From the IMG/VR virus record IMGVR_UViG_3300021963_000283, positions 1 to 39,461 of that record: a stretch of 39,461 nucleotides of DNA. One strand, given 5' to 3'. Source of the stretch: a virus. Positions within the stretch are counted from its first letter, which is position 1, and every line of letters begins with the position of its first letter. Shown here in pieces: positions 1 through 39,461 of the stretch. The translations under genes were made by a program, and so were the position numbers. The notes beneath the pieces were generated by a model. It did no database searches. It was not told the origin of the DNA and saw nothing but the letters and a program-made list of their open reading frames with translations.

Positions 1-735
1 TCTTTAACAACAAAGAAACTCCGCATGGACTGGGAGCTTTCAACAGAGTCTCTAGAAGACAACATTGAAGGTGCAGATCTAGAAGATCACATTGCACGTT
101 TAATGGCAACACAAGCAGGAAACGACATCGAAGATGTTATTCTTAACGGTGATGCAAGTCTAACAGGAGACGCTCTTTACAAGTCATTTGATGGCGTTGT
201 AAAGAAGGCAAAGGCATCAGGTCGTGTCGTAGACGCAGCTGGCGCTGGAGTTTCTCGTGAAGTATTCAACAAGGCACTTAAGGCTATGCCACGTAAGTAC
301 AAGCAACGTCGTGGAGACCTTCGCTTCCTTGCTGGATCAAACTTGATTCAGGATTTCCTATATGCTAACAGCATTGGAACAAACCAGACAATTCCACAAG
401 ATATCGCATCAAGCGTTATCCGTGGCGGAGTCGCACCACTAGGTGGACCAGCAGGATATGTGGCACCATTCGCATTCGGTATTCCGATTGTTGAAGTTCC
501 ACTTCTTAATGAGACACAAACTGGTACATACGCAACCCCATCAGGATCACACGGAGACATCCACTTGTCATTCCCAAATAACGTAGTTATTGGAATCAAG
601 CGTGACGTAACTGTTTATAGATTCTTCTGGCCACGTAAGGACTCAATTGAGTACACAATGTATACTCGTGTTGGCGTTCAGATCGAGCAGGCAGACGCTT
701 GGGTAGTTGTAAAGAACGTTAAGGTTGCTTCTTAA
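1..735 (+). CDS. Major capsid protein, C-terminal part (cut by window edge)
   Basis: The frame is open from base 1, so the ATG at 25 is internal and the N-terminus lies outside the window. The visible 244 residues begin with a charged helix rich in Asp/Glu (E-D-N-I-E-G, L-E-D-H-I) leading to a G-N-D-I-E-D..L-N-G-D segment. In my experience this pattern is typical of the long helix region of HK97-fold phage capsid proteins. It is followed by a Gly/Pro-rich stretch and a C-terminal beta-rich part (V-Y-R-F-F-W-P-R-K-D). The protein would form the capsid shell. The position just before the head-tail joining genes, with an intrinsic terminator directly behind, fits a highly expressed capsid gene. 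The HK97-fold assignment is by pattern only. Confidence 0.8.
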   Translation, partial: SLTTKKLRMDWELSTESLEDNIEGADLEDHIARLMATQAGNDIEDVILNGDASLTGDALYKSFDGVVKKAKASGRVVDAAGAGVSREVFNKALKAMPRKYKQRRGDLRFLAGSNLIQDFLYANSIGTNQTIPQDIASSVIRGGVAPLGGPAGYVAPFAFGIPIVEVPLLNETQTGTYATPSGSHGDIHLSFPNNVVIGIKRDVTVYRFFWPRKDSIEYTMYTRVGVQIEQADAWVVVKNVKVAS

Positions 736-757
736 TTAATTTAAGATAAAACCCTCG

Positions 758-788
758 AAAGGCCCCCAATTAATTTTGGGGGCTTTTC
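758..788 (+). terminator. Intrinsic terminator after capsid gene
   Basis: The arms GCCCCCAA (762-769) and TTGGGGGC (776-783) form a perfect 8-bp GC-rich stem with a 6-base loop. It is extended by AAAG/TTTT pairing and followed by a T-run (784-787). It sits 20 bases after the capsid stop codon. The T-tract also forms the -35 region of the next promoter. Confidence 0.88.
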
Positions 789-812
789 ATTTTAATTTAA
801 CAATGCTATAAT
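784..812 (+). promoter_or_regulatory. Sigma70-type promoter overlapping the terminator tail
   Basis: A perfect -10 TATAAT (807-812) has an extended TG one base upstream (TGCTATAAT). A weak -35 TTTTCA (784-789) lies at 17-base spacing. The predicted start is near 819. A strong Shine-Dalgarno AAAGGAG (827-833) precedes the ATG at 838. It would restart transcription for the head-tail genes after the capsid terminator. Confidence 0.7.
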
Positions 813-837
813 TGAATAACCTAACAAAGGAGAAAAT

Positions 838-1242
838 ATGTCATTTGAGACATTGAAAGTAGCAGAACTCAGAGCGGTTGCAGAGGACTTTGCAGTTGAC
901 ACTGATGGATTAAAGAGTAAGGCAGACATCATTGCCGCCCTTGCAGAAGAGGGAGTCACATGGTCTGTATACCAAAAGACTATTAAAGATATTGAAGAAG
1001 CAGCAGAAGAGTTTGCCGAGACAGAAGAAATACTTCCTCGATTTAACCCAGACGCACAGCCAGAAGATACCGTGCTAGTTAGAATGACTAGAGATAACTT
1101 TAGATACGATATCATTGGATTTACATTTACAAAAGAGCACCCTTTTATTGCAATGACAGAAGAAAATGCTCAAGAAATTTTTGATAAGGAGGAGGGCTTT
1201 AGATTAGCAACTCCCAAGGAAGTTCAGGAGTATTACAACTAA
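838..1242 (+). CDS. Small structural protein with SAP/Rho-N-like N-terminus
   Basis: This is a 134-residue acidic protein. Residues 3-35 read L-K-V-A-E-L-R-A-V-A-E ... G-L-K-S-K-A-D-I-I-A-A-L. That is the two-helix pattern of SAP/Rho N-terminal-like domains, often found in small proteins beside phage capsid genes. The C-terminal 60 residues form a separate domain beginning V-L-V-R-M-T-R. The start is set by the AAAGGAG Shine-Dalgarno and the promoter at 784-812. Its place between capsid and head-tail connector suggests a head or neck accessory protein. Exact function is unknown. Confidence 0.7.
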   Translation: MSFETLKVAELRAVAEDFAVDTDGLKSKADIIAALAEEGVTWSVYQKTIKDIEEAAEEFAETEEILPRFNPDAQPEDTVLVRMTRDNFRYDIIGFTFTKEHPFIAMTEENAQEIFDKEEGFRLATPKEVQEYYN

Positions 1243-1256
1243 TCTAAGCTAATAAA

Positions 1257-2246
1257 ATGGCAGAGATTTTATTAAACACAAACGCACCAGTAAAGCATAA
1301 AGTTTTTTGGCGTGGAGAAGTTAGGGATTCAGATAGCCTACCAAATGTAACGGTATATGGCATATATCATGACGACCCAGTTTTACCAGACCATGATCCT
1401 TATGACCCAGAGCAAATTGTTTACGAAACGGAAGCAACAAGATGCGAAACTGACATCGGTGTTTATGAGGTATATGTTCCTTTTTCAATAACAAAAATGA
1501 CTAAATCTCTTCTATTTGTTTGGGAGTATGAAGTTGACGGTGAACCCGTTACAAAAGAACACAAAGTCTTTGTTGTAAAGCCTTATGTTGATTTATCTCA
1601 AGCAATTTATAGCTTGGGCCTTGGCGCAGATCCATCAGATCCTAATTATAAAAATTGGGATGAAGTTGCTGCTGCTGAAAGGTATGCACGTAAAGTAATA
1701 GAAAATTATACAGGTCAGCAATTTTATCTGTACAACGACACTAATACAGTTTATGGTAGCGGTTCTGATTTGCTACCATTGCCATATAAACTATATGAGC
1801 TTCACGAGTTATATCAAAACGATATTCTTTTATTTGATATACATGGAGTAAATAACTGGAACTATGACATAGAATTAACTCCAAGCGGATACGGTTTAAA
1901 AGTTAATAGAGCAAACATGCTCGATAATACTGTATACACTGCAAATGGATTAGTCCCACCAAGTCTAAGCAATCCAAGTAATGGAGCTTTTTACAAAGAC
2001 TCATCATATATTGTTTCTGGACTATATGGCTGGCCACAAGTTCCAGATGAGGTAGAACTTGCAGCAATCGAATTAATGAAAGACTATTTCTCAAAGGATA
2101 AAGTCTGGAGAAATAAGTATGTTAAGTCTATTAAAACATTTGACTGGAGCTTTGATTATAACTCTGAATCATCGTCTGGAACAGGCAATCTTTATGCTGA
2201 CCAGCTATTGTCTTCATATGTTATCAATCAAATGGTAATTATATAA
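1257..2246 (+). CDS. Head-tail connector/adaptor protein
   Basis: This 329-residue protein has two parts. The N-terminal ~115 residues are beta-rich and Ig-like (K-H-K-V-F-W-R-G-E-V, then V-F-V-V-K-P-Y). The C-terminal part has A-A-A-E-R-Y-A-R-K-V-I-E-N-Y-T-G-Q-Q, the helix-plus-strand signature of phage head-tail connector (gp6/gp15-like) proteins that bind the portal. Gene order (capsid, connector, closure, tail terminator, tube) supports the assignment. No clear Shine-Dalgarno precedes the ATG. The stop codon overlaps the next start (ATAATG), so the next gene is probably translationally coupled. Confidence 0.65.
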   Translation: MAEILLNTNAPVKHKVFWRGEVRDSDSLPNVTVYGIYHDDPVLPDHDPYDPEQIVYETEATRCETDIGVYEVYVPFSITKMTKSLLFVWEYEVDGEPVTKEHKVFVVKPYVDLSQAIYSLGLGADPSDPNYKNWDEVAAAERYARKVIENYTGQQFYLYNDTNTVYGSGSDLLPLPYKLYELHELYQNDILLFDIHGVNNWNYDIELTPSGYGLKVNRANMLDNTVYTANGLVPPSLSNPSNGAFYKDSSYIVSGLYGWPQVPDEVELAAIELMKDYFSKDKVWRNKYVKSIKTFDWSFDYNSESSSGTGNLYADQLLSSYVINQMVII

Positions 2247-2674
2247 TGTACGATCTTGTTGATTCTGTTCTACCAATGCTTATTGATATATATCGCCAAT
2301 ATGAGTCTCAGGATGAATCAACAGGCGCATTAAAAAAAGAGTGGCAATTTAATAGAACTATACCATGTAGCGCCAAAGGAGTAGTTAGCAATTCCACATC
2401 CAGTAGATCTGGAGATAAGCAAACCTTTTCAAATAAATATATTAATGAGCAAATACTTCAACTAAGAACTACATCAAAAATAATTTTTTCCGAAAAGATT
2501 ACAAACGTAAGACATTTAGATGGAACAATTGTATGGGAAGAGATAAACTTTCCAACAAATACTCCAACTGTATTTGAGGTAGTTGGCGTTACCCCAATGA
2601 CAGAACCTTTTGGCGGTGTTGTTGGATACAATACAACCGTTAAAAGATCGGAGAACCAGGTAATTGGACAGTAG
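2246..2674 (+). CDS. Head closure (stopper) protein, probable
   Basis: This 142-residue beta-rich protein starts in the TAATG overlap with the connector gene. Its size, position and pattern (R-T-I-P-C-S-A-K-G-V-V in the N-terminal half, T-V-F-E-V-V-G-V-T-P later) fit SPP1 gp16/HK97 gp7-type head-closure proteins, which plug the connector after packaging. The assignment rests mainly on conserved neck-gene order and is moderate. The next frame starts with TTG inside its last codons. Confidence 0.5.
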   Translation: MYDLVDSVLPMLIDIYRQYESQDESTGALKKEWQFNRTIPCSAKGVVSNSTSSRSGDKQTFSNKYINEQILQLRTTSKIIFSEKITNVRHLDGTIVWEEINFPTNTPTVFEVVGVTPMTEPFGGVVGYNTTVKRSENQVIGQ

Positions 2675-3452
2675 CACAGCATTAATTCAAACTGCCAGCG
2701 GTCTAGAAAGATTAATGGCTGGCTCGGCCCCAGGTGTTTTAAAAGATAGCACGGTTGCACAAGTGTCTGCTTTTTTATATTATCAATCATCTGTTTTGTC
2801 TAAACTAACAACTAATGCTGAGTTTAAAAGTTTGTTTAAAAATACAATATTTAATCAGATAGAAAAAGATTTTGGTCAATATGTAGACGCTCAAGCAAGA
2901 ACAAAACCAAATTCATTGCACCATGTTTACGAATGGAATAAAACTGGAAACCCATCATTCAGACTTTTTAGATTACACTTAATAGATACTGGTGGATTAT
3001 CATTTAGAGTAGGACGTGATTTTAAAGTATCAAAATCTTCCGTTCCTTCTAAAAATAAAAAACAAAAGAAGAGATATGTTTTTGAAAATAAAGCTTCCGT
3101 GATGGAGGAAGGAATGCCCGTCATAATCCGCCCAAGGTCAGCAGAGCGCTTAGTATTTGAATTAGATGGTAGAACAGTCTTTATGCCTAAAGGTACCTCA
3201 GTAACCGTCAAGAGGCCTGGAGGAAAGTCAGCAACAAATCAATTTTCAATAACGTTCGGAAGATTTTTTGGAGGGCAGCTAGTAAATTCTTCAATTAAAT
3301 CATCAGGATTCCAAAGAATATTTAATAGCAAAATGCTAAAAGCATTAGGAGTACCACTTAATATTAGAAAAGTGCAATATAGCTTCAGCCCTGGTAAAAT
3401 AAGAATGCAGGCAGATGCAGCTCTAAGCGCATCATTTGGAGGATCGCTATGA
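2664..3452 (+). CDS. Neck/minor tail protein (HK97 gp10-like position)
   Basis: This 262-residue basic protein begins with TTG overlapping the end of the preceding gene. It contains a lysine-rich loop (residues ~122-138, S-S-V-P-S-K-N-K-K-Q-K-K-R) and a C-terminus with Y-S-F-S-P-G-K-I-R. In many siphophages the gene between head closure and tail terminator is a gp10-like tail-completion protein. This protein is longer than that family usually is, and I do not recognise its family directly. The TTG start is chosen because the open frame has no earlier start outside the preceding gene. Confidence 0.45.
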   Translation: MDSSTALIQTASGLERLMAGSAPGVLKDSTVAQVSAFLYYQSSVLSKLTTNAEFKSLFKNTIFNQIEKDFGQYVDAQARTKPNSLHHVYEWNKTGNPSFRLFRLHLIDTGGLSFRVGRDFKVSKSSVPSKNKKQKKRYVFENKASVMEEGMPVIIRPRSAERLVFELDGRTVFMPKGTSVTVKRPGGKSATNQFSITFGRFFGGQLVNSSIKSSGFQRIFNSKMLKALGVPLNIRKVQYSFSPGKIRMQADAALSASFGGSL

Positions 3453-3958
3453 CCGTAGATTATAAAATAGATGCAATGTTTGAGTTGCGTAAGTTCCTCT
3501 GGAATAAATTAAAAGAGCATAATCTATTTGATCAAGAGGACTACTACTCAGATAATCTCGGCTCAGAAATTATTCCTATTATGCCAGTTCAGCAGTTACC
3601 AGAAATGGATCAGTTTTTAAATGGCAAGAAGCATATTGTCTATGACAAAATAGGAATGTCTTATGAAGAGAACTGGCTAATATGCTGTGAAAAGGTTTTG
3701 TTTACTCTTTATTCGACTGATATTACAGAAATTTATGAAATGAGAAACCTCATGGTAGACCTATTTAGAAGAATGGACGAATCTGCCAAAGATGTAAATT
3801 CCTCAAGGGGAACAGATAAGTTAATTTTTCACAGTATCCATATAGTTGAAACATCCCCAATTGACCCCTCTACAGAGATTCAGGGGTTCCTGTCAACAGA
3901 CGTAATACTAGAGGTCAAGTATTCTAGGGTTACAGATGGGGTAGGCAGATTTGCTTAG
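3449..3958 (+). CDS. Tail terminator protein, probable
   Basis: This 169-residue protein overlaps the preceding gene by four bases (ATGA). It has an alpha/beta pattern with a long N-terminal helix (M-F-E-L-R-K-F-L-W-N-K-L-K), a central helix (Y-E-M-R-N-L-M-V-D-L-F-R-R-M-D) and a final beta strand (D-V-I-L-E-V-K-Y-S-R-V). This resembles tail-terminator proteins (lambda gpU/SPP1 gp17 type) that cap the finished tail tube and join it to the head. Position immediately before the tube protein is the usual one. Confidence is moderate. Confidence 0.5.
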   Translation: MTVDYKIDAMFELRKFLWNKLKEHNLFDQEDYYSDNLGSEIIPIMPVQQLPEMDQFLNGKKHIVYDKIGMSYEENWLICCEKVLFTLYSTDITEIYEMRNLMVDLFRRMDESAKDVNSSRGTDKLIFHSIHIVETSPIDPSTEIQGFLSTDVILEVKYSRVTDGVGRFA

Positions 3959-3987
3959 TTGCTTTTAAAGGTTTATTCCAGTAAAAT
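3959..3987 (+). promoter_or_regulatory. Sigma70-type promoter for the tail tube gene
   Basis: TTGCTT (3959-3964), a 17-base spacer and TAAAAT (3982-3987) start directly after the preceding stop codon. The predicted start is near 3994, giving a ~74-base leader before the ATG at 4068. A strong Shine-Dalgarno GGAGG lies at 4054-4058. Confidence 0.55.
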
Positions 3988-4067
3988 TGGACTAAGAGGA
4001 AATGAGCCTAGCCAGCTTGATTTAAAGTAAGTCAATATATATATTTATTTAATGGAGGTTTAACAAC

Positions 4068-4760
4068 ATGGCAACACAAATTGCAGGTAATGCAAAGAAT
4101 ATTCTAGTTGGTGCTTCACCACTGTTTATTTCAAATGTTGACGTAACAGATGCAGACTACGTAGAAAATGCCGAAGCGGGAACAGTAGCCGCAGGAGCAG
4201 CTTTTGCTGAGGGTGTATCTTACACTACAACACTAAATGGCGTTACAACAACAACTACACCAGATTTCTACTACAGAAACGTAGGTTATACAAATAACGG
4301 TCTTCAGATTACTTACAACCCATCATACGGTTCAGTAACAGTGGATCAGCTTCTTGATACAGCAAAGCTTTTCAAGGAGTCAATGGAAGTTATGATCGCA
4401 ACAGAAATGGCAGAAGGTACTCTTGAGAACGTTCTAGCAGTATTCGGACAGCGTTCATCAACACTTGCTTCTACAGGAACAGGTCTTACAGCAACCGACA
4501 AGCTCGGTCTTGCTGGAGGAGCACTCGGAGAAGCCCCAACAGAGCGTCAGCTAATTGCAGTTGGTAACGCACCAACTTCAGAAGCAACAGCAACTGAGCG
4601 TGTATATTATGCACGTCGTGTTCTTTCTGTACAACAGTCACAGTTCTCTTTGGCTCGTAACGCAGCATCAACATTCCCAGTCACATTCCGTCTGCTTCCA
4701 GACGGTGCAAAGATTGGTCAGGAATACGGATTTATCGTAGACCGTGTTCTAACAGTATAA
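4068..4760 (+). CDS. Major tail tube protein
   Basis: This 230-residue protein is rich in Ala, Thr and Gly (A-G-N-A-K-N-I-L-V-G-A-S-P-L-F). It ends in a beta-strand-rich domain typical of siphophage tube proteins (T-F-P-V-T-F-R-L-L-P-D-G). It has its own promoter and strong Shine-Dalgarno and is closed by an intrinsic terminator, as expected for a protein needed in hundreds of copies. It lies directly before the tail assembly chaperone pair and tape measure, the canonical order. Codon choice looks more biased toward C-ending codons than in the neighbouring low-copy genes, which also suggests high expression. Confidence 0.8.
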   Translation: MATQIAGNAKNILVGASPLFISNVDVTDADYVENAEAGTVAAGAAFAEGVSYTTTLNGVTTTTTPDFYYRNVGYTNNGLQITYNPSYGSVTVDQLLDTAKLFKESMEVMIATEMAEGTLENVLAVFGQRSSTLASTGTGLTATDKLGLAGGALGEAPTERQLIAVGNAPTSEATATERVYYARRVLSVQQSQFSLARNAASTFPVTFRLLPDGAKIGQEYGFIVDRVLTV

Positions 4761-4780
4761 TTAATATAAATTAATTAATA

Positions 4781-4807
4781 GAGCCCCCCAAGTAATTGGG
4801 GGGTTTT
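4781..4807 (+). terminator. Intrinsic terminator after tail tube gene
   Basis: The arms CCCCCCAA (4784-4791) and TTGGGGGG (4796-4803) form a perfect 8-bp stem with a GTAA tetraloop and TTTT after it. It closely resembles the capsid terminator. The two most abundant structural proteins are thus each followed by the same kind of strong hairpin. Confidence 0.9.
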
Positions 4808-4810
4808 CTA

Positions 4811-4839
4811 TTGCTCTGGTATTTTGAATATGATACAAT
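4811..4839 (+). promoter_or_regulatory. Sigma70-type promoter for the tail chaperone/tape measure unit
   Basis: TTGCTC (4811-4816), a 17-base spacer and extended -10 TGATACAAT (TACAAT 4834-4839) begin a few bases after the terminator T-run. A Shine-Dalgarno AGGAGG (4857-4862) precedes the ATG at 4868. Confidence 0.72.
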
Positions 4840-4867
4840 AATTAAGACTAGATCCTAGGAGGATTAA

Positions 4868-5200
4868 ATGGCAACAACAGTATATGATGTAGAAGAGATT
4901 CAACTACAAAATGGCTCAGTAGTAAAGCTTAAGCCTTTAACAATTAAAGAGCTTCGTGAGTTTATGAAGGTCATTCAGAAAACACAAGAAGTAACATCAG
5001 AAGATGAGACATTAACCATTCTTATCGAGGCATGCGGGGTAGCATTAAAGAAGCAGCTTCCAGATCTCGTAGCAGACAAAGACGCATTTGAAGACACACT
5101 TGACGTTCCAACTATCAATCGCATTCTAGAAGTTTGCGGAGGAATTAAGATGGACGACCCAAACCTACTAGCGGCAGCAGTACTGGCTGGTCAGAACTAG
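4868..5200 (+). CDS. Tail assembly chaperone, short form (gpG-like)
   Basis: This 110-residue protein starts after an AGGAGG Shine-Dalgarno. It has the usual tail-chaperone layout: a short beta N-terminus (V-V-K-L-K-P-L-T-I-K-E-L-R-E-F-M) followed by helices. It lies between tail tube and tape measure genes, where the lambda G/T pair lies. It probably coats the tape measure protein during tail assembly. The normal reading stops at TAG (5198-5200). A fraction of ribosomes should shift at 5158-5164 to make the longer form. Confidence 0.8.
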   Translation: MATTVYDVEEIQLQNGSVVKLKPLTIKELREFMKVIQKTQEVTSEDETLTILIEACGVALKKQLPDLVADKDAFEDTLDVPTINRILEVCGGIKMDDPNLLAAAVLAGQN

Positions 5201-5529
5201 ATCTAGCCGCTTTAGAAGGGGAAGTATTTCTTTTAGGTAATTGGAAAAATTACGAAGAACTAGAAGATAATCTTTCAATGCCAGAGATGGTCCAGACTTT
5301 TAAGTCAATGCAAAAAACTGAATCAGAAAAAAGGAAATTCCTGGCTTCGATTCAAGGCGTTGAGTTAAATGAAAGCAGTAACAATGAAGGGGGATCTTCC
5401 TTCGAAGATATCAAACGCAGAGCAATGGGAATAAATACATCAGCAGATGATGTTGTTTCTTTACAAGGCTCATTTGCATCGGAAGCAGGGTTTGGAATCG
5501 GAGCAGGATTAGGATACTTTAAAGAGTAA
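4868..5529 (+). CDS. Tail assembly chaperone, -1 frameshift product (gpGT-like)
   Basis: This is the predicted fusion: 99 codons in the first frame to base 5164, then a -1 shift and 121 residues to the TAA at 5527-5529, about 220 in total. The -1 frame is open from 5149 to 5529 and has no Shine-Dalgarno or good start of its own near its beginning. Its first ATG (5278) lies well inside the region that is clearly coding (E-V-F-L-L-G-N-W-K-N-Y-E-E-L). That Trp/Tyr-containing block is typical of the T half of G-T chaperones. The T part recruits tube subunits in lambda. The conserved location and perfect slippery heptamer make the fusion very likely. Confidence 0.82.
5158..5164 (+). other. Programmed -1 ribosomal frameshift site (CCCAAAC)
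   Basis: The heptamer C-CCA-AAC is in the zero frame as required for X-XXY-YYZ slippage (CCA to CCC, AAC to AAA). It lies 36 bases before the zero-frame stop and inside the 5149-5200 window where both frames are open. A possible 6-bp stem (AGCGGC 5170-5175 with GCCGCT 5206-5211) starts six bases downstream and could stimulate slippage. The stem is less certain than the heptamer. Confidence 0.8.
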
Positions 5530-5538
5530 AATAAACAC

Positions 5539-8500
5539 ATGGCAGATAATTTAATCACGACCAATATTACCGCCAACGCAGACTTCACGAGTTTAAGAAC
5601 TCAGCTAGCTGCGGTTACTGCCCAACTCTTAAAATTACAAGAAACAACTGCAGGCACTAACGCCAAACTTGCACAGCAAATTGCGGTAATGAATAAGGCG
5701 TTTGCAACAACGCTTACTTCAACAGGGCAATTTTCTCAACACTTTGTATCCCTCACATCAGATGTAGAGAAGTTTGGTAAAAATTTAGATAGAGGTAGAT
5801 TAAAGCTTAACGACTACTATAATGCCTGGAGTGGTCATACAAAGAAAACAAGCACACTAATTAAAGATCTTGCTAAACAGCAAGTAATGCTTGAGCAAGC
5901 AATAATCCAACCTATAGGCAAAAATGCACAAGGTCTAATGCAATACAACGTAATGGTTGCAAAAGGACTTGACGAAGTAAAGAACAAGATGGCAATTGCT
6001 AGACAAGAAGCTGCCATCATGAACAAGGTAATGCTTGATGGATCTAATCAGTTAATTAACTGGGGTAAAAATACTCAGTGGGCAGGCCGTCAGTTAACAG
6101 TAGGATTAACAGTTCCCCTAGTTGCATTTGGAGCAGCGGCACAAAAAGCATTTAGAGAAGCAGACCAAGAACTTGTAAGACTTCAAAAGGTTTATGGTGG
6201 GTTATCAGCAACATCTGCTTCAGAGCTTGCAAAAGTAAGAAAAGACGTTTCAGATACAGCAAGAGAAATTGCAGGATCATATGGAATCGCATATAAAGAA
6301 ACAATTGCTCTTGCAGCAGATTTAGCGGCAACTGGTCAAGAAGGAAATGAACTACTAGAGGCAACAAGACAAACAAGCAGACTTGCAATCCTTGGCGAAG
6401 TTGATAGACAAGAAGCAATGAAAGCAACTCTTGCTATTCAAAATGCATTTAAATCAAGCACAGATGAATTAACTCAATCTATTGACTTTCTTAACGCTGT
6501 TGAAAACCAGACATCCACTTCTCTACAAGATTTAGTTGAAGCAATCCCTAAAGCAGGCCCTGTTGTAAAGTCTTTAGGTGGAGATGTAAAAGATTTAGCA
6601 TTGTATTTAACTGCAATGAAAGAAGGCGGAGTAAACGCATCAGAAGGTGCTAACGCAATCAAGTCAGCAATGGCTTCCCTTATTAACCCAACTAAAGTTG
6701 CAAAGGAAATGTTTACTGGATTTGGAATAAATATTGATCAAATTGTTACACAGAATGCTGGTAATTTAACAGCAACAATAGTTGGATTACAATCAGCCCT
6801 AGATACTTTAGACCCATTAAGCAAGTCTAGAGCAATTGAACAATTATTTGGAAAATTCCAGTATGCAAGAATGTCTGCCTTGTTTGAAAATCTAGGCAAA
6901 GAAGGATCTCAAACTCTTCAGGTAATGGATTTGATGAAAGCAAGCGCTTCAGATCTTGCAAACATTTCATCACGAGAATTAGGAATGATGACAGAGTCTG
7001 CTTCTGGTAAATTTAAGAGAGCGCTTGCATCAGTTCAAGCGGACCTTGCAGCAGTAGGAAATCAATTTTTAGTAATAAGCACAAAGGTATTAGAAGTAGT
7101 AGATGGAATTATTAAATTTTTTCAAAAACTTCCTCAGCCAGTAAAGTCATTCCTTAATGCTCTTGGTGGAATAACTGCCATTGCGGGACCACTTATTATG
7201 TTGACTGGTGTTATGGGCAACTTTATAGGATATGTAATTAAGGGAATTTTCCATATAAGGCAATTAGTAAAAGGCGGACAAGGATTTAGATTACTAACAC
7301 CTGAAATTGTTGCAGCAGATGCCGCAGCAAAAGGATTAGCAGCAACATTTTATAGTGATACAGAAGCTACTGTTATTTTAACAAATGCAGTTAATACACT
7401 TGCAGCATCATTTGACACACTTGAAGCAAAAGCAAATTCGGCTAAGGTTGCAGTACAACCAGGAATTTCTACAGTTGCAGGAAGTGTAATTGCCGCTGGT
7501 AATCCAGGACAAAGAATTGTTGATAAGGATAATGAATATGTAGGAAAGCCATACTCAAGAGATATGTCTCACTTAATTCCTTCTCAAACTCAACAGATGG
7601 GAACAATATTTGGAGTAGTTCCTGGAGCACGTCCAGTAAATGTAAGAATTGGAAAAAATCCTCAATCTTATATGACAGACGATATGCCAAAGATCCCTGG
7701 TCTGACATCTATAAATAATATATCAACAGGAATTGTTTCTGGAGAGGCAGCTAAATGGCATGCAATGACAGCAGCAATAGCAATGCAGTCAGAGGCAGAA
7801 ATAAAAGTATTAAAGGCGGAAGTTAAAGCAACGGGAACAGTAACTGCAAGTTTGTCTGAATCTTATCAAGCATTACTTCCTCAGTTTAGCGAAATTACAG
7901 ATCTTGCAGCACAGGAAGTAAGAGCAATTGTGGCTGAAGTTCAAGCAAATAAAATTACAGTAGAACAAGCAAGAGCAAAGATAATTCAATTAAATGCAAC
8001 CGTTGAGGCGATGCTTGCAGAAACTACAGCAATGACTGCCGCCACAATGGGAAGAACTGCTAATTTAACAATGGTTCCATTAACCTCACAGCCTGTAGTT
8101 GATCCAACAACTGGTAAATCAAATATGAAGGAAATGTTCCATAAGGGAGAAACCAAAACCTTAGTAGATAGGATTGCAAGAGCCCTAGGCGGAGTTAGAA
8201 CATCTGGAGCTGGCTATAACATTCAAACAACACGTAAATTAAATAAAGGCGGAATAGTACCAGGCACAGGCAATACAGATACGTACCACACGTTGGCAGA
8301 GCCTGAATCATTTGTAATTAATAAGGCTGCAACAGAAAGAAATATGCCAACAATTAGCAAGCTACTTGGCGGCACACCAACATTTAGAAACACTGGAGGA
8401 ATGATCCCAGTAGTACTAACTCCTGGAGAAGCTGTAATTCCAGCAAGAATTGCTAAGCCAAATATGGATTTAATGATGCAACTAAATGGAGGTCCAGGGA

Positions 8501-11500
8501 ACACGGGAGGAATGAATCATATTAGAGGTGGAAGGCTGACAAGAACTCTTCCAACATCTAATAGCATGTCAGGACTTAAAGGGGTTGTTGCAAGATGGTC
8601 TCAAAATAATTACAATCAAGATTTCAAATATAGATCAATTATTCACGACGCATCTGCATTAATGCAAAAGGGTGTTTCTCCAGAAGTAGCAATAGCAATG
8701 GTTGAAAGAGATTTTGATCAAGCAGTAAGAAGAACAATAGATAAAACAACTGGGGTCATTTCAGATGCAAGGTGGGCTAGAGTAAGACAAGAACAGATTA
8801 AAAAATTAGAAAAAGAGTTATTAGATAATGGCTTAATGCCAAAAGATTCTAAGATACTAGGAGTTAGCAATCCTAGAAGATCACCTCTTTCTGGAGATGA
8901 GGGGTCAAAGTCTGCACTAGAGGTTATGTCAGTTATGGGAGACTTAAATTATGACAAATTACATCTTCAAAGAATTAAAAAAAGTTTTGGCAAAGACCAG
9001 GGAATTACATCAGAACATGTACTTCCATACGAAGCATGGAAACAAAATGCTGATTTTAATTTATATCAAGCAGTAGCTGGAAATAGAGCTTCTAACCTTT
9101 TTACAGTAAATATGGAAAGAAAGCTTTTAAGATTTAATAAAGAAAATTTAATGCCAGACACATATCCAAAAACTCAAGCAGAAGCAGATCTTAGACTTAA
9201 AAAATTATTACAAATAACAGGATACCCTAGCGTAGAAAAACTTCTTGCATCAGTAAATCAAATTGAAAGCGGACTTATGACCCCTGGTCTAAGGTCAATT
9301 CTTGCTTTTGCAGAAGCAACATTAACTAAGAAATCTTTGACAAGAAATAAAGGAGGAGAAATTCCTGGAAAGTTTGCACAAAGATTATTTGGCGGAGGTA
9401 AGCCACTGTTCCTTGGTATGCCTAAAACTATTAAACAAGTTGAAGCACAAAGAGCAGCAAAGGCTGCTATGGAAAAAGCAAGTCAAGCAGTCAAGGACTC
9501 TAGATTTAACAAAACACCAGTAACTGATTATGATGGACTCCTAGAGCCTACATCTGGAAGAAGCTTCCCAGTAGCTGGCATTGGTGGCGTATATGGTAAA
9601 AATGGAGAAAAAGTTTTTGTTAAACCTGTATTAGATGAAAAAGCAGCACTTGCTGAATTAAGGGCAACAGAGATTGCTCGTGAAGTACATGGGCTACAAA
9701 CACCTAATCAAAAAATTGTTGTAATGAGAGACCCCACAGATCCAAAAGGAGCTAGAACGCTACTGGCTTTGGAGTCTAAGTATAACCCTGCTATAGGAAA
9801 TCAAGATGGTAAATTTACAACAGATCAATATTTTAGACAACTTGTAGCCTCTGCATTGCGTGGAGATAAAGATTTAGGTAGAGGAAATCTTTCAGGAAAC
9901 ATTCTTGCTGACGTAGGCCCAGCAGGAGTATTTGCAACTGCATCTGGGCAAAGAGATTACTCTGCAACTATGCCTTCATTTAAACATCAGGCAATGGTTA
10001 ACTTGATGGGAGTAAAGGGCAGTGGTGCAAAGAAGTTCTTTGCCGAAGCAACATCGGATATTCCAAATGGAATGACAGCAGATCAATACAATGAAAGAAT
10101 GTTACAAGAAATTGAATCTGCTCTTCCAAAATTAAAACAAACAATAGGTAGATTTGATTTAAATTCTGAAGAAAAAGTTATTTACAATGCAATGATACAG
10201 AGACTTTCAGACGCAAGAAAACAGTCGTATAGAGATTTACACGGAATACATTCATCACTAAAGATGGCACCAGAAAAGACAATGACCCCAGCAGCAATTG
10301 CAAAAATGATTGCAGCAGATGAATTAAAGCGTAGACAAAAAGGACACTCGGCAAGCCTTTCAGACAATGCATTTAAGACGGAAGAAAATGGTTTTATGGC
10401 AGGTGGATTGATTGGAAATATTCTAAAAGGCAAGGCTATGCATAGAATAGGTGCAGGGTTTGGTCCTACAGGAGCACCTAAGCCAAGCATGTACGAGTCA
10501 GCACCATGGGGTGTAAACTCATTATCAATTCAAATGGCTGAGACGCTATTTGCAAATACTGGTTTAAGAAAACATACTCAAAAATTATTCTATGATAAGT
10601 TTGCCGCAGCGTTAGCAAAAGAAAAGCCTTATGGTTACGTTAAAGATGCACAAGGATCTTTAAAGAATGCACTTGAGCCAGACGTACTAGACTCTGTTAT
10701 TAGGTCTGCCGCATCCGATATGATAGGAGACAGAGCCGTACTAACGCAGCTATCCCCTATTGATAAAGACATATTGCGAAAGAAATTTTTAAATTGGGAA
10801 TCTAAAAAAGATACCCCGCTTACAGAATCTTTAAAGCAAGTTATATTTGGATTAGAAAAAAGAGAAATGGGTGGACCAGTTAATGCTGGGCAGCCCTATG
10901 TTGTTGGAGAAAAGGGGCCAGAGCTATTTGTTCCAAGAAATTCTGGCGGCATAATTCCAAATAAATCTTCAATGGCTCAAGGATATAATGCTGGTGGACT
11001 TATTAAAATGATGTTGATGCAAATGCTTGGAGCATATGGCGGTCAAGCATTAGGAAAATCAACTGGAATTCCTGGCGGAGATATGGTTGGAATGATGCTT
11101 GGATCCATGCTTGGAATGGGAACAACGGGAGGCGGTGCAAAGACTCCAATAACTCAAAAGGGAATACTTAAAGCACCTATAGGTGCAACTAAAGCAGTTG
11201 AGGGTATTTCTGTTAATGGAAAAGATCTAAGAGTTTTAACAAACTATGGAACTAAACTAGAAGCTCTTTCTGCAAGCACAAATAAATTTGCAAAATTTGG
11301 CGGATTTGCTCTAAAGGCAGTAACGAGATTAAACCTTGGAGTTGGTGCAGCAACCTTAGCAATAGGATTTGCAATTAAAAAATATAGAGAGCATCAAGAA
11401 AGCATGCGATTAAATGCACTTGGCTATGGAATGACCGCAGAAGCTGCACAAAAAGCAGGACTTAAGTTTACTAATTTTAACGATAAGATTAAAGAAGCAA

Positions 11501-14500
11501 TTGATAATGTAAAGGCTCTAAAAGAAAGAAACACTCTTTTATATGAAAGCATGAAGGGGTCAGGAACTCCTCTTAATATTACTATTGAGGAATATAAGAA
11601 GCTTAAAAAAGAAGTTAAGGATAATTATTCTGATCAAGTACTATTAATTAATAAAACAAGTGTAGATGAACAGTCTGCTCTTGCAGTAAGATTAAAACAG
11701 CAACTAATTGCAATGGGCCTTTCTGCTGAAGAAGCAAGTAAGAAGATATATGCAATGTATGCTGCGTCTAAGTTTGCATCCAGTGCTTCTAAATACACAG
11801 TAAACTCAGATGACTTTAATGCAATTAAAGATTCTGCTACAGCTGCAATTTCTGCAGTAAAAAGTTTAAATAAAGCAATGTTGACTGATCGTGACCCAAC
11901 AGAACAAGCAAATCAATTAAATACCACAATGATGGCCATATCAACCGATGTAGAAAAAAGAGCTGCAGATGAAATTAAAAAGCAGAGAGCCCTATACGCC
12001 AAAGAGGGAAAATATTTTTCTACTGGAGATGAAAAGCAAATTAGGTATGACGCAGAACTTTCCGCAATAGAAGCAATTAATAAAGGGGTTAAGTCACAGG
12101 CTGTATTAACCAAAGAGGTTGTAGACGAGTTGGCTAAAGTAGACCCAGCTATAAGGCAAATAGTTAACGAACAAGATACAGGATTGTCCCTATGGCAAAA
12201 AACAAGAATTCAAGTAAAGGGCTACACAGGAGACCTAAAAGCATTAACTGCTGCTCAAACAAATGATCTTTATAATCTACAGATCACACTAGGAAAAGCA
12301 ATAGAGACTGCTAATAGGGCCAAGGGCGGTGCTTTAGAAAAGCAGTACGCCAAGCTAGATAAAGATAAAGAGCGTCAAAAGGCTTATGAAATAGCAGTAA
12401 AGGGACAAAGGGTTGCGGATCAAATCTCTGATAGAGAAAAAATGTCTGCTCTTCAAAAACAAATTGATCTTAACAATAAACTTGCAGACGCTAGAATAAA
12501 GGCATTAAATGCTGCAAAAGAAGAAGGCGACATAGCAAGAGAAATTGCTAAAAAGCAGGCTGAGTATGATGCTGCAATGGCAACAGGAAATACAGCAGGT
12601 ATGCAGCAAGCAAGTCTTGACATGGAAGGCCTTTTATCTCAACAGCAGTTTAACTCACAAGTTAAGGCAGAAGAAAATGCAAGAGATGCTAAGAATGCTC
12701 CATTATTAAAACAAATTGAAGCAATGCAAAAGAAGCAGCAAAAGATGTCAGACAATGCTGCCCTTGCAGGAGAAAAGTTAGGCGACCTTACAAAATCAAT
12801 TGCAGATCAAGAATCTGCAATAGATGAAGTAAACACTGCAATGCTAAATTGGGAGATTGAATTATTAAAGCAGCCAGCACAAGAAAGAGCACAGTGGAAA
12901 GCAGGTGAGCAATCACAAAAAATGCTTTCTGCTGTTGCAAAGGCTGCAGAGACTGCAGGGATTAAACTAGATGGACTTAAGGGTCTTGATTTAGCAAAAG
13001 CACTTACAGACGGATTACAAAATAATCTAGGCAAAGTTTCAAGCATAACTGTTGGCGGAAACGTTGCTATATATGTCGACGGCCAAAAGTTTGACATTGG
13101 CAAAGGCGGAGAAGGAACAAGAGATAACCCATATTCTGCTGGAACAGTGGCCGAGGCAGTAAATTCTGTAAATCAAAATAGATCATTACCAGAAAAACTT
13201 AAAATGGGAGCAGCGCAAGCAGCAGGATTAGCAAGAAAAGGTCAAACAAGTTTTGACTCCTTAAACTGGAGCACCACAATGGGAGCATATAGCGATAGAC
13301 AAATTGTTAAAGACTATGCTGAAATGATGGGATACACAAAAGGAACTTTCTTTAAACTTCAAAATGCAAATGGTTCTTATTCTCACTTTAAGGTTTCTGA
13401 TGATAAGGGTAATGTCATGATGGTTAGTCCGCCAAAACTAGCTGCTGGCGGACAGGTACCTGGATATTCAGAAGGATCAGGCGGCAAGGTAATAGGAGCG
13501 GGAACATCTACATCTGATTCAATTCCTGCAATGCTTTCAAATGGAGAGTATGTAGTAAGATCATCTGCTGTTAACCAATACGGAGTTCCATTTTTTGATG
13601 CAGTAAATGCACAAAAGTTTCATACAGGCGGAAAGGCTGGACACAAACATGGATCTAGTTCACCAACAATGCCAAATCCATTTGGAATGGGAATGGAATG
13701 GTTCGGTAAAACTTTATCAAGTGCTGCAAATTCTGTAGTTAAGAATGTATTAGGCTTTGATCTCACAACCCCATTTAGTAAAAAGTCTAAGATGGAACTT
13801 CTTTCGATGGCCTTATTGCCAGTTGGCGGTGGGGCAGGAAAGGGAATATCTTCCTCCGTACCTAAAGTAGCGGGAGCAGTTTCACATTTTACACCAGAAA
13901 TGAAATCTTTCGGTATGGCAGACATTGATGCTAAGGCAATGCAGGCTTTATCAAAGATGGATCTATCTTCAATAAAAATTCCAGAAACTGGAATTAGCTT
14001 TAACCCATCATCTGCTAAGGCTGCTCTTGAAGGATTAAAAGAGGGAGTAACTTCTTCCTCAACTTGGGAAATTATTCAGGCACAAAGAGAAACGCTATTA
14101 AAAAAGAAATATCCAAAAATTGATTTTTCTGATGTTACAAAGTTTAATGAATACTATGCAAAAGAATTTTACAACTTGCTTCCAGACGAAGCCATTAAGT
14201 TATTTAAGGGAGTAAGAGGAACAGCAGGAGATGCCTGGAGAACTGGTCAAAAAGATCTAGGTACTTATTTTTCAACTAACCCGCATATAGCCGCACTCTA
14301 TAGCGCAATGATAGGTAAAGCAAAAATTGGCGAAGAGCTTCCAATGTTTGCAATTGATAAAAAAATATCCGAGCTTAGAAATTTCCTAGGTGAAGGGGCA
14401 ATAAGAAATGGCTCTGCACAAGGTAGCATGGAGTTCCCACAAGTATTGGGTGGAAACGATCTGTTAAAGATGTTGCCTAGTATATATTCATTGCCAGGAC

Positions 14501-14904
14501 AAGTTTATGGGCAAATGTTTGGAGCTACAGCAACATCATTAAAAAAGATAAAGAATTTGTGGCCTTCTGGTTTTGCAGATGGAGGATATGCAAATCCAAC
14601 ATACTCAAATAAAATGTCTATACCTAAGTTCGAATCTGGTATAAATAACGTTCCCGCTGACATGCTTGCCATGCTTCATAAAAATGAAGCAGTGTTCCCA
14701 GCTAATATGAACCCTTTTAATCCAAACGCTAATAATGCTACAATGGGAGCAACATATAATATTACAAATAATATTAACGGATACGACGGAGATCTAAATC
14801 AATTGTCAAGAATGGTAACACAACAGACTATAACGGCTATAAAGACCATGGATAATAGAACAACCTCGTCCCTTGGTCCTCAAATGAATGTAGGTATAAT
14901 CTAA
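5539..14904 (+). CDS. Giant tape measure protein with inserted enzyme-like domains
   Basis: This 3121-residue protein sets tail length. At about 1.5 angstrom per residue, as in lambda, it would imply a tail up to ~0.47 micrometre. Residues ~170-430 match the TP901-type tape measure core (Q-L-T-V-G-L-T-V-P-L-V-A-F-G, then E-A-I-P-K-A-G-P-V). A hydrophobic segment lies at ~538-570. Gly-Gly linkers (904, 954, 1272, 1622, 1778, 2638, 3015) separate other parts: an E-H-V-L-P segment around H1160; a kinase-like segment ~1340-1590; a helical region ~1860-2580; and an ADP-ribosyltransferase-like segment ~2850-2990. No Shine-Dalgarno is clear; TAAAAT (5527-5532) seven bases upstream allows a leaderless start. 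The tape measure call is secure; the domain calls are inference. Confidence 0.93.
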   Translation: MADNLITTNITANADFTSLRTQLAAVTAQLLKLQETTAGTNAKLAQQIAVMNKAFATTLTSTGQFSQHFVSLTSDVEKFGKNLDRGRLKLNDYYNAWSGHTKKTSTLIKDLAKQQVMLEQAIIQPIGKNAQGLMQYNVMVAKGLDEVKNKMAIARQEAAIMNKVMLDGSNQLINWGKNTQWAGRQLTVGLTVPLVAFGAAAQKAFREADQELVRLQKVYGGLSATSASELAKVRKDVSDTAREIAGSYGIAYKETIALAADLAATGQEGNELLEATRQTSRLAILGEVDRQEAMKATLAIQNAFKSSTDELTQSIDFLNAVENQTSTSLQDLVEAIPKAGPVVKSLGGDVKDLALYLTAMKEGGVNASEGANAIKSAMASLINPTKVAKEMFTGFGINIDQIVTQNAGNLTATIVGLQSALDTLDPLSKSRAIEQLFGKFQYARMSALFENLGKEGSQTLQVMDLMKASASDLANISSRELGMMTESASGKFKRALASVQADLAAVGNQFLVISTKVLEVVDGIIKFFQKLPQPVKSFLNALGGITAIAGPLIMLTGVMGNFIGYVIKGIFHIRQLVKGGQGFRLLTPEIVAADAAAKGLAATFYSDTEATVILTNAVNTLAASFDTLEAKANSAKVAVQPGISTVAGSVIAAGNPGQRIVDKDNEYVGKPYSRDMSHLIPSQTQQMGTIFGVVPGARPVNVRIGKNPQSYMTDDMPKIPGLTSINNISTGIVSGEAAKWHAMTAAIAMQSEAEIKVLKAEVKATGTVTASLSESYQALLPQFSEITDLAAQEVRAIVAEVQANKITVEQARAKIIQLNATVEAMLAETTAMTAATMGRTANLTMVPLTSQPVVDPTTGKSNMKEMFHKGETKTLVDRIARALGGVRTSGAGYNIQTTRKLNKGGIVPGTGNTDTYHTLAEPESFVINKAATERNMPTISKLLGGTPTFRNTGGMIPVVLTPGEAVIPARIAKPNMDLMMQLNGGPGNTGGMNHIRGGRLTRTLPTSNSMSGLKGVVARWSQNNYNQDFKYRSIIHDASALMQKGVSPEVAIAMVERDFDQAVRRTIDKTTGVISDARWARVRQEQIKKLEKELLDNGLMPKDSKILGVSNPRRSPLSGDEGSKSALEVMSVMGDLNYDKLHLQRIKKSFGKDQGITSEHVLPYEAWKQNADFNLYQAVAGNRASNLFTVNMERKLLRFNKENLMPDTYPKTQAEADLRLKKLLQITGYPSVEKLLASVNQIESGLMTPGLRSILAFAEATLTKKSLTRNKGGEIPGKFAQRLFGGGKPLFLGMPKTIKQVEAQRAAKAAMEKASQAVKDSRFNKTPVTDYDGLLEPTSGRSFPVAGIGGVYGKNGEKVFVKPVLDEKAALAELRATEIAREVHGLQTPNQKIVVMRDPTDPKGARTLLALESKYNPAIGNQDGKFTTDQYFRQLVASALRGDKDLGRGNLSGNILADVGPAGVFATASGQRDYSATMPSFKHQAMVNLMGVKGSGAKKFFAEATSDIPNGMTADQYNERMLQEIESALPKLKQTIGRFDLNSEEKVIYNAMIQRLSDARKQSYRDLHGIHSSLKMAPEKTMTPAAIAKMIAADELKRRQKGHSASLSDNAFKTEENGFMAGGLIGNILKGKAMHRIGAGFGPTGAPKPSMYESAPWGVNSLSIQMAETLFANTGLRKHTQKLFYDKFAAALAKEKPYGYVKDAQGSLKNALEPDVLDSVIRSAASDMIGDRAVLTQLSPIDKDILRKKFLNWESKKDTPLTESLKQVIFGLEKREMGGPVNAGQPYVVGEKGPELFVPRNSGGIIPNKSSMAQGYNAGGLIKMMLMQMLGAYGGQALGKSTGIPGGDMVGMMLGSMLGMGTTGGGAKTPITQKGILKAPIGATKAVEGISVNGKDLRVLTNYGTKLEALSASTNKFAKFGGFALKAVTRLNLGVGAATLAIGFAIKKYREHQESMRLNALGYGMTAEAAQKAGLKFTNFNDKIKEAIDNVKALKERNTLLYESMKGSGTPLNITIEEYKKLKKEVKDNYSDQVLLINKTSVDEQSALAVRLKQQLIAMGLSAEEASKKIYAMYAASKFASSASKYTVNSDDFNAIKDSATAAISAVKSLNKAMLTDRDPTEQANQLNTTMMAISTDVEKRAADEIKKQRALYAKEGKYFSTGDEKQIRYDAELSAIEAINKGVKSQAVLTKEVVDELAKVDPAIRQIVNEQDTGLSLWQKTRIQVKGYTGDLKALTAAQTNDLYNLQITLGKAIETANRAKGGALEKQYAKLDKDKERQKAYEIAVKGQRVADQISDREKMSALQKQIDLNNKLADARIKALNAAKEEGDIAREIAKKQAEYDAAMATGNTAGMQQASLDMEGLLSQQQFNSQVKAEENARDAKNAPLLKQIEAMQKKQQKMSDNAALAGEKLGDLTKSIADQESAIDEVNTAMLNWEIELLKQPAQERAQWKAGEQSQKMLSAVAKAAETAGIKLDGLKGLDLAKALTDGLQNNLGKVSSITVGGNVAIYVDGQKFDIGKGGEGTRDNPYSAGTVAEAVNSVNQNRSLPEKLKMGAAQAAGLARKGQTSFDSLNWSTTMGAYSDRQIVKDYAEMMGYTKGTFFKLQNANGSYSHFKVSDDKGNVMMVSPPKLAAGGQVPGYSEGSGGKVIGAGTSTSDSIPAMLSNGEYVVRSSAVNQYGVPFFDAVNAQKFHTGGKAGHKHGSSSPTMPNPFGMGMEWFGKTLSSAANSVVKNVLGFDLTTPFSKKSKMELLSMALLPVGGGAGKGISSSVPKVAGAVSHFTPEMKSFGMADIDAKAMQALSKMDLSSIKIPETGISFNPSSAKAALEGLKEGVTSSSTWEIIQAQRETLLKKKYPKIDFSDVTKFNEYYAKEFYNLLPDEAIKLFKGVRGTAGDAWRTGQKDLGTYFSTNPHIAALYSAMIGKAKIGEELPMFAIDKKISELRNFLGEGAIRNGSAQGSMEFPQVLGGNDLLKMLPSIYSLPGQVYGQMFGATATSLKKIKNLWPSGFADGGYANPTYSNKMSIPKFESGINNVPADMLAMLHKNEAVFPANMNPFNPNANNATMGATYNITNNINGYDGDLNQLSRMVTQQTITAIKTMDNRTTSSLGPQMNVGII

Positions 14905-15371
14905 TGAGCTATCCATTAACATTACCAGTAGGATCAGTATTATATTTTGATACAGGAACAGACTTAGTCAATCCAACATGGACTAAAATGTCTGAGCATA
15001 ATAGAGGGCCTATAAATCTTGATTTAAATAGAATTGAAAAGACTCAAAGAATGTCCAATGGATCTTTAAGAAAAATATGGATTGCTGACAAAAAAGAAAT
15101 ATCTTCATCTTGGAACGCATTGCCAACCTACGACACCCTAACGGTTGATGGCGGAATGGGCGCAGCCGACCTAAGATATTTTTATATGAATAAAGGCAAA
15201 GGCACATTTAAAATTAAAATTTCCTATAATTCTGTTCAATCAAGAGATGAAATAATTACAGTTTCGTTTACATCTTGCACCTTTGCAATATCTAAAAGAA
15301 ACGTTAAATCTTCTTCAGCCTCAGTCCCACAAGAATTTTGGGATGTTTCTCTTTCTTTAGAAGAGGTATAA
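14904..15371 (+). CDS. Distal tail/minor tail protein (Dit-position)
   Basis: This 155-residue protein starts in the TAATG overlap with the tape measure stop. It is beta-rich with T-F-K-I-K-I-S-Y near the middle and a final strand W-D-V-S-L-S-L-E-E-V. That pattern recalls tail-tube-fold proteins, and its place between tape measure and tail hub is where the distal tail protein normally lies. It is shorter than classic Dit proteins. I infer a role at the tail tip. Confidence 0.5.
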   Translation: MSYPLTLPVGSVLYFDTGTDLVNPTWTKMSEHNRGPINLDLNRIEKTQRMSNGSLRKIWIADKKEISSSWNALPTYDTLTVDGGMGAADLRYFYMNKGKGTFKIKISYNSVQSRDEIITVSFTSCTFAISKRNVKSSSASVPQEFWDVSLSLEEV

Positions 15372-18300
15372 TGATATCTGTATCCACAAATACATCCAAT
15401 GCCCTAAATAAGTCGGTTAACGTCTCTATGACCAACGGGTGTCATATTGAGTATAATATGAACGATCTTATCTCAGGAGCCTCTGTAACGGCCCCAGAAG
15501 GCGTTATAACGGCATCTCTTACGGCTCCAGCAAGCCAGGGAGGGTACACATACAAGCCATTTGAGAAGCTATTTCCAATAACAAGCATTATTGATCCAAG
15601 AAGGCCAAAAGGCGCTGGAGTTCAATATATGATCTTGGGAGATCCTAGCGTAGCAACAACTCTTACAAGTGGGGCGGGAAGCTCAAAGACATATGCGTCT
15701 ACAAAAGAATTTACTAAAAGACTATATTTCTCTAGTACAAAGACTGCATATAAATATTGGGTAACCCCCAAAGCGTCTGGAACAATATTAACAAATTGTA
15801 TTTTAACTGTTTCGTATCCAGCAATTAAGACTGCGGCTGCTAATAAAATTGTTATTAAATTTGAAACATCACACTCAAAGCCAACCTCATGGAATGTAAA
15901 ACTTTTAAGTCTATCTGGAGCAGAGTCCGTAATATATACTGGGACAACTTGTCCAGACTCAGGAGTGGTTAATTTATATTATAATGGCACATCATGGTCT
16001 GCCACAGAGCCTAGTACTGTTGCACCTGGAGTAGATTTAAGTGGATTAAAATTACAGATAAATACAATAGATACCTCTGGTGGATATTTAGGCATAATTG
16101 AAATATCAGCAAGATTAGTAAAGGATGTTACTGAAGTTCTTGAGTCATTTAATATATTTCAAAACTCATCTGATTCCATTACTGGTCTTGTCCCCGTTGG
16201 CGATGTTACGGCTAACTCATTAAGATTAAGTTTAAACTCATACGATAAGTCTTATGAAAATTATGATAAGGTAAACCCTTTCAATAAAGCAAAATTAAAT
16301 TTATATAAAAATATAACAATCAGACCATTTGTATTTGTTGAATCAGAAAAGATTAATTTGGGAACATTTTATCTTGATTCTTATGAAGTAGATGAATTTG
16401 GAGAAGTTTCAATTAATGCTCTAGATGGAGCAAGAGAGCTTCAATACATTAAGCCACCAGATATTGTAACAAAGGATATGTCTTCTGTAGCAATTATTAG
16501 AAGAATGCTTGACTCAGTTGGATTCACAAATTATAAATTTAATTTAGTAGAAAATGATAGTTCAATTGTATCACCGTTCTATTGGTTTACAGATCCTAAA
16601 AAAACAGTATGGCAGCACATACAAGATTTATGTAAAGACACACAGATGATTGCTGTATTTGATAATAATGATATATTACAATTTTATCCAAGAGGATATA
16701 TTTTTGATAAAACTAAGTCCCCGAATCTTTCTTTTAGATATAATAACACTACTGATGGAAAGCTTGCCAATATATCTTCAATAGCAATTGAAAATGTTCC
16801 TTCAGTAAAAGCTATAAAAGTTATGTATAGTCCACAAATTACATCTAACTACGATGGCGATTCAGATAATTTATACACATCTCCAGTTGTAATTTTAGGA
16901 GCAGCTGCACTAGTCGCAGACCTACCAGCAGTGGCAACTCCAGAAACAGACGCTCCACTTGGAGTGCTTAAGTTATCACCAGTTCAAATATCTGGTCAAG
17001 CAAAACAATTATATTCTTATACAGGATATTTAGTTTTAGGAAAAGAAATTATTGAGTATGATGCAATTCAGTATGTATACGAACCAATTTCTGGTACTCC
17101 TACAGTTGCTTATAAATGGATAACATCTGAATCTGATGTTCAAGCTAACCAGGGTTTATCAAAGCCAGGGACCTTCAAGGCAACTGGAAAGTATAGAATT
17201 AAAAAAAGAAATGCTTTTGATGTAGTTCCAAGCACAGATACTGCATCGCTAACGCATAGCTCAGATACATCATCTCTACAAAACTTGTGGGATGGCAAAG
17301 AGTGGGATTCTGTTGCTGGTACATTTGTAGATAATTCATCTGTATTTACACTAAAGGATGTTATTGTAAAAGATGAAAATGGAAAAGATTTAGCAAATCC
17401 TAATAATCTTTTTACCAATATTCCAAAATCAATGATGACTATATTTGCCCCAACTGTTCAAACAAAACCAAATGCAACTGATTCAACGTTAACAGACTAT
17501 ATACAAAATACTAAATATAGTATTGCGACTACAACTGCTAAGTATTCAAAATCAGATGGGTCCGTAAGCGATAACTTTGTAATTGGAACAAGCATGTATT
17601 TCCCTTTGATAAAAAGCCCAACCACGGGTAGAGCAACTGGAGAGCAAAGAACAATTGCTGGTTTAGCATTTTCATTAAGCTCAGACAATAAAAGCGGATA
17701 CTATTTATCTATTGCAACATCACAAAATACAAATGCTGATAAAGGCTTTAGAGAAATTAATCTTTATAAAATTGTTAATGGGAAGCCAGTCAAAATGTCT
17801 GACTCTCAAAAAGAAACAGACGGAACAATTATAACTGGATTAAGTGGAGGAAGGCTTTATAGGGCAGATATTCGTGCTAACTATTCTATCCCAACAGGCG
17901 GAACCAACAAAGTTTTAACTCTTAGAATTGCTATAAATAATAAGACATTTGTGGTGGTTGATGAAAACCCAATTACTATAACTCAAAAGGTAGGGCTTAT
18001 ATCTCTTCAGGGTGTTGCAGCTTTTGATTATATATATACATCAGCAGTTGATATTAAAGAATTTACTGCAGATAAGCAGTTTGATCCATACAAAGGATTT
18101 TTGGGCGGAGAGTCTGCAATAACTAAAACTTTTGGAGATTTTATATTTAATCAAAAAACACAAACAACAAACTCTGCCTGGATTCAAGAATTTGGACCAG
18201 TTGCTAGAGAGCTTAGAAGAATTCAAACAAGATATACAACTCCAGGATTTCCTCTATATCCGCAGCTAGTAAACAATTCGGATGTAACAATTGCTGGAGC

Positions 18301-18775
18301 ATCAATAGACTCATTCTCAATGGACGTATATGTTTTAAATAACACTGGAACGTTTACAGACCTTGCTAACAATGAAGCAAAGCAATTTGTGGTTGTTGGA
18401 AACTCTATTGTCTCTTCTGATTCATTTGAATATATAGACCCACTTTTAAGCGAATCAGATAAGCAAGAACAGATAGGATTTGATTCCACCTGGATTCAGA
18501 AGGAGTCGGAGGCAAGGGAGCTGGCCAAATGGATGACAGATCAGTGGTCAAAGCAGCAAAAGGTTATATCTATTCAGACTTTCTTAAATCCAACTATTCA
18601 AATTGGTGATGTTGTAGAGGTTTCATACCCAAGCAACGGACTTTATTCATCTGAAGATTCACCAATACCAGCTGGATTTACGGCTAATAAATTTGTTGTA
18701 TTATCAATAGATAGCACATATGATAAGGATTCTCCACCAACAACATCTATATCTTGTAGATCGATTTATACATAG
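15371..18775 (+). CDS. Tail hub / tail-associated protein with inserted lectin-like domain
   Basis: This 1134-residue tail-tip protein starts at the ATG overlapping the upstream stop (AAGAGG Shine-Dalgarno) rather than the in-frame ATG at 15338, which would overlap the previous gene. Residues ~290-480 (F-Y-L-D-S-Y-E-V-D-E-F-G, I-N-A-L-D-G-A-R-E-L, D-P-K-K-T-V-W-Q-H-I-Q-D-L) resemble the gp27/gpD-type hub fold. The C-terminal ~100 residues (I-Q-I-G-D-V-V-E-V-S-Y) complete it. Between them, ~710-895 read like a concanavalin-A-type jelly roll (G-L-A-F-S-L-S ... G-Y-Y-L-S-I ... V-G-L-I-S-L-Q-G). A carbohydrate-binding-like segment lies near ~170-265. The hub probably closes the tube and contacts the host envelope. 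Domain calls are by pattern. Confidence 0.65.
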   Translation: MISVSTNTSNALNKSVNVSMTNGCHIEYNMNDLISGASVTAPEGVITASLTAPASQGGYTYKPFEKLFPITSIIDPRRPKGAGVQYMILGDPSVATTLTSGAGSSKTYASTKEFTKRLYFSSTKTAYKYWVTPKASGTILTNCILTVSYPAIKTAAANKIVIKFETSHSKPTSWNVKLLSLSGAESVIYTGTTCPDSGVVNLYYNGTSWSATEPSTVAPGVDLSGLKLQINTIDTSGGYLGIIEISARLVKDVTEVLESFNIFQNSSDSITGLVPVGDVTANSLRLSLNSYDKSYENYDKVNPFNKAKLNLYKNITIRPFVFVESEKINLGTFYLDSYEVDEFGEVSINALDGARELQYIKPPDIVTKDMSSVAIIRRMLDSVGFTNYKFNLVENDSSIVSPFYWFTDPKKTVWQHIQDLCKDTQMIAVFDNNDILQFYPRGYIFDKTKSPNLSFRYNNTTDGKLANISSIAIENVPSVKAIKVMYSPQITSNYDGDSDNLYTSPVVILGAAALVADLPAVATPETDAPLGVLKLSPVQISGQAKQLYSYTGYLVLGKEIIEYDAIQYVYEPISGTPTVAYKWITSESDVQANQGLSKPGTFKATGKYRIKKRNAFDVVPSTDTASLTHSSDTSSLQNLWDGKEWDSVAGTFVDNSSVFTLKDVIVKDENGKDLANPNNLFTNIPKSMMTIFAPTVQTKPNATDSTLTDYIQNTKYSIATTTAKYSKSDGSVSDNFVIGTSMYFPLIKSPTTGRATGEQRTIAGLAFSLSSDNKSGYYLSIATSQNTNADKGFREINLYKIVNGKPVKMSDSQKETDGTIITGLSGGRLYRADIRANYSIPTGGTNKVLTLRIAINNKTFVVVDENPITITQKVGLISLQGVAAFDYIYTSAVDIKEFTADKQFDPYKGFLGGESAITKTFGDFIFNQKTQTTNSAWIQEFGPVARELRRIQTRYTTPGFPLYPQLVNNSDVTIAGASIDSFSMDVYVLNNTGTFTDLANNEAKQFVVVGNSIVSSDSFEYIDPLLSESDKQEQIGFDSTWIQKESEARELAKWMTDQWSKQQKVISIQTFLNPTIQIGDVVEVSYPSNGLYSSEDSPIPAGFTANKFVVLSIDSTYDKDSPPTTSISCRSIYT

Positions 18776-18779
18776 GAAA

Positions 18780-18788
18780 TGGTAAAAT
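18780..18788 (+). promoter_or_regulatory. Extended -10 promoter for a leaderless gene
   Basis: The extended -10 TGGTAAAAT (TAAAAT 18783-18788) lies exactly six bases before the ATG at 18795, so transcription should begin at or next to the start codon. No good -35 is visible at 16-18 bases. The nearest Shine-Dalgarno-like AGGAA is too far upstream (~16 bases) to serve well. Confidence 0.5.
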
Positions 18789-18794
18789 GTAAAT

Positions 18795-19160
18795 ATGAGT
18801 AACGTACAGAAACCAGCATCGGCAACAGCAAAAGTAAAAAAGCTATTGCTATTTCCAGGCGACCCATTAATTAAAACATTAAAGCCAGATTATTATGTAA
18901 TTGTAGATCCTTCAACGCTTGATGTAATTTTTGATTCAGGAATCAATCCAGATGAGAACCCAGAAGATGATAGCCCAGATAAAAGTGACGATTCTGATGG
19001 ATATGTTAATTCATTAAAAGCTCCGATGCTATCGGATATAAGTTTAGTAAGTAAAAAAATGATTACAGATAAAAATAAAAATCAATATATTGAATTTGTT
19101 TTTAATGTTAAAAATAGCGCTGGAGAAACAGTGATAGGGGTAGAGGCATATGGACAGTAA
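18795..19160 (+). CDS. Small acidic tail-region protein
   Basis: This is a 121-residue protein. It has a short strand-rich N-terminal part (L-L-L-F-P-G-D-P-L-I, then Y-Y-V-I-V-D-P-S-T-L-D-V-I-F-D) and a very acidic linker (P-D-E-N-P-E-D-D-S-P-D-K-S-D-D-S-D). A C-terminal beta part follows (Y-I-E-F-V-F-N-V-K-N-S-A-G-E-T-V). I do not recognise the family. It lies between tail hub and fibre genes and overlaps the next gene by 11 bases, so a baseplate or fibre-linking role is likely. The start seems leaderless. Confidence 0.65.
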   Translation: MSNVQKPASATAKVKKLLLFPGDPLIKTLKPDYYVIVDPSTLDVIFDSGINPDENPEDDSPDKSDDSDGYVNSLKAPMLSDISLVSKKMITDKNKNQYIEFVFNVKNSAGETVIGVEAYGQ

Positions 19161-20106
19161 TATTAATGTTTTTGGCGAGTATATATTTTATGAAGACAAT
19201 AAAGAAATATACAGAAGTAAAAATCTTTTAACAAAATTTGGTAAAAGATACTTAACGCAGTATCTTGCTGGACAGTCTAATTCATCATTAAAAGATATAG
19301 CGATAGGAATTAGCCCTGTTGCTGCAACGGTTAATGACACGCAACTAGGTTTTGAGTTTTATAAATCCCCAGTAACAATGAACAGTATTGATATTCAAAC
19401 AGACTCTACAACTGGAGTAAGTACGTATGGAGTAATTCATAAAACAACATTGCCTGTAGATGTGACTGGAATAATTAATGAAGTTGGATTATTCCCAAGC
19501 GTGTCTTTATCAAGCACTGACTACGCAAGCAACTCTATTTCTACTTTTGAAGACAACCAAAGCTGGACAGATTCTACGGGAGATTTTGCTACTGTGGTAA
19601 CAACCCCACTTCCAAAAATTGGAACATACTATCTTTCAATCGGCTCAACGACATCCTCTTCTAAAGAGTTTTTTTATAACTTTAACTTAGACATTTCTGG
19701 GTATAGCGCTTTGGATAGTTTAACATTAGCATATCGACAAACAGATTTAAACCTAGACTATGTATTTGTTAGAACATACGATTCTAATAATAATTATTAC
19801 GAAATAAGATATCCTGGAGACTTATCAGTTGGAGACAAGATTAAGTCTTTGACTTTAAATAGTCTTTATAGCAGTGGATATGGATCAGGCTCTCCAGATC
19901 AAACATCTATTGTTAAAATTTCAGTAGGAGTAAAGGCAAAGTCAACAGGAGCAACATCGGTTTTATTTGATGGCTTAAGAATTAATGATGAAGATTCATT
20001 TAGGACAGATTATGGAATGATTAGCAGATCAGTTCTTGCAAATCCAATTACAAAATCTTTAGGAAAGCAAATGATTATAGAGTATAGAATTGGGTTGAAT
20101 TTTTAA
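19150..20106 (+). CDS. Minor tail protein with jelly-roll-like domain
   Basis: This 318-residue protein begins after an AGAGG Shine-Dalgarno inside the preceding gene. The N-terminal ~120 residues (L-L-T-K-F-G-K-R-Y-L-T-Q-Y-L-A-G, then I-A-I-G-I-S-P, then I-I-N-E-V-G-L-F) match the common pattern of phage tail-tip/fibre attachment proteins. Residues ~130-285 form a beta-sandwich-like region (W-T-D-S-T-G-D-F, I-G-T-Y-Y-L-S-I) of the sort that binds carbohydrate. A short C-terminal tail returns to the attachment pattern. It probably belongs to the adsorption apparatus. Confidence 0.6.
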   Translation: MDSNINVFGEYIFYEDNKEIYRSKNLLTKFGKRYLTQYLAGQSNSSLKDIAIGISPVAATVNDTQLGFEFYKSPVTMNSIDIQTDSTTGVSTYGVIHKTTLPVDVTGIINEVGLFPSVSLSSTDYASNSISTFEDNQSWTDSTGDFATVVTTPLPKIGTYYLSIGSTTSSSKEFFYNFNLDISGYSALDSLTLAYRQTDLNLDYVFVRTYDSNNNYYEIRYPGDLSVGDKIKSLTLNSLYSSGYGSGSPDQTSIVKISVGVKAKSTGATSVLFDGLRINDEDSFRTDYGMISRSVLANPITKSLGKQMIIEYRIGLNF

Positions 20107-22923
20107 ATGGTAAGAAGATATGATGATTCGGGTGGAATTCCAGCAGATTTAGAAAAGAATCTAGATGCTGCCGCAGCCTCTGCTGCTGCAGTAAGCAAAT
20201 CTTCATATACAAAAAAAATACAATTGCCACTTGTAGACAATAAAAAATATAAATTTTATTTTACTTATTTACATCAAGATCCTGATACAAAAGAAGTTAA
20301 AGAGAGTGACAGATCCCCTGTATGGACAGAGTCTTTTACTATACCAAATTTAACAAAGCCAGTAAAAAATTTAATTCTAACACCAGGATCTCAGTCCTAT
20401 GGAGTTAAATTCGATTTAGATTCTGAAAGTATACAAGAAGATATTGTTATATTTGAAAGCTTCACAAGTAATTTTGCTACACAAAATATTGTTTACGTTG
20501 GAAACTCAACAAATGTTACAATCTTAACTACTGGAGCCACAGCATTTACTCCAAGATGGGTTAAGGTTAGAAGCAGAGATAAGTGGAACGATCAAAACAT
20601 ATCAGATGCAACTGCAGGTCCAGTAACACCATTTAGTGCAGATGTTGATACAACATATACAGTTGAAAATCCAACCAGCTCATCTGCAACTGCATCAATT
20701 GATCCAAAAGACTTAAGTGGATTTAGTCTTGTTTCAACCATAAACTGGGTACAGTCTACAAATATTAAAACAGCAGGATATGCAATAAGATGGTCAACAG
20801 ACAATCCATCAATAGTAACAGACCCTTTGTGGGAATACGCATCCGTAAGCGGAATCACAACAACTTCTTTTACTGTAACGGGCTTAATACCAAATACAAC
20901 ATATTATTATCAGGTTGCATCAACAACACCTTATGATGTCGTAAGTTGGACAGGGTCTGCAAGTGGAACATTTATTGCTTCAGATGCAGATGGAACGGCA
21001 GCTGGCGCTCTGGCAAGACTTAAATCTTTTATAGCAATAGGTGGAGCGTCACAAGACTTATTTAAAATAGGAACAGGTATTACGCAGGGAATTAATTTAA
21101 GTACAGATCCAATTGTAAGTCCAACACTAACTTCAGGAACCTACCATGGAATTATATTAAATAAATCAACAACAAATGTTGGAAATAACTTTTGGCTTAC
21201 TACTGGACAGTTCAGGGTAGGTAATCCAACAGAGTTTATGTACTGGAACGGAACAAACCTATACCTAACTGGAAATGTTAATGCAACAGGTGGTAAATTT
21301 ACAGGTAACGTTCAGCTTGCAATTCCAGCAGGTGCAACCACAAGCGGTACTTTATATGCTGGGGCAAACCCAACATCAGGAGCAAGAGTAAGACTAAGCA
21401 GCGAAGGAATATTTGCTTATAATTCTACAAGTACAAATAATACAACTGGTCTAACATTTTCTTTGCAGCAATCAAATGGACAAATAGATGCAAGGGAAGG
21501 AACAGTCGGAGGATGGACTTTAGCAACAACTGGGCTATCTTCATCTAATACAAAAATTGAAAGTAGCGGCAACATAGTAATTGGAGACACTACTGGAACA
21601 TTAGGATCTATTGTTCGGCTGAGTGCAACAGATCCATTTAGAATTTGGGTAGGATCCCAATCATCTTCTAATGCTCCATTTAAAGTTTCTTCAGCTGGAA
21701 TATTAACAGCAACAGGTGCCACAATAACTGGAAATGTTCAGATAACTTCAGGAAGCACATATGATTCAATTGTTGCCGCACAGCAAGCTGCCTCTTCAGC
21801 AAGCTCAGCAGCATCTACTGCAAATACTAATGCAACAAATGCTTTGACTACCGCTAATGGAAAAAATTCTATCTTTAGATCAGCTTCTACTCCTTCAGCA
21901 CTAAAAGCTGGAGATATTTGGATTAACTGGAACGATGAAAATAAATTATATGTTGCAGAGGCGGCTGGAACGGGAAATTGGGTTTTATCAAGAGATGCAT
22001 CAATATCATCTGCGGTAACAAGAGCAGATCAAGCATATGCAAAAGCTGAAACTGCTGTTGCAACCGCAAACGCTGCATACCCAGCTTCTAATTTTAGCAA
22101 ATCAGCAATCCTTCAAGCAATTAACGCATCTACAAATGGAGCTACATTAAATGGAGGAGTTCTTGAAACTGGTACAGTACTTGCAGACAACGTTGTTTCT
22201 ACATATGTTTACGCTGGCTATATATCAGCAGATAAAATCAATGCTGGAATTTTACAAGGAATTGAAGCAAGAATAACTACTGGAAAAATTGGTGGATTTA
22301 CATTAGGAGGTGCTATTGGTGATCTTACTGCATCTACAAATCCAGATACTGGTGTCTACCCAAGAATTAAATTTGGAAATAAAATTTTATTAGGATGGGA
22401 TGACGCAACTGATAATAACTATACGTTCAGAATTGGAAATCCTTACACTACAGTAACACGCAGATTTGCTGTTAACACAATTACAAACGTTAATAGAATT
22501 AAGGTTGATACAGATGACGCTGACTATGCTGCAGAGATAAGAAATATTGTTAGAGCCGTAGGGTTTAGGCACATGGGAAGCGGATTCGTAGCAGATTCTT
22601 CAAGAAGATTTAAAGAGAATATTGTTGAGATGCCCAAGACTTTTTATGAAAGAATTTTAAATGTTCCCATAAACTTCTTTACATATAAAAACGATGTTCA
22701 AGATATACCAGAAGCTATGTGGGGTACACACAATTTTGGTCCAATCGTAGAAGATATGGAAGAGGCTGGACTTGGTTTATTTGTGGAAAGAAATCTTGAT
22801 GGACTACCCTCCGCATTTAGAAATGAACAAAAGTATTCTTTGTTATTAATACCAATAGTCAGAGATATGAAATTAAAAATAGAAGAACTAGAGTCAAAGA
22901 TATTAGAACTGGAGAGCAGATAG
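20107..22923 (+). CDS. Tail fibre with fibronectin-III domains and C-terminal S74 chaperone
   Basis: This 938-residue fibre has two fibronectin-III-like parts (~35-180 and ~198-295, the latter with T-V-T-G-L-I-P-N-T-T-Y-Y-Y-Q-V). Repetitive beta modules (~340-550) follow, then an Ala/Ser/Thr heptad region (~555-585) and another (~640-660). Residues ~825-938 match the S74 intramolecular chaperone: S831-S-R-R-F-K836-E-N-I, ending in a coiled coil (M-K-L-K-I-E-E-L-E-S-K-I). In that family a Ser/Lys pair cleaves the chaperone off after trimer folding, and S831/K836 occupy those places. The mature fibre is probably trimeric and binds the receptor. The ATG follows the upstream TAA directly with no clear Shine-Dalgarno. 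Confidence 0.85.
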   Translation: MVRRYDDSGGIPADLEKNLDAAAASAAAVSKSSYTKKIQLPLVDNKKYKFYFTYLHQDPDTKEVKESDRSPVWTESFTIPNLTKPVKNLILTPGSQSYGVKFDLDSESIQEDIVIFESFTSNFATQNIVYVGNSTNVTILTTGATAFTPRWVKVRSRDKWNDQNISDATAGPVTPFSADVDTTYTVENPTSSSATASIDPKDLSGFSLVSTINWVQSTNIKTAGYAIRWSTDNPSIVTDPLWEYASVSGITTTSFTVTGLIPNTTYYYQVASTTPYDVVSWTGSASGTFIASDADGTAAGALARLKSFIAIGGASQDLFKIGTGITQGINLSTDPIVSPTLTSGTYHGIILNKSTTNVGNNFWLTTGQFRVGNPTEFMYWNGTNLYLTGNVNATGGKFTGNVQLAIPAGATTSGTLYAGANPTSGARVRLSSEGIFAYNSTSTNNTTGLTFSLQQSNGQIDAREGTVGGWTLATTGLSSSNTKIESSGNIVIGDTTGTLGSIVRLSATDPFRIWVGSQSSSNAPFKVSSAGILTATGATITGNVQITSGSTYDSIVAAQQAASSASSAASTANTNATNALTTANGKNSIFRSASTPSALKAGDIWINWNDENKLYVAEAAGTGNWVLSRDASISSAVTRADQAYAKAETAVATANAAYPASNFSKSAILQAINASTNGATLNGGVLETGTVLADNVVSTYVYAGYISADKINAGILQGIEARITTGKIGGFTLGGAIGDLTASTNPDTGVYPRIKFGNKILLGWDDATDNNYTFRIGNPYTTVTRRFAVNTITNVNRIKVDTDDADYAAEIRNIVRAVGFRHMGSGFVADSSRRFKENIVEMPKTFYERILNVPINFFTYKNDVQDIPEAMWGTHNFGPIVEDMEEAGLGLFVERNLDGLPSAFRNEQKYSLLLIPIVRDMKLKIEELESKILELESR

Positions 22924-23126
22924 TGTTTAAATTTTGGTGTTCAATTTGTATAGACGACAAAGATCTTTATGCAGACTCCATAGACGACAACTGGGCGCAT
23001 GCCGTATGTCCAGATTGCGGCTCTGCGTTAAAAGAAGAATTTTCAAGGCACAAGGGTATAACTGACGAAGAAATGACAACAGAGTCATATAGACAACGTC
23101 ACGGGCTAGACAACAATACGCCATAA
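22923..23126 (+). CDS. Zinc-ribbon microprotein
   Basis: This 67-residue protein starts with GTG overlapping the fibre stop (TAGTG), with GGAGAG upstream. Two cysteine pairs, C-S-I-C (6-9) and C-P-D-C (29-32), define a treble-clef or zinc-ribbon site. The C-terminal half is charged and probably disordered. Function is unknown. The same kind of small zinc protein recurs across the window. Confidence 0.7.
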   Translation: MFKFWCSICIDDKDLYADSIDDNWAHAVCPDCGSALKEEFSRHKGITDEEMTTESYRQRHGLDNNTP

Positions 23127-23135
23127 TGGTATACT
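23107..23135 (+). promoter_or_regulatory. Sigma70-type promoter
   Basis: TAGACA (23107-23112), a 17-base spacer and extended -10 TGGTATACT (TATACT 23130-23135) lie over the end of the zinc-ribbon gene. A Shine-Dalgarno AAGGAG sits just before the ATG at 23158. The TATACTGTA around the -10 recurs at 33135. Confidence 0.72.
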
Positions 23136-23157
23136 GTAAATCTATCAAGGAGATATA

Positions 23158-23316
23158 ATGGAAAAAGCAGAATTAATTATAACTGCGCTGCAACAGCGTA
23201 TAGGAGAGATTGTCTCACAATATGAGACTCAGATTGCTATTCTTCGTGCAGAAATTACACAGATGGCAGATCAAATAAATTCACAGGAAGTTCCAGCGGA
23301 ACAAAACAAGGAGTAA
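23158..23316 (+). CDS. Small coiled-coil protein
   Basis: This 52-residue protein is preceded by AAGGAG and its own promoter. It is almost entirely helical with heptad spacing (E-L-I-I-T-A-L-Q-Q-R-I-G-E-I-V, then I-A-I-L-R-A-E-I-T-Q-M-A-D-Q-I), so it probably forms a parallel coiled coil. It ends in AAGGAG-TAA, which serves as Shine-Dalgarno for the next gene four bases on. Function is unknown. Its place beside a tail appendage gene suggests a fibre-associated or assembly role. Confidence 0.7.
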   Translation: MEKAELIITALQQRIGEIVSQYETQIAILRAEITQMADQINSQEVPAEQNKE

Positions 23317-23319
23317 ATA

Positions 23320-23766
23320 ATGGCTACGCTAAAATCAACTAATATTAATTCTGGAGACCCAGTAACAGCAGATGTTATTAATAATATTATATTAGATCTA
23401 AATGAATTAAATAAATCTACAGCAGCATCATTTTCCCTCACACTCGGAAGTACTGGTGCAGGAACTGGTAACGGAAATACAACTGTTTCTCAAAAGGTAT
23501 ATAGCACAACAGTTTCTAATGTTTCTGTAGATCCTAGCAAAAAGCCTTCAGGTAAAGGTTCATGGACATTTCCCGCTAAAGCTTTTACGCAAGCCCCTAA
23601 ATGTTGGATTCAGGTTAACACTAATGGGGTAAGCCTAACTGAAGCTCAGTTAAGAGTTCATCCAGTTATTACATCTATCAGCACAACAAAAATGACATTT
23701 GAAGTTAGAAGTGGAAATGGCGCTGCTTCAGCAAAAATGAATTTTGATATTTTTGCAGTAGAGTAA
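23320..23766 (+). CDS. Putative tail appendage protein with C-terminal beta domain
   Basis: This is a 148-residue protein. The N-terminal ~35 residues (S-G-D-P-V-T-A-D-V-I-N-N-I-I-L-D-L-N-E-L-N) are the helical attachment segment often seen in short phage fibre or adhesin proteins. A Gly/Thr linker follows, then a beta-sandwich-like domain ending M-N-F-D-I-F-A-V-E, reminiscent of H-type-lectin-like receptor-binding ends. It is the last structural gene before the regulatory junction at 23785. A strong AAGGAG Shine-Dalgarno sets the start. Receptor binding is inferred. Confidence 0.55.
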   Translation: MATLKSTNINSGDPVTADVINNIILDLNELNKSTAASFSLTLGSTGAGTGNGNTTVSQKVYSTTVSNVSVDPSKKPSGKGSWTFPAKAFTQAPKCWIQVNTNGVSLTEAQLRVHPVITSISTTKMTFEVRSGNGAASAKMNFDIFAVE

Positions 23767-23784
23767 AATAAATATAATATACTA

Positions 23785-23812
23785 TTGACAAGCTAAACCG
23801 ATATGTTACAAT
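23785..23812 (+). promoter_or_regulatory. Strong promoter at structural/replication junction
   Basis: A perfect -35 TTGACA (23785-23790), a 16-base spacer and extended -10 TGTTACAAT (TACAAT 23807-23812) give a predicted start near 23819. It is the best -35/extended -10 combination in the window. It is overlain by a dyad and followed by a hairpin. Confidence 0.8.
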
Positions 23813-23822
23813 TACTGTAACA
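23804..23822 (+). promoter_or_regulatory. Operator-like dyad over -10 and start site
   Basis: The perfect inverted repeat TGTTACA-N5-TGTAACA covers the whole -10 element and the predicted transcription start. Seven-base arms with five-base spacing suit a dimeric helix-turn-helix repressor, which would block RNA polymerase directly. No second copy was spotted by eye. Confidence 0.55.
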
Positions 23823-23824
23823 TC

Positions 23825-23849
23825 AAAGTCACGTATCCGTGACTTTTTT
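23825..23849 (+). terminator. Intrinsic terminator/attenuator hairpin
   Basis: AAAGTCACG (23825-23833) pairs perfectly with CGTGACTTT (23838-23846) around a TATC loop. The stem ends in a run of six Ts (23844-23849). It could end transcription coming from the tail genes. It also lies within ~30 bases of the start of the promoter just upstream, so it could attenuate that promoter. Confidence 0.75.
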
Positions 23850-23866
23850 ATATATTAAGGTAGACA

Positions 23867-24667
23867 ATGAGTAACGATTTAAAATGGATGATATCATCCG
23901 ACCAGCAGTTTCCGTATCAAGATGACAAGATGATTGCCCTGTGGTTTAAGGTGATGAAGTGGTTTAAGCCAGATGTCGTTGACTACCTTGGTGATACAGA
24001 TGATCAGGCATGCTATAGCAAGTACACGGAAGGCAGATCAGCAGAATTTTTAAATTTTCATAAAACAGACAGCAAAGATTTAATTGTACCAATGATGCGC
24101 CACGAGGCAAAAGGTGCTAGAGATTTTTATGCCAAGACAAGAGATATGCTTCCAGACGCTCAACTTTTTTCTGCATTAGGAAATCATGATGTTCGTATTT
24201 TTAATTATGTTGATGCAAAGCTTCCAGATTATATTAATGAAGTAACACCAGAAGCGCTATGGAGTTTAGATTCTTTAGGCTATGAGTATATTCATTATAA
24301 TGAATTGCCTAAGCGTCGATTTGGAGACATCCACGTACATCACGGACTTTCAATTGCGGCAACTGGATCTGTTCGTAAAGATATGGAAGATCTACAGGTA
24401 TCATTAATTAGAGGGCACTCACACAGAATTGCTTCGCATCTTGTTACTTATGAATTAAGAAACGGCGGAGAAGGAGAAACACTTCGAGGCTATGAACTCG
24501 GACACATGTGTGATGAAAAGGGCCCAGGAATGAAGTACATGCAGCACCACGACTGGCAAAAAGGATTTGCTATCGCACATATTGTCAATGATTATCCACA
24601 TATACAGATGATCCACGTAGCGCCTGATTATTCATGCGTTGTTGACGGGAAGCTGTTTACACTATAA
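23867..24667 (+). CDS. Calcineurin-like metallophosphoesterase
   Basis: This 266-residue protein has the metallophosphoesterase motifs in order: S-S-D12 (metal Asp), L-G-D43, G-N-H-D (105-108), H-H-G (158-160) and G-H-S-H-R (183-187). Two metal ions should be bound. The substrate cannot be read; phage members include nucleotide phosphatases, phosphodiesterases and DNA-end nucleases. It is the first gene after the promoter/operator/hairpin cassette, with AAGG upstream of ATG, so it probably heads the early region. It ends in a TAATG overlap with the next gene. Confidence 0.85.
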   Translation: MSNDLKWMISSDQQFPYQDDKMIALWFKVMKWFKPDVVDYLGDTDDQACYSKYTEGRSAEFLNFHKTDSKDLIVPMMRHEAKGARDFYAKTRDMLPDAQLFSALGNHDVRIFNYVDAKLPDYINEVTPEALWSLDSLGYEYIHYNELPKRRFGDIHVHHGLSIAATGSVRKDMEDLQVSLIRGHSHRIASHLVTYELRNGGEGETLRGYELGHMCDEKGPGMKYMQHHDWQKGFAIAHIVNDYPHIQMIHVAPDYSCVVDGKLFTL

Positions 24668-24852
24668 TGTGGTGCAGAAAATGCGGTGGTAGAGTTTTTG
24701 TAGATAGAGTTTTCTCACAAAAGCTTCATGTAGAGGTATTCTGTATTCTATGCGGAAAAAGAAGTATGATTAATAAAGAGACGAGTGCTTTCGGTAAATG
24801 GCTAGACAAAAAAGAAACAGCAAACTCAAAAAATTACGGTATTTCTTCTTAA
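24667..24852 (+). CDS. Zinc-ribbon microprotein
   Basis: This 61-residue protein begins in the overlap with the phosphoesterase stop. C-R-K-C (3-6) and C-I-L-C (26-29) form a zinc ribbon. The C-terminus is charged. It overlaps the next frame by 55 bases. The overlap contains an in-frame A-AAA-AAT heptamer at 24828-24834 that could allow a -1 shift into that frame. Function is unknown. Confidence 0.65.
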   Translation: MWCRKCGGRVFVDRVFSQKLHVEVFCILCGKRSMINKETSAFGKWLDKKETANSKNYGISS

Positions 24853-25280
24853 ACGATAAACTACATAAGGTTTTGAGGTCATCAAGGGCTAAAGATGAAT
24901 TAGTTGCTTGGTGCTATCCAGATCATAAAAGAGTTATGTACTCATACTCTCAGGTTGAAAAGCATATGGAAAATGCCTACAGCATGAAAGATGTTTCTTC
25001 TCTTTTAAATAAACACACAGTTACTCTTCATGATTATATTTTAGAGGGGAAAATTAAAGCCCCGTCAAAAATGTACCCTATAGGTGATCCAGAAAACAAA
25101 CATTGGTCTAAATATATGTTTAGTCAAAAAGATATTTTAAGCCTTCATGAGTTTATATTAGACTCAGGACATTCTAAAAACGTTCCATCAAGAGCAGAAT
25201 TATTGGGTCTTTTCAAACACAACATTATATTGTATACTAAGACAGACAGCGGATTTGTACCAGTGTGGAAGGCGGATTGA
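24798..25280 (+). CDS. Winged helix-turn-helix (MerR/excisionase-like) protein
   Basis: This is a 160-residue basic protein. Residues ~57-120 (Y-S-M-K-D-V-S-S-L-L-N-K-H-T-V-T-L-H-D-Y-I, G-K-I-K-A-P, then K-Y-M-F-S-Q-K-D-I-L-S-L) have the helix-turn-helix plus wing pattern of MerR/excisionase-type DNA-binding domains. A DNA-binding regulator of phage genes is likely. The ATG lies inside the preceding gene and has no convincing Shine-Dalgarno, so its translation may depend on coupling or a frameshift from that gene. Confidence 0.65.
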   Translation: MARQKRNSKLKKLRYFFLNDKLHKVLRSSRAKDELVAWCYPDHKRVMYSYSQVEKHMENAYSMKDVSSLLNKHTVTLHDYILEGKIKAPSKMYPIGDPENKHWSKYMFSQKDILSLHEFILDSGHSKNVPSRAELLGLFKHNIILYTKTDSGFVPVWKAD

Positions 25281-25384
25281 TGACAAGAACTATTACTTGC
25301 CCTACCTGCGGAAAGCAATGGGAGTTACGTTGGGGCATATTCGCCCATGATAGTTTATCTAGACATATGAAGGAGCACAAGTGA
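25280..25384 (+). CDS. 34-residue zinc-finger microprotein
   Basis: This tiny gene overlaps the previous stop (TGATG) and the next GTG. It encodes 34 residues: C-P-T-C-G-K near the N-terminus, then H-D-S-L-S-R-H-M-K-E-H. A Cys2 knuckle followed by helix histidines is a classical C2H2-like finger. Perfect fit into the gap between two genes supports it being real. It could bind DNA or another protein. Confidence 0.6.
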   Translation: MTRTITCPTCGKQWELRWGIFAHDSLSRHMKEHK

Positions 25385-25584
25385 CAACGAGAGTTAAGGT
25401 GGACCTGTCGTTCACACGCAATTTAGGAAACTTTGAAAGCATTAAGATTGGTGTAGGCGTAGAAGATGATCTGAGAGCTGGAGAAAATGTAGATACAGCT
25501 ACAGAGAGAGTTTATAAGTTTGTTGAAAATAAACTTATTGAAAAAACTCGTGAGGTGGAAGAAGAGTTAAAAAGTGGCAAGTGA
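25381..25584 (+). CDS. Conserved-type small hypothetical protein
   Basis: This 67-residue protein starts with GTG overlapping the zinc-finger stop. It begins with beta strands (V-K-V-D-L-S-F-T-R-N-L-G-N-F-E-S-I-K-I-G-V-G) and ends in one long charged helix (Y-K-F-V-E-N-K-L-I-E-K-T-R-E-V-E-E-E-L). I do not recognise a named family. It lies directly before the helicase-loading region, so a replication accessory role is possible. Confidence 0.6.
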   Translation: MTTRVKVDLSFTRNLGNFESIKIGVGVEDDLRAGENVDTATERVYKFVENKLIEKTREVEEELKSGK

Positions 25585-25891
25585 AAAACAGCCATATGTT
25601 TTAATTGGTTTATATTTATCTTTGTATAAAGAAAAGTATAATAAAACAATTACAATAAACAAGTTTCGTGAAAAATGGGCAATGCAGGATGTCATCGATA
25701 GCGTTGGATTTGACCGTGCTAAAGAACTTTTGATATACTACTTTGCAACAAATAAAAACGGACATCCGTTAAACTTCTTTTATAATAATTTTGATAGAAT
25801 AGATGTGCTTAATAAAGAGATTCAAAAAGATAAGATTAATCGTAGCAGATTGCTAGACGAGACCAAGAAGATGGTAGAAGGCGAAGAATGA
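25574..25891 (+). CDS. Possible helicase loader or replication accessory protein
   Basis: This 105-residue, mostly helical, basic protein starts with GTG in the 11-base overlap with the previous gene. It contains K-F-R-E-K-W-A-M-Q-D-V-I-D-S-V-G-F-D-R-A-K-E-L-L and N-F-F-Y-N-N-F-D-R-I-D. It ends four bases into the DnaB-like helicase gene. Small helical proteins encoded directly ahead of phage helicases are often loaders. That is the only support here; the family is not recognised. Confidence 0.55.
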   Translation: MASEKQPYVLIGLYLSLYKEKYNKTITINKFREKWAMQDVIDSVGFDRAKELLIYYFATNKNGHPLNFFYNNFDRIDVLNKEIQKDKINRSRLLDETKKMVEGEE

Positions 25892-27153
25892 ATACAGAAG
25901 CAACGTTAATTTCTGCCGTATGTAAAAATAAAGATATCAGTACACTGCTTGCAGACAATGTAGATGAGCTGTTTACATCCCATAGAGATATTTGGGAAAG
26001 TCTTAAGAGTTACTATTATAAATTCAAGGCGGTTCCAGAAGCTGGCATTCTTGTAGAAAGACATAAAGATTTTGAGCCCGTAGATGCCAAAGCAGAAACA
26101 GGATACTACCTAGATCAACTAAAGAATGAGTTTATATCTAATAGACTAAAGTCTATTTTAATTCGTGGTGGCTCCGCTCTTAAAGAAGATGCAGCATCAC
26201 GAGTGCTTGCAAAACTGCAAAGTGATCTGGCTGGACTAAGCAGGTTTACAAATAATGTAAGAGACTTAGATATCATTGATGTTGAAAGTGCAGCAAGACA
26301 CTATGAGTCTGTTAAAGAACGTTCAGCGGTAATGGGTGGAAGCCCAGGAATCCTAACTGGGTTTAGCGCTATTGATAAAGCATATCCTACTGGAATGGCT
26401 CCAGGACATTTGATTGTTGCTATTGGTTGGCCAGGAAAAGGTAAGACTTGGTTTACTTCATACTTAGCATGTAAAGCGTGGGAACAAGGCTTTAAGCCAA
26501 TGATTGTATCTCTTGAAATGTCTCCAGAAAATATGCGTGATCGTATCTTTACAATGCTTGGATCTGGAATATTTAAAGCAAGCGATTTGTCAAAGGGTGA
26601 TGTAAATATTGACGACTTTAGAAATTGGGGAAATAAAAAGTTTGAAGGTAAAGGTAGTTTTGTATTAATTTCAAATGAAGGTGCAGCAGAAGTAACACCT
26701 GCAACTATTCAAGGTAAAATTGATCAACATAAACCAGACCTAGTTATTCTTGATTACCATCAATTGTTTAATGATAATAAGCGAAGCAATTCTGAAGTTG
26801 AAAGAAATAGAAATGTTTCTCGTGAATTTAAAATGCTTGCAGTATCTAACAATATTCCAATCATTGATATTACAGCGGCTACAGCAGACGATGTATCCGA
26901 TCAAGATAATCCACCTATGATGTCTCAGGTGGCATGGTCTAAGGCTATTGAATATGATGCAGACATGGCGCTAGCTGTTCATAGATATCCTCAAACAAAT
27001 ATGATTGAAATTGTATCTAGAAAAAATAGACATGGGCATGACTTTAATTTCTACCTAGACTGGGATATCAATCGTGGTATCGTCAAGGAAATTTACGAGA
27101 ATCCGTTTGATAATGAATCACAAACCGATAAAAAGATTTCAAGTAAGGGTTGA
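25888..27153 (+). CDS. Replicative DNA helicase, DnaB-like
   Basis: This 421-residue protein has an N-terminal helical domain (~1-130) and a RecA-fold motor. Walker A is G-W-P-G-K-G-K-T (180-187). The Walker B strand is L-V-I-L-D-Y-H-Q (D289). A long helix of the DnaB type (V-S-L-E-M-S-P-E-N-M-R) follows the Walker A strand, and S-R-K-N-R-H-G lies near the end, as in DnaB family proteins. It would unwind DNA at the phage fork and bind the primase encoded just downstream. The protein is slightly shorter than cellular DnaB, which is common in phages. Confidence 0.9.
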   Translation: MNTEATLISAVCKNKDISTLLADNVDELFTSHRDIWESLKSYYYKFKAVPEAGILVERHKDFEPVDAKAETGYYLDQLKNEFISNRLKSILIRGGSALKEDAASRVLAKLQSDLAGLSRFTNNVRDLDIIDVESAARHYESVKERSAVMGGSPGILTGFSAIDKAYPTGMAPGHLIVAIGWPGKGKTWFTSYLACKAWEQGFKPMIVSLEMSPENMRDRIFTMLGSGIFKASDLSKGDVNIDDFRNWGNKKFEGKGSFVLISNEGAAEVTPATIQGKIDQHKPDLVILDYHQLFNDNKRSNSEVERNRNVSREFKMLAVSNNIPIIDITAATADDVSDQDNPPMMSQVAWSKAIEYDADMALAVHRYPQTNMIEIVSRKNRHGHDFNFYLDWDINRGIVKEIYENPFDNESQTDKKISSKG

Positions 27154-27415
27154 GTTTGCTGACGATTCTGGTATACCTAGATTAAAATACCAGTACGAAA
27201 GCATGCTTACCCATGATATGAGAAGTAAAGGATATGCCAGAGTACTTGACATAGACACTAGCTTTTCGATAGAATTTGATGGACAAACGTGGGTGTTCTT
27301 AATGACGCTTTACGGAGTATATGTAGGAAAGAAGAAGGCATGGCAATCAGAGGGCATAACGCAAGGGAAGTTAGTTCCACGCAGTATGCGCCCAACCACA
27401 TCAAGTCAATTGTAA
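27113..27415 (+). CDS. Hypothetical protein between helicase and primase
   Basis: The likely start is the ATG at 27113 (100 residues). The frame is open from 27074, but an earlier start would run further into the helicase gene. The protein is beta-rich (F-Q-V-R-V-E-F-A-D-D-S-G, Y-A-R-V-L-D-I-D-T-S-F-S-I-E-F-D-G-Q-T-W-V-F). It overlaps helicase by 41 bases and primase by 76, on different frames. The family is unknown. Its location suggests a primosome-associated role. Confidence 0.6.
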   Translation: MNHKPIKRFQVRVEFADDSGIPRLKYQYESMLTHDMRSKGYARVLDIDTSFSIEFDGQTWVFLMTLYGVYVGKKKAWQSEGITQGKLVPRSMRPTTSSQL

Positions 27416-28338
27416 AAAGTCTTGGCCTAGATGTAGTTGCGGAGCCTGGTAATGAGGTAATGTTTTATTGCCCATTTCATTCTAATAGACATACGGCATC
27501 TTGTTGCATAAATAAAAGCTCAGGGGCCTGGCTTTGCTTTAATCCTTCATGCGGAGAATCTGGAACATTAATAGAATTAGTTAAACGTGTTATGCATAAA
27601 AATGATTTTGAAGCTATGAGATTTATTTCAGCTCAAGAAACAGAAGTCTTAAACAACTTTGACGAAATGATGGCTGGTATGTTTGAAGAAAAGCCAGACT
27701 TTGAAGAGTTTGATAAAGATACATTGTTAAAATTATCTCAAGATAGATCTAATAGCACAGAGGCCTGTAATTATTTTTTATCTCGTGGAATCAATAATGA
27801 ATCAATGGATTATTTTGAATTAGGATATTCGGCAAAACAAAATATGGTTACGGTTCCAGTACATAGTCCAGACGGTTTGCCAATAGGTATTGTGGGAAGA
27901 TCAATTGAGGGTAAATCTTTTAAGAATAGTACAAACTTGCCAAAGAGCAAGACTCTATTTAATATTCACAGGGCAAAAAAAGTTGGCAGTAATGTTATTA
28001 TTGTTGAATCTAGTTTTGATGCAATACGTGTTCACCAGGCTGGCTTCCCAAATGTTGTTGCCACACTTGGAGGATTTTTATCTACTGAGCAGCATAATAT
28101 ATTAAATAGGCATTTTAGTAAAATAACTATAATGACAGACGCAGATTTGGCTGGCAGAGAGCTTGGCTTAAGCATAGCCAATAGATTAAAAAATAAAGAC
28201 CTCTTGTGGGCTTCTTATGAATATGGTAAGATATACCCTCATGATGCAAAAGATGCTGGCGATATGACCGAAGAAGAGATTAAAGCCTGTATTAAAAATT
28301 CTGTATCCGATATAGAATACAGATCCTGGAACTCGTGA
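27340..28338 (+). CDS. DNA primase, DnaG-like
   Basis: This 332-residue primase starts at the ATG with AGGAAAG eight bases upstream. An in-frame ATG at 27289 lies deeper in the previous gene. The N-terminal zinc site C44-P-F-H47 ... C66-x4-C71 is the CHC2 finger used for template recognition. The TOPRIM catalytic core shows V-E223-S-S-F-D227 and T-D267-A-D269-L-A-G. It lacks a C-terminal helicase domain, which is supplied by the separate DnaB-like protein. It makes RNA primers for lagging-strand synthesis by the PolIII-type polymerase encoded downstream. Confidence 0.88.
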   Translation: MAIRGHNAREVSSTQYAPNHIKSIVKSLGLDVVAEPGNEVMFYCPFHSNRHTASCCINKSSGAWLCFNPSCGESGTLIELVKRVMHKNDFEAMRFISAQETEVLNNFDEMMAGMFEEKPDFEEFDKDTLLKLSQDRSNSTEACNYFLSRGINNESMDYFELGYSAKQNMVTVPVHSPDGLPIGIVGRSIEGKSFKNSTNLPKSKTLFNIHRAKKVGSNVIIVESSFDAIRVHQAGFPNVVATLGGFLSTEQHNILNRHFSKITIMTDADLAGRELGLSIANRLKNKDLLWASYEYGKIYPHDAKDAGDMTEEEIKACIKNSVSDIEYRSWNS

Positions 28339-28370
28339 TATAATAAAAATACAGATGGATATATACCATC
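28336..28370 (+). promoter_or_regulatory. Extended -10 promoter with leader dyad
   Basis: TGATATAAT (TATAAT 28339-28344) is a perfect extended -10 overlapping the primase stop. The -35 is weak (AATACA at 17 bases). The leader carries a small inverted repeat GATGG (28354-28358)/CCATC (28366-28370). AAGGAG then precedes the ATG at 28389. It gives the abundant ssDNA-binding protein its own transcript. Confidence 0.62.
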
Positions 28371-28388
28371 AACTACTAAGGAGAATAT

Positions 28389-29060
28389 ATGAGTATAGTA
28401 AAGGGTCTAAAAGACCTCAACAAAGCGCTAGACAAGCCTAGCTATAGTGGCGGAGATGAAAACAAAGGCCGTTGGTTAAAGGTCGAAGATGGTGAAAGTG
28501 TAAAGATTCGATTCTTACAAGAACTAGATCCAGATTCACCAAACTATAATGATAAGCTCGGATGCGGATTTATTGCGCTAGAGCATACAAACCCAAAGGA
28601 TTACCGTCGCAAGGCTCTTGATACAATGGAGTCTGAAGGCCGTGACTGGGCAAACGAACAACACCGTAAGGACCCAAAGGCTGGATGGAAAGCAAGAACA
28701 CGCCTTTATATTAATGTCCTAGTTGACGATGGTAAAGAAGAGCCGTATGTTGCAATTCTTTCACAAGGTACAAGCGGAAAAACAATTACACCTACCTTGA
28801 TTGAGTACGCTGGCGAGATGGGAAGCATCACAAATTTGATGTGGAGAATTAAGCGCAACGGATCAAAAACAGATACAAGTTATACAATTATCCCACTAGC
28901 AAAAGATGAGACCCCTTTCGACTCATCCAGTCTAGAGTTGTATGACCTAGAAAAAACTGCAGTTCGTCATGTTCCATATGCAGAGCAGGAAGCTTTTTAT
29001 ATGGGTGAAGGTGGACACGCAGAAGAGTCTTCAGCTTCTTCAAGTAGCGTAGACTGGTAA
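28389..29060 (+). CDS. Single-stranded DNA-binding protein
   Basis: This 223-residue protein has an OB-fold-like core (W-L-K-V-E-D-G-E-S-V-K-I-R-F-L, T-R-L-Y-I-N-V-L-V-D-D-G) as in phage gp32/gp2.5-type proteins. The acidic Ser-rich C-terminal tail (G-H-A-E-E-S-S-A, final S-V-D-W) is the usual protein-interaction tail of SSBs. The gene has its own promoter, a strong Shine-Dalgarno and a strong terminator, and its codons resemble those of the capsid gene, consistent with high expression. It would coat ssDNA at the fork and during RecA-mediated recombination. Confidence 0.75.
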   Translation: MSIVKGLKDLNKALDKPSYSGGDENKGRWLKVEDGESVKIRFLQELDPDSPNYNDKLGCGFIALEHTNPKDYRRKALDTMESEGRDWANEQHRKDPKAGWKARTRLYINVLVDDGKEEPYVAILSQGTSGKTITPTLIEYAGEMGSITNLMWRIKRNGSKTDTSYTIIPLAKDETPFDSSSLELYDLEKTAVRHVPYAEQEAFYMGEGGHAEESSASSSSVDW

Positions 29061-29069
29061 TATAAATAT

Positions 29070-29105
29070 AGGTGGGGTTAGTCTATTGACTAGCCCCACC
29101 TTATT
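29070..29105 (+). terminator. Intrinsic terminator after SSB gene
   Basis: A 14-base arm, AGGTGGGGTTAGTC (29070-29083), pairs with GACTAGCCCCACCT (29088-29101) with one G-U pair around a TATT loop. TTATTT follows. It is the longest hairpin in the window. Its loop and 3' arm contain the -35 of the next promoter. Confidence 0.88.
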
Positions 29106-29114
29106 TAGTAGAAT
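29086..29114 (+). promoter_or_regulatory. Promoter embedded in terminator; leaderless start
   Basis: TTGACT (29086-29091) begins in the hairpin loop. A 17-base spacer and -10 TAGAAT (29109-29114) follow. The predicted start is 29121-29122, which is the ATG of the next gene, so the mRNA should be leaderless. Confidence 0.62.
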
Positions 29115-29121
29115 ACATAAT

Positions 29122-29328
29122 ATGATTTCATACGAAATTCCTGATCCATTTGAAACCTTTGTTGCTAATAAATACAAAGATTATGTTGGAGCAGTATATG
29201 ATTTTTTTGCTAGAGAGTGGCATATGAAATGCGGTTGCTGTAAAGAAGAGTTATATGCACCAAATAAAAAAACTATGATAAAGATTAGACTGTATCATAC
29301 TAGAAATGAATGCTTAGGCGGATACTAA
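29122..29328 (+). CDS. Small Cys-rich hypothetical protein
   Basis: This 68-residue protein contains H-M-K-C-G-C-C-K-E-E-L-Y and later Y-H-T-R-N-E-C, a possible zinc site. The frame is open back to a TTG at 29086, but that codon lies in the terminator loop upstream of the predicted transcription start. The ATG at 29122 is therefore chosen. No Shine-Dalgarno is present, in keeping with a leaderless mRNA. The stop overlaps the polymerase start (TAATG), implying coupled translation. Confidence 0.6.
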   Translation: MISYEIPDPFETFVANKYKDYVGAVYDFFAREWHMKCGCCKEELYAPNKKTMIKIRLYHTRNECLGGY

Positions 29329-32300
29329 TGAGTTTTACACACTTACACGTTCACTCATACTATTCTTTAATGGATGGTTTAAATTCCCCTGCAGAGCTTG
29401 TCAAAGCCGCAAAAGATTCTGGACAGACAGCATTAGCAATAACAGATCACGGAACTCTATCATCTCATCGTGATATGCAGATAGCATGTAAAGATCAGGG
29501 TATAAAGCCTATCCTTGGAGTAGAAGCGTATATTTCGCCAACAGACAGATTTGATCGCTCCTCCAAAACAGATAAATCAATTCAGGCGTATAATCACATT
29601 ATTCTTCTTGCTAAAAACAAGAAGGGCTTAGAGAATATAAATATTTTGCAGGAGCTTGCATGGAATGAAGGCTTTTACCATAAGCCACGTATTGATAGGG
29701 AGGTTTTGAGCTTATATGCGGAAGGTATTATTGTTCTTTCTGGGTGTCTTAATGGACTTATTAGTAAATGCATTGAACGCCAGGAATTCTCGGAAGCAAA
29801 ACTTTTACTCAAAGATTTTAAAAAAACTTTTGGTGAAGACTTTTATATTGAGGTCCAGTCTCATAACCCACAAGAAACAAACTCGAAACTATTAGAGTTA
29901 GCTGATGAATTAAAAATTAAAGCGGTGGCAACAGGCGATGCACACTTTGCTAAAGAGGAAGACCGTGTATTAGAAGAAGCAATGCTTATTTTATCAACAT
30001 CCCCTAAAATGGATAAGGATGCTGATTTTGACATGTCTAGAAATATCAAAGACATTAATGATAGATTAAACTATTTATATCCAGATCGCAGAATATCATT
30101 TCAAGACTATAACTTATTTATTCAAACTCGTGAAGAAATTCAATCTGATTTCGTAAAGTCTGGAATTACAAGAACAGATATATATGATAATACAATGGAG
30201 ATTGCTAATAAAGTAGGTGAATATGACTTTAATCAGGGCCTAGACCTTCTTCCAGTCCCTAAAACAGATGCCGATGAAAGACTACGAGAGTTGTCTGAAA
30301 AGGGCTTAGAGAGGCTTCAGAAGGCCTCAGACCCAATTTATAGAGAGCGCCTTGAAGAAGAGCTTTCAGTAATTGCCTCAAAAAACTTTGCTTCCTATTT
30401 CTTGGTTGTGGCAGATATGATTAACTGGGCTAAAGATAATGAGATACGTGTGGGGCCAGGCCGTGGTTCTGCAGCAGGATCTTTAGTTTGCTATGCACTT
30501 GGAATTACAGATGTAGATCCAATTAAATATGACTTATTGTTTTTCCGTTTTATTAATCCAGAACGTAATGACTTTCCAGATATTGATACAGATTTTGAGG
30601 ATCGCCGTCGTAAAGAGGTTAAAGATTATTTAAAGAAGAAGTTTAAGCACGTAGCATCTATATCAACATATACTTATTTTAAAGATAAGGGTGTTGTTAG
30701 AGATGCTGCTCGTGTATTTATGATTCCTCTTCAAGAAGTAAATCGTGCATTAAAATCAGTAGATACATTTGAAGACTTTATAGACTCTCCAAACACAAAA
30801 GAGTTTAGAACAAGATATCCTGAAGTTGTTTGGCTAGCAGAGAGACTTCGTGGACGAATTCGATCAGTTGGTGTACACGCAGCTGGAGTGGTTGTAGCTA
30901 AAGACGATCTTAGAAAATTTGCACCAGTCGAATCTAGAGAAGACGCACAGGATAAAGTTTCAGGAAGAATTCCAGTTGTTGCTTATGATATGGATACGGT
31001 TGCAGACATAGGTCTTATTAAACTAGATGCGCTAGGACTTAAGACCCTGTCTGTAATGTCCGATACACTTAAGTCTATTAAGTCAAGAACTGGTAAAGAT
31101 ATTAATTTGTCAGACCTATCTTTAGACGACCCAAAGGTTTATAAGATGCTTAGCGATGGATACACTAAGGGAGTATTTCAAGCTGAAGCAACACCATACA
31201 CCAACCTTCTTATTAAAATGGGTGTAGATAAATTTGAAGACCTGGCTGCATCAAACGCATTAGTTCGTCCAGGTGCAATGAATACTGTCGGCGCTTCTTA
31301 TATTAAACGTAAGCACGGAGATGAAGCGGTTCAATTTATTCATCCAATTATGAAACCTTTTACTGAGAATACATATGGTGTTATTATATATCAAGAACAG
31401 GTTATGCAGGCATGCGTACACTTGGGAGGTATGACTTGGTCAGAGGCTGATAAGGTCCGCAAGATTATTGGAAAGAAGAAAGATGCAAAAGAGTTCGACC
31501 AATTCAAAGATCGTTTTATTGATGGGGCTTCAAAACACATTTCTAAGAAGCAAGCCGAGACACTATGGCATACTTTCGAGGCTCATGCTGGGTACTCTTT
31601 TAACCGTTCTCACGCTGTCGCTTATTCCATGCTATCTTATTATGCTGCTTGGCTTAAGACTTATTACCCTCTTGAATTTATGTTTTCAATTCTTAAAAAC
31701 GAAAATGACAAGGATGCCAGAACAGAATATCTAATTGAAGCTAAAAGATTAGGGCTTCGTGTTTCTTTGCCACATATTAATGAGTCTGATATCTATTTCT
31801 CTTTGCAAAAAGATAGAATTGTATTTGGTCTAGCCGAAGTTAAGTTTATTTCTGATAGCATTGCTAATAAAATTATTGATCAGAGACCATTTAAAGACTA
31901 TGCAGACTTTATAGAAAAAGCTTCTAAAAAGGGCAGTGGAATAAATAGTCGTGCAATTGCAGCATTAAACTCAATCGGTGGTGCCGCTTTCGATGACAAC
32001 CCCAGATCTGGTAATGAAAAAGATAATTACTACGAGTACCTAGGAATACCTACATTTAATTTAGAAGGAATCCCTCCAAGAATTAAAGCTCAGGCAAGAC
32101 CAATCGAGGAGTTCGATGACCTGGGATCATTCGTAATGTTTGGAATGGTTAAGTCAATTAAACGTGGAACAGGCTGGGCTAGAGTTGAACTTGTAGATGA
32201 AACAGGATCGATTGGACTATTTCATACAGAACAAACTCAAATTGAAACTGGTCAAATGTATTTTATTCTGGTAGGTGACAATAGAATAGCTAGATATATT

Positions 32301-32597
32301 AAAGTTTCGGATATTGATCCAAAGTCGGATGATTTATTTGTTGACTATCTTTATAGAAAAGAGTATGATTTAGAAGATGATGAGTATATTGTAGTTAATT
32401 TTACACCCTATACAACTAAAGCTGGCAAAACAATGAGCCATATAGTATTATCTAATAGGGATAAAGAGTTAACAAGAGTAATCGTATTCCCAACTATGTA
32501 TAAGTTTTCTCTCGCTAAAATGCGTGAAGGAATGAAATGTAAGCCAGTATTATCTACATTGGATGATGGAACGCTTATGGTAAAGGAAATTAAATGA
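29328..32597 (+). CDS. DNA polymerase III alpha-type replicative polymerase
   Basis: This 1089-residue C-family polymerase starts at the ATG overlapping the previous stop (not the ATG at 29310). The PHP domain opens with H5-L-H7-V-H9-S and keeps I-T-D-H-G-T, G-C-L-N-G and T-G-D-A-H-F, so its metal ligands look intact. The polymerase core has P-D418-I-D420-T-D and the third aspartate in K-L-D567-A-L-G-L-K. It also has G-P-G-R-G-S-A-A-G-S and H-A-A-G-V-V motifs. Helix-hairpin-helix (A-L-N-S-I-G-G-A-A-F) and OB-like segments follow. It copies the phage genome with the helicase, primase and SSB encoded upstream. No separate exonuclease was seen, so the PHP domain may proofread. Confidence 0.93.
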   Translation: MSFTHLHVHSYYSLMDGLNSPAELVKAAKDSGQTALAITDHGTLSSHRDMQIACKDQGIKPILGVEAYISPTDRFDRSSKTDKSIQAYNHIILLAKNKKGLENINILQELAWNEGFYHKPRIDREVLSLYAEGIIVLSGCLNGLISKCIERQEFSEAKLLLKDFKKTFGEDFYIEVQSHNPQETNSKLLELADELKIKAVATGDAHFAKEEDRVLEEAMLILSTSPKMDKDADFDMSRNIKDINDRLNYLYPDRRISFQDYNLFIQTREEIQSDFVKSGITRTDIYDNTMEIANKVGEYDFNQGLDLLPVPKTDADERLRELSEKGLERLQKASDPIYRERLEEELSVIASKNFASYFLVVADMINWAKDNEIRVGPGRGSAAGSLVCYALGITDVDPIKYDLLFFRFINPERNDFPDIDTDFEDRRRKEVKDYLKKKFKHVASISTYTYFKDKGVVRDAARVFMIPLQEVNRALKSVDTFEDFIDSPNTKEFRTRYPEVVWLAERLRGRIRSVGVHAAGVVVAKDDLRKFAPVESREDAQDKVSGRIPVVAYDMDTVADIGLIKLDALGLKTLSVMSDTLKSIKSRTGKDINLSDLSLDDPKVYKMLSDGYTKGVFQAEATPYTNLLIKMGVDKFEDLAASNALVRPGAMNTVGASYIKRKHGDEAVQFIHPIMKPFTENTYGVIIYQEQVMQACVHLGGMTWSEADKVRKIIGKKKDAKEFDQFKDRFIDGASKHISKKQAETLWHTFEAHAGYSFNRSHAVAYSMLSYYAAWLKTYYPLEFMFSILKNENDKDARTEYLIEAKRLGLRVSLPHINESDIYFSLQKDRIVFGLAEVKFISDSIANKIIDQRPFKDYADFIEKASKKGSGINSRAIAALNSIGGAAFDDNPRSGNEKDNYYEYLGIPTFNLEGIPPRIKAQARPIEEFDDLGSFVMFGMVKSIKRGTGWARVELVDETGSIGLFHTEQTQIETGQMYFILVGDNRIARYIKVSDIDPKSDDLFVDYLYRKEYDLEDDEYIVVNFTPYTTKAGKTMSHIVLSNRDKELTRVIVFPTMYKFSLAKMREGMKCKPVLSTLDDGTLMVKEIK

Positions 32598-32794
32598 CAC
32601 AAGATATAGAAGGTCTTATAACCTCAATAAGCATGAACCAGGTTCTGGTTGCATTGCTACAAGAGTATGGTAAGTTAACCGTACCCACCCTTAGATTTTT
32701 AGATGTTGACACAACCAATAAAGAATTAGTTATAGACTACGACGAGAATGGTCCATCTTTTACATTTAGTCTAAGAGGAAATGATGGAGAATAA
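32594..32794 (+). CDS. Small hypothetical protein
   Basis: This 66-residue protein overlaps the polymerase stop by four bases (ATGA). A helical N-terminal half (I-T-S-I-S-M-N-Q-V-L-V-A-L-L-Q-E-Y) is followed by beta strands (K-E-L-V-I-D-Y-D-E-N-G-P-S-F-T-F-S-L). The family is not recognised. Tight coupling to polymerase and MazG-like genes supports a real, possibly replication-linked product. Confidence 0.6.
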   Translation: MTQDIEGLITSISMNQVLVALLQEYGKLTVPTLRFLDVDTTNKELVIDYDENGPSFTFSLRGNDGE

Positions 32795-33131
32795 TAACGT
32801 ATTAACAGAGTACGGCTTGGACGCACTTGCTGCAGTACTACATGAAATTGCAAGAGAAAAAGGATTTTGGGATGGAGATTATAACCATGACAAGATCGGA
32901 AATAAATTAGCTTTAGTGCATTCTGAAGTCACAGAAGTTCTTGAAGCAATTAGAAAGTCTAAGGGTGGCGAGTCTGTTGTTGAGGAAATGGCAGATGTAA
33001 TTATTAGGTTGCTTGATGTTTACGCAGCAATGCGTAATGAAAAGCAGATTCTACACAGCCTAGACGAAATACTAGAAAAGAAAATTAATATAAATAAAGA
33101 ACGCCCAAGGCTTCACGGAAATTTATTTTAA
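32781..33131 (+). CDS. MazG-like nucleotide pyrophosphohydrolase
   Basis: This is a 116-residue protein. It starts at the ATG at 32781 or the adjacent ATG at 32784, behind AGAGGA. The all-helical fold carries the paired acidic motifs of the MazG/dUTPase-like superfamily: L-V-H-S-E-V-T-E-V-L-E-A-I (ExxE type) and E-E-M-A-D-V-I-I-R-L-L-D (ExxD type). It would hydrolyse NTPs or dNTPs to monophosphates, cleaning the nucleotide pool or lowering the alarmone response, as proposed for phage MazG proteins. The gene lies in the replication cluster. Confidence 0.8.
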   Translation: MMENNNVLTEYGLDALAAVLHEIAREKGFWDGDYNHDKIGNKLALVHSEVTEVLEAIRKSKGGESVVEEMADVIIRLLDVYAAMRNEKQILHSLDEILEKKININKERPRLHGNLF

Positions 33132-33140
33132 TGCTATACT
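33112..33140 (+). promoter_or_regulatory. Sigma70-type promoter for recA
   Basis: TTCACG (33112-33117), a 17-base spacer and extended -10 TGCTATACT (TATACT 33135-33140) give a predicted start near 33147. The leader is ~16 bases with a weak GAGAG Shine-Dalgarno. The TATACTGTA here is identical to that at 23130-23138. Confidence 0.65.
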
Positions 33141-33162
33141 GTAGAAAAGAGAGAGTATAAAA

Positions 33163-34167
33163 ATGACAATAAGCATAGATTCAATTTTAGCAAAACTAGA
33201 TCCAAAAACTAGAGCACGTGTGCAGTCAGCACAAGATATTCAAATTGAAAAGCAGTTAACCCCAAGTATAGGACTTAATTTTGCATTAAGGGGAGGACTT
33301 GGATACGGAAGACAGGCTTTAGTTTGGGGAAATAAGTCAGCAGGAAAATCCTCATTTTGTTTGCAAATGATTGCAATGGCACAAAAAGAAGGAAAGACTT
33401 GTGCATGGATAGACGCAGAAGCCTCATATGATCAATCTTGGGCAGAAAAGCTTGGAGTAGATTCATCTTCTCTTATTTACTCTCCAGCAAAAACAGTCAA
33501 TGACATGGTAGATGTTGCTACAAAACTAATGGATGCTGAAGTAGATTTAATTGTTGTTGACTCTATTTCTGCATTATTACCAGCAATTTATTTTGAAAAA
33601 GATGGAAATGAAATGAAAGATTTGCAAGACACAAAGCAAATCGGCGCTGAAGCAAAGGATATGACCCACGCAGTCAAAATGTTAAACTATGCAAACAAAA
33701 ACACACTACTTGTTCTCATCTCACAACAACGAAATCAATTTGGATCTATGCATGCTAGTCACATCCCAACAGGTGGCATGGCAGTCAAGTTCTTTTCTTC
33801 CACTGTCATTAAACTCTGGTCGTCTGAAGCTGAGGCGAATGCTATTAAATCTGGGGTTAAAGTTGGCGACAAGATCATTGAACAAAGAGTTGGAAGGCCA
33901 GTTAACTGGATTATTGATTACAACAAACTTGGGCCCCCAAATTTATCAGGACAGTACGACTTTTATTACCAAGGGGAAACTCTTGGTGTAGACAGAGTTG
34001 GAGAAACTCTAGATGTTGCAGAAATGTGTGGCATTGTAGAGAAGGGTGGGGCATGGTATACAGTAAATGGAGAACGCTTTCAAGGACGTGCAAAAGCTGT
34101 TGCTTATCTAAAAGAAAATCCTGATGTTGTAGAAAAAATAGTTGAGGAAATCGATGCCAGATATTAA
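33163..34167 (+). CDS. RecA-like recombinase
   Basis: This 334-residue RecA/UvsX-type ATPase has Walker A G-N-K-S-A-G-K-S (56-63). A-W-I-D-A-E-A-S-Y-D is the conserved strand after it, Walker B is L-I-V-V-D-S-I-S (D133), and V-L-I-S-Q-Q-R-N leads into the DNA-binding loops. The C-terminal region (M-C-G-I-V-E-K-G-G-A-W-Y) is that of RecA/RadA-type proteins. It is near full length for a phage RecA. It would drive strand exchange for replication restart and repair. The resolvase-type nucleases encoded downstream complete such a pathway. Confidence 0.9.
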   Translation: MTISIDSILAKLDPKTRARVQSAQDIQIEKQLTPSIGLNFALRGGLGYGRQALVWGNKSAGKSSFCLQMIAMAQKEGKTCAWIDAEASYDQSWAEKLGVDSSSLIYSPAKTVNDMVDVATKLMDAEVDLIVVDSISALLPAIYFEKDGNEMKDLQDTKQIGAEAKDMTHAVKMLNYANKNTLLVLISQQRNQFGSMHASHIPTGGMAVKFFSSTVIKLWSSEAEANAIKSGVKVGDKIIEQRVGRPVNWIIDYNKLGPPNLSGQYDFYYQGETLGVDRVGETLDVAEMCGIVEKGGAWYTVNGERFQGRAKAVAYLKENPDVVEKIVEEIDARY

Positions 34168-34342
34168 TGAGTTCTTGGGTAAACCAGAAAAATTATTTAA
34201 ACCTGAATTAGAAAGAATGGGTGGAACTAAGCCATGCTCTAAATGTGATAAAAACGTAGAAGAATTTTTTTGGGATGCTTTAAATATGATCATGCTATGG
34301 GAATGTCCAGACGGACACAAGAATTCGGTTCAGGTTGGATAA
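34154..34342 (+). CDS. Zinc-ribbon microprotein
   Basis: The start is the ATG at 34154 behind GAGG (62 residues), just inside the recA end. C-S-K-C-D-K and W-E-C-P-D-G-H make a zinc-ribbon-like site in a fold resembling half of an Ogr/Zn-ribbon protein. It ends in a TAATG overlap with the next gene. Function is unknown. Confidence 0.62.
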   Translation: MPDINEFLGKPEKLFKPELERMGGTKPCSKCDKNVEEFFWDALNMIMLWECPDGHKNSVQVG

Positions 34343-34656
34343 TGTCAGAAAAATCAGAAGTTAAAAGAGATGGTGCAAAAGCACAAAAGAATAGCGGAAG
34401 AGGAGATTACCAAAAGGGTGATGCCCAATGGAAACAATTTCTTGTTGACTATAAAGAAGCAGGAACATCTTTTAACTTAAACAAAGATAGCTGGGCTAAG
34501 ATATGTACAGATACATTTAAGGTAAATAGAGATATGCACCCTGCGTTAAAAATTATTATAGGTAAAGATTCTAAGGTGCGACTTGGAATTATTGAATGGG
34601 CGGTTCTAGAAGAACTGATCCAGTTTTGGGAGGATAACAATGGCAAACAAGCGTAG
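34342..34656 (+). CDS. PD-(D/E)XK-like Holliday-junction resolvase candidate
   Basis: This 104-residue basic protein starts at the ATG overlapping the previous stop, not at the out-of-context ATG at 34270. The order K-A-Q-K-N-S-G-R-G-D-Y-Q-K-G-D, then F-L-V-D-Y-K-E-A-G-T-S-F, then W-A-K-I-C-T-D resembles small archaeal/phage Hjc-type nucleases. In those a Glu/Asp after the basic N-terminus and a (D/E)-x-K on the next strand bind metal. G-D and V-D-Y-K would be these residues. Position directly after recA fits a recombination nuclease. The call is pattern based. Confidence 0.5.
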   Translation: MSEKSEVKRDGAKAQKNSGRGDYQKGDAQWKQFLVDYKEAGTSFNLNKDSWAKICTDTFKVNRDMHPALKIIIGKDSKVRLGIIEWAVLEELIQFWEDNNGKQA

Positions 34657-34768
34657 GTTTAACGATACCATTATTAGAAATGGTATGATTATTAAAATTC
34701 GTAAAGACGGAACAGTAAGATCAGTAGTTGGTCCGTACATAGTCAATCATAAGAAAGAAAAGAAATGA
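34640..34768 (+). CDS. 42-residue basic hypothetical protein
   Basis: This small gene has a good GGAGG Shine-Dalgarno eight bases before its ATG and overlaps the preceding gene by 17 bases. The product is strongly basic (M-A-N-K-R-R-F at the start, K-K-E-K-K at the end) with alternating hydrophobic residues in the middle (I-I-K-I-R-K-D-G-T-V-R-S-V-V). It may bind nucleic acid. No family is recognised. It ends in an ATGA overlap with the next gene. Confidence 0.55.
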   Translation: MANKRRFNDTIIRNGMIIKIRKDGTVRSVVGPYIVNHKKEKK

Positions 34769-34920
34769 AAGAAGTATTTATGACCACATTAGTAGGAACT
34801 GCAGTAGGCGCAGTCTTTAGCATATTTAGATTGCCAATCCCTGCACCACCAGTTTTTGCAGGACTAATGGGCATCGTAGGTCTTTGGATAGGCTATGGAA
34901 TTGTTCAGAGGTTTATTTGA
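34765..34920 (+). CDS. XapX-type two-helix membrane protein
   Basis: This 51-residue protein consists of two hydrophobic helices (T-L-V-G-T-A-V-G-A-V-F-S-I-F and F-A-G-L-M-G-I-V-G-L-W-I-G-Y) joined by R-L-P-I-P-A-P-P. That is the signature pattern of the XapX (DUF1427) family, small bacterial inner-membrane proteins of unknown function. It overlaps neighbours by four bases at the start and one at the end. A two-helix membrane microprotein could act as a holin, but nothing here proves that. Confidence 0.65.
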   Translation: MKEVFMTTLVGTAVGAVFSIFRLPIPAPPVFAGLMGIVGLWIGYGIVQRFI

Positions 34921-35033
34921 TGGAAATGTTTTTAATTGCAGGAATTGCAATAGGGTTTTTAATTGGATACCCTTTGGGTTTGTTTATAGATAAATTAGAT
35001 AAAAGAGAGAAGGCTAAAGATGGCGGACGATAA
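34920..35033 (+). CDS. Single-pass membrane microprotein
   Basis: This 37-residue protein has one hydrophobic helix (F-L-I-A-G-I-A-I-G-F-L-I-G-Y-P-L-G-L-F-I) followed by a charged tail (D-K-L-D-K-R-E-K-A-K-D). Its ATG overlaps the stop of the XapX-type gene (TGATGG), and its last codons overlap the next gene. It could be a partner of that protein or a small spanin/holin-like peptide. Function is unknown. Confidence 0.55.
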   Translation: MEMFLIAGIAIGFLIGYPLGLFIDKLDKREKAKDGGR

Positions 35034-35358
35034 GAATACTCTTGAACTTATTAGTTCAATAACAGAGTTTAATGATCTTCATGAGTTTATGCAAGATGAA
35101 CATTTAGACAAGGCTCTGGCAATTGTAGTCAAATTATTAATGAATCCAGATGTTCCGTCTGCTAAGGCACCTTTAATTATTATGGAGCTTCAAGCAATGT
35201 CTACTAAGTTTGCAGTAATGTCATCTATCTATTCAACTATTGCTAAAGACAAAGCTGGAACAGTTAACAACAATAAGAAGAATGTTTATTATTCAGTAAA
35301 GGAGTCCATAGACAAACTTGTAGATGCACTTAAGTATGTCGTTAGGTATAATTCATAA
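35020..35358 (+). CDS. Helical hypothetical protein
   Basis: This 112-residue all-helical protein has GAGAAGG as Shine-Dalgarno. It has a helix N-L-H-like start (F-N-D-L-H-E-F-M), a central helix pair (A-P-L-I-I-M-E-L-Q-A-M-S-T-K-F-A-V-M-S) and a lysine-rich turn (N-N-N-K-K-N) before the last helix. No family is recognised. It lies one base from the Cas4-like nuclease gene, so the two probably share an mRNA and may act together. Confidence 0.62.
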   Translation: MADDKNTLELISSITEFNDLHEFMQDEHLDKALAIVVKLLMNPDVPSAKAPLIIMELQAMSTKFAVMSSIYSTIAKDKAGTVNNNKKNVYYSVKESIDKLVDALKYVVRYNS

Positions 35359-36147
35359 ATGGCTAGAGATATTGTAAAGAACCTTAAATTCAAAAAGCAT
35401 ACTGGTAAATTCTTTGATCCAGAAAGATTTGCACAACTGCTTGATGAGTCATACCGTAATACAAAACGTGCAGATGGGGAAATGACAAAGAAGTCATTTA
35501 GTCCAAGCTCGCTTGGGTATGGTCATGGTACGTGCCCAAGATATTGGTATATGGCATTTAGCGGAGCAATGTTTATTGATGATAACGATGCTGTTGCTGT
35601 TGCCAATATGGCACAAGGAACTCAGGCACATGAGAGGCTTCAAAATTTAATTAAGACAATGCCTGAGTGGAGGGCAGAAGAAGAAGAAATTATTAACGAG
35701 TATCCACCTATACGTGGATTTATAGATTTAATTATGGAGTATGATGGCGAGACCGTAATTGGAGAAATTAAAACGGCTAAGCAAGAAGTATGGGATGCTC
35801 GTCAGTCAGAGATGAAGCCTACCCCAAATCACCTACTTCAGCTACTTACGTATATGAAACTTAAGAATGCCAAAGAAGGCTTTTTCTTGTATGAGAATAA
35901 AAATACTCAAGAGTTAATTGTTATACCTATTTCAATGAATGAAAGAAATAAAAAGATTATCGAGCACACATTTGAGTGGATGATAGAGGTCTGGGATAAC
36001 TTTAAGGATGGAGACATTCCAATGAAGCCTGAAGGAGCAACAAAATCTAAGCTTCCTTGTACCTACTGTCCAATTAAAAAAGAGTGTTACTCTAAAGACA
36101 CCCCTGTGGGAACTATTAGAATAGATAGATTTGAGATACCTGCATAA
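35359..36147 (+). CDS. Cas4/RecB-like Fe-S exonuclease
   Basis: This 262-residue PD-(D/E)XK nuclease has an iron-sulphur cluster pattern. Cys59 (G-T-C-P-R-Y-W) pairs with three C-terminal cysteines, C234-T-Y-C237-P-I-K-K-E-C243. The nuclease core has G-T-Q-A-H-E-R-L, R-G-F-I-D123, and G-E136-I-K138-T. The family degrades DNA ends 5'-3' and makes ssDNA for recombination. No Cas1, Cas2 or repeat array is present, so this is a phage recombination exonuclease rather than part of a CRISPR system. It works naturally with RecA and the SSB encoded upstream. Confidence 0.83.
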   Translation: MARDIVKNLKFKKHTGKFFDPERFAQLLDESYRNTKRADGEMTKKSFSPSSLGYGHGTCPRYWYMAFSGAMFIDDNDAVAVANMAQGTQAHERLQNLIKTMPEWRAEEEEIINEYPPIRGFIDLIMEYDGETVIGEIKTAKQEVWDARQSEMKPTPNHLLQLLTYMKLKNAKEGFFLYENKNTQELIVIPISMNERNKKIIEHTFEWMIEVWDNFKDGDIPMKPEGATKSKLPCTYCPIKKECYSKDTPVGTIRIDRFEIPA

Positions 36148-36425
36148 TGATTTGCGCTAATACAGAATGCAAAAAAGGGTTTGATCCCAAAACTCATAAT
36201 CAAAAATACTGTACAGATGAATGTTGTCGTGTTGCAACAAACAGAAGGATTATGGAAAAGTATTATGAGAAAAAAGCAATTCGAAATGGTGCAGCAAGGC
36301 CTTGCTCAAAATGCAAAGCACAATTAAGTAGATATAATAATTCAAACTTGTGTTCAACTTGTGAAAAAAATATTAATATTGATACTAAAAGTAAATTATT
36401 TAGGATGATCAATGACGTTAGCTAG
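36147..36425 (+). CDS. Double zinc-finger protein
   Basis: This 92-residue protein overlaps its upstream neighbour by one base. It has an N-terminal cysteine-rich motif (C3, C8, then Y-C-T-D-E-C-C) followed by a basic helix (N-R-R-I-M-E-K-Y-Y-E-K-K-A). A second site follows (C-S-K-C ... C-S-T-C). The first part resembles small phage and bacterial DNA-binding zinc proteins. A role in DNA binding or processing is inferred from context. Confidence 0.68.
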   Translation: MICANTECKKGFDPKTHNQKYCTDECCRVATNRRIMEKYYEKKAIRNGAARPCSKCKAQLSRYNNSNLCSTCEKNINIDTKSKLFRMINDVS

Positions 36426-36978
36426 TTTAAAAAAAACACAGGCAAATAGAGTCTTAGGCATAGATGCTTCTACCAACTCTATTGCTTTTTGTTTAATGGA
36501 AAATGATGTCCCTTTAAAATGGGGTAAGATTAATTTGGTAGGAAACGATATATACGAAAAAATTTATGACGCTAAGGTTAAAATGTCTTCAATGCTACAG
36601 GAACTTAATTCAGACTATATTGTTGTTGAGGGTGCAGTATTTGTCAAATCTGCCGATGCTGTGATAAAATTATCCTATGTGTATGGAGTTGTTATTGCTG
36701 AGCTAATGTCTACAGGTGCTAAGGTTATTACTATAGCCCCGTCATCTTGGCAAGCGTACATTGGCAATAAAAACCCAACTAAAGATGAAAAGGCTGCCAT
36801 TAGATTAAAAAATCCAGGTTACGCAGACTCTTGGTATCAAAATCAATTGCGTAATATGCGTAAGCAAAGAACAGTTGACTACTTTAATAAAAAGTATACT
36901 CTGTCTTTGGAAGACTTTGATGTTGCAGATGCATTCGGCATTGCACACTATTCTAATACAATATTAACAGAGCGATGA
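36412..36978 (+). CDS. RuvC-like Holliday junction resolvase
   Basis: This 188-residue RNase-H-fold nuclease shows the RuvC catalytic set: L-G-I-D18-A-S-T-N, V-V-E73-G-A-V-F, and F-D170-V-A-D173-A-F-G-I-A. P-S-S-W-Q-A-Y resembles the P-x-x-W/V-K segment of the family. It would cut four-way junctions left by recombination before packaging. The start at 36412 overlaps the zinc-finger gene by 14 bases; the ATG is at the right place for the first strand to begin at about residue 13. Confidence 0.82.
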   Translation: MTLASLKKTQANRVLGIDASTNSIAFCLMENDVPLKWGKINLVGNDIYEKIYDAKVKMSSMLQELNSDYIVVEGAVFVKSADAVIKLSYVYGVVIAELMSTGAKVITIAPSSWQAYIGNKNPTKDEKAAIRLKNPGYADSWYQNQLRNMRKQRTVDYFNKKYTLSLEDFDVADAFGIAHYSNTILTER

Positions 36979-37121
36979 AGTTATATCAAAGCCAGGATTG
37001 GCTGCATAGAAGATATGTTATTCAGAAAAAAACGGTAACGGAAATTGCCGATGAATGCAAAGTCTCTGCTATGACCATACAGAGATATCTAGAAAAGTTT
37101 AACCTAATTAGGAGGCGGTAA
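36975..37121 (+). CDS. 48-residue helix-turn-helix protein
   Basis: This small gene overlaps the RuvC stop (ATGA) and the next ATG (TAATG). The product is basic and mostly a homeodomain-like helix-turn-helix: K-T-V-T-E-I-A-D-E-C-K-V-S-A-M-T-I-Q-R-Y-L-E-K-F-N-L-I. It probably binds DNA as a dimer and may be a regulator. It is one candidate for recognising the dyads near promoters in this genome. Confidence 0.65.
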   Translation: MKLYQSQDWLHRRYVIQKKTVTEIADECKVSAMTIQRYLEKFNLIRRR

Positions 37122-37450
37122 TGTTAAGACCAGTGTTTGAAGATGTAAGAGATTTTAATTGTAGCGATCTATATTTAAAGGCCGTGGGAGCACCTGCAGG
37201 TAATAAAATATGGTCTGCTTGTCATGATATTGCACATATGTTAATTGAAAAAAATATATCCTATGGAAACTCAGCGCTAGAGCCAGCAAGAATATTTTCA
37301 ACGGCGGACTCCACAGAACAATTAAAAGTACGTATCGATGATAAGTTAAATAGAGTTAAGAATAATCAGGGATACGCTGGAGACAACGATATTGACGATT
37401 TAATAGGATATTTAATACTTTATAAGATTGCTAAGGCTAAATCTGATTGA
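37121..37450 (+). CDS. DUF1599-like nucleotide-associated protein
   Basis: This 109-residue helical protein contains K-N-I-S-Y-G-N-S-A-L-E-P-A-R-I-F, R-I-D-D-K-L-N-R-V-K and D-N-D-I-D-D-L-I-G-Y-L-I-L-Y. These are the spaced motifs of the DUF1599 family, thought to handle nucleotides and often found in phages with nucleotide metabolism genes. An AGGAGG Shine-Dalgarno precedes its ATG. The substrate cannot be inferred. Confidence 0.6.
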   Translation: MLRPVFEDVRDFNCSDLYLKAVGAPAGNKIWSACHDIAHMLIEKNISYGNSALEPARIFSTADSTEQLKVRIDDKLNRVKNNQGYAGDNDIDDLIGYLILYKIAKAKSD

Positions 37451-37475
37451 CATTTTAGTCGACTGAAAGTATAAT
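37447..37475 (+). promoter_or_regulatory. Perfect consensus promoter, leaderless terS
   Basis: TTGACA (37447-37452), exactly 17 bases, then TATAAT (37470-37475). Both hexamers are perfect consensus. The ATG at 37482 is the predicted transcription start (+7 from the end of the -10). The spacer contains the palindrome AGTCGACT (37457-37464), a possible repressor site. Confidence 0.85.
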
Positions 37476-37481
37476 AGACTA

Positions 37482-38018
37482 ATGAGCGAAATAGAATTGT
37501 CAGATCGTTTTGACAGAATGAATAGAGTTGTTGAAGAACTCTTAAAGGGAAGTACCCCAACACAAATTGCAACGATTACTGGCATACAGAGAAAAGAAGT
37601 TCTTGAGCTGATAGACGACTGGAAAGATGTCGTACATAATGATAGCAACATAAGAGACCGTGCAAGAGAAGCAATCTCAGGTGCGGATCAGCATTACGCA
37701 ATGCTTATAAAAGAGTCTTGGAAAACTGTTGAAGATGCAGATCAAGCAGGCCAACTTGCTGTTAAGTCTGGAGCCTTAAAGCTTATTGCAGACATAGAGG
37801 CAAAAAGAATAGGAATGCTACAGTCAATTGGTGTTCTAGAAAATAATGAGATTGCATCACAAATTGCAGAAACAGAAAGAAAGCAAGATATCCTTGTTAA
37901 AATATTAAAAGAAGTAACTTCCACTTGCCCTAAGTGTAAAATGGATGTTGCAAAAAGATTATCTCAAATTACTGGGGTAATTGAATCAGTCCCAGTAGAG
38001 GAAGCTGATGTCGTTTGA
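37482..38018 (+). CDS. terS: Terminase small subunit
   Basis: This 178-residue protein has an N-terminal helix-turn-helix (~22-47, G-S-T-P-T-Q-I-A-T-I-T-G-I-Q-R-K-E-V-L-E-L-I), a long helical oligomerisation region (~60-145) and a C-terminal C149-P-K-C152. The HTH would bind the packaging site and the oligomer would deliver DNA to the large subunit, whose gene starts 11 bases before this stop. The single C-x-x-C knuckle near the end could form an intersubunit zinc hook, which is unusual. The start is the leaderless ATG directly after the consensus promoter; there is no Shine-Dalgarno. Confidence 0.75.
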   Translation: MSEIELSDRFDRMNRVVEELLKGSTPTQIATITGIQRKEVLELIDDWKDVVHNDSNIRDRAREAISGADQHYAMLIKESWKTVEDADQAGQLAVKSGALKLIADIEAKRIGMLQSIGVLENNEIASQIAETERKQDILVKILKEVTSTCPKCKMDVAKRLSQITGVIESVPVEEADVV

Positions 38019-39461
38019 TTTTACTGACCTTATCGACATGCTTGATGGGGAGGAGTTCGATGAAAAACCAGTCGATCTTAAAACGTTTGTTAGAAGTCCA
38101 GAATACCTTGGGCTTCCAGAACTTTCCGACTATCAATACACACTCATTGAAAAAAGTTCGCAGATCTATAAAGAAGCAACCCTTGTCAAATTATTTGGAG
38201 AAGAAGAAGGACGAGTAAGGTTTAAGCAAACCGCAAATGAAGTAGTAGCTCAACTTGGCAAAGGATCAGGAAAAGATTATTGTTCAACAATTGCAGTTGC
38301 CTATATAGTATATTTACTATTGTGTTTAAAAGATCCAGCTACATATTATGGAAAGCCTCCAGGTGATAGCATTGATATTATCAATATTGCTATTAACTCA
38401 CAACAGGCAAGCAACGTATTCTTTAAAGGATTTAAAACAAGAATTGACAAGTCCCCTTGGTTTGCAGGAAAGTATAATGATAAAGCTTCAGAAGTTAAGT
38501 TTGATAAAGCTATTACTGTTCACTCAGGTCACTCAGAACGTGAGGCATGGGAAGGGTACAACGTAATCGTTGTAATTCTTGATGAAATTTCAGGATTTGC
38601 AATTGAAAATACAACAGGTCACGATCAAGCAAAAACAGGCGCAGCTATATATGATATGTATCGTGCATCCGTAGATTCTCGTTTCCCAGACTTCGGCAAG
38701 GTTATTCTTTTGTCGTTTCCTAGATATAAGAATGACTATATACAACAAAGATATAATGCTGTCGTAGCGGAAAAAGAAACTATTATTCGTGATTATAGAT
38801 TTAAAATGGATGAAGATTTGCCAGAGGGAACAGAAGGTAATGAGTTTACTGTTGAATGGGAAGAGGATCATATTATTTCCTATAAGATACCGAAGGTTTA
38901 TGCTTTAAAGAGACCAACATGGGAAGTAAACCCAGTAAGAAAGATTGATGATTTTAAGGTTGCATTCTTCACAAATCCATTAGACGCATTGTCACGCTTT
39001 GCTTGCATGCCACCTGATGCTGTTGATGCATTTTTTAAATCAAAAGAAAAGGTAGAAAAAGCCTTCAACAAAGCACACTTAGCTGTAGATAACTTTGGAA
39101 GACTAGAGGAATGGTTCATACCCGATCCAGATAAAGAATACTTCATTCACGTTGACCTTGCACAGAAACACGATCATTGTGCAGTAGCAATGGCACATGT
39201 CAATAAGTGGGTAAACGTAAAAGTTACAGATACATACTCTCAGCCAGCTCCAATTGTTGAAATTGATGCAGTTAGATACTGGACACCAACTGCAGATAAG
39301 TCTGTAGATTTTACCGAAGTAAAAGATTATATTCTTTCACTAAAGACACGAGGATTTAAGATACGTGTTTGTACTTTTGACAGATGGAATTCACATGATA
39401 TGATGCAGCAATTAAAACAATATGGCATAAATACGGAAATTCTATCTGTATCTAAAAAACA
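38008..39461 (+). CDS. terL: Terminase large subunit, N-terminal part (cut by window edge)
   Basis: The frame is open from the ATG at 38008 to the end of the window (at least 484 residues). The ATPase motor has Walker A G-K-G-S-G-K-D (84-90) and Walker B V-V-I-L-D192-E193. The nuclease domain begins at about residue 378 with Y-F-I-H-V-D383-L-A and T-F-D458-R-W-N-S. It pumps DNA into the prohead and cuts the concatemer. The missing piece is only the C-terminal end of the nuclease domain. Portal and capsid genes should follow beyond the edge. Confidence 0.9.
   Translation, partial: MSFDFTDLIDMLDGEEFDEKPVDLKTFVRSPEYLGLPELSDYQYTLIEKSSQIYKEATLVKLFGEEEGRVRFKQTANEVVAQLGKGSGKDYCSTIAVAYIVYLLLCLKDPATYYGKPPGDSIDIINIAINSQQASNVFFKGFKTRIDKSPWFAGKYNDKASEVKFDKAITVHSGHSEREAWEGYNVIVVILDEISGFAIENTTGHDQAKTGAAIYDMYRASVDSRFPDFGKVILLSFPRYKNDYIQQRYNAVVAEKETIIRDYRFKMDEDLPEGTEGNEFTVEWEEDHIISYKIPKVYALKRPTWEVNPVRKIDDFKVAFFTNPLDALSRFACMPPDAVDAFFKSKEKVEKAFNKAHLAVDNFGRLEEWFIPDPDKEYFIHVDLAQKHDHCAVAMAHVNKWVNVKVTDTYSQPAPIVEIDAVRYWTPTADKSVDFTEVKDYILSLKTRGFKIRVCTFDRWNSHDMMQQLKQYGINTEILSVSKK

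Follow-up and report, generated by a model that had tools for sequence, protein, structure and literature searches.

A conserved promoter and start-proximal hairpin as a putative control element at the tail–replication gene junction of freshwater viruses

The DNA analysed here (hereafter, the window) is a record of 39,461 bases from a freshwater bacterial virus, possibly a fragment, and the element of interest sits between its tail genes and its DNA-replication genes. The gene upstream of the element, which comes after the tail genes, ends at position 23766. The first gene after it, on the plus strand at 23867–24667, encodes a metallophosphoesterase (phrog_221, E 4e-52) with homologues in cultured actinophages. 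This is followed by a small protein, an HTH protein encoded in the same gene run (24798–25280, plus strand; phrog_9440), a DnaB-like helicase (25888) and a primase (27289); a long open frame at 29310 resembles the alpha subunit of DNA polymerase III. A homologue of the HTH protein is annotated as MerR-like HTH in Streptomyces phage TunaTartare. The original prediction placed all parts of the element before the first replication gene; they do lie at the structural/replication junction, although the adjoining gene is that for the metallophosphoesterase and the replication genes are found further along. The best isolated-phage matches to the metallophosphoesterase gene are from Rhodococcus and Streptomyces phages, in which the order tail, metallophosphoesterase, HTH protein and helicase is also found, and the host is therefore likely to be actinobacterial. 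A scan of bacterial genome contigs in search of the host gave no relative.

The -35 hexamer TTGACA can be read directly at 23785–23790 on the plus strand, and is followed by an extended -10, TGTTACAAT, at 23804–23812 (plus strand), comprising TG at 23804–23805 and TACAAT at 23807–23812. In the window this is a match of 11 of 12 positions plus the TG, with a spacer of 16 nt that falls within the 16–18 nt separating the -35 and -10 of SigA promoters. From this geometry, transcription would be expected to start on the plus strand at 23819, 7 nt past the -10. Covering both the -10 and the expected start is the inverted repeat TGTTACA-N5-TGTAACA (23804–23822), with arms at 23804–23810 and 23816–23822 and ATTAC between them, which is the sole zero-mismatch match within the 39,461-nt window. 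Soon after the start comes a plus-strand hairpin of 9 bp, AAAGTCACG-TATC-CGTGACTTT (23825–23846; arms 23825–23833 and 23838–23846, loop TATC), and a run of six T at 23844–23849, also on the plus strand, the first three of which pair with AAA of the hairpin. The letters and coordinates of the promoter with its overlying perfect dyad, and of the hairpin with its T-run (together 23825–23849), thus agree with the original prediction. A ribosome binding site, AAGG, is located at 23857–23860 on the plus strand, and the metallophosphoesterase ATG is at 23867. No tRNA is found at the site. In 400 first-order simulations, a promoter matching at least 11 of 12 positions with a stem of at least 8 bp at its start arose 0.0025 times per simulated window, against one in the real window. 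A divergent promoter on the minus strand using the right arm of the dyad was considered and rejected, as the sixth-position T of its -10 is, judged by eye, not kept in the relatives (TACAAA, TACACC, TACAAC).

Elsewhere in the window, the expected start of a perfect TTGACA-17-TATAAT promoter (37447–37482) coincides with the A that opens the ATG at 37482. The gene concerned directly precedes a terminase-like reading frame, and its mRNA may have no leader. The sequence TTAGTC...GACTAA flanks the -10 of this promoter, and in the Rhodococcus phage NiceHouse (L311, approximately 1985–2025) GTTAGTC...GACTAAC is found round a -10 upstream of an ATG.

Relatives were gathered by similarity to the metallophosphoesterase protein (the best 80 of 535 matches, the best 80 of 577, and 9 more via the Weasels2 protein), and the sample is accordingly numerous but made up of viruses that are related to one another. 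Among the best matches of the protein-only searches, 105 of the 107 distinct upstream sequences carry a TTGACN/TANNNT promoter, the two without it (L397 and L403) being of the Rhodococcus phage type. The -35 is exactly TTGACA in 98 of these 105 promoter-bearing sequences and the spacer is 16 nt in 99, while a hairpin is present in about 100 of the 107, placed 6–8 nt past the expected start. In nearly all relatives the hairpin begins 9–14 nt past the -10, and its base lies 17–22 nt upstream of the ATG. When sequences are weighted by gene clusters, conservation of the -10 region is 0.76–1.00 versus 0.30–0.73 in most of the spacer; the -35, the -10 and the T-run are nearly fixed, and most of the spacer and the stretch past the T-run drift. 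The arrangement of promoter and start-proximal hairpin is, on this comparative evidence, kept across hundreds of related viruses, which argues that the site is a real and deeply conserved control element, made of known parts in a very compact and unusual order. It marks the boundary between late and replication genes in roughly one hundred diverged gene clusters.

A scan with the hairpin sequence and T6 returned matches that, with one exception, all lie at this junction. Since such a scan is biased towards T6 it was not used for judging the T-run, which was instead recounted on the loci that protein similarity alone had identified. We also considered whether the hairpin is a general trait of promoters in these viruses and rejected this, as in two long relatives the remaining TTGACA/TANNNT sites have no start-proximal hairpin with a T-run. 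In five loci (L351, L352, L360, L388 and L389) the strong hairpin is missing though the promoter is kept; here an HNH gene lies upstream, as checked in L351 and L388. Two further pairs of loci share promoters of their own. The diverged L425 and L434 have in common TTGACA...AGTATACT followed by a conserved G-rich stretch, AGGGGGGTCGGGGGGTCAGTAAATC, in which no reading frame is apparent, and this stretch is possibly a non-coding RNA. In L428 and L429 the common promoter ends in TTTAGTAGAAT directly before ATGAATAAAAAACTAATA, leaving a very short leader.

The predicted fold of the hairpin amounts to -10.7 kcal/mol (z -6.3), and none of 200 shuffled sequences folds as well. Among the relatives, 96.8% of the cells in the alignment of the stem are paired and four pairs have changed on both sides. 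At the second inner pair most sequences have T-A, and 16 have C-G through double changes; the single-sided changes at this pair comprise five U.G and no C.A. Both sides of it change in all four independent pairs on the tree, although four alone cannot reach significance. The covariation score is reached by none of 500 shuffles, a control that does not keep relatedness. Compensated pairs together with U.G wobbles, and never C.A, indicate that the hairpin acts as RNA, and it is, as judged from these substitutions, under RNA-level selection. In the predicted leader fold both AAGG and AUG are unpaired, which removes the candidate explanation that the leader masks the ribosome site. The picture is that of a leader stem-loop with an open ribosome site, on an RNA whose 5′ end would be the one expected from the promoter. 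The promoter might alternatively yield a stable regulatory RNA of about 30 nt ending near 23849, which the geometry permits. However, the loop and flanks, which would have to pair with targets, vary freely, and no matching RNA family is found in Rfam; we consider this reading very improbable.

The 9-bp GC-containing stem directly before six T has the form of an intrinsic terminator, with a score of +23.0, and 148 of the 156 distinct upstream sequences score above zero. In the protein-only set, conservation of the T-run is 0.88–1.00 versus 0.32–0.67 immediately 3′ of it; in the freshwater clade the T-run is shown, at the level of sequence, to be under selection. It is lost or much shortened, with the hairpin retained, in L333, L339, L341, L345 and L039; the terminator T-run is thus not kept in all relatives that bear the element, and it is weak in Streptomyces phages. 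As the T-run is kept in most relatives, termination is probably one of the roles of the hairpin; as the hairpin persists in lineages without the T-run, it is unlikely to be the only one.

Termination could conceivably be the whole of it, with the hairpin merely ending tail transcripts, as the original prediction had offered as an alternative, and the promoter lying there by chance. Early polymerases would then get past it, since termination is inefficient at a hairpin this close to the 5′ end. The terminator score, the conserved T-run and the position of the hairpin, 58 nt past the stop codon of the last gene before the element, are all in keeping with this. A terminator at a gene boundary would, however, be expected upstream of the promoter, and the constant distance to the ATG, the hairpins without a T-run and the hairpins of the Streptomyces phages are left unexplained. 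While the ending of tail transcripts is compatible with the data as one function, we regard it as unlikely to account for the element by itself. Two more terminator-like hairpins, with stems of 13–14 bp, are seen in the window at 757–788 and 29070–29101, and the former shows the usual order of terminator, promoter and gene.

The inverted repeat over the -10 was originally proposed to be part of a switch, in which a repressor binds the dyad and an antiterminator or small RNA is controlled by the hairpin. The promoter and hairpin of this proposal are real and conserved, but no positive evidence for a repressor at the dyad or an antiterminator at the hairpin emerged. In its more specific form, the dyad would be the operator of a dimeric phage repressor or autoregulator, such as the 24798 HTH protein, that shuts the promoter later in infection, a reading compatible with any reading of the hairpin. 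The dyad is perfect and overlies the -10, pairing between its own two arms exceeds that between swapped arms (5.62 versus 4.76, sd 0.14), and some lineages alter both arms, from GTTAC..GTAAC to GCTAC..GTAGC. Against this, the dyad is absent from several lineages whose promoter and hairpin are the same (L108, L371, L398–L401 and others). Its axis and half-site spacing shift between lineages, so that the sites do not form an operator of fixed spacing, which argues against a rigid dimer site. Co-change of the arms on the tree (about 4 cases with, 1 against and 6 without; p 0.375) is not significant, and the 24798 HTH gene is equally present in Streptomyces and Rhodococcus phages that have no dyad at the junction. 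An operator function is therefore doubtful, and the dyad is the least secure part of the element. The idea that the dyad folds as an RNA hairpin when transcripts read through it was rejected, as its changes (8 double, 9 C.A and 6 T.G) display no wobble preference.

The antiterminator half of the switch corresponds to promoter-proximal attenuation of the lambda Q or AlpA kind, in which most transcripts would stop near +31 as long as no phage protein has modified polymerase at the promoter. Polymerase could be held there by a sigma-dependent pause at a TANNNT motif over the start. Such a motif, TAACAT, is found on the plus strand at 23818–23823 (approximately -1 to +5) within the right arm of the dyad, and may be a pause site of this type. 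TANNNT occurs in 59 of 79 distinct initial stretches versus 24.9 in shuffles, a frequency to be read in light of its overlap with the dyad arm and of common descent. Its position is near that of the lambda pause element, at +1 to +6 (PMC4604602). The order promoter, terminator, gene and the conserved T-run fit attenuation as well, and AlpA is known to bypass a terminator that sits just ahead of the first gene (PMC7969949). On the other hand, the stretch between -35 and -10 is the most variable part (0.30–0.73, save for AATATG beside the -10) and offers no conserved block as a loading site. No antiterminator gene was identified, the candidates being only the HTH genes of what is possibly a fragment. 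The hairpin is kept without a T-run in some lineages, Streptomyces relatives have weak T tails, and the hairpin would lie 6 nt from the 5′ end, far nearer than in lambda. We consider attenuation with antitermination possible but improbable. Its most compact version, a short-leader antitermination checkpoint with start, TAACAT pause, terminator and ribosome site within about 70 nt, is quite unlikely; if true, a polymerase-modifying protein would gate the replication block of a large group of freshwater actinophages at its first 30 nucleotides.

Among cultured phages, the same junction layout is found in Comrade, TunaTartare, Emma1919, Beuffert, Moab, Annadreamy and relatives (Stanwilliamsviridae, Loccivirinae). 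Here TTGACA or TTGACT is followed by a recognisable -10 in most and then by a strong GC-rich hairpin (-18 to -23 kcal/mol). These Streptomyces Loccivirinae resemble the freshwater viruses in gene neighbourhood, in the TTGACN promoter and in the placement of the hairpin, 17–21 nt upstream of the ATG. They differ in that the hairpin has another sequence, the T tail is weak (terminator scores range from -12 to +23), there is no dyad, and the element is unannotated in the records examined. An HNH gene lies upstream of the element in the Streptomyces phages, a context shared by the freshwater loci L351, L356 and L388, and L356 has the promoter and a short hairpin with no T-run after it. The Streptomyces layout and L356 suggest that the promoter and leader hairpin are ancient and the strong T-run a later addition; it is also possible that the Streptomyces-phage and freshwater layouts arose independently. 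The nearest cultured relatives, the Rhodococcus phages NiceHouse and Trina, have neither promoter nor hairpin at the site, and no such element is seen in the Weasels2 sequence that was inspected.

We favour, giving it about an even chance, the reading that the hairpin belongs to the leader of the replication mRNA and doubles in freshwater viruses as an intrinsic terminator of tail transcription. The leader role, which did not figure in the original prediction, is suggested by the constant distance between hairpin and ATG, and the additional terminator role by the conserved T-run of the freshwater viruses. Transcription of the replication genes would enter through the element. RNA would start at about 23819 from a promoter of the SigA/sigma-70 type, and the 9-bp hairpin would form six nt into it, followed by about 20 unpaired nt with the ribosome site and then by the start codon. 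Such a leader would serve protection or regulation: the 5′ stem-loop may shield the end of the mRNA from decay while leaving the ribosome site open. In the freshwater viruses the hairpin and T-run would halt polymerase coming from the tail genes, and probably also stop a share of the polymerases started at the promoter. Counting against the favoured explanation, the strong conservation of the T-run suggests that in the freshwater clade termination weighs more than the leader function; the loci that keep the promoter without a strong hairpin, and the lack of both in NiceHouse and Trina, also count against it.

Literature searches for an earlier description of the element returned nothing relevant, and comparative data suffice to make the case for it, in viruses that have not been grown in culture. 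The natural series of relatives, with the T-run present, weak or lost and the hairpin present or lost, bears on how hairpins act near a transcription start. Freshwater hosts are hard to grow, though the layout is shared by isolated Streptomyces phages, which makes bench study feasible.

Stem-loops in 5′ leaders are familiar, the T7 gene 10 leader being one example. Those at the 5′ terminus that stabilise mRNA include E. coli ompA and papA and the B. subtilis aprE leader, as described in works cited in PMC3997798. The freshwater element is similar in having a hairpin near the 5′ end and an open ribosome site after it, but its hairpin also carries a terminator T-run, and stabilisation is putative here. 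The lambda late leader is about 190 nt long, whereas the leader here would be about 30 nt. The lambda PR'/Q system (PMC6606751, PMC4604602) shares with the element a strong promoter, a -10-like motif near the start and a terminator before the genes, and differs in that no Q-binding element is seen here and that the genes driven are those of replication rather than late genes. The alpB promoter of Pseudomonas aeruginosa likewise has an intrinsic terminator immediately upstream of the first operon gene; the AlpA site there lies between the -35 and -10 (PMC7969949), a stretch that is not conserved in the viruses described here.
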